A stretch of 64,000 nucleotides of DNA. Origin: Incurvaria masculella. Its lineage: Eukaryota; Arthropoda; Insecta; Lepidoptera; Incurvariidae. The notes beneath the pieces are model-generated. The model saw only the letters and a list, made by a program, of their open reading frames with translations, did no database searches and was not told the DNA's origin. The stretch is taken from NCBI GenBank assembly GCA_946894095.1, contig OX335657.1, positions 12,462,001-12,526,000 on the forward strand, given 5' to 3'. Shown here piece after piece: positions 1-64,000 of this stretch; position 1 is the first letter of the stretch, and every line of letters begins with the position of its first letter. The position numbers were made by a program, and so were the translations under genes.

Positions 1-3000
1 CAAAACATGCAAACTTATTGATTGATATCATGTAGCAAAAATGTAATAAAACGGGATTGAGTTTTTCAAATGATTTCCAACCTATGTTTGTATGGGGAGC
101 GTGATTTTCGGGAGCTTACAGGAACCATAACTGGCCATGATTTGATGTGCATATTTATGCACTTGTTTTACGGAACTTAGTTATCTGGACCCTATTCTAA
201 TTGGTCGTGTTTGGGGAATGCTTACATTTACCAATAAATTAGCAAGAAGCCAATAAGTAAATACGTTGAGGTTAAACAAAACGGCCCTTTTACAACGCAT
301 GGTTAGAACAAGGGCACAATCATGTTTGTCCAAGGTTGCGTTCATCTTTTGGTTATTATATTCAGTACTCTACTGTCCTTGCACGGTGAACTTGAAAATT
401 GTGGGTTGACTATTTATTGGTTACATAGTTTGGCTGACCATTGAACGACCATGTAAATAAGTCATAAACATATTTTTGGCATGTATAGTGCAAAATATTG
501 TGTACGCCAGGCCCGATGACGCCCATAGGCTTTCGAATATGCAGCTCCAAATAATGTAATCAATTTGAAAACATTAATAAATGACCTTGAAAATGAATAG
601 TAGAATGGGACCGTTTCGTTTAGTATTAACTGCTTCGACTGGTAAATATTTGTTTATTATGTTAGCTTGGTTTCTCCATCCGTACAATCAGACCACGGCT
701 GAAGAAATTCACGTATGAAGGTAATTCAAGCACTTATGTGTAACATAAATAGAAAAGTGGAAATTAGATGTTTCTCCCATAAAACGCATCAGCTTCTGGT
801 TTTTTCATGGATCCAAAGGGGGTGTCGGACAATTATTTAAATTCACGTGATAATTTTGTTCTACAAATTTCGTGTTACTTTCACATTAAAACATGGTGAA
901 TTGGACATGAGACATACATAAATAATTATTTTCATCTCCGAAAGCGACACACGAGGAATATATTGTTTAACACCTACATTGGAAATATAACTGTCCCCAA
1001 AAGGCACAAATTGGAATGCACTACAATGACTAGGCCCATTAATTTTCGATTTTTAATCATTTCGCTATCTTCAAAGTTTTATGTAAATCCTGTGACTGTT
1101 TTCTGTTTAATTGCATTGAAGTTGCTGGATTAGTTTCGGAGGAACGATATAATTTCATTGAAATTAAGTTTAAATTATAAAATTAAGGCATTTATGTACA
1201 TTTTACACCGTGGACGCTTCAGAGACATCTGTAGACATTGGAAGGACCTTTATCTCGCAACGTTTGAATGTGCGAACAATAGTTTTTTATAGATATTGCA
1301 GCCCAAAGAGAAATTTCCTAATAATATTTATTCAATGCATCTCTGTATGTAGCTCTTCTGAGAGAGTTTTAATGGCGTCCGTTGTTGAATATAATGAAGT
1401 ACAAATTTAGGATTTATTAGTTCAATTTATTGGTAAAAGTCAAATACATTAATTCATTTTTTATTAAAAATATGGAACATTGTTTTATTTGCTTTATCCT
1501 TCCTAATTAATACCTACCTACCTTCGTATCGTTCCTAGCCCCTAACTACCTAGCCTGCTTCCTCCATATCTGTGTTTGTATGTACAATGTATTAAATTCC
1601 CAGTGGATGAGTGATCAGCCCTCAGCTCGGCCGTCCCTGCTTCGATTTGTTTCATGTTTTTACCATCCAAAGAATCCTGTCACAGTTAAAGTTTAGCTTT
1701 AAAAATAATGTTGTTTGCCTTATATGAATGTGATCTTTTTGAAGATTATACCGAAAAGGTCGATGATATGCTAATTGTGCAATTGCAAAACCTTCGAATG
1801 ATTGAACTGACCAGTTGCAATTCCACCTTTAGAGACTGTTTTCGCACTATTGGAGAGGTGTACAACAAGATAGTGTGTCTGTCCTATGTTATATAGATGG
1901 TGTATGAATTTATGTAGCTAGACGAAATGCTAACAATGTATTTGATTGAACCCACAGACCACTAAGATGTACAATAAAAAATATTACAAAATCTTTTAAT
2001 AGAGACAATATTGTTGGGCAGCGGGCAAAGAGAGGAGTTTTTGCTATTGCGATGCGAGCGGGAGAAATGCCTTGTATAATGTAGAGGTACAATAAGAGAT
2101 GGCGTACTGCGTGCGCGTTGGATAAGGTTCGGCCTTCTGCGATAATGTCAATTGAGATCGAATGTCTGGAGGCGCAGAGGGCTTTTTTGTCACTGGTCAC
2201 CCCACACGACGTATTTGTCACTTTTCCCCCCACACGACGTATTTGTCACTGGTCACCCCACACGACGTATTTGCATGAGTCTGTCGACAATTGAGGCCCT
2301 CTTGCGCCCCGAGAATAAGAAAAGATTGTAATAAAATTTGTATTTTAAGTTCCACGAGTTCATGTAAATTCTCTTATCTTAGTAAGTAAAAGATCTCATT
2401 TGTCATATTTTTGTTTTGTCTTTTTATATTTTGAGGAACTTCGGAATAGTCGAGTTGATTTAAAGACAACCAATGTAAAATAGAATATATTGATGTATAT
2501 AATTTGAGCTCTTTTATTTCTGAGTGCGCGAAGAAAGACGACGCAAACTATTGTATTCGTCCATCCCTTAAAAACCTGAATAAAAAATAGAGGAAAAAAG
2601 ACATAGATAAAAAAACCGATAGTGCTGTATGAAAAATTATACGGTTGGCCTCACTGCATTTTTGCCGTGAATTTCATGGGCTCGGGCGCAGGGACTTGTC
2701 AGCACCCTAAGTTTTTGTGTTGGGCCCTTTTATGTGCTTGGATCCTTAGATGAAAAAGAGAGGATGCGGTACCTCCATACTGACGACAATTCAAAGGCGG
2801 TTCACATTTAAAAAAACTCACATACCTATAATTTTACATGAATACCAAACTCTACTACGTAAAGGGTAACAGCAGGACCAAGCTATACGGAAATGTATCA
2901 TGCGAAAAAGTGACAAATAGATTTATCTAATCGCGGAAAAATAGAATGAGACAAAATTCTGTGAAACTGAATTATTTAAAGCATGAAAAAGAGGGAAGGT

Positions 3001-3700
3001 GACATTTGCGACGACTGGTAATAGAAATAGTGCAGAAGTCAACCTAATCCATCATGACACATCAACGATGCGCGCATGCTCTACCCTTCGACCAGAATGG
3101 CGCGTCAAAACTGAATGATAAGACAGGCAGGGTTGCCCAAACTGCACACAAAAAAAAATTAAGTACAATAAAAAATTAAGGTTCCCATTCAGTCAAAATG
3201 CTTAGAGCCAGTAGTATCATTATTGTTAAGTTAAAAAGGCATTGAATAATCTTTTTAAATATGATTACATGCTGCAAATTTTTTTTTGTAGACACACATT
3301 GTTTTTCTATGAAGTTAATGGTCCGATTTCACCAGATATATTTGGGCAGGTTTGATTGAGGTTGAAAATGCATTGAATAATCTTTTCGGGAGTTTGCAAG
3401 CAGGAAAATGGAAAACATATTTATGGAATAATTCTTCAAACCGTGGTCATTCTAATTCTAATTTTAATCATTTTCCAATTCAAATATGTTTTCTTCGACA
3501 ATATTTAGTATAAATGAAGACTCCAAGTCGAATATACATAATTCTATTTAATTTTTTATTAATTTGGTATTTTTTGGATTTGGTGCTTCTTTTACAAAAT
3601 ATACAAAATAGATTTTCTGTTTTTTATTTCAACTTAACTTAATTTGAACACTATCACATATGGCTTTTAAAACTGTATTATAATGATATTGATACTAATA
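1..3700. other. AT-rich stretch without a recognisable gene
   Basis: Only short open frames (up to about 107 codons) without recognisable domains are present. Positions 61-122 resemble the right end of the long-TIR MITE at 12507-12862 (shared 'ATGTTTGTATGGGGAGC' and a terminal 'GAGCTTAC' block). A 27-28 bp direct repeat lies at 2187-2274. I see nothing else of note. Confidence 0.6.
2187..2274. repeat. 27-28 bp direct repeat, three copies
   Basis: The block 'CCACACGACGTATTTG' occurs three times in a row, at about 2202, 2230 and 2259, each preceded by 'TTTGTCACT'. The middle copy has TTTTCCCC in place of GGTCA. It is a short minisatellite in otherwise unique sequence. Confidence 0.85.
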
Positions 3701-3719
3701 AAATTGATTGATACGCGGA

Positions 3720-5045
3720 ACACTGATTTTTCAAAAGTGAGAATTCGTCTTCCCTTCGCCCTTATATGAAAACCAGGTGAAGAACTAATTAAGAATAATT
3801 AAGAATCTTAAGGACTTTCTCAAAAATTAAAAAATCATCTTAGACAAACAACACGGATTTGTGCCCGGTAGGTCTGTCGTTACCAACTTACTTACATGTG
3901 TTAATCATTGGACCGCAGAATGGGATCAACGGCAACCTTCCGATATTGTCTACCTAGACTATGAAAAAGCTTTCGACCGAGTGCCTATAAGAAGACTTTT
4001 GTTAAAATTGGAACATTTTGGAATACGAGGAAAACTTCACACCTGGCTTTCTGATTTTCTGACCAACAGAAAACTTAGAGTGAGAGTGGGTGATGAAGTT
4101 TCCGAGAATAGACCAGTTCATAGCGGCGTCCCCCAAGGTTCAGTTATCGGGCCGATTGCCTTCGGTATTTACCTAACGGACTTACAAGCGATCCTACAGA
4201 TGATATACTCCCTGTTTGCTGACGACGCTAAAATCATCGGGAACCCACTCACGCAGCACACTGACATACAGGATGATCTAAACCGCATTACTGCATGGAC
4301 GCAAGACTGGTTAATGTCACTCAACGTGGACAAATGTACAGTCGTTCATATAGGAAAGCAAAACCCAAGGAAAACATACAATTCAGGGTAACACTCTAAA
4401 AAGTGTGAATACACAAAGAGATTTGGGTGTCATAATCACAGAAGATCTAAAATGGGAGGCACACATTATAAGAGAGTGAACACAGAGTGAAGAGAGCAAA
4501 CTCATTGCTGTATACCATAAACAAAGCTTTCTCCCATATAACCCCTGAGCTTTTCCAAAAGCTTTATAAAACACATGTGCGACCTATGTTGGAGTATGCA
4601 TACCAGATCTGGAGTCCCTACTTCAAGAAAGATATTGACCTGCTGGAACAAGTACAACGTAGAGCAACAAAAATGCCAACTGCACTGAAAAATAAAAGTT
4701 ACGGAACCCGGCTGGACAAGCTTGGCCTCACCACTCTACAAGAACGAAGAGAACGGGGAGATCTTATTGAAACATTTAAAATTCTCAACTCTTCTTACAA
4801 CTCTACCAATCTACAAGATATGTTCACCCTTGCTAATACTAAAAACCTGAGAGGACACTCAAAAAAGCTGTATCACAATCGGTCGAAGCAGAACCCTCGA
4901 CGACACTTTCTTGCCAACAGAGTAGTAGAATCTTGGAACAGTCTTCCCAGTGAAGTTGTAAACGCTGTAAATTCCTTCAAAAATAAACTGGACAATCATA
5001 TAAAATAAAAAAAAAAATTATAATAAATAAATAAGAGTTGTGATA
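3720..5045 (+). mobile_element. 5'-truncated non-LTR retrotransposon (CR1/Jockey group), broken
   Basis: This is a reverse transcriptase pseudogene. The frame running through 3861-4391 carries fingers/palm motifs: block A 'VYLDYEKAFDRV', block B 'SGVPQGSVIGP' and the catalytic 'LFADDAK' (a FADD variant of YADD). It stops at about 4389. A second frame (4487-5008) continues with the thumb and C-terminal part ('HVRPMLEYAYQIWSP', 'RATKM', final 'VVESWNSLPSEVVNAVNSFK'). At least one frameshift plus a damaged stretch near 4390-4490 separate the two. The N-terminal third of the RT and any ORF1 or endonuclease are missing, as expected for a 5'-truncated insertion. The 3' end runs into AATAAATAAATAAG and then TAATA-rich simple sequence. 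It cannot be active. Confidence 0.9.
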
Positions 5046-5524
5046 TAGGCGCATCAGCTTAAAGCTGCTAGCCTATCAATAATAATATAATATAATAATA
5101 TAATATACTCCGTTCCCTGGAAATCCAGTCGGTCGCTTGGCACTGATGTCTTTATAGGAAAATCCATAAATATTTCCGATTTAGTTCTTGTGGAAATCTG
5201 AAATATTAAACATATTTTGAAATTCTTATTATTTCCATTTGTCACCTCATTATGTGATTAACTAAACCCAAAATAAAAATAAAAACATATTTACAAACGC
5301 TAGACTATTGCTTTGTGGCAGCCCTAGTTGTTTTTAAATAAAGTTTACTTATAATAAATACTTAAATGAAATTTGTTTAGTCCCCTATCCATTCCTTTTT
5401 CATCTAAGCTTGGATCTTAATCCTTAATCTTAACTCCAAAGCAGAGCAAGGACCATAAAATCGAAAATTTAATGCAGATTCAAAAAAAGGTATAGTGTTG
5501 CTATAGTTGTCGGGACAATAAATA

Positions 5525-5892
5525 ACGGCTCATAGCCTAGGTCTGGGTTCATATCCTCGCCCCGATCATGCACTACTTTATTTCTCTTTCTTAGTTGGAT
5601 AAGTGCATTTCGTGACGAATGCGAGCTGCTCCATGGTTCGGAATTCATGTAAAACCCCTTCCCCCTGCAAGGTGGTGGGTTGTCCGACCGGTGTGGTACC
5701 ATCGCATTGGATAAAAAAAGGTCGAAGCGGCAATTAAAAATGATCCGTGTTTTCCATCCAGTTCAATGTAGCCGTACTCATAAAGGGAAGGTCCTGGCAT
5801 GGCACCCAATTTCTTTGGTAATTTGGTGTATTGGGCTAATATAAAGCTAGTTGTGTGGTATTAGCCATCCATGTCACGGTTGCATAAAAAAG
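5525..5892 (+). repeat. tRNA-headed SINE, near full length
   Basis: The copy starts with a decayed tRNA-like head ('CGGCTCATAGCCTAG', then box-B-like 'GGGTTCATATCC'). The common body follows ('CACGAATGCGAGCTGCTCC', 'ACCATCGCATTGGAT', 'GTTTTCCATCCAGTTCAATG'), and it ends at 'GGTTGCATAAAAAA'. This is the reference family for the other SINE entries in this window. Confidence 0.85.
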
Positions 5893-6451
5893 TGTAATCT
5901 TGAGTAGAAGGTCGCCGAACAGTGTGACAGCTCACTGCCAGCCGCTAAACCGTGTGTTACCTGTAAGGAAAGGTGTGTTGGGCTTATATGACAGTAGGTG
6001 TGGGTATAGGCATGTATAAGCCATCCATGTCCAGGTAATTAAAAAAAAAAAACAAAAAATCACTTAACTCCGTAACAGCAAAAAAAACGTAGCAAACATA
6101 GAAATTTAATGTAAAAAACTAGTAGAGAGTTGTATGTGTAGTCAAATCATACGATTCAAAAATATCCGTCTGATTTGAAATTCCTCTTTGATAAAAAAAT
6201 AAAAAATTCATGATAACATTCTCGTTGAGGTGTTCAAGTCAAATAAAACCAAATTTCAGTAAAATAAAATTTATTTATTTTAAACATTGCTATTAAAATT
6301 CATTTTAATTACTATTAGATGCATGTATATAAAAGAAATATACTTCTTGTTATAGTCACAAATATAAATATTGCGAGATCATTAGGCCACACTAAAAGGC
6401 TAAGGTGGGTCCGTAAGCGATGATCTTCATACTAAACTAGTTTTAAAACCC
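5893..6451. other. SINE tail fragment and AT-rich sequence
   Basis: Positions about 5940-6050 are a second, diverged SINE 3' end ('AAGGAAAGGTGTGTTGGGC...AGCCATCCATGTCCAGG', then poly-A). The rest is AT-rich with no recognisable feature. Confidence 0.6.
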
Positions 6452-6598
6452 CTGTGCCAGTTCACTGATTTTTTTTCATGTAACTTTAGTCTGCATGTTT
6501 GTTTAAAAAAAACTAACCCGCAAAAGGAAATAAATTACTCGAGAATTTTTGTTAAAAAAAAAAAGTTTAGATACAGAAAATCAAGTGAACTGGCACAG
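6452..6598. mobile_element. Short MITE, about 147 bp, with 21-bp inverted ends
   Basis: The left end CTGTGCCAGTTCACTGATTT and the right end (AATCAAGTGAACTGGCACAG) are reverse complements apart from one extra base. The interior is AT-rich and non-coding. No clear target duplication was found. Confidence 0.75.
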
Positions 6599-8255
6599 TA
6601 GTGTCAAAAGCCATTTTCAATCTAACTAAGAACTTATAAAAACTTGATATTATAACCGAGATTGTTAAAATTGCAGAGAAGTGTCTAAGCGAAATACTAA
6701 ATGGACCAAAAGAAAACTTACAAAAACATTACCTTGAACATGGTTTAGACACCATCCTAGGCTGCCTGTCTATAAAACAAATAAACCTACATTTGTTTGG
6801 AGACCGAAATTTCAGGAGCTTACGGGTCCATCCTAATCTGCTTACGCAACGATGCTCACTGCGTGTAAGCAGCTAGCTAAACTCTATTGAGAACCGACCG
6901 ACCTAACGATCCAAAATGCATAGAGAATTCTCTAATAATAAATAACACTGGTAAGCCATTCTAAACATACAATCTATTAAATACGGTATAATCTAAAATC
7001 AACCCATCAGTTCATCCATGGTCATTAATAGTCGTTCACGATACAGTTATCTCTATTAACAAAATACGCCACATGAGCAGATCAAATCGAAATGTTCGCA
7101 AACTCCAAATAGTTTTCCTAAATTTTGACCCAATTACACGGGAAGTGATTTTCGTTAGTTCAGATAGTTAAATCCGATTCGAAACTTCATGATTATATTT
7201 AAAAATAATCCTATAATAAACCTTTTCCTAATACTCCATTCGTCGTACATGCAGACTGCAACAGCAAAGAATCCTGCACTGGAAACCAGTCTTTGTCGAT
7301 TCTATCACAAGGTCAGCTGCAGTAACAAAAAAATAATCCACAGTTCATAAAACATAGGTAGGGTCCCGGGACAAGCCTAGGGCTGGGGCGATGTTAAAAT
7401 CGAGCATAATTATTATTCATCATCAATATTCGGATTATTTCAAACTGAACAGGGAGTTACTTGTTTTTGGGTGCTAAAAGGTACGCAGCCCATGTTGTCT
7501 AAAGTTTATCGTACTTGATATTGTTTTTTGAGAATTCACATTTACAATTATTTTTTCTTGATATTTCAGTTGTATGATGTCACTTAATTAAGAATAAAAT
7601 AATATTTATCTAGATTCTTATTCAATTCGAAATTGAATAAGAAACGAGTTTTTCAATTTCTTTTATTTGCAAGAGCGATAACTATGGTTAAGATGAACCG
7701 AGGTAGCACCCTGCCTTCAGTAAAGTATGACATTATCTCATATACCATTTGTAGCGAGCATGGAATGATAGGAGTAGCGATGGAAACTCATTCGTCTGGC
7801 GGCAGTGGCGTCTGGCACGAGTTAGTGGAGAATGTCTAACTGTAGTAAATTCTGTTACAAATTGCAGAAAATCAGTAGTAAGCGAAATCGTAATAGAACT
7901 CACTCGCCGGCGCTGCCGCCTTTATATTTAAAAGTGGCTGCGCCGACCCCATACGAACGAGTTTCGGTTGCTAATTCCGTCCTTCCATGCTCCCTGACAT
8001 TTCGTTGTCACAAAATACGGAGCTCTATATGAGTAATTTCGATGACAGCTGTCAAACCCAAGCCATATTTTACGAACTACCGATGCAGTCCAAACATTAT
8101 TTAAAAAAAATATCTATAAAACTATTATAGACTAAACAGGAAAGCATAAACTGCTAACGTCATACCAATGTTCAAAAAGGACAATGAAACTCCAAGTGAC
8201 TTTTCAATTCACATTTCAGAATACATTAAGAAACCAATGAATATCAATGAAATGT
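6599..8255. other. Region downstream of METTL14, no gene recognised
   Basis: It contains a fragment at about 6790-6826 sharing the 'GGAGCTTACGGG'-type end of the 12507-12862 MITE. At 7845-8010 it contains a block ('GTAGTAAGCGAA', 'ACTCACTCGCCGGCG', 'GTCCTTCCATGCTCCCTG') that recurs in diverged form at about 60255-60350. No coding region is supported. Confidence 0.5.
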
Positions 8256-8261
8256 TTTATT
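8256..8261 (-). terminator. Candidate METTL14 poly(A) signal
   Basis: The plus strand reads TTTATT, which is AATAAA on the METTL14 strand, about 250 nt after the stop codon. It is the first clear canonical signal I found downstream of METTL14. The assignment is inferred from position and motif only. Confidence 0.4.
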
Positions 8262-8511
8262 AACAATTACAAATGAGCAAAACTAATTTACAAAACGAGC
8301 AAAATTAAGCAACTTTTCGGCGAGTTTTGTACGTTCAAATTAAAATTCAAGAAACAACACAAAATAAAACATACAGGTATAGAGGAACAAAATATTAAGC
8401 AACCAGGTGTAACATTGCATGATGTTAGCTATCTATACCTTCCTCTTCAATCTATGCCTACAGTGGATACAACCCGGACTGTATGTCTGTCTGGACTGTA
8501 TGTGGGTGAGC

Positions 8512-8758
8512 TCAGCCGCCCCTCCCCCTCCCGCGCCCCCGGAACCCGCCCCTGCCGCGCGCCCGCCCCGCGCCCTTGTTCGTGTTGGGCGGACTCTTCG
8601 GCCGCAGCGCCTCGATGCGGTCCGTGCAGCCGGTCGTGTCGCGCCCCTCCGCGAAGTACGACGCGTACAGCTCCGCGTTGAAGTTGGAGTTGGTGAGCTC
8701 GTGACCGACGGTCACCCAGCCCGGGCGGATGGTGGAATCGCGGCCGAATATGTGCAGT
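8512..8758 (-). CDS. METTL14: METTL14 coding exon 6 (last)
   Basis: The acceptor CCCACAG is followed by A, which completes the split arginine codon (AG|A). The exon encodes '[18 protein letters not shown]', the end of the methyltransferase fold, then 'ALRPKSPPN' and an RGG-type tail ending in RGRGRGG before TGA at 8514-8512. RGG tails in METTL14 are known to contribute to RNA binding. The exon is markedly GC-rich compared with the surrounding introns. Confidence 0.95.
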
Positions 8759-11700
8759 CTGTGGGCGGGGACGGTTGACGCTTTTATCTCATACAGTACG
8801 CGCCATAGATAAAAAGGAAGGAGATATGCCATCTAGGATGGATGGCTAATACCACACCCACTGTCATGATATTAACCCAATTTCAACCCAACACCGCATT
8901 CCCGAAGGAAGTAGGTTGGAAGTAGGCGCACATTGAACTGGATGGAAAACACGGACAATTTTTTACTGGCGCTCCGACCATCTTTTCATCCAATGCGAGG
9001 GTACAAACCTGCGCGGGCTTAACCCGGCCACCTAGTAAAGGAAGGGGACCTGCAGTTTTACATGGATTCCAAACCATTATATAGATTTTTATGACACCGC
9101 TTGCTGTGGAGTTGCTGGTGGACTGGAGGATGTGTGCAGTTTAGAAGCAATTCACAGTTATAATACAAAAGTATGCATGTAAATCTATAAATATATTTTA
9201 ATGGAACTGGGCATTGATGGCTAATATCACACCTGCTGTCGTGATCAGCCCAGCATTAGACTAACACACCACGTTCCCATAGAAATTAGGTGTCATGCCA
9301 GGACTTCAAACATTTTATTGAACTGTCTAGAAAACTTTTCATTGTCGCTTCGTCTATCTATCATTCATTGTGATGGTACCAGCTCGGGCAGGATCAAGTG
9401 GCGAAGGAGAATTATAGTTGGAAGTGGAATCCGAACCATGGCCAAATAGTCACCCATCCAGCCTCAGTAACCTTGATGATATAACAAAGGAATCACGCCA
9501 CCAAGCTACCGAGTACAACTAGTTGAACTAATAAACAAAGTCACTGCCATTTATATATTTTTTTTCAGGTCACACACATTGTGCGCTGGTATGTAAGGTG
9601 TGCTGCCGCCTCAATTCCCCCCCCCCCCTTTACAAACCCCTCTCTTAGAAAGTTCATTAATATTGTCAGAGTAGAACTATAATGCATGGATAGACAGACA
9701 GGAAGAAATTATAATGGTTTCGCTTTTGCCATTTGGATACAGAACCCTAAAAATATTATCCTTAACTTGACAAAACATATTTTTTATACCATCTCACCTT
9801 CTACGACCCAAGCAGAAATGCTCCATGATGTGAAATATCTCAATGGGCTTCTCGTGACTCCCAAACTCCGGGTCCTCCGATATTATCAGGTCGATGTCGA
9901 CGTTAGCGTGTATGAAGTCGCCGTCAGTCGACCGTCGGACCGTCCCCTTGATGCCCATGAGACAGTGCTCCTTGGTGCGCTGGAACACGGCGTTCTGTTC
10001 GAGATTCTTCGAGTGCCCCGGATTGTTGATGTTGGTCTTTATCCAGCAGATGTCTTCGCAGCGCCGGAAGCCCCACTTCTTTAGGCAGTCTCTTCCCATA
10101 TCCAGACCTAAGGGTCAGAAATTGTCAGAAAGTCATAATGTATGTTACCTGTACCTGTTGGAAGAGGAAAAAAGAAGCAATATTGCAAGTAAAGCCAATA
10201 TGCTGACACCAGAATGCTCTAGCTTCGTGATAGTTTATTCCCCACGACTTCTTTTGATTAGCATAATTAAGAACAATTTATTTTTAGAACAACTTGGAGA
10301 AAATTGAGGCGTTTCAATTACATAGATTAAGTAAATAAAATTTTCAAATCTTGAAAAATCTTTTTCTTTGAAAATTGTCCGTGTTTTCCATCCAGTTCAA
10401 TGTATCCGAGCAATGCAAGGAAGTTCCTGGCATGTCAGCTAGTTACCATGTGGTGTTTTAGGCTAATATCTGACGGTCAGTTTGGTATTAGCCATCCATG
10501 TCCAGTTACTAAAAACAAAAATTATAGTACTCGTTTTTCTGAAAGACTCAATTGAATTCCAATAGGCTCTAGCTGCATCTTTCCTCACAACGCAACCCTT
10601 TTACCTCTGTAGCTGCGTAAATAGGCAAAATAAGTGTTATACATGTTGACATACCATCGGAGCTGCCGCACCAGAGGAAGACGAAGCTGCGCGGCTGCGC
10701 AAGCTGCGGCACGTCCAGCGCCAGCACGTCACGCCGCATCCACTTCCCGCCCAGCGGCGGCTCCACCATGATCACGTTAAACTTGTTGACATACCATCGG
10801 AGCTGCCGCACCAGAGGAAGACGAAGCTGCGCGGCTGCGCGAGCTGTGGCACGTCCAGCGCCAGCACCTCGCGCCAGCTCCACTCCCCGCCCAGCGGCGG
10901 CTCCACCATGATCACGTCGAACTTGTTGACATACCATCCGAGCTGCCGCACCAGAGGAAGACGGAGCTGCGCGGCTGCGCGAGCTGCAGCACGTCCAGCG
11001 CCAGCACGTCGCGCCAGCTCCACTCCCCGCCCAGCGGCGGCTCCACCATGATCACGTCGAACTTGTTGACATACCATCGGAGCTGCCGCACCAGAGGAAG
11101 ACGAAGCTGCGCGGCTGCGCGAGCTGTGGCACGTCCAGCGCCAGCACCTCGCGCCAGCTCCACTCCCCGCCCAGCGGCGGCTCCACCATGATCACGTCGA
11201 ACTTGTTGACATACCATCCGAGCTGCCGCACCAGAGGAAGACGGAGCTGCGCGGCTGCGCGAGCTGCAGCACGTCCAGCGCCAGCACGTCGCGCCAGCTC
11301 CACTCCCCGCCCAGCGGCGGCTCCACCATGATCACGTCGAACTTGTTGACATACCATCGGAGCTGCCGCACCAGAGGAAGACGAAGCTGCGCGGCTGCGC
11401 GAGCTGCGGCACGTCCAGCGCCAGCACGTCGCGCCAGCTCCACTCCCCGCCCAGCGGCGGCTCCACCATGATCACGTCGAACTTGTTGACATACCATCGG
11501 AGCTGCCGCACCAGAGGAAGACGAAGCTGCGCGGCTGCGCGAGCTGCAGCACGTCCAGCGCCAGCACGTCGCGCCAGCTCCACTCCCCGCCCAGCGGCGG
11601 CTCCACCATGATCATGTCGAACTTGTTGACATACCATCGGAGCTGCCACACCAGAGGAAGACGAAGCTGCGCGGCTGCGCGAGCTGCGGCACGTCCAGCG

Positions 11701-14700
11701 CCAGCACGTCGCGCCAGCTCCACTCCCCGCCCAGCGGCGGCTCCACCAGGATCACATCGAACTTGTTGTTCATCTGCTTCAGGTCGAACGCCTGCGGAGA
11801 ACGCCGACGTGCACATCACACCATTATTGGCCAAGTACACGCCAGGTGTCAGCGACAACCCCCATAGAGCTTGCACGAAGCTTCAGAAGGGCTCGTAGGA
11901 TGGACTTACCTTGCATAAAACAAGTTAAAATTACAATATTGGACAAAATGTCCAATAATTGCCAGAACACTCAGCATATAATGCGAGCGTGTACATGTCA
12001 ACATGTAATGCGAGAAATATCTAGAAGGTGCATCTGTATAGAAAAGAAATCAACATTGTTTATTCAAAATATGCTAATGAAAAAATCATGCAAAATGTAT
12101 TTCTCATAATAAAGTTTAAAAAACAGTTTGGGAACATTTACGAAACTAACTCAGCAGCAATGTTTGTTTACCCAGCACTAGGCGTCACGTGATGTAGTCA
12201 AAATCAAACTTTTGAATCTTCATAAAACAAGCTAGCCTTGATGACTAAGATTTTTTAGATGTCCTTGTTTTATCATTGCATAATCCAGGTCTAAAAGCAT
12301 AAACCGCGCAAAAGATTCGAACTGTCGACCCTATAACTTTGAAACCAAACACAATTTTACAATTCAATGGTCATCAAATACCTAGGTAGTTCGATTAATT
12401 AAAGCCGTTTTTTGTATACTTTTGGATCTCCGACAAGAAATATGCGTATGATCTTCTTGCCACATTTGTATGGGGAGATGAGTGGGAAGGCCCGCCTTAA
12501 GGTCGTCCCGTAAGCATCAGAAAATTTCGCCTCCCATACAAACGTAGTTTACTAATAATTTGAAAACCACTGTTCCAACTTACTTGATATTTGGTATCTA
12601 ATATTAGGCTACAAATATCTGTGTCTGCATGTCTTTGTTTTTTCGGTAAATGTATTCTGGGTCAAACTACAGAGAAAACAAAATTCGCATGAAGATTTTC
12701 TTTTTGCTTTAATTTCATTCGGTTTAGATTTTTCAAAAAAACAAAAGCGTGCAGACACAGATATTTGTTACCTGATATTAGATATTAAATATCAATTTCA
12801 TTGGAATAGCGGTTTCCAAATGATTAGTAAACTATGTTTGTATGGGGAGCATAGCTTACGGGCCGTACTTAAATATTGTTTTTGTCTCCGAAAAAAATCT
12901 CTCATTGTTGTCTGTTTTATTTTACTTCCAGTCCATTTTATCTACGAATGTTTATCTATTTGACTATCTTTATCTTTAAAATCATCGTAGAAGGGGAGTG
13001 AATAAACAAGGATACAAATTTACCGACCAAGCAAAAGCTAAGTCATCCATGTGCCTGACGAACAATGTCACGGAGCCAACCTTGAGATCGCACTTGAGGT
13101 ACATGGGCGGGGTGGCGGTGTCGGAGATGAGGTCATCCTTGAGGCGGATCAGCTCCCGCAGCTTGGGATACTCCTCGAAGCGGTCGGCGAGACCCACGTC
13201 GCGGATGAAGTTCTGCGGCCGCTGGCCCGTATCCACGAAGTGCTGACAGTAGTCGTTGTGGGGGTTGGATGACTGGGTGCCCTGCAGTAGTAAAGGTGTG
13301 TTTATATGATTGATTTTTCAAATAAACAAAATAAGGAAAATAATATTTAAAACCAGCTGAGGTTCCCGGCTCCGCTGATTTCGTTTTATATAGCCCGGTA
13401 TAATTAAACGGTCAGTAAAAAAAAATTGAACCCCACAACAGCGCCACCTAATGGGTCCAACTATAGATAAGAACCATCCGCGGACTTAGAATGACTTAGA
13501 ATCCATGAAGCAGTTGTTAATCCTCTTAGTTTCTCGACCTCAAGCGATACATTAAAGTAATTTTACATTACATTAAAGTAATTTTTCTTCCATTCTCAAC
13601 TCATCGCCTTCTAAGCTTCTGGTGAGAAGCATGATGACCGACCTTGAGAAAGGTGGAGGAGTCAGTGTACAGGAGTTGGTCCGGCGGTGCAGGCTCGGCT
13701 GGTTTCTCTGCGGCGTGCTCGACTGTCGCTTGCTTTTTGCTGGGAACATCCGCCGAACTGCCCAGCGCATGCCGCAACTCCCCCACGCTAGACACACCCA
13801 GCTGAAAGGCAGATAGAAGAAGTGAGGAGTATATACCATTTATAGAAATTTAAAGATCAAATGACAATAGCTTTTTCTCATAATTGGGCAGAAGCACTTT
13901 CATCCAGTTCTTAGAGATATGTGTGAATATTTTGGCACTTTTGCAGATTGAAATGCAGTGTTGCTAATAAATTTAGCTTAGTTAGTTTTAAACTGTGCCA
14001 TAATGCGGAAATGTATGTTTTAGAAATCTTAAATTCGCTCTGAGGTCTGACCTTCCGCAAAATTTAAAGGCCCGAATATATAACCAGTGCATCCTCCCGG
14101 TTATGACTTATGGGTGTGAAACATGGACTCTGGTGTTCGCCGTTGTCCAAAGGTTGAAAGTTGCCCAGCGAGCGATGGAGTTAGCCATACTGGGAATATG
14201 GGATATGGTGCATAATGAGGCAATCCGCTGACGTACCAGAGTAGTCAATATTGGACACCGGGTGGCTAAGCTCAAATGGCAGTGGGTTGGTCACATCAGC
14301 CAAAGAGACGACGACCGTTGGAGTAACTGTGTCCTACACAGGTGGCTGTGGACAGGAAAACGGAGTGTGGTCCAGGTGGGACGACCACATAAAGTCCGTC
14401 GACGGAAAGCAGTGGTTCCGTACCGCTGAGGGTCCGGAGGACGAGAGAAAAATTGGCTAATGAGTCATAATAGTCGGCAGCTCTAGACTTGTATCGAAGA
14501 TTGATCACAATACATTACCAGCGGTAATCTACAATGAAGTAGTTATACCGTACTCTAAAACAGTAAACAATCTAGGCGTTTTAATTGATGACACCCTGTC
14601 ATGGGCGCCCCAGGTAAATGAGATCAGCAGGAAAATCTTTGCTGCCGCCCACTCTTTAAAACGCTTACAGAGTTTCCTTCCAATCCGTACCAAAATCACG

Positions 14701-15959
14701 TTGACGCAAACTCTCCTACTTCCAATTTTAGATTATGCAGATGTGTGCTTTTTGGATTTAACTGAAGTTCTCCTTGATAAATTGGAACGTTTACAGAATC
14801 TCTGCATTCGCTACATATATGGTCTGCGTAAATACGACTATGTATCGCAGTACCGTCGTCAGCTTAAATGGCTACCCATTCGTTATCGAAGGAACTGTCA
14901 CATACTCACTCTTCTTTTTGGGGTCTTAAATAACCCTCACTCTCCTGAGTACCTTCGTTCCCGATTCTTGCACCTATCTTCACACGGTCTCCCTCTACAT
15001 TCTAGTGACGACAGTATCCTTGCGATTCCCCGCCATACAACTTGCTTCTTTTCCAACTCCTTCACTGTACATGCAGTACGTCTGTGGAACTCGCTGCCTT
15101 CCTCCGTCCGCTCTTGTCAAACTATCGGCTCTTTCAAGTCGAGAATCAAGGAGTTTTATTTAAATGAAATCTGAATATACTATTTTTATCGCTGTACATT
15201 TTTCTTTTTATTATCATCAAAGAAATAGGTAGATATTTTTGTTTTGTTTTAATTTGTTCCTAAATTGTGGATATACAATATATATTTTAGTATATTGTAT
15301 TATATATATTAGTTTATTTTATTCAAAGTATGCTTGTATTGTTATGTAAATTATGGTTTATGTATGTTTATACTGTATGTATATATATATATTTTTTTAT
15401 TTTATTTGCTTTATTCTTTTCCTTTCAAATTGCTATTGTGTACCTACCTACAGATATTTTAGATTGTCTCTCCTCATCACCCCAAAGGTTGACTGGAAGA
15501 AATCGCTCCTAGTGATAAGTCCGCCTTTGTGCAATTTTGTTGTTGTTTCGAATTGTTTTTGTAATTGTACTTGTTTTCTATTGCACAATAAAGAATTTAT
15601 TCATTCATTCAAAATTGGAGAGGCGTATGTCCTGCTGTGGACGCAAACACACTGACTGACTGACTGACTGACTTGTTTTAGAGTGTTAAGTGGATATGTA
15701 ATTTTTTAAGGACGCACTCTTTGGATACCCCTTCCTAACCTGCAGGAGCAGCAGGTCATCGTAAGGTGGCGTAGTGGGTCGATATTGAATATAAAACCGG
15801 CTCGTTAAGAGCGGGTTGTGCCTGATTGACCAATCGCTAATCACTGCTATCAAATGTTACCTGTGTCCAGAGTGTATTGTATTGTAAACTTACGGTTTGC
15901 GCGATGAGTTTTTTTCTCTTCTGCGAGCGCTCCCGCAGTTCACGTAATCGTTCGCTCAT
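8512..15959 (-). CDS. METTL14: METTL14, N6-adenosine methyltransferase non-catalytic subunit (six coding exons)
   Basis: METTL14 pairs with METTL3 in the nuclear m6A writer. It supports METTL3 and helps bind substrate RNA but does not itself catalyse methylation. The coding exons, in gene order on the minus strand, are 15959-15894, 13801-13643, 13281-13081, 11791-11635, 10107-9798 and 8758-8512. They total 1140 nt and give a continuous 379-residue protein. All introns are GT-AG, with phases 0,0,0,1,2. Family signatures seen are the basic N-terminal helix ([18 protein letters not shown]), '[17 protein letters not shown]' and '[20 protein letters not shown]', EPPL at residues 159-162 (in the place of METTL3's DPPW), 'FLWCGSSDG', '[14 protein letters not shown]', '[14 protein letters not shown]', '[16 protein letters not shown]', '[13 protein letters not shown]', and an arginine/glycine-rich C-terminal tail. 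Length is close to that of insect homologues. Two things are odd: the loop after EPPL is very short, and the 3' part of exon 4 is tandemly amplified into intron 4. Confidence 0.97.
8830..9080 (-). repeat. SINE, minus orientation, lacking head
   Basis: It carries the reverse complement of the family body: 'GGATGGCTAATACCACACC', 'GAACTGGATGGAAAACACGG', 'GACCATCTTTTCATCCAATG'. It lies within METTL14 intron 5 and starts within about 75 bp of the exon 6 acceptor. Confidence 0.85.
9205..9520 (-). repeat. SINE, minus orientation, with tRNA-like head
   Basis: The 3' body is at the left ('GATGGCTAATATCACACC') and the head is at the right. Read on the minus strand the head gives 'CTCGGTAGCTTGGTGGCG', which is box-A-like. 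It lies in METTL14 intron 5. Confidence 0.8.
9798..10107 (-). CDS. METTL14: METTL14 coding exon 5
   Basis: The acceptor CCCTTAG is followed by GT, completing the glycine codon split with exon 4 (SSD-G-LDMG). The 310 nt encode residues 195-298, including '[20 protein letters not shown]', '[20 protein letters not shown]', '[15 protein letters not shown]' and '[16 protein letters not shown]'. This is the most conserved core of the family. The donor is AGAAG|GTGAGA. Confidence 0.96.
10108..11634 (-). other. METTL14 intron 4, most of it a copied-exon array
   Basis: It runs from the first donor (GT at 11634-11633) to the acceptor at 10109-10108. About 980 nt of it are seven extra copies of the exon 4 3' segment. 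The remaining part holds a SINE (10369-10510) and short unique sequence. Confidence 0.93.
10369..10510 (+). repeat. SINE body fragment, opposite to METTL14
   Basis: It has 'GTCCGTGTTTTCCATCCAG', then the subfamily variant 'GAGCAATGCAAGGAAG' and 'TCTGACGGTCAGTTTGG', ending 'AGCCATCCATGTCCAG'. The tRNA-like head is missing. Confidence 0.85.
10647..11766 (-). repeat. METTL14: Eight head-to-tail 140-bp copies of the METTL14 EPPL exon segment
   Basis: The unit reads, on the gene strand, from AACAAGTTCGA to GGTATGTC and is 140 bp long. Eight exon/intron-like boundaries (GATG|GTATGT) fall exactly 140 bp apart, with last exon bases at 11635, 11495, 11355, 11215, 11075, 10935, 10795 and 10655. Each unit keeps an uninterrupted frame for KFxVIxVEPPLGG through FLWCGSSDG and a full donor, but there is no splice acceptor between units. 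Copy 1 (next to the true acceptor) has VILVEPPL, matching the family. Copies 2-8 have VIMVEPPL. Copies carry amino-acid changes (VPQL to VLQL, RDVL to REVL, RSF to RSS). The gene-distal copy is most diverged ([14 protein letters not shown]). A 280-bp dimer (10791-11070 and 11071-11350) reads as identical by eye. Confidence 0.97.
11635..11791 (-). CDS. METTL14: METTL14 coding exon 4 (EPPL exon, productive copy)
   Basis: The acceptor is CTCCGCAG and the exon starts GCG TTC GAC ([20 protein letters not shown]). It ends TCC GAT G with the donor GTATGT. Its 157 nt end in phase 1, as exon 5 requires. Residues 143-195. Only 'GGE' separates EPPL from '[11 protein letters not shown]', whereas vertebrate and fly METTL14 have more than ten further residues here. 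The last 133 nt are the founder unit of the intron 4 array. Using any later donor would read D-G-M-S-T-S-S-T and then TGA. Confidence 0.95.
11792..13080 (-). other. METTL14 intron 3
   Basis: It is bounded by the donor AAG|GTTGGC (13080-13079) and the acceptor at 11793-11792. It holds a MITE (12507-12862); the rest is AT-rich without recognisable exons. Confidence 0.9.
12507..12862. mobile_element. MITE with about 130-bp inverted terminal repeats
   Basis: The left arm (from CCCGTAAGC, with 'CCCATACAAACGTAGTTTAC' and 'ATATCTGTGTCTGCA') is the inexact reverse complement of the right arm ('TGCAGACACAGATAT', 'GTAAACTATGTTTGTATGGG', ending GCTTACGGG). The spacer of about 100 bp is AT-rich. It lies inside METTL14 intron 3. 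Related end fragments are at 61-122 and 6790-6826. Confidence 0.85.
13081..13281 (-). CDS. METTL14: METTL14 coding exon 3
   Basis: The acceptor is CTACTGCAG. The 201 nt (67 codons, phase 0 on both sides) encode residues 76-142: '[20 protein letters not shown]', '[20 protein letters not shown]', '[20 protein letters not shown]'. These match the conserved region just before the methyltransferase core. The donor is AAG|GTTGGC. Confidence 0.96.
13282..13642 (-). other. METTL14 intron 2
   Basis: It is 361 nt, from the donor AAG|GTCGGT at 13642 to the acceptor at 13283-13282. It is AT-rich, and no element was recognised. Confidence 0.9.
13643..13801 (-). CDS. METTL14: METTL14 coding exon 2
   Basis: The acceptor is TGCCTTTCAG. 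The 159 nt (53 codons) encode residues 23-75: '[16 protein letters not shown]', a low-conservation lysine/proline/alanine-rich linker, and '[11 protein letters not shown]', which leads directly into [12 protein letters not shown] in exon 3. The donor is AAG|GTCGGT. Confidence 0.93.
14020..14470 (+). mobile_element. RTE-type LINE 3' fragment, broken
   Basis: The translation shows the C-terminal part of RTE-clade reverse transcriptases: '[18 protein letters not shown]', '[16 protein letters not shown]', '[20 protein letters not shown]', 'WSNCV...[13 protein letters not shown]'. There are in-frame stops (for example after 'NEAIR') and frameshifts. It is antisense in METTL14 intron 1. Confidence 0.85.
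14490..15612 (+). mobile_element. Non-LTR retrotransposon 3' fragment (Jockey/CR1 group)
   Basis: One open frame from about 14500 to 15174 encodes the RT C-terminal region: '[17 protein letters not shown]', '[13 protein letters not shown]', '[15 protein letters not shown]', '[20 protein letters not shown]' and a final FYLNEI stop. An AT-rich 3' UTR follows, ending in AATAAAGAATTTATTCATTCATTC. The catalytic RT core is missing (5' truncation). It is antisense in METTL14 intron 1. The unbroken 3' frame suggests a younger insertion than the RTE piece beside it. Confidence 0.88.
15894..15959 (-). CDS. METTL14: METTL14 coding exon 1
   Basis: ATG at 15959-15957, preceded by GTAAAAAAG. The 66 nt encode 22 residues, [20 protein letters not shown] then QT, matching the basic helical N-terminus of METTL14. 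The donor ACC|GTAAGT is strong. This start fits because it is followed directly by the conserved opening and no upstream in-frame coding sequence is needed. Confidence 0.93.
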
Positions 15960-15993
15960 CTTTTTTACACTAGACACACAGTTACACCACGCA

Positions 15994-15999
15994 CACTGA
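15994..15999 (-). promoter_or_regulatory. Candidate METTL14 initiator
   Basis: On the gene strand this reads TCAGTG within GGTCAGTGTG, matching the arthropod initiator TCAGT. Start at its A (15997) would give a 5' UTR of about 38 nt. No TATA box lies at the usual distance. This is inferred from sequence only. Confidence 0.4.
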
Positions 16000-16434
16000 C
16001 CACAAAGCAGCTAGGAAGAAGAGACGAAAAGGAAAAGAACCGAAGCCCGCAAAGCAAGTGAGGTTATAAACACAGAATAAAATAATCAATCATCTATCAA
16101 ATATGAATGTAACTTTTTTCTCTTGCATCTTCTTCCATACGGAAAGGAAAGAGCTTTAGCTATACAGCCATCTCATAAATTAATATTTGAGTATATCTTG
16201 TGCAAGTTTTTACAAGGATAGAAAAACTTATTTTAAACTTATTACTTATAAGTATTGCGAGTATAGTGTCAAAAATTACCATCAAAGAGAGGATAGTGTG
16301 TATCAGAAGGCCTTCTGTTAATAATGTATGTCCAATGATTCAAATTCACCTGTGACTGACCGGTCAATACTTACACTTTCTTACTCATGAACTGATATCT
16401 ACTCGCCTGAAACCTTCTCATGCAAGTCACCCAA

Positions 16435-16862
16435 GTCCAGCGGCTCGTAGCATAGTGGTGAGCGGCTCGTAGCCTAGTGGCGCGGGGACTGGCCTAGCGT
16501 ACCAGAGGTCTGGGTTCAATTCCGACTTGCACCACTTTCTTTCTCTTTCTGAGTTCGATAAGTGCATTTCGTCACGAATGCGAGCTGCTCCATGGTTCGG
16601 AATCCATGTAAAACTGTAGGTCCCGTTCCCTACTAGTTGGTAGGGTTTAAGCCCGCCCGGGTTGGTACCATCGCATTGGATGAAAAGATGGTCGAAGCGG
16701 CAATGAAAAATTGTCCGTGTTTTCCATCCAGTTCAATGTAGCCGTGTTCATAAATGGAAGGTTCTGGCATGGCACCTAATTCCTTCGGGAATGTGGTTTA
16801 TTGGGCTAATATCATAACGGTAGTTGTGTGGTATTAGCCATCCATGTCTGGTTGCATAAAAA
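16435..16862 (+). repeat. SINE, full length with a duplicated head
   Basis: The head 'AGCGGCTCGTAG' occurs twice (16438 and 16463). It is followed by box-A-like 'TAGCCTAGTGGCGCGGGG', box-B-like 'GGGTTCAATTCC', the standard body and a terminal 'GGTTGCATAAAAAAA'. This is the best copy for defining the family consensus. Confidence 0.9.
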
Positions 16863-16904
16863 AAACATGAAATGACAAAATATTAATAATATATTCATCC
16901 TAAT

Positions 16905-17105
16905 AATACAGGGATCGTTTCGACTTCCAATTAGTTTGAAAAAACTCACGGCTTTTCACGCGGCGGGAGAATAATTTCTCCGACGCTTCGAGCTGATCAT
17001 TCAGTATTCAGCCCGTTAACTAGGAGGCAACTCCTACGCCCGTACAGAACAAGCGTCGGAGAAAGTGAAACGGATCCATGGAAAAAAGCTTCTCACGGCT
17101 GAAAT
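16905..17105. repeat. Inverted-repeat fragment
   Basis: 'ATTTCTCCGACGCTT' near 16973 is mirrored by 'AAGCGTCGGAGAAA' near 17051, and GGATCGTTTC by GAAACGGATCC. It is a probable MITE remnant of about 160 bp. Confidence 0.55.
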
Positions 17106-17584
17106 CGTGATGGTGGGCGATTCCCACGCAAGGACTGGCTAGGCTAATCCGTCACAGATCACCCCCTACCCCCCAGTACGAAAACTTAAACATTGGCCGT
17201 ATCCCATGGATTGTCACAGTTGGTGTCGGGATATACCTACCCGCATTGCCGCCAGCGCAAAAGCCTAGCTTGCTGGATCTTGTGCAAGTCTTGCATCGAA
17301 CGCTGACTATAGCCAAGTTTAAGCACGATCATAAAATTTGCGAGAGACTAGTGCGCTATGCCCAACGGGCAGCTGTGAATACAGGATGTCGAATTCCGAC
17401 AATCGATTTAACTTACAATATTCTTAGCTGGTTAACAGGCAGTTCTTTGGTATGGTATCTCGTCAATTTGATCCGTCGTAACATCTGAGAGACATCTACC
17501 TACCCTGGAACTGTCGGCGGACTCATTATCCTCGTGAATGAGAAGGTGTTGCTCGTTTTTCGCTTCTAACTCAACGTTGGATGA
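17106..17584. other. No gene recognised
   Basis: It holds an open frame of 80 codons from 17246 without recognisable motifs. I see no splice context or homology signal to support it. Confidence 0.5.
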
Positions 17585-18005
17585 CCAGAGTGGTCAGTCT
17601 GAGTTCTCACCTAAATTGGCGTTTACGGCAAACCGATCGACTGGCGTTTTCTCCAAACTCCATACAAGTTTTTACTATATATTCTGTGGTTTTACTTCTT
17701 CAAGCTGTCAAAGTCAAACACGGACTTCCGATTTGTATGAAAACGCGGAGTGGACGTAAACGGCAACGTTGAGTAAGCTGTCAAATCAAGCTCGGACTCG
17801 CAAATGTTAGTTCGCTTAACGCCCACTGTGCGCGCTCTTCAATTTCTCCATACATTTGAAAACGCCAGTCGATCGTTTTCGACCGTCCACTCCGCGTTTT
17901 CATACAAATCGAAAGTCCGCGTTTGACTTTGACAGCTTGAAAACGCCAGTCGATCGGTTTGCCGTAAACGCCAATTTAGGTGAGAACTCAGACTGCCCAC
18001 TCTGG
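17585..18005. mobile_element. Fold-back element, about 421 bp
   Basis: It begins CCAGAGTGGTCAGTCTGAG and ends with the reverse complement (CTCAGACTGCCCACTCTGG, one mismatch). The inverted arms continue for about 65 bp ('AAATTGGCGTTTACGGCAAA', 'CCGATCGACTGGCGTTTT'). Internal blocks ('CGCGGAGTGGACGTAAACGG', 'TTCGCTTAACGCCC') are shared with the cluster at 19750-21319. Confidence 0.85.
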
Positions 18006-18630
18006 ATGCAGCTCCTCCCTCGATATCACACTGTGGATTTTTGATGAAGGAGCCCCATTGTTTTCTCCATAGTCTTAAAATGTAAAAACATACAGACTCA
18101 ACTGACGGTAGAGACCAAAATCGTTTCATACAAAATGTACTGAAATTTCTTTCTTTACTCAAAAATCATTTCTAAATCGCTGCGTAGCTTCAAAATAATG
18201 ATTACTTTAAAAGATTGCGGAAAAGTTAAGAAATTTTATCGACAAAGAATCAGTGGGTCTCCATATCAAAAAACTTATTTTTTTTATGATAAATGAGATG
18301 GGAAACAAGAATAAGAAACAATTTATAAATGCACAAGTCACCATGCTTTCTTAAAGGAAAACTAGAGAAATCATAAAGATATCACAAAAAAACATTTCAC
18401 ATTCCATGAGCGCGACTACAATGTATTGATAACGATTTCAGAAGTGGTCTCATCGGGCAGATGTGTTTCATCTCCCTCTAACTCGAGGTAGTGGTAACTT
18501 GATTTGACGTCTCACGCCTTGTTTGTCTTGTAAGCACAGCGCGCTATGCTATGTCTATGGTTTTCTCTGCCAAGGCAGAACCCTTTCCGCTCCTAGCAAG
18601 TTTTCAAGGCAATGTCGTAACCACGGAGGA
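18006..18630. other. No feature recognised
   Basis: AT-rich sequence without a supported gene or repeat. Confidence 0.4.
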
Positions 18631-18639
18631 GTGAGGTCC

Positions 18640-19215
18640 CTCCTCCGTGGCCGTACCTGTCTCGGAACACCTGGACCTACAAGGATGTAACATCTCCAAA
18701 GACGTACGTTTTTGGTGTTTTATTGAATCCAAGGCCAAAATTGCATTGCAGAAACTGGAGATCCTATACCGTTGCAACAGGTTCTTTTCACCGGTACAAC
18801 GACTACTTCTGTACAAATCACAGACTAGGCCGATGCTAGAATGCTGTAGCCACATATGTGAAGGTACCTGTTGGCGTCCTAGGAATCAATTCAGCGCCGA
18901 GCGGTCCGTCTGGTTAGGGATCCACAGCTCACCGTTGGCCTGGACCACAAACGAATTTTGGGGTCGCTCAGTCTGTTCTACAGGTGCTATCATGGACGTT
19001 TATCTCCCGTTTTCGACGATTCGCATCCCTTATTCCTCCCATCCTACCTATATCCGGAACACCTGCCGCAGAGAATCAGAGCACCGCCAAGATATGGAAC
19101 TTTCTGCCGGCGGAAGCCTTTCCTCATACCTATAACCTGGAAGTTTTCAAGGGTAATTTGAACAACCTCGATAGTTCAGCGATACTCCACAAATTCGCTG
19201 GTATGGTGTCTCGCT
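18640..19215 (+). mobile_element. Degenerate non-LTR retrotransposon C-terminal fragment
   Basis: The pieces fall in different frames: 'ISKDVRFWCFIESKAKIALQ', 'YKSQTRPMLECCSHI' (the conserved RPxxEY-like step), 'LGSLSLFYRCYHG' and 'AKIWNFLPAEAFPHTYNLEV' (the WNxLPA terminus). Several frameshifts and stops are present. It is followed directly by a SINE body at 19258. Confidence 0.75.
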
Positions 19216-19257
19216 GAGCGTGGTTTCGCGAGACGAGGTGTCTCAGCACAGCCATGC

Positions 19258-19392
19258 CGGTTTTACCCTACTAGGTGGTAGGATTAGACCTGCGCGGGTT
19301 GGTACAAATGCATTTGATGAATGATGGTTATGGCTATGAAAAAAATTCCGTGTTTTCCATCCAGTTCAACGAAGTTGAGCTCATAAAGGGAT
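19258..19392 (+). repeat. SINE body fragment
   Basis: It has 'CCTACTAGGTGGTAGGATTA', 'GTGTTTTCCATCCAGTTCAA' and 'CTCATAAAGGGA', and is broken off where the next SINE begins. Confidence 0.8.
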
Positions 19393-19748
19393 TGAGCGGC
19401 TCGTAGCCTAGTGGCGCGGGGACTTGCCTAGCATACCAGATGTCTGGGTTCACATCCTCGCCCAGTGCACCACTTTTTTTATCTTTCTGAGTTTGATAAG
19501 TGCATTTCGTTATGAATGCGAGCTGCTCCATGGTTCGGAATCCATGTAATGCATCCAATGCCATGTACCATCGCATTGGATGAAAATATGGTCGAAGCGA
19601 CAATAAAAAAATATCCGTGTTTTCCATCCAGTTCAATGTAGCCGGGCTCATAAAGGGAAGGTTCTTGCATGGCACCTAATTCCTTCGGGAATGTGGTTTA
19701 TTGGGCTAATATCGTAACGGTATTGGTGTGGTATTCGCCATCCATGTC
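19393..19748 (+). repeat. SINE, full length
   Basis: The head is 'GCGGCTCGTAGCCTAGTGGC', with box-B-like 'GGGTTCACATCC', the standard body and an end at 'GCCATCCATGTCAG'. The part between 'CATGTAATGC' and 'ACCATCGCATTGG' is shortened. It is inserted directly after another SINE body. Confidence 0.88.
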
Positions 19749-19749
19749 A

Positions 19750-20103
19750 GAGCCGGTAGTCTAAGTTGTCACCTAAATTGGCGTTACGGCAAACCGATCG
19801 ACTGGCGTTTTCAAATGTATGGAGAAATTGAAGAGCGCGCTCAGCGGGCGTTAAGCGAACTAACATTTGCGAGTCCGAGCTTGATTTAACAGCTTACTCA
19901 ACGTTGCCGTAAATACGTCGACGTTGCCGTTTACGTCCACTCCGCGTTTTCATACAAATCGGAAGTCCGCGTTTGACTTTGACAGCTTGAAGAAGTAAAA
20001 CCACAGAATATCTAGTAAAAACTTGCGTGGAGTTTGGAGAAAACGCCAGTCGATCGGTTTGCCGTAAACGCCAATTTAGGTGAGAACTCAGACTGACCAC
20101 TCT
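19750..20103. mobile_element. Fold-back family unit 1 (composite)
   Basis: It opens GAGCCGGTAGTCTAAGTTGT and runs through 'AAACCGATCGACTGGCGTTT', 'TTGAAGAGCGCGC' and 'TACGTCGACGTTGCCGTTTA'. It closes with the other end type ('GGTGAGAACTCAGACTGACC', ACTCT). It therefore joins a left end of one subfamily to a right end of the 17585 subfamily. Confidence 0.8.
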
Positions 20104-20515
20104 GAGCCGGTAGTCTAAGTTGTCACCTTAATTGGCGTTACGGCAAACCGATCGACTGGCGTTTTCAATTGTATGGAGAAATTGAAGAGCGCGCGCAGCG
20201 GGCGTTAAGCGAACTAACATTTGCGAGTCCGAGCTTGATTTGACAGCTTACTCAACGTTGCTGTGGTTTTACTTCTTCAAGCTGTCAAAGTCAAACGCGG
20301 ACTTCCGATTTGTATGAAAACGCGGAGTGGACGTAAACGGCAACGTCGACGTATTTACGGCAACGTTGAGTAAGCTGTCAAATCAAGCTCGGACTCGCAA
20401 ATGTTAGTTCGCTTAACGCCCGCTGCGCGCGCTCATCAATTTCTCCATACATTTGAAAACGCCAGTCGATCGGTTTGCCGTAACGCCAATTTAGGTGACA
20501 ACTTAGACTACCGGC
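20104..20515. mobile_element. Fold-back element with about 160-bp inverted arms
   Basis: The left arm GAGCCGGTAGTCTAAGTTGT is mirrored by the right arm (ACAACTTAGACTACCGGC). The arms stay complementary through the ACCGATCGACTGGCG block, 'GCGGGCGTTAAGCGAACTAA' and 'TTACTCAACGTTGC'. The centre holds 'CGTCGACGTATTTACGGC'. This copy has symmetric ends, unlike its neighbours. Confidence 0.85.
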
Positions 20516-20734
20516 AGTGCGATTACGAAGCACGAAACGGGGGAGGTTGGTTGTATTTAACAGCTAAATTGCGATAACGAAGCACCGGTAACCGCAGTGC
20601 GATTACGAAGTGCGAAATTAAGTGCGGTTAGTACCCAAAAGTGACATATTTTGTAATCGAAAGCCGTCCGTTTGCTGTCAATTTGGGGTAGGTGCGGCAC
20701 CTACACCTCATGTCGCGCTTCGTAATCGCACTGC
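20514..20734. mobile_element. Short MITE, 221 bp, abutting the fold-back element
   Basis: The terminal inverted repeat GCAGTGCGATTACGAAGC is mirrored by GCTTCGTAATCGCACTGC. The interior repeats the end motif ('ACCGCAGTGCGATTACGAAG' near 20590), suggesting internal duplication. It is bounded on both sides by fold-back family ends. Confidence 0.82.
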
Positions 20735-20739
20735 GGCTC

Positions 20740-21090
20740 TGAGCCGGTAGTCTCAGTTGTCACCTAAATTGGCGTTACGGCAAACCGATCGACTGGCGTT
20801 TTCAAATGTATGGAGAAATTGAAGAGCGCGCGCAGCGGGCATTAAGCGAACTAACATTTGCGAGTCCGAGCTTGATTTGACAGCTTACTAAACGTTGCCG
20901 TAAATACGTCGACGTTGCCGTTTACGTCCACTCCGCGTTTTCATACAAATCGGAAGTCCGCGTTTGACTTTGACAGCTTGAAGAAGTAAAACCACAGAAT
21001 ATCTAGTAAAAACTTGTATGGAGTTTGGAGAAAACGCCAGTCGATCGGTTTGCCGTAAACGCCAATTTAGGTGAGAACTCAGACTGACCA
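20740..21090. mobile_element. Fold-back family unit 3 (composite)
   Basis: It has the same order as unit 1 (GAGCCGGTAGTCTCAGTTGT at the left, 'AGAACTCAGACTGACCA' at the right) with few differences. It probably descends from the same composite. Confidence 0.8.
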
Positions 21091-21319
21091 TTCAAAGCTT
21101 GATTTGACAGCTTACTCAACGTTGCCGTAAATACGTCGACGTTGCCGTTTACGTCCACTCCGCGTTTTCATACAAATCGGAAATCCGCGTTTGACTTTGA
21201 CAGCTTGAAGAAGTAAAACCACAGAATATCTAGTAAAAACTTGTATGGAGTTTGGAGAAAACGCCAGTCGATCGGTTTGCCGTAAACGCCAATTTAGGTG
21301 AGAACTCAGACTGACCACT
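21091..21319. mobile_element. Fold-back family unit 4 (left-truncated)
   Basis: It starts inside the element ('AGCTTGATTTGACAGCTTAC') and continues to the 'GACCACTCT' end, parallel to the second halves of units 1 and 3. Confidence 0.78.
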
Positions 21320-21325
21320 CTGTAC

Positions 21326-21869
21326 CAGTGCCGGATTTACCAGCAGGCTGAGTAGGCTGGAGCCTAGGGCGGCAGATTTTAGGGGCGGCAAATTTGGGGC
21401 AGATTTTTTTTCATGCTGCCCATGCCAAAAGTAAATATGGCCCATGCCGACTGCATTTGAGGCCGGAGGGAGCGAATTTTGTAGCCTATTAGAGCCATAG
21501 AGCGCCTATATTATTATTCAAGCATGTCATACATTTCACCACTTGAAAAATTTCTCTACAATTTGCGTAGTCGCGTTTGGTTGCGGCGTGAGATCGAGTG
21601 ACATGACCACTAAGGTCTGTCGGGTTGAATTGACTGCACGAGAAAAGCGTATTTTTTTGTAAATATCTATTTTTGTGAATATTGTTTACAATACAATATT
21701 AATTACGGGAAAGAGTTGTTTAATTAGGCACAAAAATAAAGTTACAAGGTCATTAACAAATAAATAGTAATTAATTTGATTGTGATCTAGGCCATCGAAT
21801 TGTAGAGGTCGGTAAGGGGGGGCAAAAATTGAATAGCCTATGGGCGGCAAATGTGTAAATCCGGCGCTG
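21326..21869. mobile_element. Non-autonomous hAT-type element with 8-bp target duplication
   Basis: The terminal inverted repeats are CAGTGCCGGATTTAC at the left and GTAAATCCGGCGCTG at the right (one mismatch in 15). The flanks are the perfect 8-bp direct repeat CTCTGTAC (21318-21325 and 21870-21877), which is the hAT signature. Subterminal G-rich 'GGGGCGGCA' motifs occur at both ends. The 544-bp body has no transposase frame, so it needed a helper. It inserted at the end of the fold-back cluster and is therefore younger. Confidence 0.92.
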
Positions 21870-21877
21870 CTCTGTAC

Positions 21878-22210
21878 TCCGTCAGTCCGATAAGTACTAG
21901 GTATCTGAGGATTGAAAAATCGGTCCTAATACCAGTAAACGGAGAGTGTGGTATTTGCCATCCGTGTCCAGCTACATGAAAAAGTAAGCTTATAAATGTT
22001 TTCAAAGCTTTCTTTTTCTTTCGCTAGTAATAGTAGCGTTCGAGAAGTTTTTCATCAAAAGTCACAAAATTTCAGGGTATCGAAATTCACGCCGTTTTTT
22101 ATCTAATTTAATTTAATCAGACACTGCTCAGTGTTTGATTTGGTTAGATTCACAGGAATTATAATTACAAAACTACACTTCTCTTAAAGTAAATCACGAA
22201 CGCTGTAGTA
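21878..22210. other. No gene recognised
   Basis: Contains a SINE-like scrap near 21945 ('GTGTGGTATTTGCCATCC'); otherwise AT-rich. Confidence 0.5.
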
Positions 22211-22501
22211 AAAAAAAACCGGCCAAGTGCGAGTCGGACTCGCACACGAAGGGTTCCGTACCATCGTAAAAAAAACACGCTTTTTGTATGGGAGCCCCCT
22301 TTAATTTTAATTATTTTTTAATCTTACCTATTTGTTGTTATAGCGGCAAAATACAAAATACACACTCTGTGAAAAATTCAGCCGTCTACCTGTTACGGTT
22401 ACTGAGATACAGCCCTGTGACAGACGGACGGACGGACGGACGGACAGCGGAGGCTTAGTAATAGGGTTCCGTTTTCACCCTTTGGGTACGGAACCCTAAA
22501 A
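22211..22501 (+). repeat. Lepidopteran GACG-microsatellite interspersed repeat, copy 1
   Basis: It starts 'CCGGCCAAGTGCGAGTCGG', has a conserved middle ('GTATGGGAGCCCCCTTTAA', 'GAGATACAGCCCTGTGAC'), then (GACG)n, and ends 'GGGTACGGAACCCTAAAAA'. It resembles microsatellite-associated interspersed elements known from Lepidoptera. It has no coding capacity. Confidence 0.9.
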
Positions 22502-22639
22502 ATCAAACAAAAGCCAGTTGATTATAAATCATGAAACAATCAAGGCTTTACCTTGCTGTTTACCCGCATATGGCAAAGCCGCATACGGGGTTATGATTTT
22601 AGCAGCCTATGTATTTTTTAGATGTTTTTGTTTTATCGT

Positions 22640-22790
22640 TTAGTCATCCACGTCCAAACTTATTTTCCCCTGTTTTCACCATCTCCAGTTACCTGAAATC
22701 CGATAGTTAACTTTTGGCTACATTGCATATTTGTAAGATGTAACCGAAAGATAACTTTGGGATTAGTGTAGCTGGAGGTGGTGGAACCGG
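22640..22790. repeat. Fragment of the palindromic element at 25914-26165
   Basis: It shares 'CCCCTGTTTTCACCA', 'AAATCCGATAGTTAACTTTT', 'AACCGAAAGATAACTTTGGG' and 'AGCTGGAGGTGGTGG' with the right-hand element. Confidence 0.75.
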
Positions 22791-22849
22791 GCGTTTATCA
22801 AGCGCACGAAATATTCGAACTGACTGACTGTCCATGTCAGTTCAGTTCA

Positions 22850-23198
22850 GTCTCGATCAGTCAATTCGCTTCAGTCCGCGGTCCAGCCTCGTGGCGGCTA
22901 GTTGTGTCGCGCGTCGCTGAGTGGCGCCGTATAACTCGCGCGCAGACTCGGAAAATAAACTTTACCAGTGTTTGTGAAATAATTACTATCTATGGAATTG
23001 TTGTGTGAATGCGTGAATAGTAAATAAAACATGTAGTTTAGCACGTTACGATTTTCTTATCTTCTATAATACATTTATTATTTTGCTCGAAAGTTAAAGA
23101 TTTTGCACTGTGCTTTGGAATTTGAAACCATACCTTCCTGAGTGGTGGCGGCGTTGCGTTGGACTCAATCCATCAATATCGAACGTTGAAATCAGAAG
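22850..23198 (+). promoter_or_regulatory. Candidate promoter and non-coding first exon of the DOK7-like gene
   Basis: A GC- and CpG-rich stretch carries repeated arthropod initiator motifs (TCAGTC/TCAGTT at about 22843-22875). It ends in a strong donor, AATCAGAAG|GTAAGC, at 23198/23199. It has no long conserved frame, as expected for a 5' UTR exon. The downstream DOK7 exon on the same strand begins with untranslated sequence after an acceptor, so an upstream exon must exist and this is the best candidate I see. The link between the two is inference; it could belong to another transcript. Confidence 0.35.
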
Positions 23199-23747
23199 GT
23201 AAGCGTTCTTATCAATTTATATTCGGTTGCATTTATCGCCGTAGCGTGTCTGATTAGGATTGATAGGACGCCAATATGTGCCATATGACCAAATGGAATT
23301 TGAATGTATGCCCATTCGACTTGCTGGAAACATTATAAATAACAAACCAATACCTAAACTACTTTAAGTGCTGGATATTCCATAGAAATTGTGGAGGCCA
23401 CAATGTCCATATTGACCAGTGGTATGGACTTTGGTATTTGGATCCTATTAGTCATTCATACTTGCTGGTTCAAAGATAACCTATACATAAACAAAGATAT
23501 TTCATTGCATACGATTAAGTAGGTGTGCCATCGAAGTATTTAAAAAATACTACTAGGTACCATTGCTCCCCTCGGGTCATTGTCGTTTTTGGGCTGAATG
23601 ATTTCCTGGATATTATACAAGTTCCCAATACAAACATTCAGCCCCTATTTCACCCACTTCGAGTTTAATTTTCGCCGCAAATGGTAGCCTATGTCATTCT
23701 CTAACATCCAGACTAGGTATACCGTTTTTTTATTTTATTTTATTTTA
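23199..23747. other. Non-coding, no feature recognised
   Basis: AT-rich sequence after the putative donor. No repeat or gene supported. Confidence 0.4.
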
Positions 23748-23915
23748 CTGGACATTGATGGCTAACTAACACCAAACTGACAGTTAGATATTAGGCTAAC
23801 ACACCATATAGGAACTAGGTGCCATGCCAGGATCTTGTTTATATTGCTCGGCTACATTGAACTGGATGGAAAACACGGACAATTTTCATTGCCGCTTCGA
23901 CCATCATTCATTTAT
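23748..23915 (-). repeat. SINE fragment, minus orientation
   Basis: It has 'GGACATTGATGGCTAAC' and 'GAACTGGATGGAAAACACGG', ending in the 'GCCGCTTCGACCATC' body. The head is missing. Confidence 0.85.
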
Positions 23916-24191
23916 AGGTGATATATTTTAGTTTGATGCAGTAGGTAACTGAAATGGTACAACTATTGCTAAAAAAGTAGTTATGCATTTTTCGTTCAAT
24001 TTTTTTTTTAATTTAGAGAATAAATTATTCCCCGTATTTTAAACGACCATGGTTTCCATGGTTACAACGTAGGTAACAAAGGTAGGTAGGTATCCAATCC
24101 ATTTTGTCATCTAGTCCGCTAACTAATATTACGCAGTAATATTATATTATCTATGCGCTAACTCATAAACTCTAAATCAGCCACTGCTCAG

Positions 24192-24390
24192 CAGGCTTAT
24201 TCCTTGAATTCCGTATTCAGGAATTAGAAAACCCCCTTTTAGCGGTTTTCAAAGCGATTTTCTTGGCGAAAAGATTCCGGAGCTTAGTACCTATTTCAAT
24301 TTAATCAAGTTATTTCGTCGAAAAAATCGCTATGAAAACCGCTACCGCTAGTTCATGATTCCTGATTATGGAATTCCAGGAATAGGCCTG
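24192..24390. mobile_element. MITE with about 80-bp inverted arms
   Basis: The left arm ('CAGGCTTATTCCTTGAATTC', 'CAGGAATTAGAAAACC', 'TTTTAGCGGTTTTC') is the inexact reverse complement of the right arm ('GAAAACCGCTACCGCTAG', 'GGAATTCCAGGAATAGGCCTG'). It is non-coding. Confidence 0.78.
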
Positions 24391-25538
24391 CAGGTCTTGG
24401 AACGTCTACGTCTTTTTGAATGCTTATAAAATGCTGTTACATGCGCACGACATTGACATTTTTAATAATTTGACCTGACTGGAAAAATTAAACAATGCAC
24501 CGATGTTACGGTATACTCTCATGCATGTAATATTCTTATAAGTGCCATATAAGGTCACTATTAATAAATGCTGCTACCTGCCTACCCGCAAGGACTGCAA
24601 GCAGACCCCAAAAATCTAAAGCCTAGGTTATATCGATGCTAGGCGCCTAGTGTGAAAGGTATCTCTACCTGTGATGAACAAATCATTTTTTATCGGCTTG
24701 GCTGGAAGTTTCCCGTTTCCTGTTTGCCGTCGGTAGGCAACTGAATAGTTTTTTCTATCGATCATCTAGTTAGTATTATTTTTCCCTCAAGCATTCATCT
24801 ATAAGCAGTTTTTATCTGATTTCGATCTTACAGTTAAAAAAATTCACACAACAATTTGGTCCCTTTTCGACTATAACATGCATGCACTTAAACCTACTAG
24901 AGAGGTTATGTACAGTCGAACAAAGAGTTTAGGATACACATCCGGTTGACTGAAAAGATGAACAGTCGGAATACTTTGACTTTTAGAAATAATTATAGTG
25001 TTGAGTATAGATTAAAACATAGTTGAGGATGTCTACTGGCTACTGAGTAAACAAAACCCTAACAAAATTGTATCAGAGGTTGTATTTAAACACCATTCAT
25101 ATTTACGTTTAACCGGAAGTGTATCCTTTAACCTTTGGCTGACTGTACGCAGAATTTCATTATGCGCATAAACTATTTGCTGCTTCGTGATTAAGCAGTA
25201 TTTCCGGCAATCCTAGCGATTTCCGTACAAATATGCGAGTCAGGCGAAGTCGCGGCGGAATCCCAAGTGCGCGTATCATCAAACACGGCGGTATCAACCA
25301 AATAAGAAATAGAGAAGAACGTAAAAAAATACTAGAATCCATCGGCCCGCAGCGCGACGACGAGCACGAAACTAGTTGCCATCGCAAAAAATAAATGAAT
25401 CAAAGATGGCGGCCGGCATCAATCGCACCGCGTGAGGAAACGCGACAGTCGTGCCGTTGTGTTCGCGTGTCAAATAAATGTTGAAATTAAATAACAAACA
25501 TTATGTACGTCCAACCCGTGCCACTGACTCAGACCTGT
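24391..25538. other. Non-coding, with a CpG-rich island near 25200-25460
   Basis: The minus strand has a 75-codon frame (25387-25160) in the GC-rich part with no recognisable domain. The plus strand has 'AAGATGGCGGCCGGC' at about 25402, a motif typical of housekeeping promoters. I cannot assign a gene. Confidence 0.4.
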
Positions 25539-25858
25539 TTTTAGGGTTCCGTACCCAAAGGGTGAAAACGGAACCCTATTACTAAGCCTCCGCTGTCCGT
25601 CCGTCCGTCCGTCCGTCCGTCCGTCCGTCCGTCCGTCCGTCCGTCTGTCCGTCTGTCACAGGGCTGTATATCAGTAACCGTAACAGGTAGACAGCTGAAA
25701 TTTTCACAGAGTGTGTATTTATTTTGCCGCTACAACGACAAATAGGTAAGATTAAAAAATAATTAAAATTAAAGGGGGCTCCCATACAAAAAAAGTGTTT
25801 TTACGATGGTACGGAACCCTTCGTGTGCGAGTCCGACTCGCACTTGGCCGGTTTTTTC
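25539..25858 (-). repeat. GACG-microsatellite interspersed repeat, copy 2
   Basis: Reverse orientation: 'TTTTTAGGGTTCCGTACCC', a long (CCGT)n tract at about 25593-25645, and 'GTCCGACTCGCACTTGGCC' at the end. It has the longest microsatellite of the nine copies. Confidence 0.92.
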
Positions 25859-25913
25859 TGTAACTGAATAGAAAACAGATTCTGAGGCGCACACGAGTGG
25901 CTGACGCGAGTCC

Positions 25914-26165
25914 ACCACCTCCAGTTACAAAAATCCCAAAGTTATCTTTCGTTTACACGATATACGCCCGGTTCCACCACCTCCAGTTACAAAAATCCCA
26001 AAGTTATCTTTCGGTTACACCATATAAATATGCTATGTAACCGAAAGTTAACTATCGGATTTCAGGTAGCTGGCGGTGGTGAAAACAGGGGATAAATATG
26101 CAATGTAACCAAAAGTAAACTATCGGATTTCCGGTAGCTGGAGGTGGTTAAAACAGGGGTAAATA
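25914..26165. mobile_element. Palindromic MITE-like element with duplicated arms
   Basis: 'CCACCACCTCCAGTTAC' plus 'AAATCCCAAAGTTATCTTTC' occurs twice in a row on the left. The inverse-type arm 'GTAACCGAAAGTTAACTATC' plus 'GTAGCTGGCGGTGGTG' (then GGAGGTGGT) occurs twice on the right. The result is a doubled fold-back. Related sequence is at 22640-22790. Confidence 0.75.
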
Positions 26166-27617
26166 AGCCCACCATACATTTGTGTATCGATTATTTCCTG
26201 AATTTAATCTCCTAACATAAAACTATGCAGCTGGAGCGTAGGTTAATTTCTATCAAAAAAATAATAAAAAGACGACTATATAAAGTCGGCGTTTTTCAAG
26301 GTTTCTTTTATTTTTGACATCACGGATTTTTTGTAAATATCAGCCTGAATCCGAAATTATCGACATATTTTCGACGTGTTTGCAGATGTTTCCTGAAATT
26401 TAAAATAAAAAACATCAGGAGAATTATCTGAATCCGAGGCATGCCCGAAATTTTTGAGGTGCTTTCGTTTTATGACCACTCAAGATCAGCATTGTTCGGA
26501 GGACCCTTATATTATTGAGCACCCGGCTAAAATTTTAGCACACATCATTATGAACATGTTCCAAATGTCCGTGGGATTTGACGCCACTGAGAATTTTGCA
26601 GAACGCATGGCCGGTATAGGTAAACGATGTGAAAATAACATGAGTGTACAATATTACTACTTTAATTACGTATTTGGGGTTTACAATGAATCATTATAAT
26701 TTAATGATGATGCTGGATTGGTTTCAAACTTCCGGAAGAGTAACCTTGAATAAATTCAATCCATGTAGGTATTTATACTTCACATGGAATATAACTGTAG
26801 TTTGGCAATTACCTACTTTCTGGCGATATGTCATGACTCAAATGGTCTCCAACATCGCACAGGATCTCGTCAGGGGTGGCAGAGAGTTCGTGTGGGGGGA
26901 GGGGAGGCCACACTTAGCTGCCCCATAATTAAGCAGATAAAAAGCGAAGCGGTAAAAACTCACCCTCCATAATGGATTGACGCCATGTCTGGACAAAAAA
27001 GAGAAATGAACTAAAAATAAAGAAGTCTCGGAGTTCTGCTCGTGAGATGTGATAAGTACATAAATAACTAAATTCGGTGCCATCTGGGGCGAAACGAACA
27101 CGGTGGGCCACGGCGCAGGAAGAGATGAAACTATGCGGTACTCATTGTAAAGAGTCGCCAGGTGTTAGAACATTGTTATTTTTTCATTTGGTTTGTTAAT
27201 TGGATGTTTAGCAAAACTTTTTTTTATTATTGCGCATTTATTTCTCGGGATGTACTGAAAAACAACAGTTTTACGAATTAATACTAATCACTTGCATGCA
27301 GTCACCGTGCAAGTTAATATACTAAATGTAATAAATTATAATTTCTTGGCTCTTAATCCGGCGTTCAACTAGGGTGGCGTCAACAGATGGTGATGAACCA
27401 TTATGACATTCAAAATGTCTCACAAGTTCCGTCGAATGGAAAAAATCTGCCATCGACATATTCTGTATATCTATGATTATAATTTGTAAACGATCACTAA
27501 TTATTGATTCTCTAGACTCGAAGGTAACGCAGTTAAAATCCTATTCCGCTTAGTCCCGTGGTTATCAGATCGACAAATCCATGGCTTATTTGATTTTACA
27601 TTTATTTTAAAAGTAAC
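26166..27617. other. Non-coding; one unassigned open frame
   Basis: A frame open from about 26408 to 26699 reads '...LRCFRFMTTQDQHCSEDPY' and later 'SVGFDATENFAERMAGIG', with a potential donor ATAG|GTAAAC after that. I do not recognise the product. No convincing acceptor precedes it. The rest shows nothing I can name. Confidence 0.35.
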
Positions 27618-27868
27618 TGTAGCGACCTAGCGCCCTCTACTGAGAGCTGCTAGTTTCGCATGCCACAAAATGCGACCAACAGATGCAATAGAAGCTAGTT
27701 AACATGGCGGGCGCTAGATGGCGCTTTCAGCTAGACATATAAATCTATATCGCACAAACGAAGTTTCCCAGCGAGTTAACACATATACAACATTCAAATC
27801 ACGACTAGAGGAGAGCAGCTGCGCAGCCGTGGGTCTCAAGACCTGACCCACCTTTTCATCTCTCCACA
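27618..27868 (+). repeat. 5' LTR of the TRIM element
   Basis: It begins TGTAGCGACCTAGCGCC and ends CATCTCTCCACA. It holds a TATA-like 'CATATAAATCTATA' about 140 bp in and a 'GGGCGCTAGATGGCGC' imperfect palindrome just upstream, so it could carry a promoter. The 251-bp length equals that of the 3' LTR. Confidence 0.93.
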
Positions 27869-27869
27869 G

Positions 27870-27887
27870 TGGTGACCCCGACGTGAT
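27870..27887 (+). other. Primer-binding site for tRNA-Trp
   Basis: TGGTGACCCCGACGTGAT matches the reverse complement of the tRNA-Trp 3' end (...TCACGTCGGGGTCA plus CCA). The same primer tRNA is known from avian alpharetroviruses. A one-base spacer separates it from the LTR. Confidence 0.88.
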
Positions 27888-28095
27888 CCAACAACAACAA
27901 CCACGCCTCCTCTAGTCACAACAAGGTATACTTCAGCAGTCACGACAGTTGCTACCGGCCTCCCACCAGCGGGTCTCACCGGTAGTAACTCAAGCATGTC
28001 GTCATCCAGCATCACTCCAACCCAGCAGAAGAAAATCAGCACCATCGTCCTAAGTAGGTGTATCGATACGCCAACTAGGACGCCGGTAACATAAT

Positions 28096-28257
28096 CACCT
28101 CCGGCAGCCGTCACCCAGCATCACGACCGACTCACCGCGTCACACTGGGCACCTCCGGCAGCCGTCACCCAGCATCACGACCGACTCACCGCGTCGCACT
28201 GGGCACCTCCGGCGCTCCGTCATCCAGCACCACGACCGACTCACCGCGTCACACTGG
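28096..28257. repeat. 54-bp tandem repeat, three copies, inside the TRIM
   Basis: Each unit starts 'CACCTCCGGC' (28096, 28150, 28204) and contains 'CACGACCGACTCACCGCGTC'. Units 1 and 2 are nearly identical; unit 3 has several substitutions. It makes up a third of the internal region. Confidence 0.93.
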
Positions 28258-28332
28258 ACACTGACGACCAGCACCGAAACCAGCAGCAACATCGTCTTCA
28301 TGGCAACTTGCCATTCGACTGGGGGAAAGTGA

Positions 28333-28583
28333 TGTAGCGACCTAGCGCCCTCTACTGAGAGCTGCTAGTTTCGCATGCCACAAAATGCGACCAACAGATG
28401 CAATAGAAGCTAGTTAACATGGCGGGCGCTAGATGGCGCTTTCAGCTAGACATATAAATCTATATCGCACAAACGAAGTTTCCCAGCGAGTTAACACATA
28501 TACAACATTCAAATCACGACTAGAGGAGAGCAGCTGCGCAGCCGTGGGTCTCAAGACCTGACCCACCTTTTCATCTCTCCACA
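28333..28583 (+). repeat. 3' LTR of the TRIM element
   Basis: It matches the 5' LTR base for base as far as I can compare by eye. It is preceded by the polypurine tract at 28321-28332 and followed by the TAAC target copy. Confidence 0.93.
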
Positions 28584-28587
28584 TAAC

Positions 28588-28966
28588 CGATCTAGTTGAC
28601 AGTAAAAAGTTACTGTTTTAAGATGTTGTGTCGTTTGATAAGTTGGTTATTTTAATGTAAGTGATGTAGGGCTTAATAATCTACTTACTATATAAGCGGG
28701 CTAAAATTTATTTCGTGAGTTACAATCTCGTTCAAAGCGCATGACGCCTGTAATAGTGAATAAATCATTAATACATTACTGTTAGCTTAGGTAGACGTGT
28801 AATGTAGGTGAATGTATTATTTATCTTGGGGGCGTGGATGCAGATCCGTTCGGTATAGCGGCAAAACAGCGCGAGATACCCAGGGCTGCCATGTGTCAGT
28901 TGTTATCGCAAACATTTCGTGTTTTAGGTTAGGCCCGATGAAAGTTTTCCCAGCTTTGCACAAATT
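28588..28966. other. No feature recognised
   Basis: AT-rich non-coding sequence between the TRIM and a minisatellite. Confidence 0.4.
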
Positions 28967-29080
28967 CGTTTCTGTGTAAACGAGGCAACGTTAAAAAAAG
29001 AATAAACGTTTCTGTGTAGACGAGGCAACGTTAACAAAAGAATAAACGTTTCTGTGTAAACGAGGCAACGTTAAAATAAA
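28967..29080. repeat. 40-bp tandem repeat, three copies
   Basis: 'CGTTTCTGTGTAAACGAGGC' starts at 28967, 29007 and 29047. The copies differ at a few bases, and the third degrades at its end. Confidence 0.92.
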
Positions 29081-29539
29081 AATCAAGCCCTGAATATTAA
29101 CGGAACCATCTGACAACCCTAGAGTGCACGCACAAGCATGATCATGACTTTAGTTGCGATTGGCAAATGTATGGTTATTAACCACAAGGTGTCAGAGTCG
29201 TTAGTTATCCTATCAGTTCCCCATACTACGGGCGATAACTGTTATACTAACTGATAATATACAAACACTTAATGTTTTACTAGTTTTTTTTTTCATTTTG
29301 GATTGTAAAACATATTGTCGAATTCTTTGTTTTAATTTGATTTTATATACCTTTTGGATTGGAAAACATTGGCTAATAAACATAGGAAAAAAATTGTCTT
29401 TTTTAACTTAATTTTGGATTTTTTTCACTGAAAAATACAGATATTTACAAAAAAAAAGAACAGACGAACATATAATGATGCTTTTACAAGTGATCAAAAA
29501 ATGATGAATGATCTTAGAATTCCTGTGACTTCACGACAG

Positions 29540-29675
29540 CCTTCGACTTCGTTAGCCTTCGACTTCGTCAGCCTACGACTTCGACAGCCAAGACTTCGAC
29601 AACCAAGACTTCGACAGCCAAGGCTTCGATAGCCAATACTTCCACAGCCAAGACTTCGACAGTTAAGACTTCGCT
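29540..29675. repeat. 15-bp minisatellite
   Basis: The core GACTTCGACAGCCAA repeats about six times (29587-29675) after three 16-bp-spaced degenerate units (TTCGACTTCGT...). Because 15 is a multiple of 3, every frame gives a peptide repeat (DFDSQ, KTSTA or RLRQP types), but the runs are short and lack a gene context. Confidence 0.9.
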
Positions 29676-30090
29676 ATTGTTGCAGGGTCTTTAAAATACT
29701 ACTGGGTCTCTAGGGATGCAGCTCATTTGTAGGAGATGTAGTGCCAATCATCATTTTGTTCCTCAACTAATGAACAAGTACACATTTTCATTGAAAGGAA
29801 ACTTTTGGTTAGATGAAGTCCACGGTTCAACGCCTTGCGCTTTTTATACGCATTGTGAAATTGTATACCGCTCGATAGCGAGAGGGGAGCAAAAACTAGA
29901 TCTTTATTCTTTGTAATTTACATTTACCGCTTGGTTCGTGACTTGAAATTCTCTTTTTGGACGGAGAACAGGCGTCATACGAAAATACAACTGGAAAGTC
30001 ATAGCTGAATCAGAATAAGGGTATACCTATCACAGAATAAATATTATGTACCTAACAACACATACACAAAAAAACAAAAAATCAAACAAA
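29676..30090. other. No gene recognised
   Basis: A 66-codon frame at 29716-29916 has no recognisable motif. Confidence 0.4.
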
Positions 30091-30094
30091 ACGA

Positions 30095-31250
30095 ATATTG
30101 GAATGTGATCCAAAAATCACCATAAATGGTGTTGGTGTGGAGCTTGTGACATCGGCTAGAAACTTGGGTCTTACAATAGACCCTCAGCTTCGCTTTGAAA
30201 CACACATCAAGAACAAAATTAGAAGTTGTTTCTATAAGCTTAAAGTACTATATGAAATAAAGAACTATTGAGCGAAGATGTGAGGCGAGCTCTGGTCGAG
30301 TCATTAGTCCTATCACAGTTGAACTACTGCGACTCTGTGTACGGCCCTTGCCTACTGAGTCGTACGGAACGAGCTGTACAGCGAGTTCAGAATGCCTGCT
30401 TAAGATACTGCTATAAAATACCGAAAAGAGCTCACGTCACACCTATGTATAATGAACAAGGTATTTTGAAAATGAAGCCACGCAGAAAACTCCACTTTCA
30501 GTGTATGATCCATAAAATAGTTAAAACACAGAAACCGGAATATTTGTACAAGAAACTTATTTGGACCCAGGACACGCATAGGTACAATACACGAGCACAA
30601 CTTTTCACACTTCAAATACCTAAGTATTCCTCAGCCGCTTTCAGAGGTAGTTTCAAATATGCAGCATCGAAATGTTGGAATGATATCCCACCACCCACCT
30701 GGCTGGGTGGTCTGCACGCATTTAAAATGTCGTGCAGGAAACTACTTCTGAAACAGCAAAGAGGAATAAAATAATAATAAAAATAAAATAGCATTAATAT
30801 TCAAACAAAAGAAATGCGCTTTTCTACGTGAACCACTCCTTAACCTACTGCACTATATATATACACTAAACACCGAAGGCACACAACACCTGACGGAATA
30901 TATTCAAACACATATTACCCGGATATAAACAAACATAAAGCACAGACATATACAGATTGCAGACTTAAAATACACACATAATGCACACACAATCACACAT
31001 CTTCACACCCTTCATTCATACACAAACAGTACACACCCTCACACCTCACCAAACTCACACGGCAGCGGCTGAAAACCAGCGCCAGGCAGGGCAATTTACG
31101 TACCTCCCTGGCATGCTGAGCCATGGCCATTTTTGCACACTATTGTTATTATACACACAATTTCAACTTAAACTGTTTAGTAGTAATTTCTAATTTTAAA
31201 AAATGTGCAAAATAAACTGTATTTTTCTTTTTCTTTCTTTTTCTTTCTTT
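30095..31250 (+). mobile_element. Non-LTR retrotransposon 3' fragment with TTTCTT tail
   Basis: Two frames cover the RT C-terminus. The first is 'ITINGVGVELVTSARNLGLT' to 'KLKVLYEIKNY' with a stop at about 30269. The second runs through 30774 ('LVLSQLNYCDSVYGPCLLSR', 'VQRVQNACLRYCY', 'AASKCWNDIPPP'). A CA-rich 3' UTR follows, and the element ends in (TTTCTT)n at about 31222-31250. It is 5'-truncated, with one frameshift. Confidence 0.88.
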
Positions 31251-31294
31251 ACTTCATCTAAATAGGTCTATTGAAACGATACGTAGGCATCAGC

Positions 31295-31442
31295 TTTGAG
31301 CGGTTCGTAGCTAAGGAGTGCGGGGCCTTTCTTTCCTGAGGTCATAGGTTCAATCGCCATTTCGTTCATGCACAACTTTCTTTTTCCGAGTTAATAAGTG
31401 CACCTATCAATGTGACACACTGTATAATGTAGGTCCCGTTGT
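31295..31442 (+). repeat. SINE head half
   Basis: It has 'GAGCGGTTCGTAG', box-B-like 'AGGTTCAATCG', 'TTTTTCCGAGTTAATAAGTG' and 'GTAGGTCCCGTT', then is broken off. Confidence 0.75.
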
Positions 31443-32334
31443 TCCATAAAATATATTATTTTATATATTTCGTTCGAGGAAATATTTTACTTAACTGGCT
31501 AGGTTTTACATTTACATTGGTTTAATATGTTTTAGATTTAAGTTTTCATTTATTGTGGTGGTTAAATTTTTCTGTTAATAAAAATAAATTACTAAATTTT
31601 ATATCGTATACATACATGTTCATTGTCATTTTCATTGTATAATATAATAAATGGATGGCTTTGATCTTTTTTTAAAAATCTGCAACAATAAATCTAGTCC
31701 TGTGTTTTTCGACACAATTTTCCTTCCATGGAGCAAGAAATGTGTATATCCATAGAAAAGATAACATTTCTGCAGCTGCCAAGATGTTATATAACGAGTG
31801 CAGCACGTTTCTTGCAAAGTTTATGAATTATATCGTCAGCGTCTATCGTGGCGTAATCTCCCACTAACCTTCGTTGTCGTGACGATGCCTTGGTTTTCGC
31901 AATCGCTACTCGGTAGACAGCATCCGCTGACGCGCCGCCTCCATACCGCAACCGCGTCCTTACCTCCGCGCGCCGCCGCCACAGAATATACAGGCTCAGT
32001 TTGCATCGACTATCTACCTCAAAATAGGTACCTAAAAACGTTGGATACCATTTTGTCTTAATTCGGCTCAGATTAAATGAGTTTGTTTGAATACATACTA
32101 ATTAATTTATCTAATGTAATCGAGCCCTTATGCGGTTTGGCAACGTCGCGCCGCCCGTGAGACCGTGCGTCACACAGAAAGGTCTTCTTAGGATCCGTAC
32201 CAGGTAAAGCAGGACAGTTTTGTTTGTTTGTTTTTTGTTTAAACGCCAATCTCTGGAACTAGGAGTCAGATTTGAAAAAATATTTTTGCAATTGATAGCC
32301 TAAGTCTTGAGGAAGGCTATAGGTGTCTATGTAG
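31443..32334. other. Non-coding
   Basis: A GC-rich segment at 31900-31985 has no recognisable frame. Nothing else is supported. Confidence 0.4.
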
Positions 32335-32452
32335 GCTTGCTCGTAAAGGGAAGGTCCTGGGGTGGCACCTAATTCCTTCGGGAATGTGGCTAATATAATA
32401 ACTGTAGTTGTGTGGTGTTAGGCATACATGTCAGGTTGCATAAAAAAAGTGT
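32335..32452 (+). repeat. SINE 3' fragment
   Basis: It has 'GCTCGTAAAGGGAAGGTCC', 'ATTCCTTCGGGAATGTGGC' and a terminal 'CAGGTTGCATAAAAAAA'. Confidence 0.85.
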
Positions 32453-32488
32453 GTGTGGTTGCAAGATGGCGTATCGCTTGTTAGGTTT

Positions 32489-32779
32489 GTAGGGTTCCGT
32501 ACCCAAAGGGTGCCAACTGAACCCTATTACTAAGCCTCCGCTGACCGTCCATCCGTCCGTCCGTCTCTCACAGGGCTATATCTCATAAAGCCTTATAGGT
32601 AGGGTAAAAATTCACACAGTTTTGCTGTAATAACAAAAAATAGGTAAAATAAAAAACAATCAAAATATGAGAAAAATATGAGTAAATATGGGGGCGCCCA
32701 TACAAAAAACGTGATTTTTTGTGTTCAATCTTGTACGAACCCTTCGTGTGCGAGTCCGACTCGCACTTGGCCAGTTTTT
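32489..32779 (-). repeat. GACG-microsatellite interspersed repeat, copy 3
   Basis: It has 'TAGGGTTCCGTACCCAAAGG', a short (CCGT)n, and 'GAGTCCGACTCGCACTTGGC' at the end. It is more diverged in the middle than copies 1, 2 and 8. Confidence 0.9.
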
Positions 32780-35257
32780 GTTTACATTCACTATCAGCAG
32801 TATTTATTCACAGTGGGCGGACTAACTTTAGCACGGTATTAAGGTCGGACTAAACCGGTTTTTGTATGGTTAGTCCGGTGCTAATCTTGTAAGTTTTGAC
32901 GGCTTCTCTCTTAGTACGACTTTAAAAGTTAAAGGTTGAAAGTAAATTGTTCAAGAACTAGACGTCGTTCGTCGGCCTCTGCTGCCCGTGAGGAACCTCC
33001 ACCTCCTCCGCAGCCGCTTCAATACCGCTACAGCCTCCGCACCGCTACCGCCCTCCCCCCCTCCCCCCGCACCCCCCGTGCCGACTGCCGACCAGCGCTC
33101 AGCCGAGACCGACACACAAACATATCATTTGCGACCGACTTTTTATCACGCTGACTGACGTGCTCGATCAAATCACGCGATGATATTGCATAGTCGAGGG
33201 TCGTGGCGAGTTTTTTAGTAATTGCATCATGCTTGTTGAAAATAATAATAAAGTAAATAGGCGGTACGTAGCAGTGAACGTAGTTTTGGTAGTTCAGGAG
33301 CCCCTGTAGTGAACTTCTTGAGCTCTCCGGATCAGTCCGTCAATTGCTCTCCAACTGTCGTAATTCCCTTTGGGTCATGGTCGTCAGACATGACGGATAG
33401 ATCCGCCGAGGAAAGGAGAGTGGCAAGATCCTTATGGACCTTGGATTCCACATCTTTTTATTGTTTCGTTATGGTTTCATTTCGGGTGAATTTTATAGTT
33501 TTTGGTTGTATCTTTCGAATGGCATAAAACTCAATCATAATACCTACTTACTCAATAAACGAATTCTCCTTCGTCATCGTTGGCCCTGACTTTTAAGCTT
33601 AAGCTTATCAGCAGATATTTAAATAATTTTCACACTTTGACGAGAAGGATTAAAAAGCTAGAGCTAGGGAGGTTAAAACGTTTGAGATTTTCTCCAATCA
33701 GTAGGGCGGAGTTATGAATGTTTCGCAAACAACCAATAATTTACTGCTGTCAGCATCAGAACGACGTCTCTCCTTTAAAACAATAATTCATGGACCACGT
33801 CTGGACAATACTGAGTCTCTAACTGTAGGGAATTATTACCTAAATATAAACGTTTTTCTGCAGTCGATTACAGTAAAACCTTTGATTGTTAAACATTGAA
33901 AAAATACTGAGCTTATAGAACGTACATACGTTTGCGAAGGAGGAGTTTGAGAAAAAGAGACATCCCCATTTTGTCCAAAACATTTGTGTTATCATCGAAA
34001 TAAGAAATATTTCTAAAAGGACCTTTTTTAGCTTTCAAAGCCATTTTTTCTGTTATCTGTCTATTTAGAATAATGAAATAAAAAAAATCTTATACCTTTC
34101 AGCCATAAACCTCGCCATAAACGATGTACACATCCCCCTTGCTGTTAAAAAATCTTCTAAACACAGGAATTAAACAAAATCAGACTAGTCGTTCGGGAAA
34201 CGAGTGTTCTTGCTGGCGCACTCCGCATCCCGCTGACATGATGGCACTGGCTAGATTCCGCCGCGAGTATTCTTGACTTTACGCTATGGTATATAAGCGC
34301 CTTAAATATTCGACCTCAGCCTAAACATACCTTATTATGTTTATTTGTAGGTAGCTCCGAACTCAGGATTGCCCAAGATGAGGCGAATTCCCGGCAAGGA
34401 AGTGAACAACCATTATAAGCGACACATGTTCTGGCCGCAGGGCCCACAGAGCTAAGGATCTCCGATAGGTCCCCCACACAAAGAACAAGATCCGCTCGCC
34501 TTTTGTATGTAACTCTAACCAGAATCGTCAGCGCGGCAGACAATGGAGACACCGCAGGGTTGCCATTCGCTGCGACGCCTCTCCGAAGTTTTTAGATTAA
34601 AACGAGTGGAATGATTTAATCATAATACACTTACTGAATGACTTGCTCTGCTCTATTGAGATCGGAACATATTTTGGGTACGATATCTGGCTCTAGTTCT
34701 TATCCTTGTTAGAATTCACATATTGTCGCCACTACAGTATAGTCCAAAATAATTTCTTGACAAACGTAGAATTCGTAGCGTCTAGGGTTTTAATAAATAG
34801 TCGCAACTAAGACTAACCAAAAGTAATGAGTGAGTCAAAAGTTATCTTTCATACAAAATGCGTCAAAGCACTACTTTTCGTTAGTTTTCATAGACCTATT
34901 ATATTACTAGCGTGCATACTATTACTACTTTTAAATATCACTGTTTTAGTTTTTAGTTAGTCTTAACTATGTATGTCAGCTTAGGTCTCGCCGTAGGAAG
35001 CAACCCTAACGGGTGCACAGTATGTTCCTGCATTGTCCGGACGGACGGACGTAGATAAATCAATTCTCCAGGTAGCGGGAACGGCCCAGTCAGCAACGCC
35101 GCCAGATGTACGGACAGAGAAATTGATCTTGCACACCAATAGCGACTTCAATTTGTTACCGGGATCGATACTAGTGTGTATGACTCAAGCTGCTCTGAGT
35201 TCAGGGGCGCATTGCCTTGCTTCGGTAAGGTCAATAGTCGTCCATTTCATGCATCTA
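32780..35257. other. Non-coding, with a GC-rich block and a MITE-family fragment
   Basis: Positions 32950-33110 are a C-rich, low-complexity block (CCTCC and CCGC runs). Positions 34786-34990 share 'AACTAAGACTAACCAAAAGT' and 'CACTACTTTTCGTTAGTTTT' with the MITE at 55665-55838. No gene is supported. Confidence 0.5.
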
Positions 35258-35555
35258 ATTTCGCTTTCTGAGTTGGATAACTGCGTTTCATCACGAATGC
35301 GAGCTGTTCCGTGGTTCGGAGGTCCCCGTTAGCGTCTAGGTCTACTAGATTCGAGGTCCGAGTTGGTACCATCGGACTGAATGAAAATATGTTATAAGCG
35401 ACAAAGAAAAAATGTCCGTGTTTTCCATATAGGTCAATGTAGCCGTGCTCATAAAAGAAAAGTCCTGGCATGTCACCTAATTCCTTCGGGAATGCTGTGT
35501 GTTGGATCAATATCACGGTGGGTGTGGTATTATCCAGTTACTGGACATGGAATGC
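35258..35555 (+). repeat. SINE body, diverged
   Basis: It has 'TTTCGCTTTCTGAGTTGGAT', 'CACGAATGCGAGCTGTTCC', 'GTCCGTGTTTTCCAT' and 'CACCTAATTCCTTCGGGAAT'. Confidence 0.85.
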
Positions 35556-35921
35556 TAATAAAATGCATGTAAAATACTTGCCTGCATATTAATGTAATGT
35601 CAGTATTTGCTGCCTTCGTCGCACACCGTCTGATGAGCTGGTGTAGAATTTCATGTCCATTGTGTGACGCGACACCAAAAGTGCTGTAAAATTTTGCAGA
35701 CAGCGCTTGAGTTGTCGGCGCAGTCGAGACTCAGGATGAGTTTACATGCCTACGCACTTCTGTCAATAATCAAGTACGAGTATGCTTTTATTAAGTTTAG
35801 ATTCAATAACACTTTGTAAATTATTAAAAAGATTGGTCTAACAGCACAGCATTCTTTCCCTTCCTTGTCGTAAGTTCGGTTTACCTGTCTGCTGTTACAG
35901 CGTTATAAATATCACGGACAC

Positions 35922-36203
35922 TAAGGTGGTCGGGTTGGTACCATCGCTTTGGATAAAAGTTGGTCAAAGTGGCAATGAAACATGGTCCGTGTTTACTTTG
36001 ATGGGATTATTGTAGCCGTATTCGTGGACTGAACGTCGTGGCATGACCCCTAATTACTTCGGGAATGTGTTGTTTTGGGCTAATGTCATGACCCCTAATT
36101 ACTTCGGGAATGTGTTGTTTTGGGCTAATGTCATGACCCCAACTACACTTCGTTTAACGTACACTGGTGTGGTAATAGCCATCTATGTCCAGTTACATAA
36201 AAA
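35922..36203 (+). repeat. SINE with internal 45-bp expansion
   Basis: It has the family body from 'GGTCGGGTTGGTACCATCGC' to 'AGCCATCTATGTCCAG'. It is expanded by tandem copies of a 45-bp block at 36042-36141 ('CATGACCCCTAATTACTTCG'). Confidence 0.88.
36042..36141. repeat. 45-bp tandem repeat inside a SINE
   Basis: The CATGACCCC blocks start at 36042, 36087 and 36132. The first two units are perfect as read; the third is cut after about 10 bp. The block corresponds to the SINE's own 'CCTAATTCCTTCGGGAATG' region. Confidence 0.93.
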
Positions 36204-38147
36204 ACCCCGATGCTTTGGTGGCCGCCAAATATACTAGAAAATTGATGTTTTATTAAATCCTAAGCTAAATAATTATACACTGCAAATTTCACTACAGAAA
36301 ACAAGGTAAAATATGGGCATCGGAAGTGAGTTTGTTAACAACGCGCTAAATTTTCAAAACTAACCCACAAAAGTATGAAAGAAATAAATAGGTTTGAGAA
36401 AGCGTTCTGCTTTTGAAACGTCGATATGAGGAAATAATTGGATTGTTTGAAATTATGCATTCTTATTTCAAAAAGCCTCTATTTTTTTCTTATGTGTCTT
36501 GACATATTTCAAACGTATCGAGCTACGAGTACCATAGTTGCTGCACCTTACAATCAAACCGTGCCGGGTCAATAGTTTCTTGATTTATGTCCCGCCATGG
36601 TGTGCAATGTTCACGGAACCCAATGCAATCTTGCGTCCTCCTCCGTGCAAGGGGATAGTATTATGTAACTGTCTCCCCAGACACGCTCAAATGAAGAAAT
36701 TAACGGGAGCATTAGAGCCTTGGGGGTGCTGAGCGCGGATAATTGTTCGTTTACTGTGTAACGGAACAAAGGCCGGGCTGCGTAAATATCCTGTTTGTGG
36801 TTATCTCTAGCTGGGGCTATTGCATATAGCCTGCGGGGCAGCATATAGGACGATGTAAGTATTACACATAGTAAAATATGACATACCTAACTTTATAGTT
36901 GTGATATTGTCAGACTGGCATGCCTAGTGTCCATTTGCCACTTTACTGTCTTTTCGCTAGATCTCGCGGCTTTTCGTGTCCAGCAGCGACCAATATAAAA
37001 CAGCCTGGCTACTTTACAAGAAGGTTTTGTGGTAATACCGCCTACAGGTATCGAGCTATATTTTACGGACTGCGTCATCCTCTGTGGGGCTTATAATTCG
37101 TTATTATTTACTGCCCTTGTGCAACTACTAAAGCCCGAAACGTATTTCGACACCTTTCCTGTATAGACAATAGAGAGCAGAGCACTAAACGGGAAAACCC
37201 TAAAAACGTTAGCTAAAAACTTTTGACTAGCTGACTTTGACGAGTCACCATACAAATATTTTAAGAATTGCCTTGATTCGTGGAATCAACTTAATGTTTT
37301 TACATGCTATGCTGTTACAGTAACCAACCTCAAAATGGCATAAAATAGTTTAAAGTTGTTCGCGTACAAAAACCACTAGGTTTAAATGAAATACCTACAA
37401 CACAATGACAGTGTTATGCCAATGTTGCTATAGCTCTAGTTTTTAGGCATGCTAATTTGGTTCTCTACAGGCTACGAATCAACATTTTATCAGTATATTT
37501 TATTCGTAGTCTACAGAGATCAGTAGGGTCAGATTATACATTCTATCTTGTTAAAAAATACTCTAGTTTCAAAGTAATTTCAAATACCTAAGACTGTTGA
37601 ATGCATTGAGATATTATTGCAGTCACACTGATATAATAATAATAGGTATATGTATAAGCAAAAGCTTAGCCCTCCGAAACTTAATCATACATATTTCGGT
37701 GCAAAAAATACAATATCCCAACAATAGAGGCATAAAGTGATTGAATCTGCGAATAAATTCGATTCAACAAAGCGATCACGATATCTGGGGCGATAATGTC
37801 GACACAGAGTAAACAGGGACGTTTGGGCGCATCTGTCCACTTCTGCGAAAACGGGCGGAATGCAACAAAAATGATAATTCCAGACTTATTTACATAGTAG
37901 GACAAATGCGTATGGTGCTTATGTTGCACGGTGTGAGAATTGAAGGGGCTTTTATGGTGGACTTTCGGAGTTTGGTACTTTGACGTGGCATTTTGAGGAA
38001 TGCATTTAGGTCATTGCCTGGTCCCCACATTTTTTTTCTATGGTCATTAGGTAGGTAACCTATATGTTAATGTTTTAAATGAACCGTGTGTTACGTACGT
38101 CCTACTGCACTTCTTCCCGTGCATGTCGTTAAGGAATTTGCCGTTAC
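36204..38147. other. Non-coding, no feature recognised
   Basis: Short frames only. No repeats of the families named here. Confidence 0.4.
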
Positions 38148-38352
38148 TGGTTCGGATACCACCTAAGATCCCACTTATTTGGTGGAAGGGCTAATAATTC
38201 CGCCCTGGATGGTACTGGATGTACGATGGTCAAAGGGGCATAGAAAATGGTCCGTGGTTTCCATCCAGTTACATATATAGCCGTGCAATGTGAGGAAGGT
38301 CCTAGCAGGATCTAGTTGGTATGGGGTGTGTATGTATCATGACAGTTGGTCT
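38148..38352 (+). repeat. SINE body, strongly diverged
   Basis: It has 'TTACTGGTTCGGATACCACC', 'GTGGTTTCCATCCAGTTAC' and 'GCCGTGCAATGTGAGGAAGG', in the order of the family. Confidence 0.7.
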
Positions 38353-38384
38353 GGGGTCAGTCACTCAGTGAATCTGGTGTACAA

Positions 38385-38860
38385 TTGTTTGGTTATCTCA
38401 GTAATCTTTGGTGGGAGTCCGAGGAATCTTAGGTAATCTGGAGTAATCTGAGGGAGTCTGGGAATCCTAAGGAAATTATTTGCAAACCTATCATCATACA
38501 AATTTCTATTACCATACAAATGTCCAAATGTACAAATCGTGCGTGCGTACGTCAGAAAATCGTTGGCAATGGCGTCCTGTATGTTTTTTTAATTTACTAG
38601 TTCGAAAATGTTTTGCAGTACTTCATTCAAATTGGAGCCTACTTTTGATTCTGCGAGACAATGCTCTGCATGAGCTTTTTTTTGCTAATTCGAAATCCCC
38701 GCTCAAGCGAAACTAATATTTTTTTTTTGGGTTTACTGGTAATCCTAGCAATCTTTGGTAATCCCTTAGGAATATTAGATAGTCCTTTAAGAATAATTGG
38801 GAATCTCGAAATCACAAGGGAATCCTTGTAATATTGATTATTGGTAATCTTTGAGTACAC
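38385..38860. repeat. Degenerate AATCT-rich tandem-like tracts
   Basis: Two stretches (38385-38470 and 38735-38860) are made of loosely repeated GGTAATCT / GGAATCC motifs at 8-13 bp spacing ('TTAGGTAATCTGGAGTAATC', 'AATCTTTGGTAATCCCTTAG'). About 260 bp of ordinary sequence separates them. Confidence 0.6.
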
Positions 38861-38968
38861 TTTTTGCTCGAGTGAATGACCCGAATGGCCCCTCCGCCAT
38901 TTATGTCCAGTTGCGTACAAATATTCATCACTAAACGATGTAAGCTAACGTAATGCTTTTTTTTACAG

Positions 38969-39235
38969 GTGGTGACTGGTAGTGGTGGCAGCGTATCTGG
39001 TACTGGGTCATCATCGCGGGGTCACGAGAGTACTAAGCAACCGAATTCGCGCAACGTTTTTGGTTGAATGAATTCTTCAGTGAAAACTCAGTGCAATGGT
39101 GCGCGCGGAGTGTAGTTGTCTGTGGTGAAACAGTGAAGTGAGAGTGCTTACGTGGTTAGGTCTTCCGACATGGAGGGGACCCAGCCGGTGCCTTCGATCA
39201 TCGAGGGGACCGTCAAGTTCCGCGATGGAAAGAAG
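38969..39235 (+). CDS. DOK7-like protein, exon with start codon (coding part 39170-39235)
   Basis: A strong acceptor (GCTTTTTTTTACAG, ending 38968) opens the exon. About 200 nt of 5' UTR come first, then ATG at 39170 and 22 codons, MEGTQPVPSIIEGTVKFRDG then KK, before the donor AAG|GTAAGA (phase 0). Together with the next exon this gives 'VKFRDGKK' + 'WKSRWCVMRKLSPVA', the beginning of the PH domain of DOK7-type docking proteins (vertebrate DOK7 has VKLRDGKKWKSRW...SPVADC). In vertebrates DOK7 activates the receptor kinase MuSK at neuromuscular junctions; the role in insects is not something I can infer here. The 5' UTR holds two short upstream ORFs (ATG at about 39069 and 39095). An extension upstream of 39170 via GTG is rejected in favour of the ATG. 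Confidence 0.8.
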
Positions 39236-39360
39236 GTAAGACTTAACTGCGTGTATAAGGAGGTTCCTGGCATGGCACCTTGTTCTCACGTCTTGCGCCA
39301 GGCTCATATCATGATGATGGGGTATTATCCATGCATGTCTTGTTCAATAGCGACATGTTG

Positions 39361-39663
39361 GGCAAGTGCGAGTTGGACTCGCACGCGAAGGGTTCCGTAC
39401 CATCGTTCAAGATTTAACACAAAACATCACGATTTTGTGTGGGGACTCCCTTTAATTCTTATTATTTTTTTTATTTACCTATTTTACCTTATAGCGGCAC
39501 AATAAATACAAACTGTATGATAATTTCAGCTGCCTACCTGTTACGGTCATGAGATACAGCCCTGTGACGGACGGACGGACAGACCGACGGACAAACGGAC
39601 GGACAGATATGAGGCTTAGTAATAGGGTTCCCTTGGCACCCTTTGGGTACGAAATCCTAAAAA
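39361..39663 (+). repeat. GACG-microsatellite interspersed repeat, copy 4
   Basis: It has 'GCAAGTGCGAGTTGGACTCG', 'GAGATACAGCCCTGTGACGG', a mixed GACG/GACA tract, and ends 'TTTGGGTACGAAATCC'. It lies just downstream of the DOK7-like exon. Confidence 0.9.
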
Positions 39664-40479
39664 CGCAAAGGGATAGTAAAATCATGTAAAACGAAGGATA
39701 GATTGACACAATAAATTGTTATTTTGACTCTAACAGTGAACTATGATAAAATGGCAAGATTAAGTAGGTAATGTTTTTACCCCGATGCGGTTTCTAACTA
39801 AATATGTTATGCCGTCCCGCGCCTAGAACTGTATACCTAATATGCACCCCTTACAACTTCAACCCCAAAAACCTATTTTTCCTATTTTTGGCTTTTGTCA
39901 AATATGAAATACCGTCAGCAGAATAAATAAGTAGACTGAGGGGGTAGGAGGAAGCTGTTACATTTGCGGAGTACACCTGTCCAAACAGACAGCGCTCCGC
40001 ACCGCTCCGCCTCCCTGCCTCCTCCGCTGCCGCCCCGCCGCCAGCTATGTAAAACAAATATGGCACCGCATTTGAAAACATTCACATTTTGCAGTAGTAC
40101 CGTCGTCGTAGGAGCGCTGCAAGTCTATTTACATAACCACTACTTCACTTGCATACTACCTAGTCGGAATGTTGTGGTTTTAATTTATGTATGTATGTGC
40201 GATAGTTTTGCTGCCTCGTGCCATTTATTTTTTCAATCTTTTATATTGTATTGACAATAGGTATATTTATTAAGTATAAAAAATTAACCCCGATTAATCG
40301 AAATACTGGTCTTGAAGGTTACTTCAATATTTTGCACGAAAAGAGACGTGTTTAGTCATGCGTCGATGTCATTTTTACTTTGATCTCTCTTTCTGTAGTT
40401 TATATATAATATAGTATATCATAGTATCAACTTCAAAATGTGTATTATATTTGATCTTGTCACCTAATACTTCATCATC

Positions 40480-40518
40480 AAGAATGTCGAACCACAAAAA
40501 TTGTGGTTCGACATTCTT
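40480..40518. other. Perfect 18-bp hairpin with 3-nt loop
   Basis: AAGAATGTCGAACCACAA, then AAA, then its exact reverse complement TTGTGGTTCGACATTCTT. Flanks do not continue the pairing. Confidence 0.97.
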
Positions 40519-40771
40519 ATATACATGTTACTATTGTTAATATTGTTAAATTTGTTTCAATGTTAATAAGGTGAAATTGTGTTGCATTTTTATTAACCTG
40601 GATAATTTAAGGATATTTACTTAATGGCACAATATCGATGATATCTGTAAAGTAAATTGTGTGCCCGTAGCCTCTCTAGTTTCGAATCCCAGTTTTATTT
40701 TCTTATTCGAGGTTGAAATGTAGAATGTTAAAAATATGGGTTAGAAACCCTTTCTTTTTTTAATATGAAAT

Positions 40772-40905
40772 CACCCGGCTTTGCACCTTCGCATTGGATC
40801 AAATATGGTAGAAGCGACAATGAAAATTGTCCATCTTTTCCATCGAATTCAATGTAACCGTGCTCATAAGGACAAGGTTACTAACTTCTTTAGGGTGCTT
40901 TATGT
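40772..40905 (+). repeat. SINE fragment, diverged
   Basis: It has 'ACCTTCGCATTGGATCAAAT', 'AGAAGCGACAATGAAAATTG' and 'CAATGTAACCGTGCTCATAA'. Confidence 0.8.
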
Positions 40906-41600
40906 TGATAACTCGGAGTAACGAAGCAATTCTTACGACGATCGTACATCAGTATTATCCAATTCGATTCCCATCCCAAGCAACGCCACAGCAACGCGTA
41001 GCCACCCCACGAAGATCCGAACTTCAGACTGCTGGCACGCGGCGCTCGCAAGAAAGGACCGTAAAAATAAACTTTTATAGTAGGAATAACACTACGCGAG
41101 CTCGCTCCTTTTGTAGTCGGGCCATTATCTAGCGAGAAAGTTCACAATTGAAAATAAAATACCTTGAAAAGGGCTTACGTAAAAGGAAAAGTATCACTTA
41201 CTATGGCCACTCACTGCGCGAGGCGTGGTATTGTTATATTTGGGGAATTCGTGTTCATTTGATGTATTAACAACGGATTATTGAGGCCGAAGGTACCGAC
41301 AGCATAACGCAAAACTTTAACTCAGAATAGTTTCGACTGAATTTTTAATACCAAAGAAAACATTCTGAAAAAAATCTAGCACACGCCCCAATCGCAAAGT
41401 AAGGTTTTAGAATTTTCCGATTGGCCTGAGCATAGACATTTAATTTTGCGCATTTTGTAATTGAATGCGGTCAACCTAACATCAAACATGCATATATCAA
41501 TTAATATTATCATGGGTACAATTTCTGTCTCCATTCGCCCAGTGATATTTTACATAAACTATATGAAGAATGTCTTTTATAAAATATTGTTTTTATTATT

Positions 41601-41630
41601 TAACCTAACCTAACCTAACCTAACCTAACC
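41601..41630. repeat. Interstitial telomere-like (TTAGG)n tract
   Basis: Six consecutive TAACC units, that is (TTAGG)6 on the other strand, the insect telomere repeat. It is bordered by ordinary AT-rich sequence. Confidence 0.95.
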
Positions 41631-41768
41631 CAACGACATCTACATTGCAACATTGTAATCAGATTTTCAAAATAATCACACTGCTTCAAAGACCCTAAGG
41701 GATAATTGTATCGCCTGGTTTTAGTTCTTTGCCTTAACAATTATATATTAAAAAAAATGTATGAGTTT

Positions 41769-41998
41769 TTAGGGTTCCGTACTTAAAGAGGGGCCAACGG
41801 GACCCTATTATTAAGCCTCCGCTGTCCGTCCGTTCGTCTGTGACTGCATTGTATCTCATGCATGATAGACAACTTGAAATTTTCAGAGTGTATTTCTATT
41901 GCCGCTATAATACCAAATAGTAACAAAATTGCGAAAAACTCTGGTACTATGGTACGGAATCCTTGGTGTGCGAGTTGGATTCGCACTTGGCCGATTTT
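41769..41998 (-). repeat. GACG-microsatellite interspersed repeat, copy 5
   Basis: It has 'TTAGGGTTCCGTACTTAAAG', a reduced CCGT tract, and 'TTCGCACTTGGCC' at the end. The central portion is shortened. Confidence 0.85.
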
Positions 41999-42479
41999 TT
42001 ATTTATTTTCCATATAATTGAATTAAGAGTGGAGCGCTAAAAAGCCTGCTCGCAAGGAGAACGTTAAAATGTGGCAACTTCAATTAATTGTTTACCTCCT
42101 TAATGTGCAGACCGTGCGTTTTAAAGCCGTTAAGTGGGCTCCGACGGAATAAAACGTGGCATCTCTTGCCCGCGCACAATGCTCGGTAAAAAGGCATTTT
42201 AATTCAGAACGTAAAAAGGTAAAAGTGTCGGATTTCATCCGCCTTTATTAGCTATCCACTGAATGTGTATTGTGATTTAGGGATCTTAGAGACCTTTCGT
42301 TGGTCCTACACGACACGTGTTTTGTTAATTTATTGATTTAAATATATTCTGTGAATTGAAATACAATTTAAATATGTATTATTGTGTTTAAATTAATGTC
42401 GAGTATCTACTGACTCATTCATTATGTACATTCGTTTGCTTTAATCTTTTACACTATGTTTAAAAGAAAAGTCTTGCCA

Positions 42480-42850
42480 TTTATAAGGTTTGTCCCGCCC
42501 GGGACTATGCAACATGGTACCATCGCATTGAATGAATCATATTAACATATTTTCGCATTTTCCATCCAGTTAAATGTATCCGTGCAATATAAGGAAGGTT
42601 CCGGCATATCACCTAGTTCCCATGAAGTAATGAAATGAAATGAAAGAAATGAAATAAAAAAAATACTTTATTTGCAGCCATACGGTGCAAAAAGGCGGAA
42701 ATTAATGCCATAAGGCATTCTCTACCATTCAACCTTAGAGATGTAGGAGAGGTGCAGTGAGGCGGGCAAAAAAATAAACGTAAAACAAAATGAATTAGCG
42801 AAAAGTATTTTGGGGTAATATCGTGACAGTAGGTGTGGTATATTAATTAG
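42480..42850 (+). repeat. SINE interrupted by another insertion
   Basis: The SINE body (42480-42627: 'GGTACCATCGCATTGAATGA', 'TTTTCCATCCAGTTAAATG', 'CACCTAGTTCCCATG') resumes at about 42812 ('GGGGTAATATCGTGACAGTA', 'GGTGTGGTATATTA'). The piece between is the insertion described next. Confidence 0.82.
42628..42806 (-). mobile_element. LINE 3' end inserted in a SINE
   Basis: On the minus strand it reads 'CTGCAAATAAAGTATTTTTT' followed by ATTTCATTTC-type simple repeats. This is a retrotransposon 3' UTR with a poly(A)-signal-like AATAAA and a short-repeat tail. No coding part is present. Confidence 0.65.
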
Positions 42851-43860
42851 CATGCAAGTTGTTTTTTTTTATTGTGAATAAAATGTTCAATGTAAAACTT
42901 CTTCTCAATTGATTAGAGGATAAAACCAATTAATACACTTTACTATTTCTTACATAATGTTTTTGTGCGATCCTTTTTTTTATAATTTGAATAAGTGTTC
43001 ACTGTATGTACTTTTAAAAGAGGCAGCTATTGGAAAACGAATGTACAAAAACAAAATGGGAAATTCGGAACAGTCCATTATTTACTCCAGCCTAATAATA
43101 TGTGTATTATGCAACAACATTAACGTATTCAACTGTAAGCTCTTTTTTATTATTAGGCCATTTTGTGTTTATGGCAAGAAAGGGTATTATTTCATAACTT
43201 GGCAAACGTATAATGAGGAATATCTGGAATTCAAAAGATGTTTCGTCTCAGAAATCATATAATTCCATCCATAAGTTCCCATCATTACTATAAAAATACG
43301 AAAACAAGTTTTATGTTGTTTTTAACTCCAGTCATTCCCTTTTCAATGCTTTCCGACATAAGCGGGGTGTAACCTATTTTTATTGTTCATAAAACTCACG
43401 ATCTCAGATAAACTTAATTGATTGGATAAATGTCCGTCTGTCATGTCAGATTAATTCGTCACAACCATAAAATTGATTTATCATCACTGGCTTAGCTTGT
43501 CATTGAATTATTTTTACATTTAACAATCATTGATAAGGCAATAAAGTTGTTTAATTTAAATGTCAAATAAGCTCTAGAGTATGAACTGTTTCTAAATATG
43601 TAAATCGAAAATGATATTGCTATTCGATATTGACCATCATCATATAAAAAAAATGCGAATTGCAGCAACGGGAGCCAGGGATCAATGAGATTTTGGCATA
43701 GAAATAGTTTATGGGCTGGACATGATACATAGGCAATTTTTTATCCCAGAAAATATATATTCGGTACTGTCCCGAGACATAGTAATATCATAGACTAATC
43801 TATGGTAACCATAAATAAAAATATCAGTTTAAATACATAATACTGTCTTGTTTGTTCCAG

Positions 43861-43906
43861 TGGAAGTCGCGGTGGTGCGTCATGAGGAAGTTATCTCCAG
43901 TTGCAG
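43861..43906 (+). CDS. DOK7-like protein, coding exon 2 (PH domain start)
   Basis: The 46-nt exon encodes WKSRWCVMRKLSPVA plus one base. The acceptor is TTGTTCCAG and the donor is GCAG|GTAAGG. It follows the 39170-39235 exon in frame (phase 0 in, phase 1 out). The leftover G plus a following AC would give the aspartate of the family's 'SPVADC'. These residues are the second and third strands of the PH domain. The next exon was not found to the right edge, so the third intron partner lies at least 20 kb away or outside the window. Confidence 0.82.
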
Positions 43907-44969
43907 GTAAGGCAGTAATTTTATTACCAAAATAGGAAAACGTCCCTGCTCATATCTCCATTCGTGTCGTAAGTTACTCTGCACAAAAGTAAAATACAAC
44001 GGTACATAATCCATCTAGCCTGACAGTTTCTCAAAGCTTCAGAGGCAGCAGCGGCGTATGGCTGTAGCAACTGACTGTCTACATGAAATATAACCAGCTG
44101 AAATATAACTATATGAGAAAAGAACAGCCTTTCACGTGGTTGGTGGAGTGTTTAAACTGTGTCAGGCAGTCGATGCGTGAGACGTAGCGGACAACAGGTT
44201 AACGATCAGCACTTTTACTCGTGCAACGAACACGAGTTTAATTCACAGATGAAAGTGAATCATTTACGTTTATACAGCTCTTGCATGACGTAATCACTGA
44301 TAATTGAATGTTTTGTCATTGCAATCTAATTAGAAAGGGACACAACTCACGTGTGAAAAGGCCAGTAGTTGTTATTCCATGAATAAGAAAGAGTAAGTAT
44401 TCACCAGTAAGAGTTATGAAATGGCAGTAAGTTAATACCCATAAGTAAAATACGCGCTCACACGTCATATCTACGTCCCTTGGCTTGTTCCCCTTGCAGG
44501 TCGCCAATGGGGAAGAAAACAGAAAGCGAATTGTAGGTGTCACATGAGCGACCTTACGTTAAAACTGTCATTCCTGTCAAGTTTATTTACATTTATATTA
44601 TTTACGAGTTTTTAGATGAAAGATGTACTCCATGATGCAGGTAGAACAAGGTTTGGAGGGAAATAATAGTTTGTCTTCAAACTAATTTTAATGTAATCTA
44701 CTAGCTCAAAGTTTGAAATAAAATATTATAGGTTATGTTAATGTAATATTTTCTTTCCCGCGCTTAAGTTTTAAAAAGCATTAATTAGAGGAAATAGAGT
44801 CATTTCAATGACATAAATTGAGTACATACAATTTTCAAATCTATTCTATTTAATTTTGTATGGACTCTGACAGCTTTTACAGATATTTCAGGGTAGGCCA
44901 CGCCACCTGTCGTGTTAAAAAAGCAGTGAGCCAACTGTGATTCACCCGTGACTCACAGGTGATAATTTA
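43907..44969. other. DOK7-like intron, no feature recognised
   Basis: AT-rich. Short frames only. Confidence 0.5.
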
Positions 44970-45290
44970 ATGAGGACATGGGTGGCTAATATCTCACCTA
45001 CTGTCATTATATTAGACATTACAAATCACATGGAAGCTAGGTACTATACCAGAGTCTTCTTTATAGTTCATAAAATATGGATAAAAAACACGGTCAATTT
45101 GGTATCCATCCGGGTGGGATGAAGTCTACCACCTAGCAACTAATATACCTACATTTTTACGTGGAATCCGAACCACATTCAGCCTCAACTGTCGAAAAGT
45201 CACTCATCCAGAACTTGACCGCACCCAGTGTTGCTACCTCAAGATCGAAACCCGATAAGTCCCACCACTGGGCTAGCGAGGCACTTCCAG
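44970..45290 (-). repeat. SINE, minus orientation, with tRNA-like head
   Basis: The body is at the left ('GGACATGGGTGGCTAATATC'). At the right end, read on the minus strand, are box-A-like 'CTCGCTAGCCCAGTGGTGGG' and box-B-like 'GGGTTTCGATC'. Confidence 0.82.
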
Positions 45291-45855
45291 ATTCTCAATA
45301 AATGATTTCCTAAGAATTTTAACATAACACACTGTCTACCTAAGAGTTTTGTTGTCGGTACTAAGAGATCAGACTCGGGGCGGAGAACTTTTCGTTAGTA
45401 TTTTGAGTCTCCTTCCCTTTGATGAAAAAGTTAAACACGAAATCAATTTGCGTGCCTCTCGCCGGGCCTAAATCTCCCCTTTCGGGCCTTTTATTGTCGT
45501 CCCAGATTACGGCACCTGTGCTTTCAGCAGTTTCAGCCTACCGCCGCGGATTTGTCGGCTTCCTTTTGTTTTCGTTGAAAAGCTCGCGGGCGGGAAATGG
45601 AGTGTGGCAACTCGTCGAGTTTTCTCAAATTTTAGCGGAATATTGAAAAATACAAATGTCGGGGAAAGTGTTATGTTTAGTATGGTCCGCAATTTAACAC
45701 GCATTGGTTAAAAAATCGGAATCACTTTGGTAACAAATATTTGTACGTGTTGCCTTGCTATAATTATTTTTTAATAAATAATAATACACACTTTAATTGT
45801 ACTGTGTGGGTTGCGGCACACAATTGGGCTCGCTGATTTTTTCCCGTGCAGTCGT
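45291..45855. other. Non-coding
   Basis: Overlapping 65-75-codon frames on both strands at 45419-45704 have no recognisable motif. Confidence 0.4.
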
Positions 45856-46138
45856 AAACAAGTGCGAGTCGGACTCACACACGAAACGCTCCGTACCATC
45901 GTACAAGATAAAAAAAAAAAGGTTTTTTGTATGGGGCCCCACCTTTAATTTTTTTTTATTTTTTAGTTTGCCTAATTGTTGTTATAGCGGCAAAATAAGC
46001 ACACACTTTGTGTAAATTTCAGCTGCCCTACCTAATATCATGAGATACAGCCCTGTGACGGACGGACGGACGGACGGTCGGACGGACGGATGGACAGCGG
46101 AGGCTTAGTAATAGGGTTCCATTTTAACCCTTTAAAAA
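45856..46138 (+). repeat. GACG-microsatellite interspersed repeat, copy 6
   Basis: It has 'ACAAGTGCGAGTCGGACTC', 'TGAGATACAGCCCTGTGACG', (GACG)n and 'TAGTAATAGGGTTCCATTTT'. A SINE tail follows directly. Confidence 0.9.
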
Positions 46139-46142
46139 CGAC

Positions 46143-46234
46143 TAAGGCATGGCACCGAATTCCATCGGGAATGTGGTGTATTGGGCTAATATCATAACGG
46201 TAGTTGTGTGGTATTAGGTATCCATGTCAGGTTG
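46143..46234 (+). repeat. SINE 3' fragment between two GACG repeats
   Basis: 'AAGGCATGGCACCGAATTCC' to 'CAGGTTGCATAAAAAA'. It separates copies 6 and 7, which suggests a composite array. Confidence 0.88.
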
Positions 46235-46481
46235 CATAAAAAAACCGGCCAAGTGCGAGTCGGACTCGCACACGAAGGGTTCCGTACAAGACTTAACACA
46301 AAAATCCCTTTAATTTTTATATTTTTTTAATTTTACCCATTTGTTATGGCGGTAAAAGAAATACACACTCTATAAAAATTTCAGCTGCCTACCTATTACG
46401 GTTCAAGAGATACAGACCTGTTACAGACGGACGGACAGCGGAGGCTTAATAATATGGTTCCGTTGGGTACGGAACCTTAAA
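46235..46481 (+). repeat. GACG-microsatellite interspersed repeat, copy 7
   Basis: It has 'CCGGCCAAGTGCGAGTCGG' and 'GGGTTCCGTACAAGACTTAA', only two GACG units, and the end 'TTGGGTACGGAACCTTAAAA'. Confidence 0.9.
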
Positions 46482-46802
46482 AATGTAAAATAATCGCGCC
46501 ATTTCCACGAATTGTTTGCGAGTGGTGGTCTACCCACCGGTGCAGGCATGCACACGTTCCTGCTGAAATGTGCGCTTGCATAAAATTAAAATGTTCTTTG
46601 AACATGAATATGTCTGACACGGCGCGTCTCATATTTCGTCTCGTCAAAGACGGCTGCATCAAAGGGAGCGAGAAGTCTTCACAGACGCGAGCTCTGTTAA
46701 TATCCTTCATATCCCCGGAGAACTTCTCGCTGTATTTAATTTAGAGCTGTACGCTATAATGTTGCGAGTATGCCTGTAAATCTATGCTAAACTGTATGGT
46801 TA
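46482..46802. other. Non-coding
   Basis: No feature recognised apart from a 77-codon minus frame without motifs. Confidence 0.4.
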
Positions 46803-47174
46803 TGCCTCGGTAGCTCAGTGTGCGACGCGACGCCCTGCGAATCGATAAGCTGGGGAAGCACCCCTGAGCGCGGCTAGGTTCTGGATGGGGGACCTTTTTC
46901 AACCGTTGAGGCTGGCCCTGGTTCGGATACCACGTAAAACTGTAGGTCCCTTCCTTACTTCCTAGGTGGTAAGGTTAATCCCGCCCGGGTTGGTATCATC
47001 GCATTTAATGAACGATAGTCGAAGCGGCAATGAAAATTGTCCGTGTTTTCCATCCAGTTTAATGTAGCCGAGCAATATAAGGAAGGTCCTAGCATGGCAT
47101 CAAGTTCCTATGTGGTGTGTTAGGCTAATATCTGACGGTCAGTTCGGTATTAGCCATCCATGTCCAGTTACATA
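46803..47174 (+). repeat. SINE with a tRNA-like head
   Basis: The head is 'GCCTCGGTAGCTCAGTGTGC'. The body follows ('CTGGTTCGGATACCACG', 'TTTTCCATCCAGTTTAATG', subfamily 'CTGACGGTCAGTTCGG') and ends 'GTCCAGTTACATAAAAA'. The next repeat copy starts immediately after. Confidence 0.87.
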
Positions 47175-47175
47175 A

Positions 47176-47420
47176 AAACTGGCCAAGTGCGAGTCGGACT
47201 CGCACACGAAGGGTTCCGTACCATCGTAAAAAAACAAAAAAAAAACACGATTTTTGTATGGGAGCCCCCTTTAATTTTAATTATTTTTTAATCTTACCTA
47301 TTTGTTGTCATAGCGGCAAAATAAATACACACTCTGTGAAAATTTCAGCTGTCTACCTGTTAAGGTTACTGAGATACAGCCCTGTGACAGACGGACGGAC
47401 GGACAGACGGACGGACAGAT
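47176..47420 (+). repeat. GACG-microsatellite interspersed repeat, copy 8, 3'-truncated
   Basis: It has 'TGGCCAAGTGCGAGTCGGAC', 'TATGGGAGCCCCCTTTAATT' and (GACG)n, but stops at the microsatellite without the 'GGAACCCTAAAAA' end. Confidence 0.9.
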
Positions 47421-48435
47421 TGATGTCGTTGTCCTACTTATTTCCTTTGAAGCTTACTAGGTACTATTCGTGTACTTGTATCGAGTGTAAAAATTATGAG
47501 TAGATGGTAAAATACCATAAGCATTTTTATTCTAGTGTTTTGAAATATAAAATTCATACTTATGTATTGTGAATAAAAAAAAATGAAATCTATTTATTGG
47601 ACATGAAAATATGTTATGAAATATAGAAAGACGCTCAAAGGAGTCATTGGGCCGATATTTATAAAAAAAAGAAAAAAAATATTTCGACGAATTGAGAACG
47701 TCCTCCTTTTTTTCGAAGTCGGTTAAAAAACTAAAACTAAATTAAGGGCGTGAATAGACCTAATAGTAGGTCTTTCACCTAGCTTTAAAGCAAATGTTTG
47801 AAAAACGGAGACGTAGGGAAAAGTAGAAAATAAACTATGTTAAACTTTTTCGCTATTTCTTAAAGTTTCGGATTTGGAAAAATTTATTCCTGTATATTTA
47901 GTTGAAAAAAAAGTAAATATTTTTTCTTACAATCGACTCTAAATTACACTCAATGCAATAAACATGTGACTAACTATAAAATACCGAAATTAAATTCAAG
48001 AAATCATAATCGTACTCTTTGTAACTGTACCGATACATATTCAACATCAACGAGCATCCAATTATTACTGTAATGAAATAAGCACAATTTCCGCTTTATG
48101 TAAATGCATTTATCCAACACTATCCGGTTGCAGAATAACCCTTATTACAGGGGTCAGCGCGGTGTGCTGCACGTCGACTTAACCTTTTTGATATACTCAC
48201 GGTGATGCGATGTTAATACCAGTGCAGGCCACTGTATGTCACAAAGCAATGACAATCGAGTGATCATTTGATACTGTCGCGAGGGTTGGGTTGATTGCTT
48301 TATTTATAAGGTTCACGGCGATAGCTTGACCAGCTGAGCACTTGGCATGCATGTTAAATGAATTACGGAAATATAGGTTCTATCGCTTATAGTTACAGTA
48401 CTGATTATCATTGAAATATAAGCAAATAATCTTTT
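47421..48435. other. Non-coding, with a repeat end near 47680-47735
   Basis: 'TTTCGACGAATTGAGAACGT' plus 'TTTCGAAGTCGGTTAAAAAA' resembles a 3' end very common in Lepidoptera genomes. No gene is supported. Confidence 0.5.
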
Positions 48436-48808
48436 TATGCAACCTGATATGGGTAGCTAATACCACACAACTACTGTTATGATATTAGCCCAATACAACA
48501 CATTCTCGAAGGAATTGGGTGCCATGCCAGGGCGTTCAAGCACGGCAACACTGAGCTGGATGAAAAACATTTTTCATTGCCGCTTCGACCATCTTTTTAT
48601 CCAATGCGATGGTACCAACCCGGGCGGGCATAAACCCTACCAACTAGTAGGGGAAGGGGACCTACAGTTTTACATGGATTCCGCACCATGGAGCAGCTCG
48701 CATTCGTGACGAAATGCACTTATCCAACTCAGAAAGAGAAAAAAAGTGGTGTATGAACGGGGCGAGGATTTGAACCTAGACCTCTGGCATGCTAGGCAAG
48801 TCCCGCTG
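48436..48808 (-). repeat. SINE, minus orientation, full length
   Basis: It runs from 'GCAACCTGATATGGGTAGC' through the body to the head, which on the minus strand reads 'GCGGGACTTGCCTAGCATGC' with box-B-like 'GGTTCAAATCC'. Confidence 0.88.
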
Positions 48809-50356
48809 ATATACAAAATGTTTTTCAAGGGTTCCAAGAACCCATCTTCCGACTCGCACTTGTAGGGCTCGTAGGGGATATACAGTTGAATAAAAGATCC
48901 TTTAAACAATAATTGTTTTTAGTTTATTATTTATAGGGTTGCTAAAAGTCAACGTATTTTGTCTGTTCATCCGGTAACTTGGTTTGTTGCCCACTGTACA
49001 TGATACCAAATTATGTGGTCCGAGCATAGCTTCAAATCCGATGAGATGTACGTAGGTACATACATTATTTCAGAGTTATTTCTTCAAGACCAATCAATCA
49101 TTCACCAAATAGAAAGTCATTTAACATCTGTGCATCTCATATCGTAATGCACCACTTTCTTTCCGTCCAACACTCGACGAGAGCATTTCGTTTGCGGCCA
49201 ACTCCGCCTAATCACCACACCGTTTTGTTGTCCATTCTCTATTCACCGAGCCACAATGGCGTGCATCTAGTATTACAAAATATAATTAATCTGTGTACAC
49301 TCCGGATGCACAGATTTGAATGATAATTTCGTTAGGACAATGGCCTTCGCGCTGGCTGCTGCGCGGCGTTGAATGTGTTCGGGGCGAGGCCACACGTCCA
49401 CTGCTCCGTTTTACCGGACAGTGATAAATCCGACTCACATAGAAAATTGATAGATCCATATTTTATCGCAAGTATGGCCTACTAGAACACAGGTTTTTTT
49501 TTTATCACAAACCGTAAATAAGTGGATTTGTCTATGGACAATCCGTGCCACTTTAGGCTGACATTAGCTTATCAAATGAATAAAAATAACCAGACATGAC
49601 AATAATAACCAACTAGTAAAACCACTAGTATCAAAAGTGACATTTCCTCCATAAAAAATGTGTCAGTGACGTATGAAAGTACTACTTTTTGTGAGGTATA
49701 GTTTAAGTTACGACTATTTATTTCAGCCTTAGACCCAATGTGATCTCTGATCAAAATCACAAAAAAAAGGGTTTTATGTAAGATTATTACATTTTCAGGC
49801 GTTGCCTCCGAAAAAAAAAGTACTGTTATTGTCAATGACAATTTAGGAATCGTACATGTTGTTTACACGAACTCTAAGAGTAATAATATCTTGCAAAGTA
49901 TGTAGTAATTCTTAGACAAATAAAAAATAATTAAATATGATACAAGAAGGACAACAAGATGAGTCCTTCTTCTTGTTTCCCTTTCATACAGGTTCATTTT
50001 AGGTTAGATTACTTTGATTACCTGCAGTCACCTGTAGGTTTCCTGTTTTTTTTTTATTTAAGCAATAGATTTTCATGAAATACCATTTCGGCATTGCGAT
50101 GACAGAATTATCGCCAAGAATGAGTCTGAATGGATCGCGTTCGCAACTCGGACGCAGTGTGTCCTCGCCCGCAGATGTGATGGATGCCGGTAATTTGGGG
50201 GTACCGAGTGCTGTCGGTAATGTAGTCGTACTCTAATGGCGAAGGCAGAGGCTCTTTTGTTCCGGTTAACCGGCTGAATAGCAAATAAACGCTCAAATGA
50301 ATCGGGACTTTTACGATCGGTCGCAAAAATTGCTCCATCTCTTTAATAAATGCTTT
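48809..50356. other. Non-coding, with a MITE-family arm at about 49650-49740
   Basis: 'AAAGTACTACTTTTTGTGAG' and 'TTACGACTATTTATTTCAGC' match the right arm of the 55665-55838 MITE. No gene is supported. Confidence 0.5.
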
Positions 50357-50678
50357 TTTAGGGTTCCGTACCCAAAGGGTGAAAACGGAACCCAATTACT
50401 AAGCCTCCGCTGTCCGTCCGTCCGTCCGTCAGTCTGTCCGTCTGTCCGTCTGTCCGTCTGTCACAGGGCTGTATCTCATAAACCGTAATAGGTAGGCAGC
50501 TGAAATTTTCACACAGTGTGTATTTATCTTGCCGCTATAAGAACAAATAGGTAAAATGAAAAAAAATTATAAAGATTAAAGGCCCCCTACAAAAAAAAGG
50601 TGATTGTTTATGTTAAATCTTGTACAATGGTACGGATTCCTTCGTGTGCGAGTCCGACACGCACTTGGCCGGTTTTTA
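50357..50678 (-). repeat. GACG-microsatellite interspersed repeat, copy 9
   Basis: It has 'TTTTTAGGGTTCCGTACCC', a CCGT/CTGT tract, and 'GTCCGACACGCACTTGGCC' at the end. Confidence 0.92.
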
Positions 50679-52427
50679 AACCTTTTCTTCTGGTAAGCCA
50701 TTTTCCCGAACGATTTTTAGGACTTTTACAATTACCGGTCGCTTGAAGTTTCTGCGAATTTTCAATAGGTACCTATTCGAAGATACCCAAGTATATAGCT
50801 TGCGTTTAAATGAACAGTTTTAATGAGACATTGAAGAGAAGAGACATAATATATCTATTCAAAGTTCATTTGGGTTATCTCTTACGCCTTCATTGGCTCG
50901 TCATTGCTAAATTGTGCGGGTATAACATACATTCACATCAAAGTCAAAGGTGTCATTGAAACTGTACTAAATTGTTTCGGTTTTGTACCTACGCTAGTAA
51001 GTTCGAGTGAACGAAACAGTCGGTGAAGAGAATCAATCACTGTCAGTCATGTCATGTCTTCTCTCGCTAGCTACTGAACTGAGGACTGGGTTATAACATA
51101 ATTAAATACGGCAAAAGTAGGCTGACAGGGTTTGATGAGTGGTTGGTCATTACTCTTGTTATAGAAAACTTCTTAGTAAAACTCTTTAAATATTGTATAA
51201 ATTACCTAATTTTAGAACTATTTAAATATAGTGTTTCGAAGACCAATGCCTGTACGTGAAATAGACATCTTGCGGGATTAATTTTCACTTTTTTACCCAA
51301 GATAAGACAGCTAATCGCGTTAAACATTCTCACACGAGTTATCCTAGGTTTGTCCCTTTCTAATAATTCTGATTATAGTGCGATGACTGAACTTAAAATT
51401 ACGGCGATGACATTACACTCACTACACTCGAAAGTTTAATAAAAGTGATTTAAATTCACCTATCCATGACAATTTCACGAGTTCATAAGGGCTGGTTCCG
51501 TATTCCAATTGTCCATCTTCTAAAATCCTGTCGTCCGTATTTCGATAATCGAAGACAAAAGATAATTCAATCGGACTGCATTACAGTCCTCACGTATACT
51601 AATATCACCACGGTGCTATTTTCGGTTCCCGACAACCGAATACTATCGTCTTTTTCTAGGCCACACGCAAAAAGTGGCGAGCCTATTGGTGTGACCATTA
51701 CTAGCGGTTTCTAGAGCCTAAATATCATCACGATCACCTGAAGCATTATTTGGTTGCATATATAACTAACCTAAATTCTTGCTATACATAAACTTTTTAT
51801 GTAAATCGCGACCCAAACCATTTCGGTTTCTGGTTATGTTCGAATCAGGGAAGACGAATTTTTCTAAGAAGTAAATTCTTCCATAAGTAGCTATTGAGGC
51901 TATGAAATCTATGAAATACTGATACCTAGATGAGTAAAAAATTTACCCTGCTTTGGCACGGCACTTTGCAATATTTAACCGTGTTTGGCAATTGTTTTGT
52001 CTTGCTCTCTATATTTAATTTTGGAATGTGTTGAGATTGAAAAAAATATGTTTTTACATAGATAATCAACAATGTTCCTTGCGCGTTTTTGCTCATAAGT
52101 TGTTATAGAATAATCGTCAATAAGTGTAATTTATCTTATGTTTGTGTGAGTTATGGGGTCAATTTCGACAGTGAATTTGTTCGGCTTCAACCAATATTCG
52201 TAGGTCGATAAGAAGATGAGAATATTAAAATTTTAAAAGTGAAGTACTCCAAATAATTCAACTCGTCTCTTTGCTGACTGCACGCTATCTACCCGCATGA
52301 TATGGATATCCGAATAATAATGAATAATGATATGGATATCCTTATCCTTATTGCAGTCTGCACATTAGAAGATAAAGATGATATTTATTCCCGATTTTTT
52401 ATCAACAGTATGTAACGTTTTTTTTAG

Positions 52428-52491
52428 TACCGTAAATTACGGTATTCAATCGACTTCATGGTTATTACGGTCCGTAATAACCAAGTCGATT
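52428..52491. other. Two adjacent inverted repeats
   Basis: The first is TACCGTAA-A-TTACGGTA (52428-52444). The second, at 52448-52491, pairs AATCGACTT and GGTTATTACGG with CCGTAATAACC and AAGTCGATT around a single T loop, with a 3-nt bulge (CAT) on the left arm, giving 20 paired bases. Confidence 0.93.
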
Positions 52492-54332
52492 GCAGTCCTA
52501 CGTGCCAACTTTAGTTGCATCAAAAATGATTTTGACACAAATTGAACACAAAGTATCGATAAAGTATAAGAGCTGTTCTATTTACAAAAAAAAAGTGTTG
52601 GCGGTTTAAAAAGTACATAAAAACAAAACATATGAGCGCGGCAAAGCAGAGAAAACAAATGCACTGAATTAGGCGCGAATTAACATTACACGACTAACTG
52701 TATCATGGCCATCTGTTGATTATAAAATTAAAACAAAGGGCCATAGAAATTAGAAACTGTCGTGTCACAAAGACATAATGACATCGGATCTGCCTCGTAT
52801 TTCCATTTGGCTGCAGCGTGAATTTTGTCCAGCGTAGGCGCCGAGCAGAGAGCGTTCAATGAATAGAGACGGTGCTCCATACACTAGATGCCGCCATTCG
52901 TGTATCACGAATAGGGTTGCCAAATGGTAAGACTGAAATATTTGAGCAATATGTAAAAAAGTCGGGACTTAACTTAGACTTAACATAATTGTGCAAAATT
53001 AGGATTAATCGTAAAAATGAACGTACCTATCAGTTAAGTGTTCTTTAACTAAAATTCGTATGAGACTCTGCTGGCGAATTACGACACACGTCACTATAGC
53101 ACTCGTCGACGGACGAACAAGTCGGCGAGCGAGCGAACGTGCAAAGGCGAGTTACCGTGAGTTTTGTCACGGGTATTCTCTTTATCGGGAATTTATGCAT
53201 GTTGTCGGGAATCTGGAAATCATATGAAATATGGTGATAATCCCGACCATCTGCAACCCTAATCTCGGATGTGCCTCGCAATGGGTTAATCGTAGCCTCA
53301 ACGAAGTACATAAAAAATAGGACATTGAAATGTCATCTTCGTTGACCTCATTAAAAAAGTCTCTAGACAAATTGCCAAGTTCTTGTTTCTTTTTAGTTTG
53401 TTTTTGATATTTTTTAAACTAAGAATTTATTTTATTTCTTGTATTTGAGTCAAAGCTACTTATTTTATTATTTATGTAAATATCAATAGTGTAACTCTTT
53501 GTACACGCTGTGTTCGTCTGTAATTATAATAGTTTCGATTATATACTTAAAAAGGTTAAATGTAAACATGTAAAAATTATTCTGTGTTGATGAATCTAAA
53601 TAAAAAAAAAGGGTCATTCCTCTCCTGCGGGGCCAGCAGCGAGGCGCAGCATCGCGTGACCGCGTCTATATCTTTTTAGGTCTGCGGCGCCAAGTGCACG
53701 CGCGTGTCCCTGTGACGTGCTAATGCACTCCGCGTGTCCTGCCCGCGTCGCGCACAATGGTTGGAAGTTGTGGGCGGAAGCTAACGGTGGTCCTGCCACG
53801 GGTTCGGACGAAATTGAAAAAAAGTTTGACACCATTAGACGGGCAGCTGTCGGGCGCTTCCGGTTATCAAACACTTGAGTTAGTGTTGAAAGTATTCGCT
53901 AACTGGAATGTTAAATCGCTAATGGAACCACCCCACCACAGCCTGCCTTCAAAAAGGTCCCTAATCTTTTTAAGTGCTTTGCAGGAGAGCAGTCAGTAGT
54001 AAATTTCATCAGAACTTCTTATTTTTTCGGGAAAAAAATTCTAGATTGCTAATCCAATCCTGGATGTTAAAAATATTAATAATATAATAATAAAATATTA
54101 ATGGATACATTTTCAATTGGTGACCGGTCAGTTATACTCATTTCTGCTTTCCTTTCTTGCGAGAATAATTTGCTCTTCGTAAGAAACACAGAATTCTAGC
54201 ATGTCAATGGATCATGTTCAAAGGGCCCATCCCCGCAATATGGAAGCATCAATTTTAACCTCAAAATGTATGCGGCAGCAGAGTGGATGCAAATATGCAG
54301 CGGAACTGTATTGCTCTAATAGTCACGAATCG

Positions 54333-54366
54333 TGGTGGCGCGTGGCGCGTGGCGCGTGGCGCGTGC
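54333..54366. repeat. Short GGCGCGT tandem repeat
   Basis: GGCGCGT is repeated about four times in a GC-rich patch. Confidence 0.9.
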
Positions 54367-55507
54367 GCCAAGCGGTGCGAGCGTGTTTTTATCGACGAAA
54401 TAACTCCTGATTCCTGAGCACGGAATTGCAAAAATAGACCCCCAGACCGGCGACGCGACGGCGGAGGAGGCCGCGGCGGCGTGAAGGGTTCTCGCTCAGT
54501 TTGCACGCCACGCTGATTTCGATATTCGCAGGCATCGATGCTCAGCGTGCGCAGCAGCTAGGCTACGGTAGTGTGGAAAACAAGCCTATCCGTTGGGAGA
54601 AGAAGCTGGCGCCCTTTTTTTTAATTTATTTAATTAATGCAACAGTAGAAGTATCAGAATGTGATAGAGCTACCAAGAGGCAGTTAAATCTTAGCCGGCA
54701 ACGCATTTTGACTATTCATAGTTTCCTTCAAACGGAAGCGTTACTTTGGACTGTCTCTTACTTGACTTGTCTTTTACAGAATTCGGAAACATTTTATTAC
54801 TTTCATTCCAAGGTACAGTTAATTGAGTAGTAGTATTGGAGTGAAAACTTGCAACCGTTTGTGTGCGAAAACAGAGCATCTGGTTGCCTGCCTAATAATA
54901 TGACGTTATTGACGTTGGCGGGAATATAATATATTATGAAAAACCATACCGACACAACAGTAACAGTGACACGCGTTTTCGGCAAACAGCAGAAACGCCA
55001 GACCAATTAATTAGGGTTGTAATATGGTGTGTATCTTTTATTTGAGCTGCAGATCATCTAATAGTTTCGCACATGCCGCCGCGTCACCTCGGTAAAAAAG
55101 CGAGCAATATTGCCAGATATAATTAACAGAACAATAATACATTGATGAAAACGCGGCATATGATACATTAACGACAAACGCAACCGTGAAGCAATATCAT
55201 TGCCGCCAGTAAAATTAAACAATATCACGTAAAATTAGAAAGTGACCTATCCATACTTGCCAAGAGCCGCGTCGGACGGTGCGGGTGATTTTATTACCCG
55301 CCACGCTGGACGCTTCACTTTCGACTTTTGAACGGTTTTTGTGCTATTGTGGTGTGACAGGGGGCAGCCTAGCGTTTTGATAGGGTTGTCACCTGTCACG
55401 CTGTTAAACGAGATTTGATTATCATTTTATCGCTGTTTCAAAAATGGTCTCGATCTGTTTTTTTTCTTGTATCGACGCCCTCTCTTTTCCACATCCAAAT
55501 CGAATAC

Positions 55508-55665
55508 TAGGCCCCGATTGCTCGAAGAGACAGCTGAGTTAATAAATGTTCAAACACGTCACTTTTAGTGAACCGAATGAAGTTCCTTCCATAATGTCAA
55601 TACAAAGTGACGTGTTTAATCATACGTTGACGTTGATTTTTTGTCCTTTCGTGCACACGGCCCTA
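55508..55665. mobile_element. MITE with inverted ends, about 158 bp
   Basis: The ends TAGGCCCCGATTGCTCGAA and (reverse) TAGGGCCGTGTGCACGAAA are similar. The inner arms 'AAACACGTCACTTT' and 'AAAGTGACGTGTTT' are perfect complements. Confidence 0.7.
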
Positions 55666-55838
55666 AGGCTGAGATAAATAGTCGTAACCCGAAACTAAGA
55701 CTAACGAAAAGTAGTACTTTGTGACGTCACTTTGACACATTTTGTATGGAAGAAAACTCAAAGTAATGCAAATTGACGTCACAAAGTACTACTTTTCGTT
55801 AGTCTTAGTTTCCGTTACGAATATTTATCTCAGCCTAA
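55665..55838. mobile_element. MITE with about 64-bp inverted arms
   Basis: 'AGGCTGAGATAAATAGTCG', 'AACTAAGACTAACGAAAAGT' and 'AGTACTTTGTGACGTCA' on the left are mirrored on the right ('TGACGTCACAAAGTACTACT', 'TTCGTTAGTCTTAGTT', 'ATATTTATCTCAGCCTAA'). It directly abuts the previous MITE. Family fragments are at 34786-34990 and 49650-49740. Confidence 0.87.
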
Positions 55839-57474
55839 GACTGATAATTAAACTCCTGTTAGAAACAGTTAGTACTTACCTAACAATAACGGATAAAAAA
55901 ATATCAAAATACTTTTTATGTGCACCTATTTCATCCTACTTAAACATTGACAAATGTATTTAACAATTTTACTGTAAATCAAAGATGTAATTAATATTAT
56001 TTAACCTAATCATTGACTAAATTGAACGCGAAGCGTAGATAGCACACTCCGCCTGTACGGTTCCAATATTGACATTATTAATTATCAACGATGATTACTA
56101 GCTGGCTTGATGGATTGGTTGTAAATTCGATGCGAGCAATCCGGGAATGGTTGCTTTGTAATAATCAACATAGAGAGCAAACATGGCTTCCGCATTGTAC
56201 AATGTAAACATCGATTGCTACTTTTGGTAGCATTTATAGGTAAACTTGATCGGGAATATGCGTAATCATCGGGAGTATGCATTCAATGTCATACTTGCAT
56301 TCTATTTTCAAACTACAACCCAAAAAAAGTATTCGAAAATTCGAACACAAAATGTTACCATAACACGTTTGAGTTAGCAATAGAGGTTACATAAAACAAA
56401 CAAGGCGTTGCACATAATATAAAACGTTTCTGGTAACCCCTCGCTGGACAACCATCAAGACGTTTCGGTTGACAGATACCGACCGCAAGTTGATGAACAC
56501 ATACGGGATTTGAGTGGCTGATGCTTTATAGCAGTTCATTTGATGTGGGCCCGCCGTGGAGAATAAAACTGCTTCCTGTCCCGCGGCTCTTAAGAAGTTA
56601 GTGCCTCCGCGGAGGGGAGCACGCTCCATAAATGACTAACAAAACGTCAGACCTTTTAGTAGCATCCGAAGCTTGATGTGAATCTTTTGTAGGCGATGCT
56701 AGTTTATTTGGGTAGCCTCCGATTCTGTTGACGTGCTTCCTGTCATGCCGTTACTGAGTGGGTCGGCGTCATAGAGAGGAATGACGGGAGTGACGACGGT
56801 ACTTATCCGTTTAGCGGGGAAGCGTAGCCACGAAAGTAATGATATACTGATGGTAGTCGTAGATTGCGAATTCCGGACGCGCAACATCAATTGCGTCCTG
56901 TGCAGTTCTTACGTGTCGTTGGAACTGGAGAACATCAGCGGCGAGGAATTCGCAAGAGATCTGACTGGCCGGCGCTACCGTCAGTGTATGTGTGATCACT
57001 AAAAAGTGCCTACGCTGCCGGTATGGGGATAATCGACGTAGACTACAATAATGCCAAGAGGCGATTCTGTAGACAAAATGTGCAAATTTTCCTTCATAAT
57101 TTTTTTGTTTCAAAACCATAAAATGTGAAGTGGCCCACGAGTGAAGAGTTTTGGCGCTTTGCTAGGGAGACGGTCCCAGTTCAATTACGAGGAATCGGTT
57201 GGGGTCGAACGCGGGGCTCCCAGTGCAAACGTAAAGTGGCCGAAAAATGTTCACCCATTCGCACGCCACCGTAACTCACGTCGCGGAAGTATTGAGTCCG
57301 CACAATCTCCGCGTGTCGATGGGTTCAGCATTCGATTCTTTGCGCTTTTACTTCAAAAAAGGCAACCTTTATTGAAAGTACAAAAAAAATAAAAATGAAT
57401 AAATATAACGTTTTTAATGTTTTTTTTGTGTGTTACTGGACCATGGCATAATCAAGATATCGCACGATAATAAT
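55839..57474. other. Non-coding, GC-rich block near 56760-57000
   Basis: 'GCGTAGCCACGA' and 'ACGCGCAACATCAA' in 56820-56890 recur with changes at 60117-60190 ('GCGTAGCCACGAG', 'ACGCGCAACATCGAATG'), so this is probably an old interspersed repeat. No gene is supported. Confidence 0.45.
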
Positions 57475-57620
57475 TCCGCAACATGGAAACAGCTCGTATT
57501 AGTGACAAAATTCACTTATCTAACTCAGTAAAAGAAAAACAGAAGTCCATGAATGGGGCCTGGATGGAACCCGTGTCCCATGATATATTAAGTAAGACCC
57601 CACGCCCTTAAGCTACGAGC
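57475..57620 (-). repeat. SINE head half, minus orientation
   Basis: It has 'GCAACATGGAAACAGCTCG', 'CTTATCTAACTCAGTAAAAG' and 'CCACGCCCTTAAGCTACGAG', in the order of the family head read in reverse. Confidence 0.72.
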
Positions 57621-60600
57621 TTCTTTGAATGTCTAAATACAAGTTTATGACACATTGATCTATTGTATGGATCATTTCATTGTCTCATAAATGAACTAAA
57701 ACGACGATAGTAATACAAACAAATCATTAGCTGCCGGCGGAGTCCAAATGCCTCAATGGGGTGCACGGCGCAAAGCTTTACCACCAGATGGCGCCACATA
57801 AAAGGTTATGTTTACTCGCGAATCAGAGGCAATCACCTTGTCCGTCTCTTACATCCATTTCAAGGTAGCTATTCATATTAACCCAGTTTAATTGGTCAAC
57901 AACCTATAACCTTGAAATGAAACAGTGGCATAGTTTTGTCTGGCGCCATCTGGTGTTAACGTTTGGCAGCCGTCCTCCCCATTAAAGACACGGGCGCTTT
58001 GCCACGGAGAATAACCGACCGACTACCTAAAGGCAGAGGACGGGGGTCTCTCATCTGCCACGCTCTTTACACGCGTTAGATCACGCCGGTGAAGCTACCG
58101 CACCGTATGGAGTGCTCCGCGCTCGCTATTGTTTCGCATCGAAATTCCTGGCAGTTTTATTTAATTAAAGGCCGCCGCGGATCGCGGGGTCCGGGCGCTC
58201 GTAAATTTCCGGTAATATCCCGAGAATAATCCCCCGAAGCCGGAAAATCGGGGCTTCGACGTGCGACGCACTGCGGGGGCGGTGGTCCGGGGAGAAGAGG
58301 GAATGGAATGCTTCTGGAACATTTGAGCGATTGGATAATGAGAGAGTGAACATCGTAATTGGATAATAACCGGGTTCCAGATATTGTTATTACTGAAACT
58401 CTTTTGTGACGCGCCGCCGTAGAGACATCTTGAAGATGAATCCGTAGAAAAGGGCCAATCTTTTCGGCCGAGAATTTGGTCTTGATTAAATCTTTGCAAA
58501 ATGCGGAAAGTATAAAAGGAAGGCGGCTCATATAAAGAGAAACTCATCAAGTCAGTGTACATGAAAACGTGAATCTATTAACTGTGTAGTAACTATTAAA
58601 TGATAGATGCCCGTGGCTCCGATGAAAAACAGTCGGTTTTCCCCATACTTATCTTATATTTAACAAGTGGCATGATGGTAAGTAACCTATAAGGGATGGG
58701 ACAAAGCATGCTATACGTCGATAAAAGCCGCGACAAAATCGCGCAAGAGGTTCTAAAGTTATAAGCGATCGAAAAGTTATCGAAAGTCGGACGGACTTCA
58801 AGAGTTAGTGATGAGTCTAATTTATTAGTGAGTTAACGGGATTCCAAAGCTACTCGACTTGAGCAAAGTTTCTTATATTCGGCACACAAAAAGTAATTGA
58901 TTTTGAGGCAGTGGCGTACTATGCCTTGAGGCACTAACTCTAGGTTTACAACTTCTAAACAAAATCAATAAACCTGAAATCTGATTTGGCGGCAGCAACT
59001 AAGGCTATATTTAACATTAATAATAAATTCGTGCCTCAAAGTCCATTAGTTTTTCGGAACCTGAACCATTTCGGAACCCCCTTCACAAAATCTTAAGGCT
59101 TATCTCACATTCACCCACAACCGCACCACAACCACCAATTACACCAACAACACCTGGGTGGGCGCTAATTTTTATGAAAGTAAATACATACATAATTCAG
59201 ACTGACCACATTTTGCCGTCCAATTCAACCGTGTGTGCGATACCAACCACAACGCTACCACCGGCTATACGGGGCACTAGTGGCATGGTACAACAGAAGT
59301 AGCTCAACTCAGGCGGATTTTGAGATAATAACCTTCCCTCCATCTTGTGTCCGGTTGTCCCTTAAATGTTGGCTTATCACTGCTGGTTCTGTCGTTTTGT
59401 TGTTATTGAGGCCATTCGCGACAGTTCAGCACCGCGAAACTAGCTTAACTAGCCCATAGAAGCGAAACGTGCCATGTGAAGTCCACGAGTTCGTTGAATC
59501 AAGGCGTGTTTCCTCTACGAAATCCAAAATCGATCTGTCTGTCTGCAAATACTAGTTACAATGCAACCAGATCGTCATTTTGCAATTACCACACCCCAAC
59601 TCGGTGCCACAACTGCAGCGACACTATTCACCGTAACCACGGCTTGACCACTTTTTGTCTCTGCGTTGTTGTGTACAATGCGATTCAAATAAGAATAGGA
59701 CTGGGCTCGTGTCTAACTTCACTCGAATTCGCGAGGGAAAGTACGCGGCAACACCGCGGCAAAGGACTGAAGTTTGTGAAGTGAAGTGAGGGTTTTAGCA
59801 GTTTGACATTCAAAATGGCGGTGTCCTATCCTATTCTTATTTGTCGCATTGTACGTGTGACCAGACCCTTTCCGTATGGCTGCTGCGGAGCGGACCAAAT
59901 GCCAAACGTCCGCCGCGAAAGCGAACCGCAGCGTGTCGGGACTCAGGAGCGGCATCCGGCTCGAGGGACCAATAAAATGGCGCTGCATTAATCAAAGCCG
60001 CGCAGTTGTTCGGAGGCGCGGCGATCGGACAGCGTTACGTGGCGTTACGCCACCCCCCGAACCAGCGAGCATGGAAGGATGGGAGCAGCGATCGAAACCG
60101 ATTCTTATGGCGGCAGCGTAGCCACGAGTTGGTGCAAAACGTCTGACTGTAGTTAGTTCGCTTACGAATTTGGGACGCGCAACATCGAATGTTTGTTGCA
60201 CTAAATAGCATCCTGTGAAGCGTATAGGTGTTACGTGTGTGTCATTGGGACTTGAGGAAAACAGTAGTAAGCGAACTCACTCGCCGGCGGCGCTTCCATT
60301 TTTGTAAACAAACTAGTTTCGCTCGCTTCTCCTGTCGTTCCATGTTCGCTGCCCCGAACGACCGTGGCCGCCTCGGAGCTCGGAAGTGAAGACAAATGGA
60401 AAACGTTCATCGAACGGGCTTTTAGCCGGCGAACCATATTGGAGGCCTTCGTTGAATAGCGAAAGCTTTGTTCACATAAATACTGAATTGGCAGTTCTCC
60501 TGACGGATAACAGCCGGTTGATGATGATGATGATTTGACTCGGCGAAATACCGCTCTGCGCTCCGGCACAGAATTACTAATAGTGCTAGCTCCGGCTGAA

Positions 60601-63600
60601 CCTAATAATCCAGGGAAGAATACAGTCTCAGAAAATGCTACACAAACATGCATACTGTTGCCAAAGCCAGGAGGAATGGCAATAATTGCATAATGACAAT
60701 ATTTAGGTAAGTATCCAACAAATACGCACGTTGTGAAAAATAACCATACACTAAACTAGGGAGGGAGCAGTATACTTAGTATACTATACTATACTAGGCA
60801 GCGATTTTTTAGCGATGTCTAAGTGAAGACTTGTCAGTGAAGAGTAAATACAATGTCAGAAAACGCTGCAATATGCAGGTTGTTGCTGAAGCCATATGGA
60901 AATTTGAGAATAACAAAAAAAATAATCAGAAACAATTGTGAAAATAACCATACACTGGCGGCATTGGCATCTAATTATACGCTTTCATGATTAACGAATG
61001 ATCAAAGACGCTGTAGTCTTCGATGGATTTGCAGGTGTCTCATTCGACTGTTGCCTTACAATTTGAGTTGCGACAGGTCGATTGAGCGTTGCCTTCGAAA
61101 GCTGACTCTGTGTAGACGAAGACGCTTTGATCGCGATACTGCGAGGGATAATCCGAGCTCATAGAAATTCGCACCTTATTTGGGATAATATGAGCTCACT
61201 TCGCGATCGCTGGCTTCATGTTATTGCATTCCTCGCGCCATTGATGAGTCGCCAATCTATCGGCTGCATGCACTTCGGGCCAGTGGGAGTCTTCATTGCA
61301 TAACTCCTATAGTGTGTGTATATTTGAAGTGCATACTACAGTAACAGATACACCGAAGAATAGTTACCACTGAACAAACGTGCATGATTGCGTATGAACT
61401 ACATTTATTGACTTCGAAAGAGAACGTCATCCATTCGACGCGTGCTACAAGTTATTTTCGTTGATAAAGCCTTGAATGAGCTCATGTGCTCCTACGCACG
61501 AAATCTGTACATAGAAAAAGTGGACGAAATTTCCAAAATCGCTTTTAGGCTTTTTTTTATTGAGATGAGCTTGAGGCAATAAATATGAGGCCTATTAAAT
61601 ATAGTAAAATACAGAGACATGGTTGCAGATAGATATTTTTAAATGTAATGCGTTTATGAGATCTAGTATTTCAAGAAAATTTTGAAATGTTCTATAGGGC
61701 TCTGCGTCTAAAGATGTAACAAAAAAAAAACGATTTATATTCTTATAACATTAAACTTTTATCAAAAATACAGCTATTATGCCTTTTCCTTATTTACTGG
61801 TACGGTATTAACCAGTGGTATTTGCTGATCATCCCGCCGCGACATTTTCAGCTAGCCGACGCCCATGGGCTTTCTAAATTTCTCGGGGGTTGCGAAGACC
61901 ATGCCGGCCGTTCAGGTGTGTCTTGACACCATGTTTGAAGGACCCAGGTTGCATTAAGATCACACCTATTTCTCTTAATATCAATCTGATCTTATTACGT
62001 CCATAGGTCGTCTTTATACACTCTATAGTCAAATATCAGATATGTCTCAACTCGAGTTGTCAGGCAACAACTTCGCCCCCGCATCTTTCATTATTTTCCG
62101 TCCATTGTGATACAGCAACTAGTGTTCAGAAAACATTTAAGGCTGTATTCAACCGTTCATCTGCCTGGCCGTATCACTGTTTCGTCGAATCTGTTGACTC
62201 ACCGTTCACAAAGGCGTCGACAATGAATACGCCTCGTCCTTTCTGAGTATTGGGACCGGAACGATTGTCCTTCCTACAGGTGTATGCATGCACCGTGATA
62301 TTGTGTGGACCGTGATTGACAACGCCGCCGCGCCGCCGTAAAGTCTGACGAGAATATTGCTTTATTTATTATTGTTTTCAAGCTTTTACAGAGCACCATA
62401 CCAAAACTTGGTGGTCGGTAACTTTTCGTATACTTACTTACACTTACTGGATATGATAAACTGGATATGAATATAGAAGTGTTAAAGACTGTTTTAATTT
62501 GTAGACTATCCCACAACTGGATATGATTACAACTTAAAAAAAACATGAACTAACATTTACTATATTTTGTTTTTAGTTTTTGCGAAAGTCATAACACAGA
62601 AGTTGTTCCAGGAATACAAGAGAAATGTTTAAGACCCTTTGAAATTTTTGAATCAATCCGTATAAATGAACTGTGAATGATCAAGTACCCTCTGAAATGC
62701 TTAGACAAACCAATCCCACGCAATTTATCCATACGTAAAGATCGCTCAGGATGTGGCCGAGGATGTGGCTATCATCTGATTTCGATGAATGCAACCGCAG
62801 TTAAAATTTTATTTTATTACCGCGTATCCAGGAGGCAGAAGAAATGTCATCCGTTCCATTTAGACGTGCAAAAGTGTCCATACCCGCGTACCGTCCATAA
62901 CGCCAATTTGAACCTTCTGAAGAAGTAACTCGAATACTTTGTTGGTTTCGACGAACTGCACGTCGAAATATATTGGACGAGATACACGATATTGGAATAT
63001 GTGTACCCACATGAAAACTCATGAATAAAATATTTGTAGAAAAAAGTGTTTTCGCTGCGTGTGTGAATAGTTTTATGACGCCCCTTCTCGGAATGATCTC
63101 CGGAGAATAGTAAAGCCAAAAGTGGTTTTGGGGGTCTTAGTCTGTAAACCCTAACCTTTATTATATTCTGGGGGGATACCATGGTAATTAACTCTCCGGG
63201 TGAATGTCAGGTGACCAGGAAAAAGAGTATTTTACTTGCTTTTTGTACCATGCCAACTGGTAAATTTCAGTTCACTTGGCCGAATAACAGTTAACATGGT
63301 ACGAATTGCAACTAAACGTCAGATTCAATCACTCTGTTCGCCTGCTATTCACCCGACGAGTTATCTTACCATGGTACCACTCAGATCGATGCAATGGTGA
63401 GAATAGATTGGCCGCAAGTATCTCTGAATTAATATTAAATTAAATTCAAGTATAATATACATTCGTATACTTGATTGGCAAACCCCTTCTATCGTGGCTA
63501 GAAGGTCTTCTTCGAAGAGTCAAGTTTCATATTTATCAAGTAACCTCTGCGAAGGAAGGACGACGAATGGCCATGCGGTTAAAACTAGTTTTATTAGCAT

Positions 63601-64000
63601 TTTAAACTTAGAATGCATGCGAGATTACTAAGCTTACATCATTTGTCGAAACAAAAATAATTTTAAATGGTGATACTTTTTAACAACACCTTTGTGTATT
63701 TGATGTTCTCTTGTATTTTTCGTTCTTCAAATTGTATCTTTTTTTGGGATCAACCTAATCTTACTGTTTTATGGGAGACGTAATGGACATTTCTGGGTTA
63801 GTAACTTTCATCACGGCGTATCACAACTGACCAAATCACACCGGTGGACGTTTACGCAAAAGTTACGTACTAGGGCCTAGGGGACCTCTTCCTCCCTGGA
63901 GTGAGTCACGCTTTGCATGAAAACAGTTTACTCACGCGTCGCCACTCGGGCTGCTGATGTGGGTAGAGGTCAATTGTGATGTGCAAAAACGCTATATCGA
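57621..64000. other. Non-coding to the right edge; no exon recognised
   Basis: A small inverted pair (CCAGATGGCGCCA at about 57783, TGGCGCCATCTGG at about 57941) lies in 57720-57990. Positions 58150-58300 are GC-rich with overlapping minus-strand frames (up to 133 codons) that show no domain. Positions 59860-60350 are CpG-rich, and 60240-60350 resemble 7845-8010. No DOK7 exon 3 ('DC...' following an acceptor) was found. Confidence 0.45.

Follow-up and report, generated by a model that had tools for sequence, protein, structure and literature searches.

METTL14 carries an array of eight identical splice donors

In the stretch of DNA analysed here (64 kb, hereafter the window), which comes from an insect, probably a lepidopteran or a caddisfly, a gene predicted to encode METTL14 contains a head-to-tail array on the minus strand (11768-10649), made of eight 140-bp units without indels. 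Each unit corresponds to 134 nt of exon 4 (in copy 1, the last 134 nt of the exon itself) followed by 6 nt of intron 4. The array resembles a minisatellite, or VNTR, that crosses a splice donor, in that its units lie head to tail and each has a donor. We think that it is probably (about 0.7) a splice-silent repeat that is tolerated by the gene, with low leakage into unstable RNA and without a selected role. When the first donor is used, the added copies would be wholly intronic and the protein would not change. The array would therefore be silent at the protein level because the repeat crosses the 5' splice site only.

The gene is otherwise intact, with six exons encoding 379 aa:

15894..15959 (-) METTL14 exon 1, coding part from the ATG
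13643..13801 (-) METTL14 exon 2
13081..13281 (-) METTL14 exon 3
11635..11791 (-) METTL14 exon 4, full-protein form; first base 11791, donor 1 after 11635
9798..10107 (-) METTL14 exon 5; all eight donors would splice to its acceptor
8512..8758 (-) METTL14 exon 6, coding part with the stop codon

The closest PDB match of the predicted protein is the METTL14 entry 6ttp_B (E 2.9e-159), with EPPL aligned with EPPL, and its Pfam match is MT-A70 (E 6.9e-54). Among the matches listed (120 of 1425), the top five database proteins are 81-85% identical to it, and three of these five (Arctopsyche, Zerene, and Eumeta) carry METTL14-type names, taken from the source's own ncbi entry. Judged from these similarities, the gene is METTL14, a member of the MT-A70 family and the predicted non-catalytic subunit of the m6A writer, as the earlier note on this DNA had proposed. 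A protein search of the assembly (552 Mb, 31 contigs) gave at least 13 matches, 12 at the METTL14 locus and one weak (36%, on C23), and revealed no second METTL14 locus. Because the coding sequence is intact and conserved and no second METTL14 was found, donor 1 must be used, or have been used until recently, often enough for selection to act on the frame downstream of it. A short loop follows EPPL in exon 4. It is also present in five of the ten other aligned sequences (P0001, Zerene, Danaus, Eumeta, and the caddisfly Arctopsyche) and thus predates the array, so we dropped it from the account of the repeat.

The units of the array and the rest of the intron are the following:

11629..11768 (-) copy 1; genuine end of exon 4, then GTATGT; donor after 11635
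11489..11628 (-) copy 2; donor after 11495
11349..11488 (-) copy 3; donor after 11355
11209..11348 (-) copy 4; donor after 11215; same sequence as copy 6
11069..11208 (-) copy 5; donor after 11075; same sequence as copy 7
10929..11068 (-) copy 6; donor after 10935
10789..10928 (-) copy 7; donor after 10795
10649..10788 (-) copy 8; donor after 10655; the most divergent, with 8 private changes; original intron next
10108..10648 (-) remainder of intron 4 beyond the array; 35.5% GC

Tandem Repeats Finder reports the array at 10644-11768 (period 140, 8.0 copies, 96% matches, 0% indels, score 2094). The earlier note had placed this array at 10647-11766, a difference of two bases in where the unit is taken to start, and had rightly described an exon segment copied head to tail with its own donor and an open EPPL frame in every copy. 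The EPPL-to-SSD frame is indeed open in 8/8 copies, and copies 2-8 carry amino-acid changes. We consider it very unlikely that the copies result from misassembled reads. The eight units differ at 17 of 140 positions in a patterned way, with eight sites private to copy 8, and an array of 1.1 kb in a 31-contig, 552-Mb assembly could be crossed by single long reads, if these were used.

The GATG/GTATGT donors on the minus strand have their last exonic bases at 11635, 11495, 11355, 11215, 11075, 10935, 10795, and 10655, and are mutually identical across GATGGTATGTCAACA. The donor 10-mer occurs eight times on the minus strand of the 64-kb window and never on the plus strand, for a chance expectation of about 0.12 on both strands under equal base use. 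All eight donors score 7.39, above those of exons 1-3, on a position table for vertebrate donors, which serves solely to show that the eight are equal.

Products expected from each donor

Use of donor 1 gives the full protein, whereas splicing from any of donors 2-8 includes a TGA in the transcript and gives one and the same truncated product of 201 aa. The truncation anticipated by the earlier note is thus obligatory. It follows from the position of the TGA, which precedes donor 2; the unit length (140 mod 3 = 2), to which it had partly been attributed, is irrelevant, since donors 4 and 7 truncate as well, although the sequence that they add is a multiple of three. The distance from the premature stop to the exon 4-5 junction ranges from 117 nt with donor 2 to 957 nt with donor 8, and the stop is at least 427 nt ahead of the last junction for all of donors 2-8. 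Nonsense-mediated decay (NMD) acts on transcripts whose premature stop precedes a junction by more than about 50 nt. By these distances, calculated on predicted transcripts, the stops of donors 2-8 are placed as in a poison exon or AS-NMD element.

We expect donor 1 to be used in most transcripts because exon 4 would then have an ordinary length (157 nt, against 1137 nt with donor 8) and because donor 1 is transcribed first. Leakage from donors 2-8, mainly from donor 2, would occur at a low rate and produce truncated, NMD-prone RNA. Some features point the other way. A composition step often marks the end of an exon, and here the step (67% GC in the array, against 35.5% in the remaining intron) falls at donor 8, not at donor 1. 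Donor 8 is also the nearest to the acceptor, with the shortest intron (547 nt, against 1527 nt from donor 1), and donors 7 and 8 are the most open when 200 nt are folded. Composition, intron length, and folding could thus favour late donors. If donor 8, or several late donors, were often used, the sequenced individual would carry a strongly reduced METTL14 allele. In the moth Plutella, a strain homozygous for a mutant METTL14 is viable (excerpt of PMC9456542), so donor 1 need not be under strong selection. Still, we find frequent use of late donors improbable. The exon would reach 1137 nt, there is an intact and conserved reading frame downstream, and the private changes of copy 8 suggest that the array did not arise very recently.

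The earlier note stated that the copies have no acceptor. This holds for true acceptors; however, an acceptor-like CAG is found 8 nt upstream of the donor in 8/8 copies, preceded by 11 pyrimidines in 16 nt, when the five real METTL14 acceptors have 10-14. The CAG of a copy might pair with an earlier donor, making 8-nt microexons or allowing stepwise splicing, and the array would then be a source of nascent introns. This seems extremely unlikely: exons of 8 nt are far below the size that is usually recognised, the CAG is also present in copy 1, within a normal exon, and the donor context is ATG/GT instead of the AG/GY of proto-splice sites. In its favour, besides the pyrimidine-rich stretches, tandem duplications are a known source of introns (excerpt of PMC2891723).

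In an indirect and weak test of whether later units serve as donors, the strings MSTSST, WYVNKF, and VCQQV were present in none of 240 database proteins (120 listed of 1425 and 120 of 411), the first 120 of which lack the species' own full-length METTL14 (best match 85%). A query with the array-frame protein gave one weak match, which covers 33% of the query at 48% identity.

Selection, structure, and feedback

None of the 17 variable sites (of 140) falls within the 10-nt donor (chance P 0.26) or within the 15 nt formed by the donor and CAACA (P 0.13). The invariance of the donors is within chance and gives no support to selection on them; tested within the array, the conservation beyond chance that characterises poison exons was not found. 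The coding changes in copies 2-8 are synonymous in 5/14 cases, against 24.8% expected with transitions weighted twice transversions (p 0.36; this count excludes the 3 changes found in copy 1 alone and takes the three adjacent changes of copy 8 singly). Coding constraint on these copies is thus unsupported, and their changes look neutral.

Predicted folding does not single out donor 1. In 120-nt windows the eight donors are about equally closed (GTATGT unpaired 0.055-0.077). In 200-nt windows the values are 0.010-0.016 for donors 1-5, 0.035 for donor 6, 0.074 for donor 7, and 0.073 for donor 8. Structural masking of donors 2-8 is therefore unsupported by these models, which would favour the last donors, if any. 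We also searched 11791-10649 for DRACH-like sites and found a single one, at 11771; its A, at 11769, immediately precedes copy 1. A direct m6A feedback from the repeats thus has no obvious basis.

These results bear on the suggestion of the earlier note that the array tunes m6A-writer dosage. In such a scenario, controlled use of donors 2-8 would send RNA to decay and lower METTL14, with array length setting the level. The equal donors, their scores, and the truncation that follows from any of donors 2-8 are compatible with it, but the array and its donors show no sign of selection and no obvious m6A feedback. Nothing in the sequence supports regulation: chance could account for the invariance of the donors, the changes in copies 2-8 look neutral, and donor 1 has no advantage in predicted accessibility. 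We thus regard a regulated ladder of poison donors as unlikely, and a length-tunable brake, in which donor competition sends a fixed or regulated share of METTL14 to decay and copy number, differing among individuals or populations, forms an allele series of dosage, as quite unlikely. The neutral minisatellite tolerated by the spliceosome, which the earlier note gave as its other option, fits better.

Growth of the array

Exon and intron share the motif CAACA, which is found at both ends of the array. Copies 4 and 5 are identical to copies 6 and 7 over 280 bp, and copies 2 and 3 differ from both pairs at 5/280 positions. This microhomology and the growth by 280-bp dimers look like those of a minisatellite. 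We infer a tandem duplication of the segment from 23 nt inside exon 4 to about 6-11 nt into intron 4, with CAACA as the joint, followed by expansion, partly as 280-bp dimers, through unequal exchange or slippage. The dimer expansion suggests that copy number may vary between individuals. Taking a lepidopteran mutation rate near 3e-9 per site per generation, the 8 private changes of copy 8 in 140 nt would roughly date the array to the order of 15-20 million generations. The array may in truth be much younger, because three of these changes are neighbours and there is an excess of CpG changes.

More generally, a duplication crossing only a 5' splice site can hide in an intron, and may be tolerated because it is hidden there. 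Eight identical 5' splice sites in near-identical 140-nt surroundings, with common upstream and downstream acceptors, are also a natural test of donor choice, in which transcription order, exon length, and nearness to the acceptor are the candidate determinants among equal donors.

Comparison with known systems

The earlier note knew of no such case in METTL14. We found no repeated donor of this kind among the METTL14 papers listed, judged by titles and abstract openings. The same kind of arrangement is already known in other genes. The IFI6/G1P3 minisatellite was reportedly described with multiple splice donor sites by Turri, Cuin and Porter (1995, NAR 23:1854); its unit is said to be donor-like and about 12 bp long, and its use to add a few residues. 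A sentence citing work on human IFI6 states that its repeat units serve as splice donors (PMC4526556); there, units beside the end of an exon act as alternative donors, as those of METTL14 might. In METTL14, the exon end itself is repeated and the extended isoforms would be truncated, whereas the IFI6 unit is reportedly short.

The VNTR in intron 18 of human ABCA7 starts at the donor of exon 18, and the donor of its second unit is used, with a frameshift and a premature stop (excerpt of PMC5954066). Like the METTL14 array, this repeat begins at a real 5' splice site, and in the excerpt the canonical donor is still used alongside the second-unit donor, which accounts for 2 +/- 1% of transcripts, as read from the order of the paper. 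There, longer repeats correlate with lower expression and more skipping of exon 19, which speaks for control of METTL14 by array length; the retention of the unit is independent of VNTR size, which argues against such control. The ABCA7 unit is 25 bp long and intronic (its first two bases are the GT), with at least 12 units, whereas that of METTL14 is 140 bp long, mostly coding exon, in eight copies, and in an insect.

Tandem duplication of exonic sequence has been described as a route of intron gain (excerpts of PMC2891723 and PMC2809761). It resembles the METTL14 array in that a duplicated coding copy is removed as intron and NMD may buffer mis-splicing. In those accounts a duplicated AG/GY proto-splice site supplies both sites of a new intron; in METTL14 the site is ATG/GT, an existing intron is lengthened, and the donors multiply. 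Work on the miR-137 VNTR reports novel donors within the miR-137 precursor (excerpt of PMC6692358), a case that we set aside. What is new in METTL14 is that the unit is most of a coding exon, and that eight identical donors lie in near-identical surroundings.

METTL14 and the array in exon 4 and intron 4

Protein similarity identifies the gene carrying the array as METTL14. Its six exons, whose borders are predicted from GT/AG sites and protein similarity and not from RNA, join into an open 379-aa protein. This protein has 6ttp_B, which we take to be a human entry, as best PDB match (E 2.9e-159), and matches Pfam MT-A70 (E 6.9e-54).

Predicted METTL14 exons (GT/AG sites and protein similarity)
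15959-15894, minus strand, exon 1
13801-13643, minus strand, exon 2
13281-13081, minus strand, exon 3
11791-11635, minus strand, exon 4
10107-9798, minus strand, exon 5
8758-8512, minus strand, exon 6

The five best database proteins are P0001, the closest match to the deduced protein (85% identity), that of the caddisfly Arctopsyche (83%), and those of the Lepidoptera Zerene (82%), Danaus (82%), and Eumeta (81%). They share with the deduced protein a short loop after the EPPL motif that is absent from the five other aligned insects, which makes a lepidopteran or a caddisfly the very likely source. A protein search of the assembly gave at least 13 matches, 12 at the METTL14 locus and one weak match on a different contig (36% identity, E 5.6e-5); within these counts, which are lower bounds, we found no second METTL14 able to take over.

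The earlier note had described eight tandem copies of the exon end, each with its own donor (5' splice site), and this observation is right and tidy. A 140-bp unit, made of 134 nt of METTL14 exon 4 and the opening 6 nt of intron 4, is repeated eight times head to tail on the minus strand (11768-10649) with zero indels. Copy 1 is the true exon end, and the donor sequence, GATG followed across the splice site by GTATGTCAACA, is identical in all eight copies. The 64-kb window holds the 10-mer GATGGTATGT eight times, in every case on the minus strand (expectation ~0.12). In the assembly (552 Mb, 31 contigs), the unit matches 8 places, every one inside the array. That the copies are an assembly artefact is very unlikely.

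The exon (..GATGAACAACAAGTTCGA..) and the intron (GTATGTCAACATGTATAAC..) share CAACA exactly at the junction, and the simplest reading of the origin would thus be a tandem duplication joined by microhomology. Three differences from copy 1 are common to copies 2-8. Copies 4+5 and 6+7 are identical across 280 bp, and copies 2+3 differ from these pairs at 5/280 positions, which suggests that dimer steps account for part of the expansion. Copy 8 has eight private changes; end copies of arrays often carry such changes. Among the copies, 9/10 C>T or G>A changes are at CpG (p 0.001, with 36/95 C/G bases in CpG), an excess that would be consistent with methylation of exon and copies in the germline.

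Consequences of donor choice

Donor 1 yields the full METTL14 protein. The earlier claim that any of donors 2-8 truncates it holds: exon 4, 157 nt long with donor 1, would measure 297-1137 nt, and each of the seven would give the same 201-aa product because a TGA falls between donors 1 and 2. This TGA lies upstream of the exon 4-5 junction by 117-957 nt and upstream of the last junction by 427-1267 nt, and the 201-aa form keeps only a fragment of MT-A70 (profile positions 24-56 of 172). We think it quite improbable that the gene with the array is a damaged allele. With a simple score from a vertebrate position table, donors 1-8 all reach 7.39, those of exons 1, 2, and 3 reach 5.92, 5.87, and 4.59, and that of exon 5 reaches 10.72. 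An acceptor-like CAG lies 8 nt 5' of the donor in 8/8 copies; use of these sites is unlikely, and microexon or stepwise splicing is extremely improbable.

Possible selection and probable preference for donor 1

Variable positions make up 17/140 of the unit and none is in the donor, which has a chance probability of 0.26 (10 nt). Synonymous changes in copies 2-8 (5/14) are as expected without constraint (p 0.36). A regulated brake on METTL14 is unlikely. Predicted local pairing gave no advantage to donor 1, and in 200-nt windows donors 7 and 8 are predicted to be more open. The GC content is 67% in the array vs 35.5% in the rest of intron 4, so that composition would mark donor 8 as the exon end. 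Pairing, composition, and variation offer no simple reason why donor 1 should win; they are neutral on this or speak against it.

The main argument for the predominance of donor 1 is the intact gene. It is weakened by work on the moth Plutella xylostella, in which a strain homozygous for a METTL14 mutation (14-bp deletion) was maintained and tested; the study also reports a single METTL14 transcript in this moth (PMC9456542). As an indirect test for transcripts from donors 2-8, the protein collection was searched: the 201-aa query had 411 matches (120 listed) and one array reading frame had a single weak match. Array-specific strings were in 0/240 proteins listed for the full-length and 201-aa queries, which means little because the 120 proteins listed for the former do not include the species' own full protein. 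Functionally, the array is most likely unremarkable: a splice-silent minisatellite derived from the exon end. We give a tolerated repeat with low leakage a probability of about 0.7.

Other repeats in the window

METTL14 intron 3 contains a 314-bp near-palindrome (12533-12846), 77.7% self-complementary from end to end and perhaps a MITE-like element; in the pre-mRNA it could fold into a large hairpin upstream of exon 4. Intron 4 contains a ~150-nt repeat fragment (10368-10520) with many relatives in the window, e.g., 47179-47031 (90.6%), 23733-23888 (83.3%), 16865-16707, 19748-19607, and 5890-5734. A reverse transcriptase fragment lies on the plus strand at 3861-5008; its part at 3861-4391 matches Pfam RVT_1 (E 1.1e-21). 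The next frame, at 4487-5008, may be its continuation; Pfam yields a single match for this frame (E 0.00058), which does not reach the cut-off of the family concerned. Two copies of a 227-bp unit at 20869-21317 (99% matches) are probably a recent tandem duplication.

Comparison with known systems

The donors in repeat units of human IFI6 were reportedly first described by Turri in 1995. Among the listed open-licence papers on METTL14, judged by title and start of abstract, we found no such array in this gene; a case may be in print elsewhere. Arrays of the same kind, with repeat units as splice donors, are described: those of human IFI6 supply additional donors (PMC4526556), and a 25-bp VNTR of human ABCA7 takes in the exon 18 donor (PMC5954066). 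There, use of the second unit's donor retains one unit and breaks the frame, in 2 +/- 1% of transcripts (a figure assigned by the order of two in the paper); retention is independent of VNTR length, and longer alleles show more exon 19 skipping (PMC5954066). Introns have further been proposed to arise by tandem duplication, in an arrangement that differs from the METTL14 array (PMC2891723, PMC2809761). The kind is thus already described in ABCA7 and IFI6, but the METTL14 array is unusual, and well suited as a natural experiment on how donors are chosen, because its unit comprises 134/157 nt of a coding exon and eight identical donors are kept.
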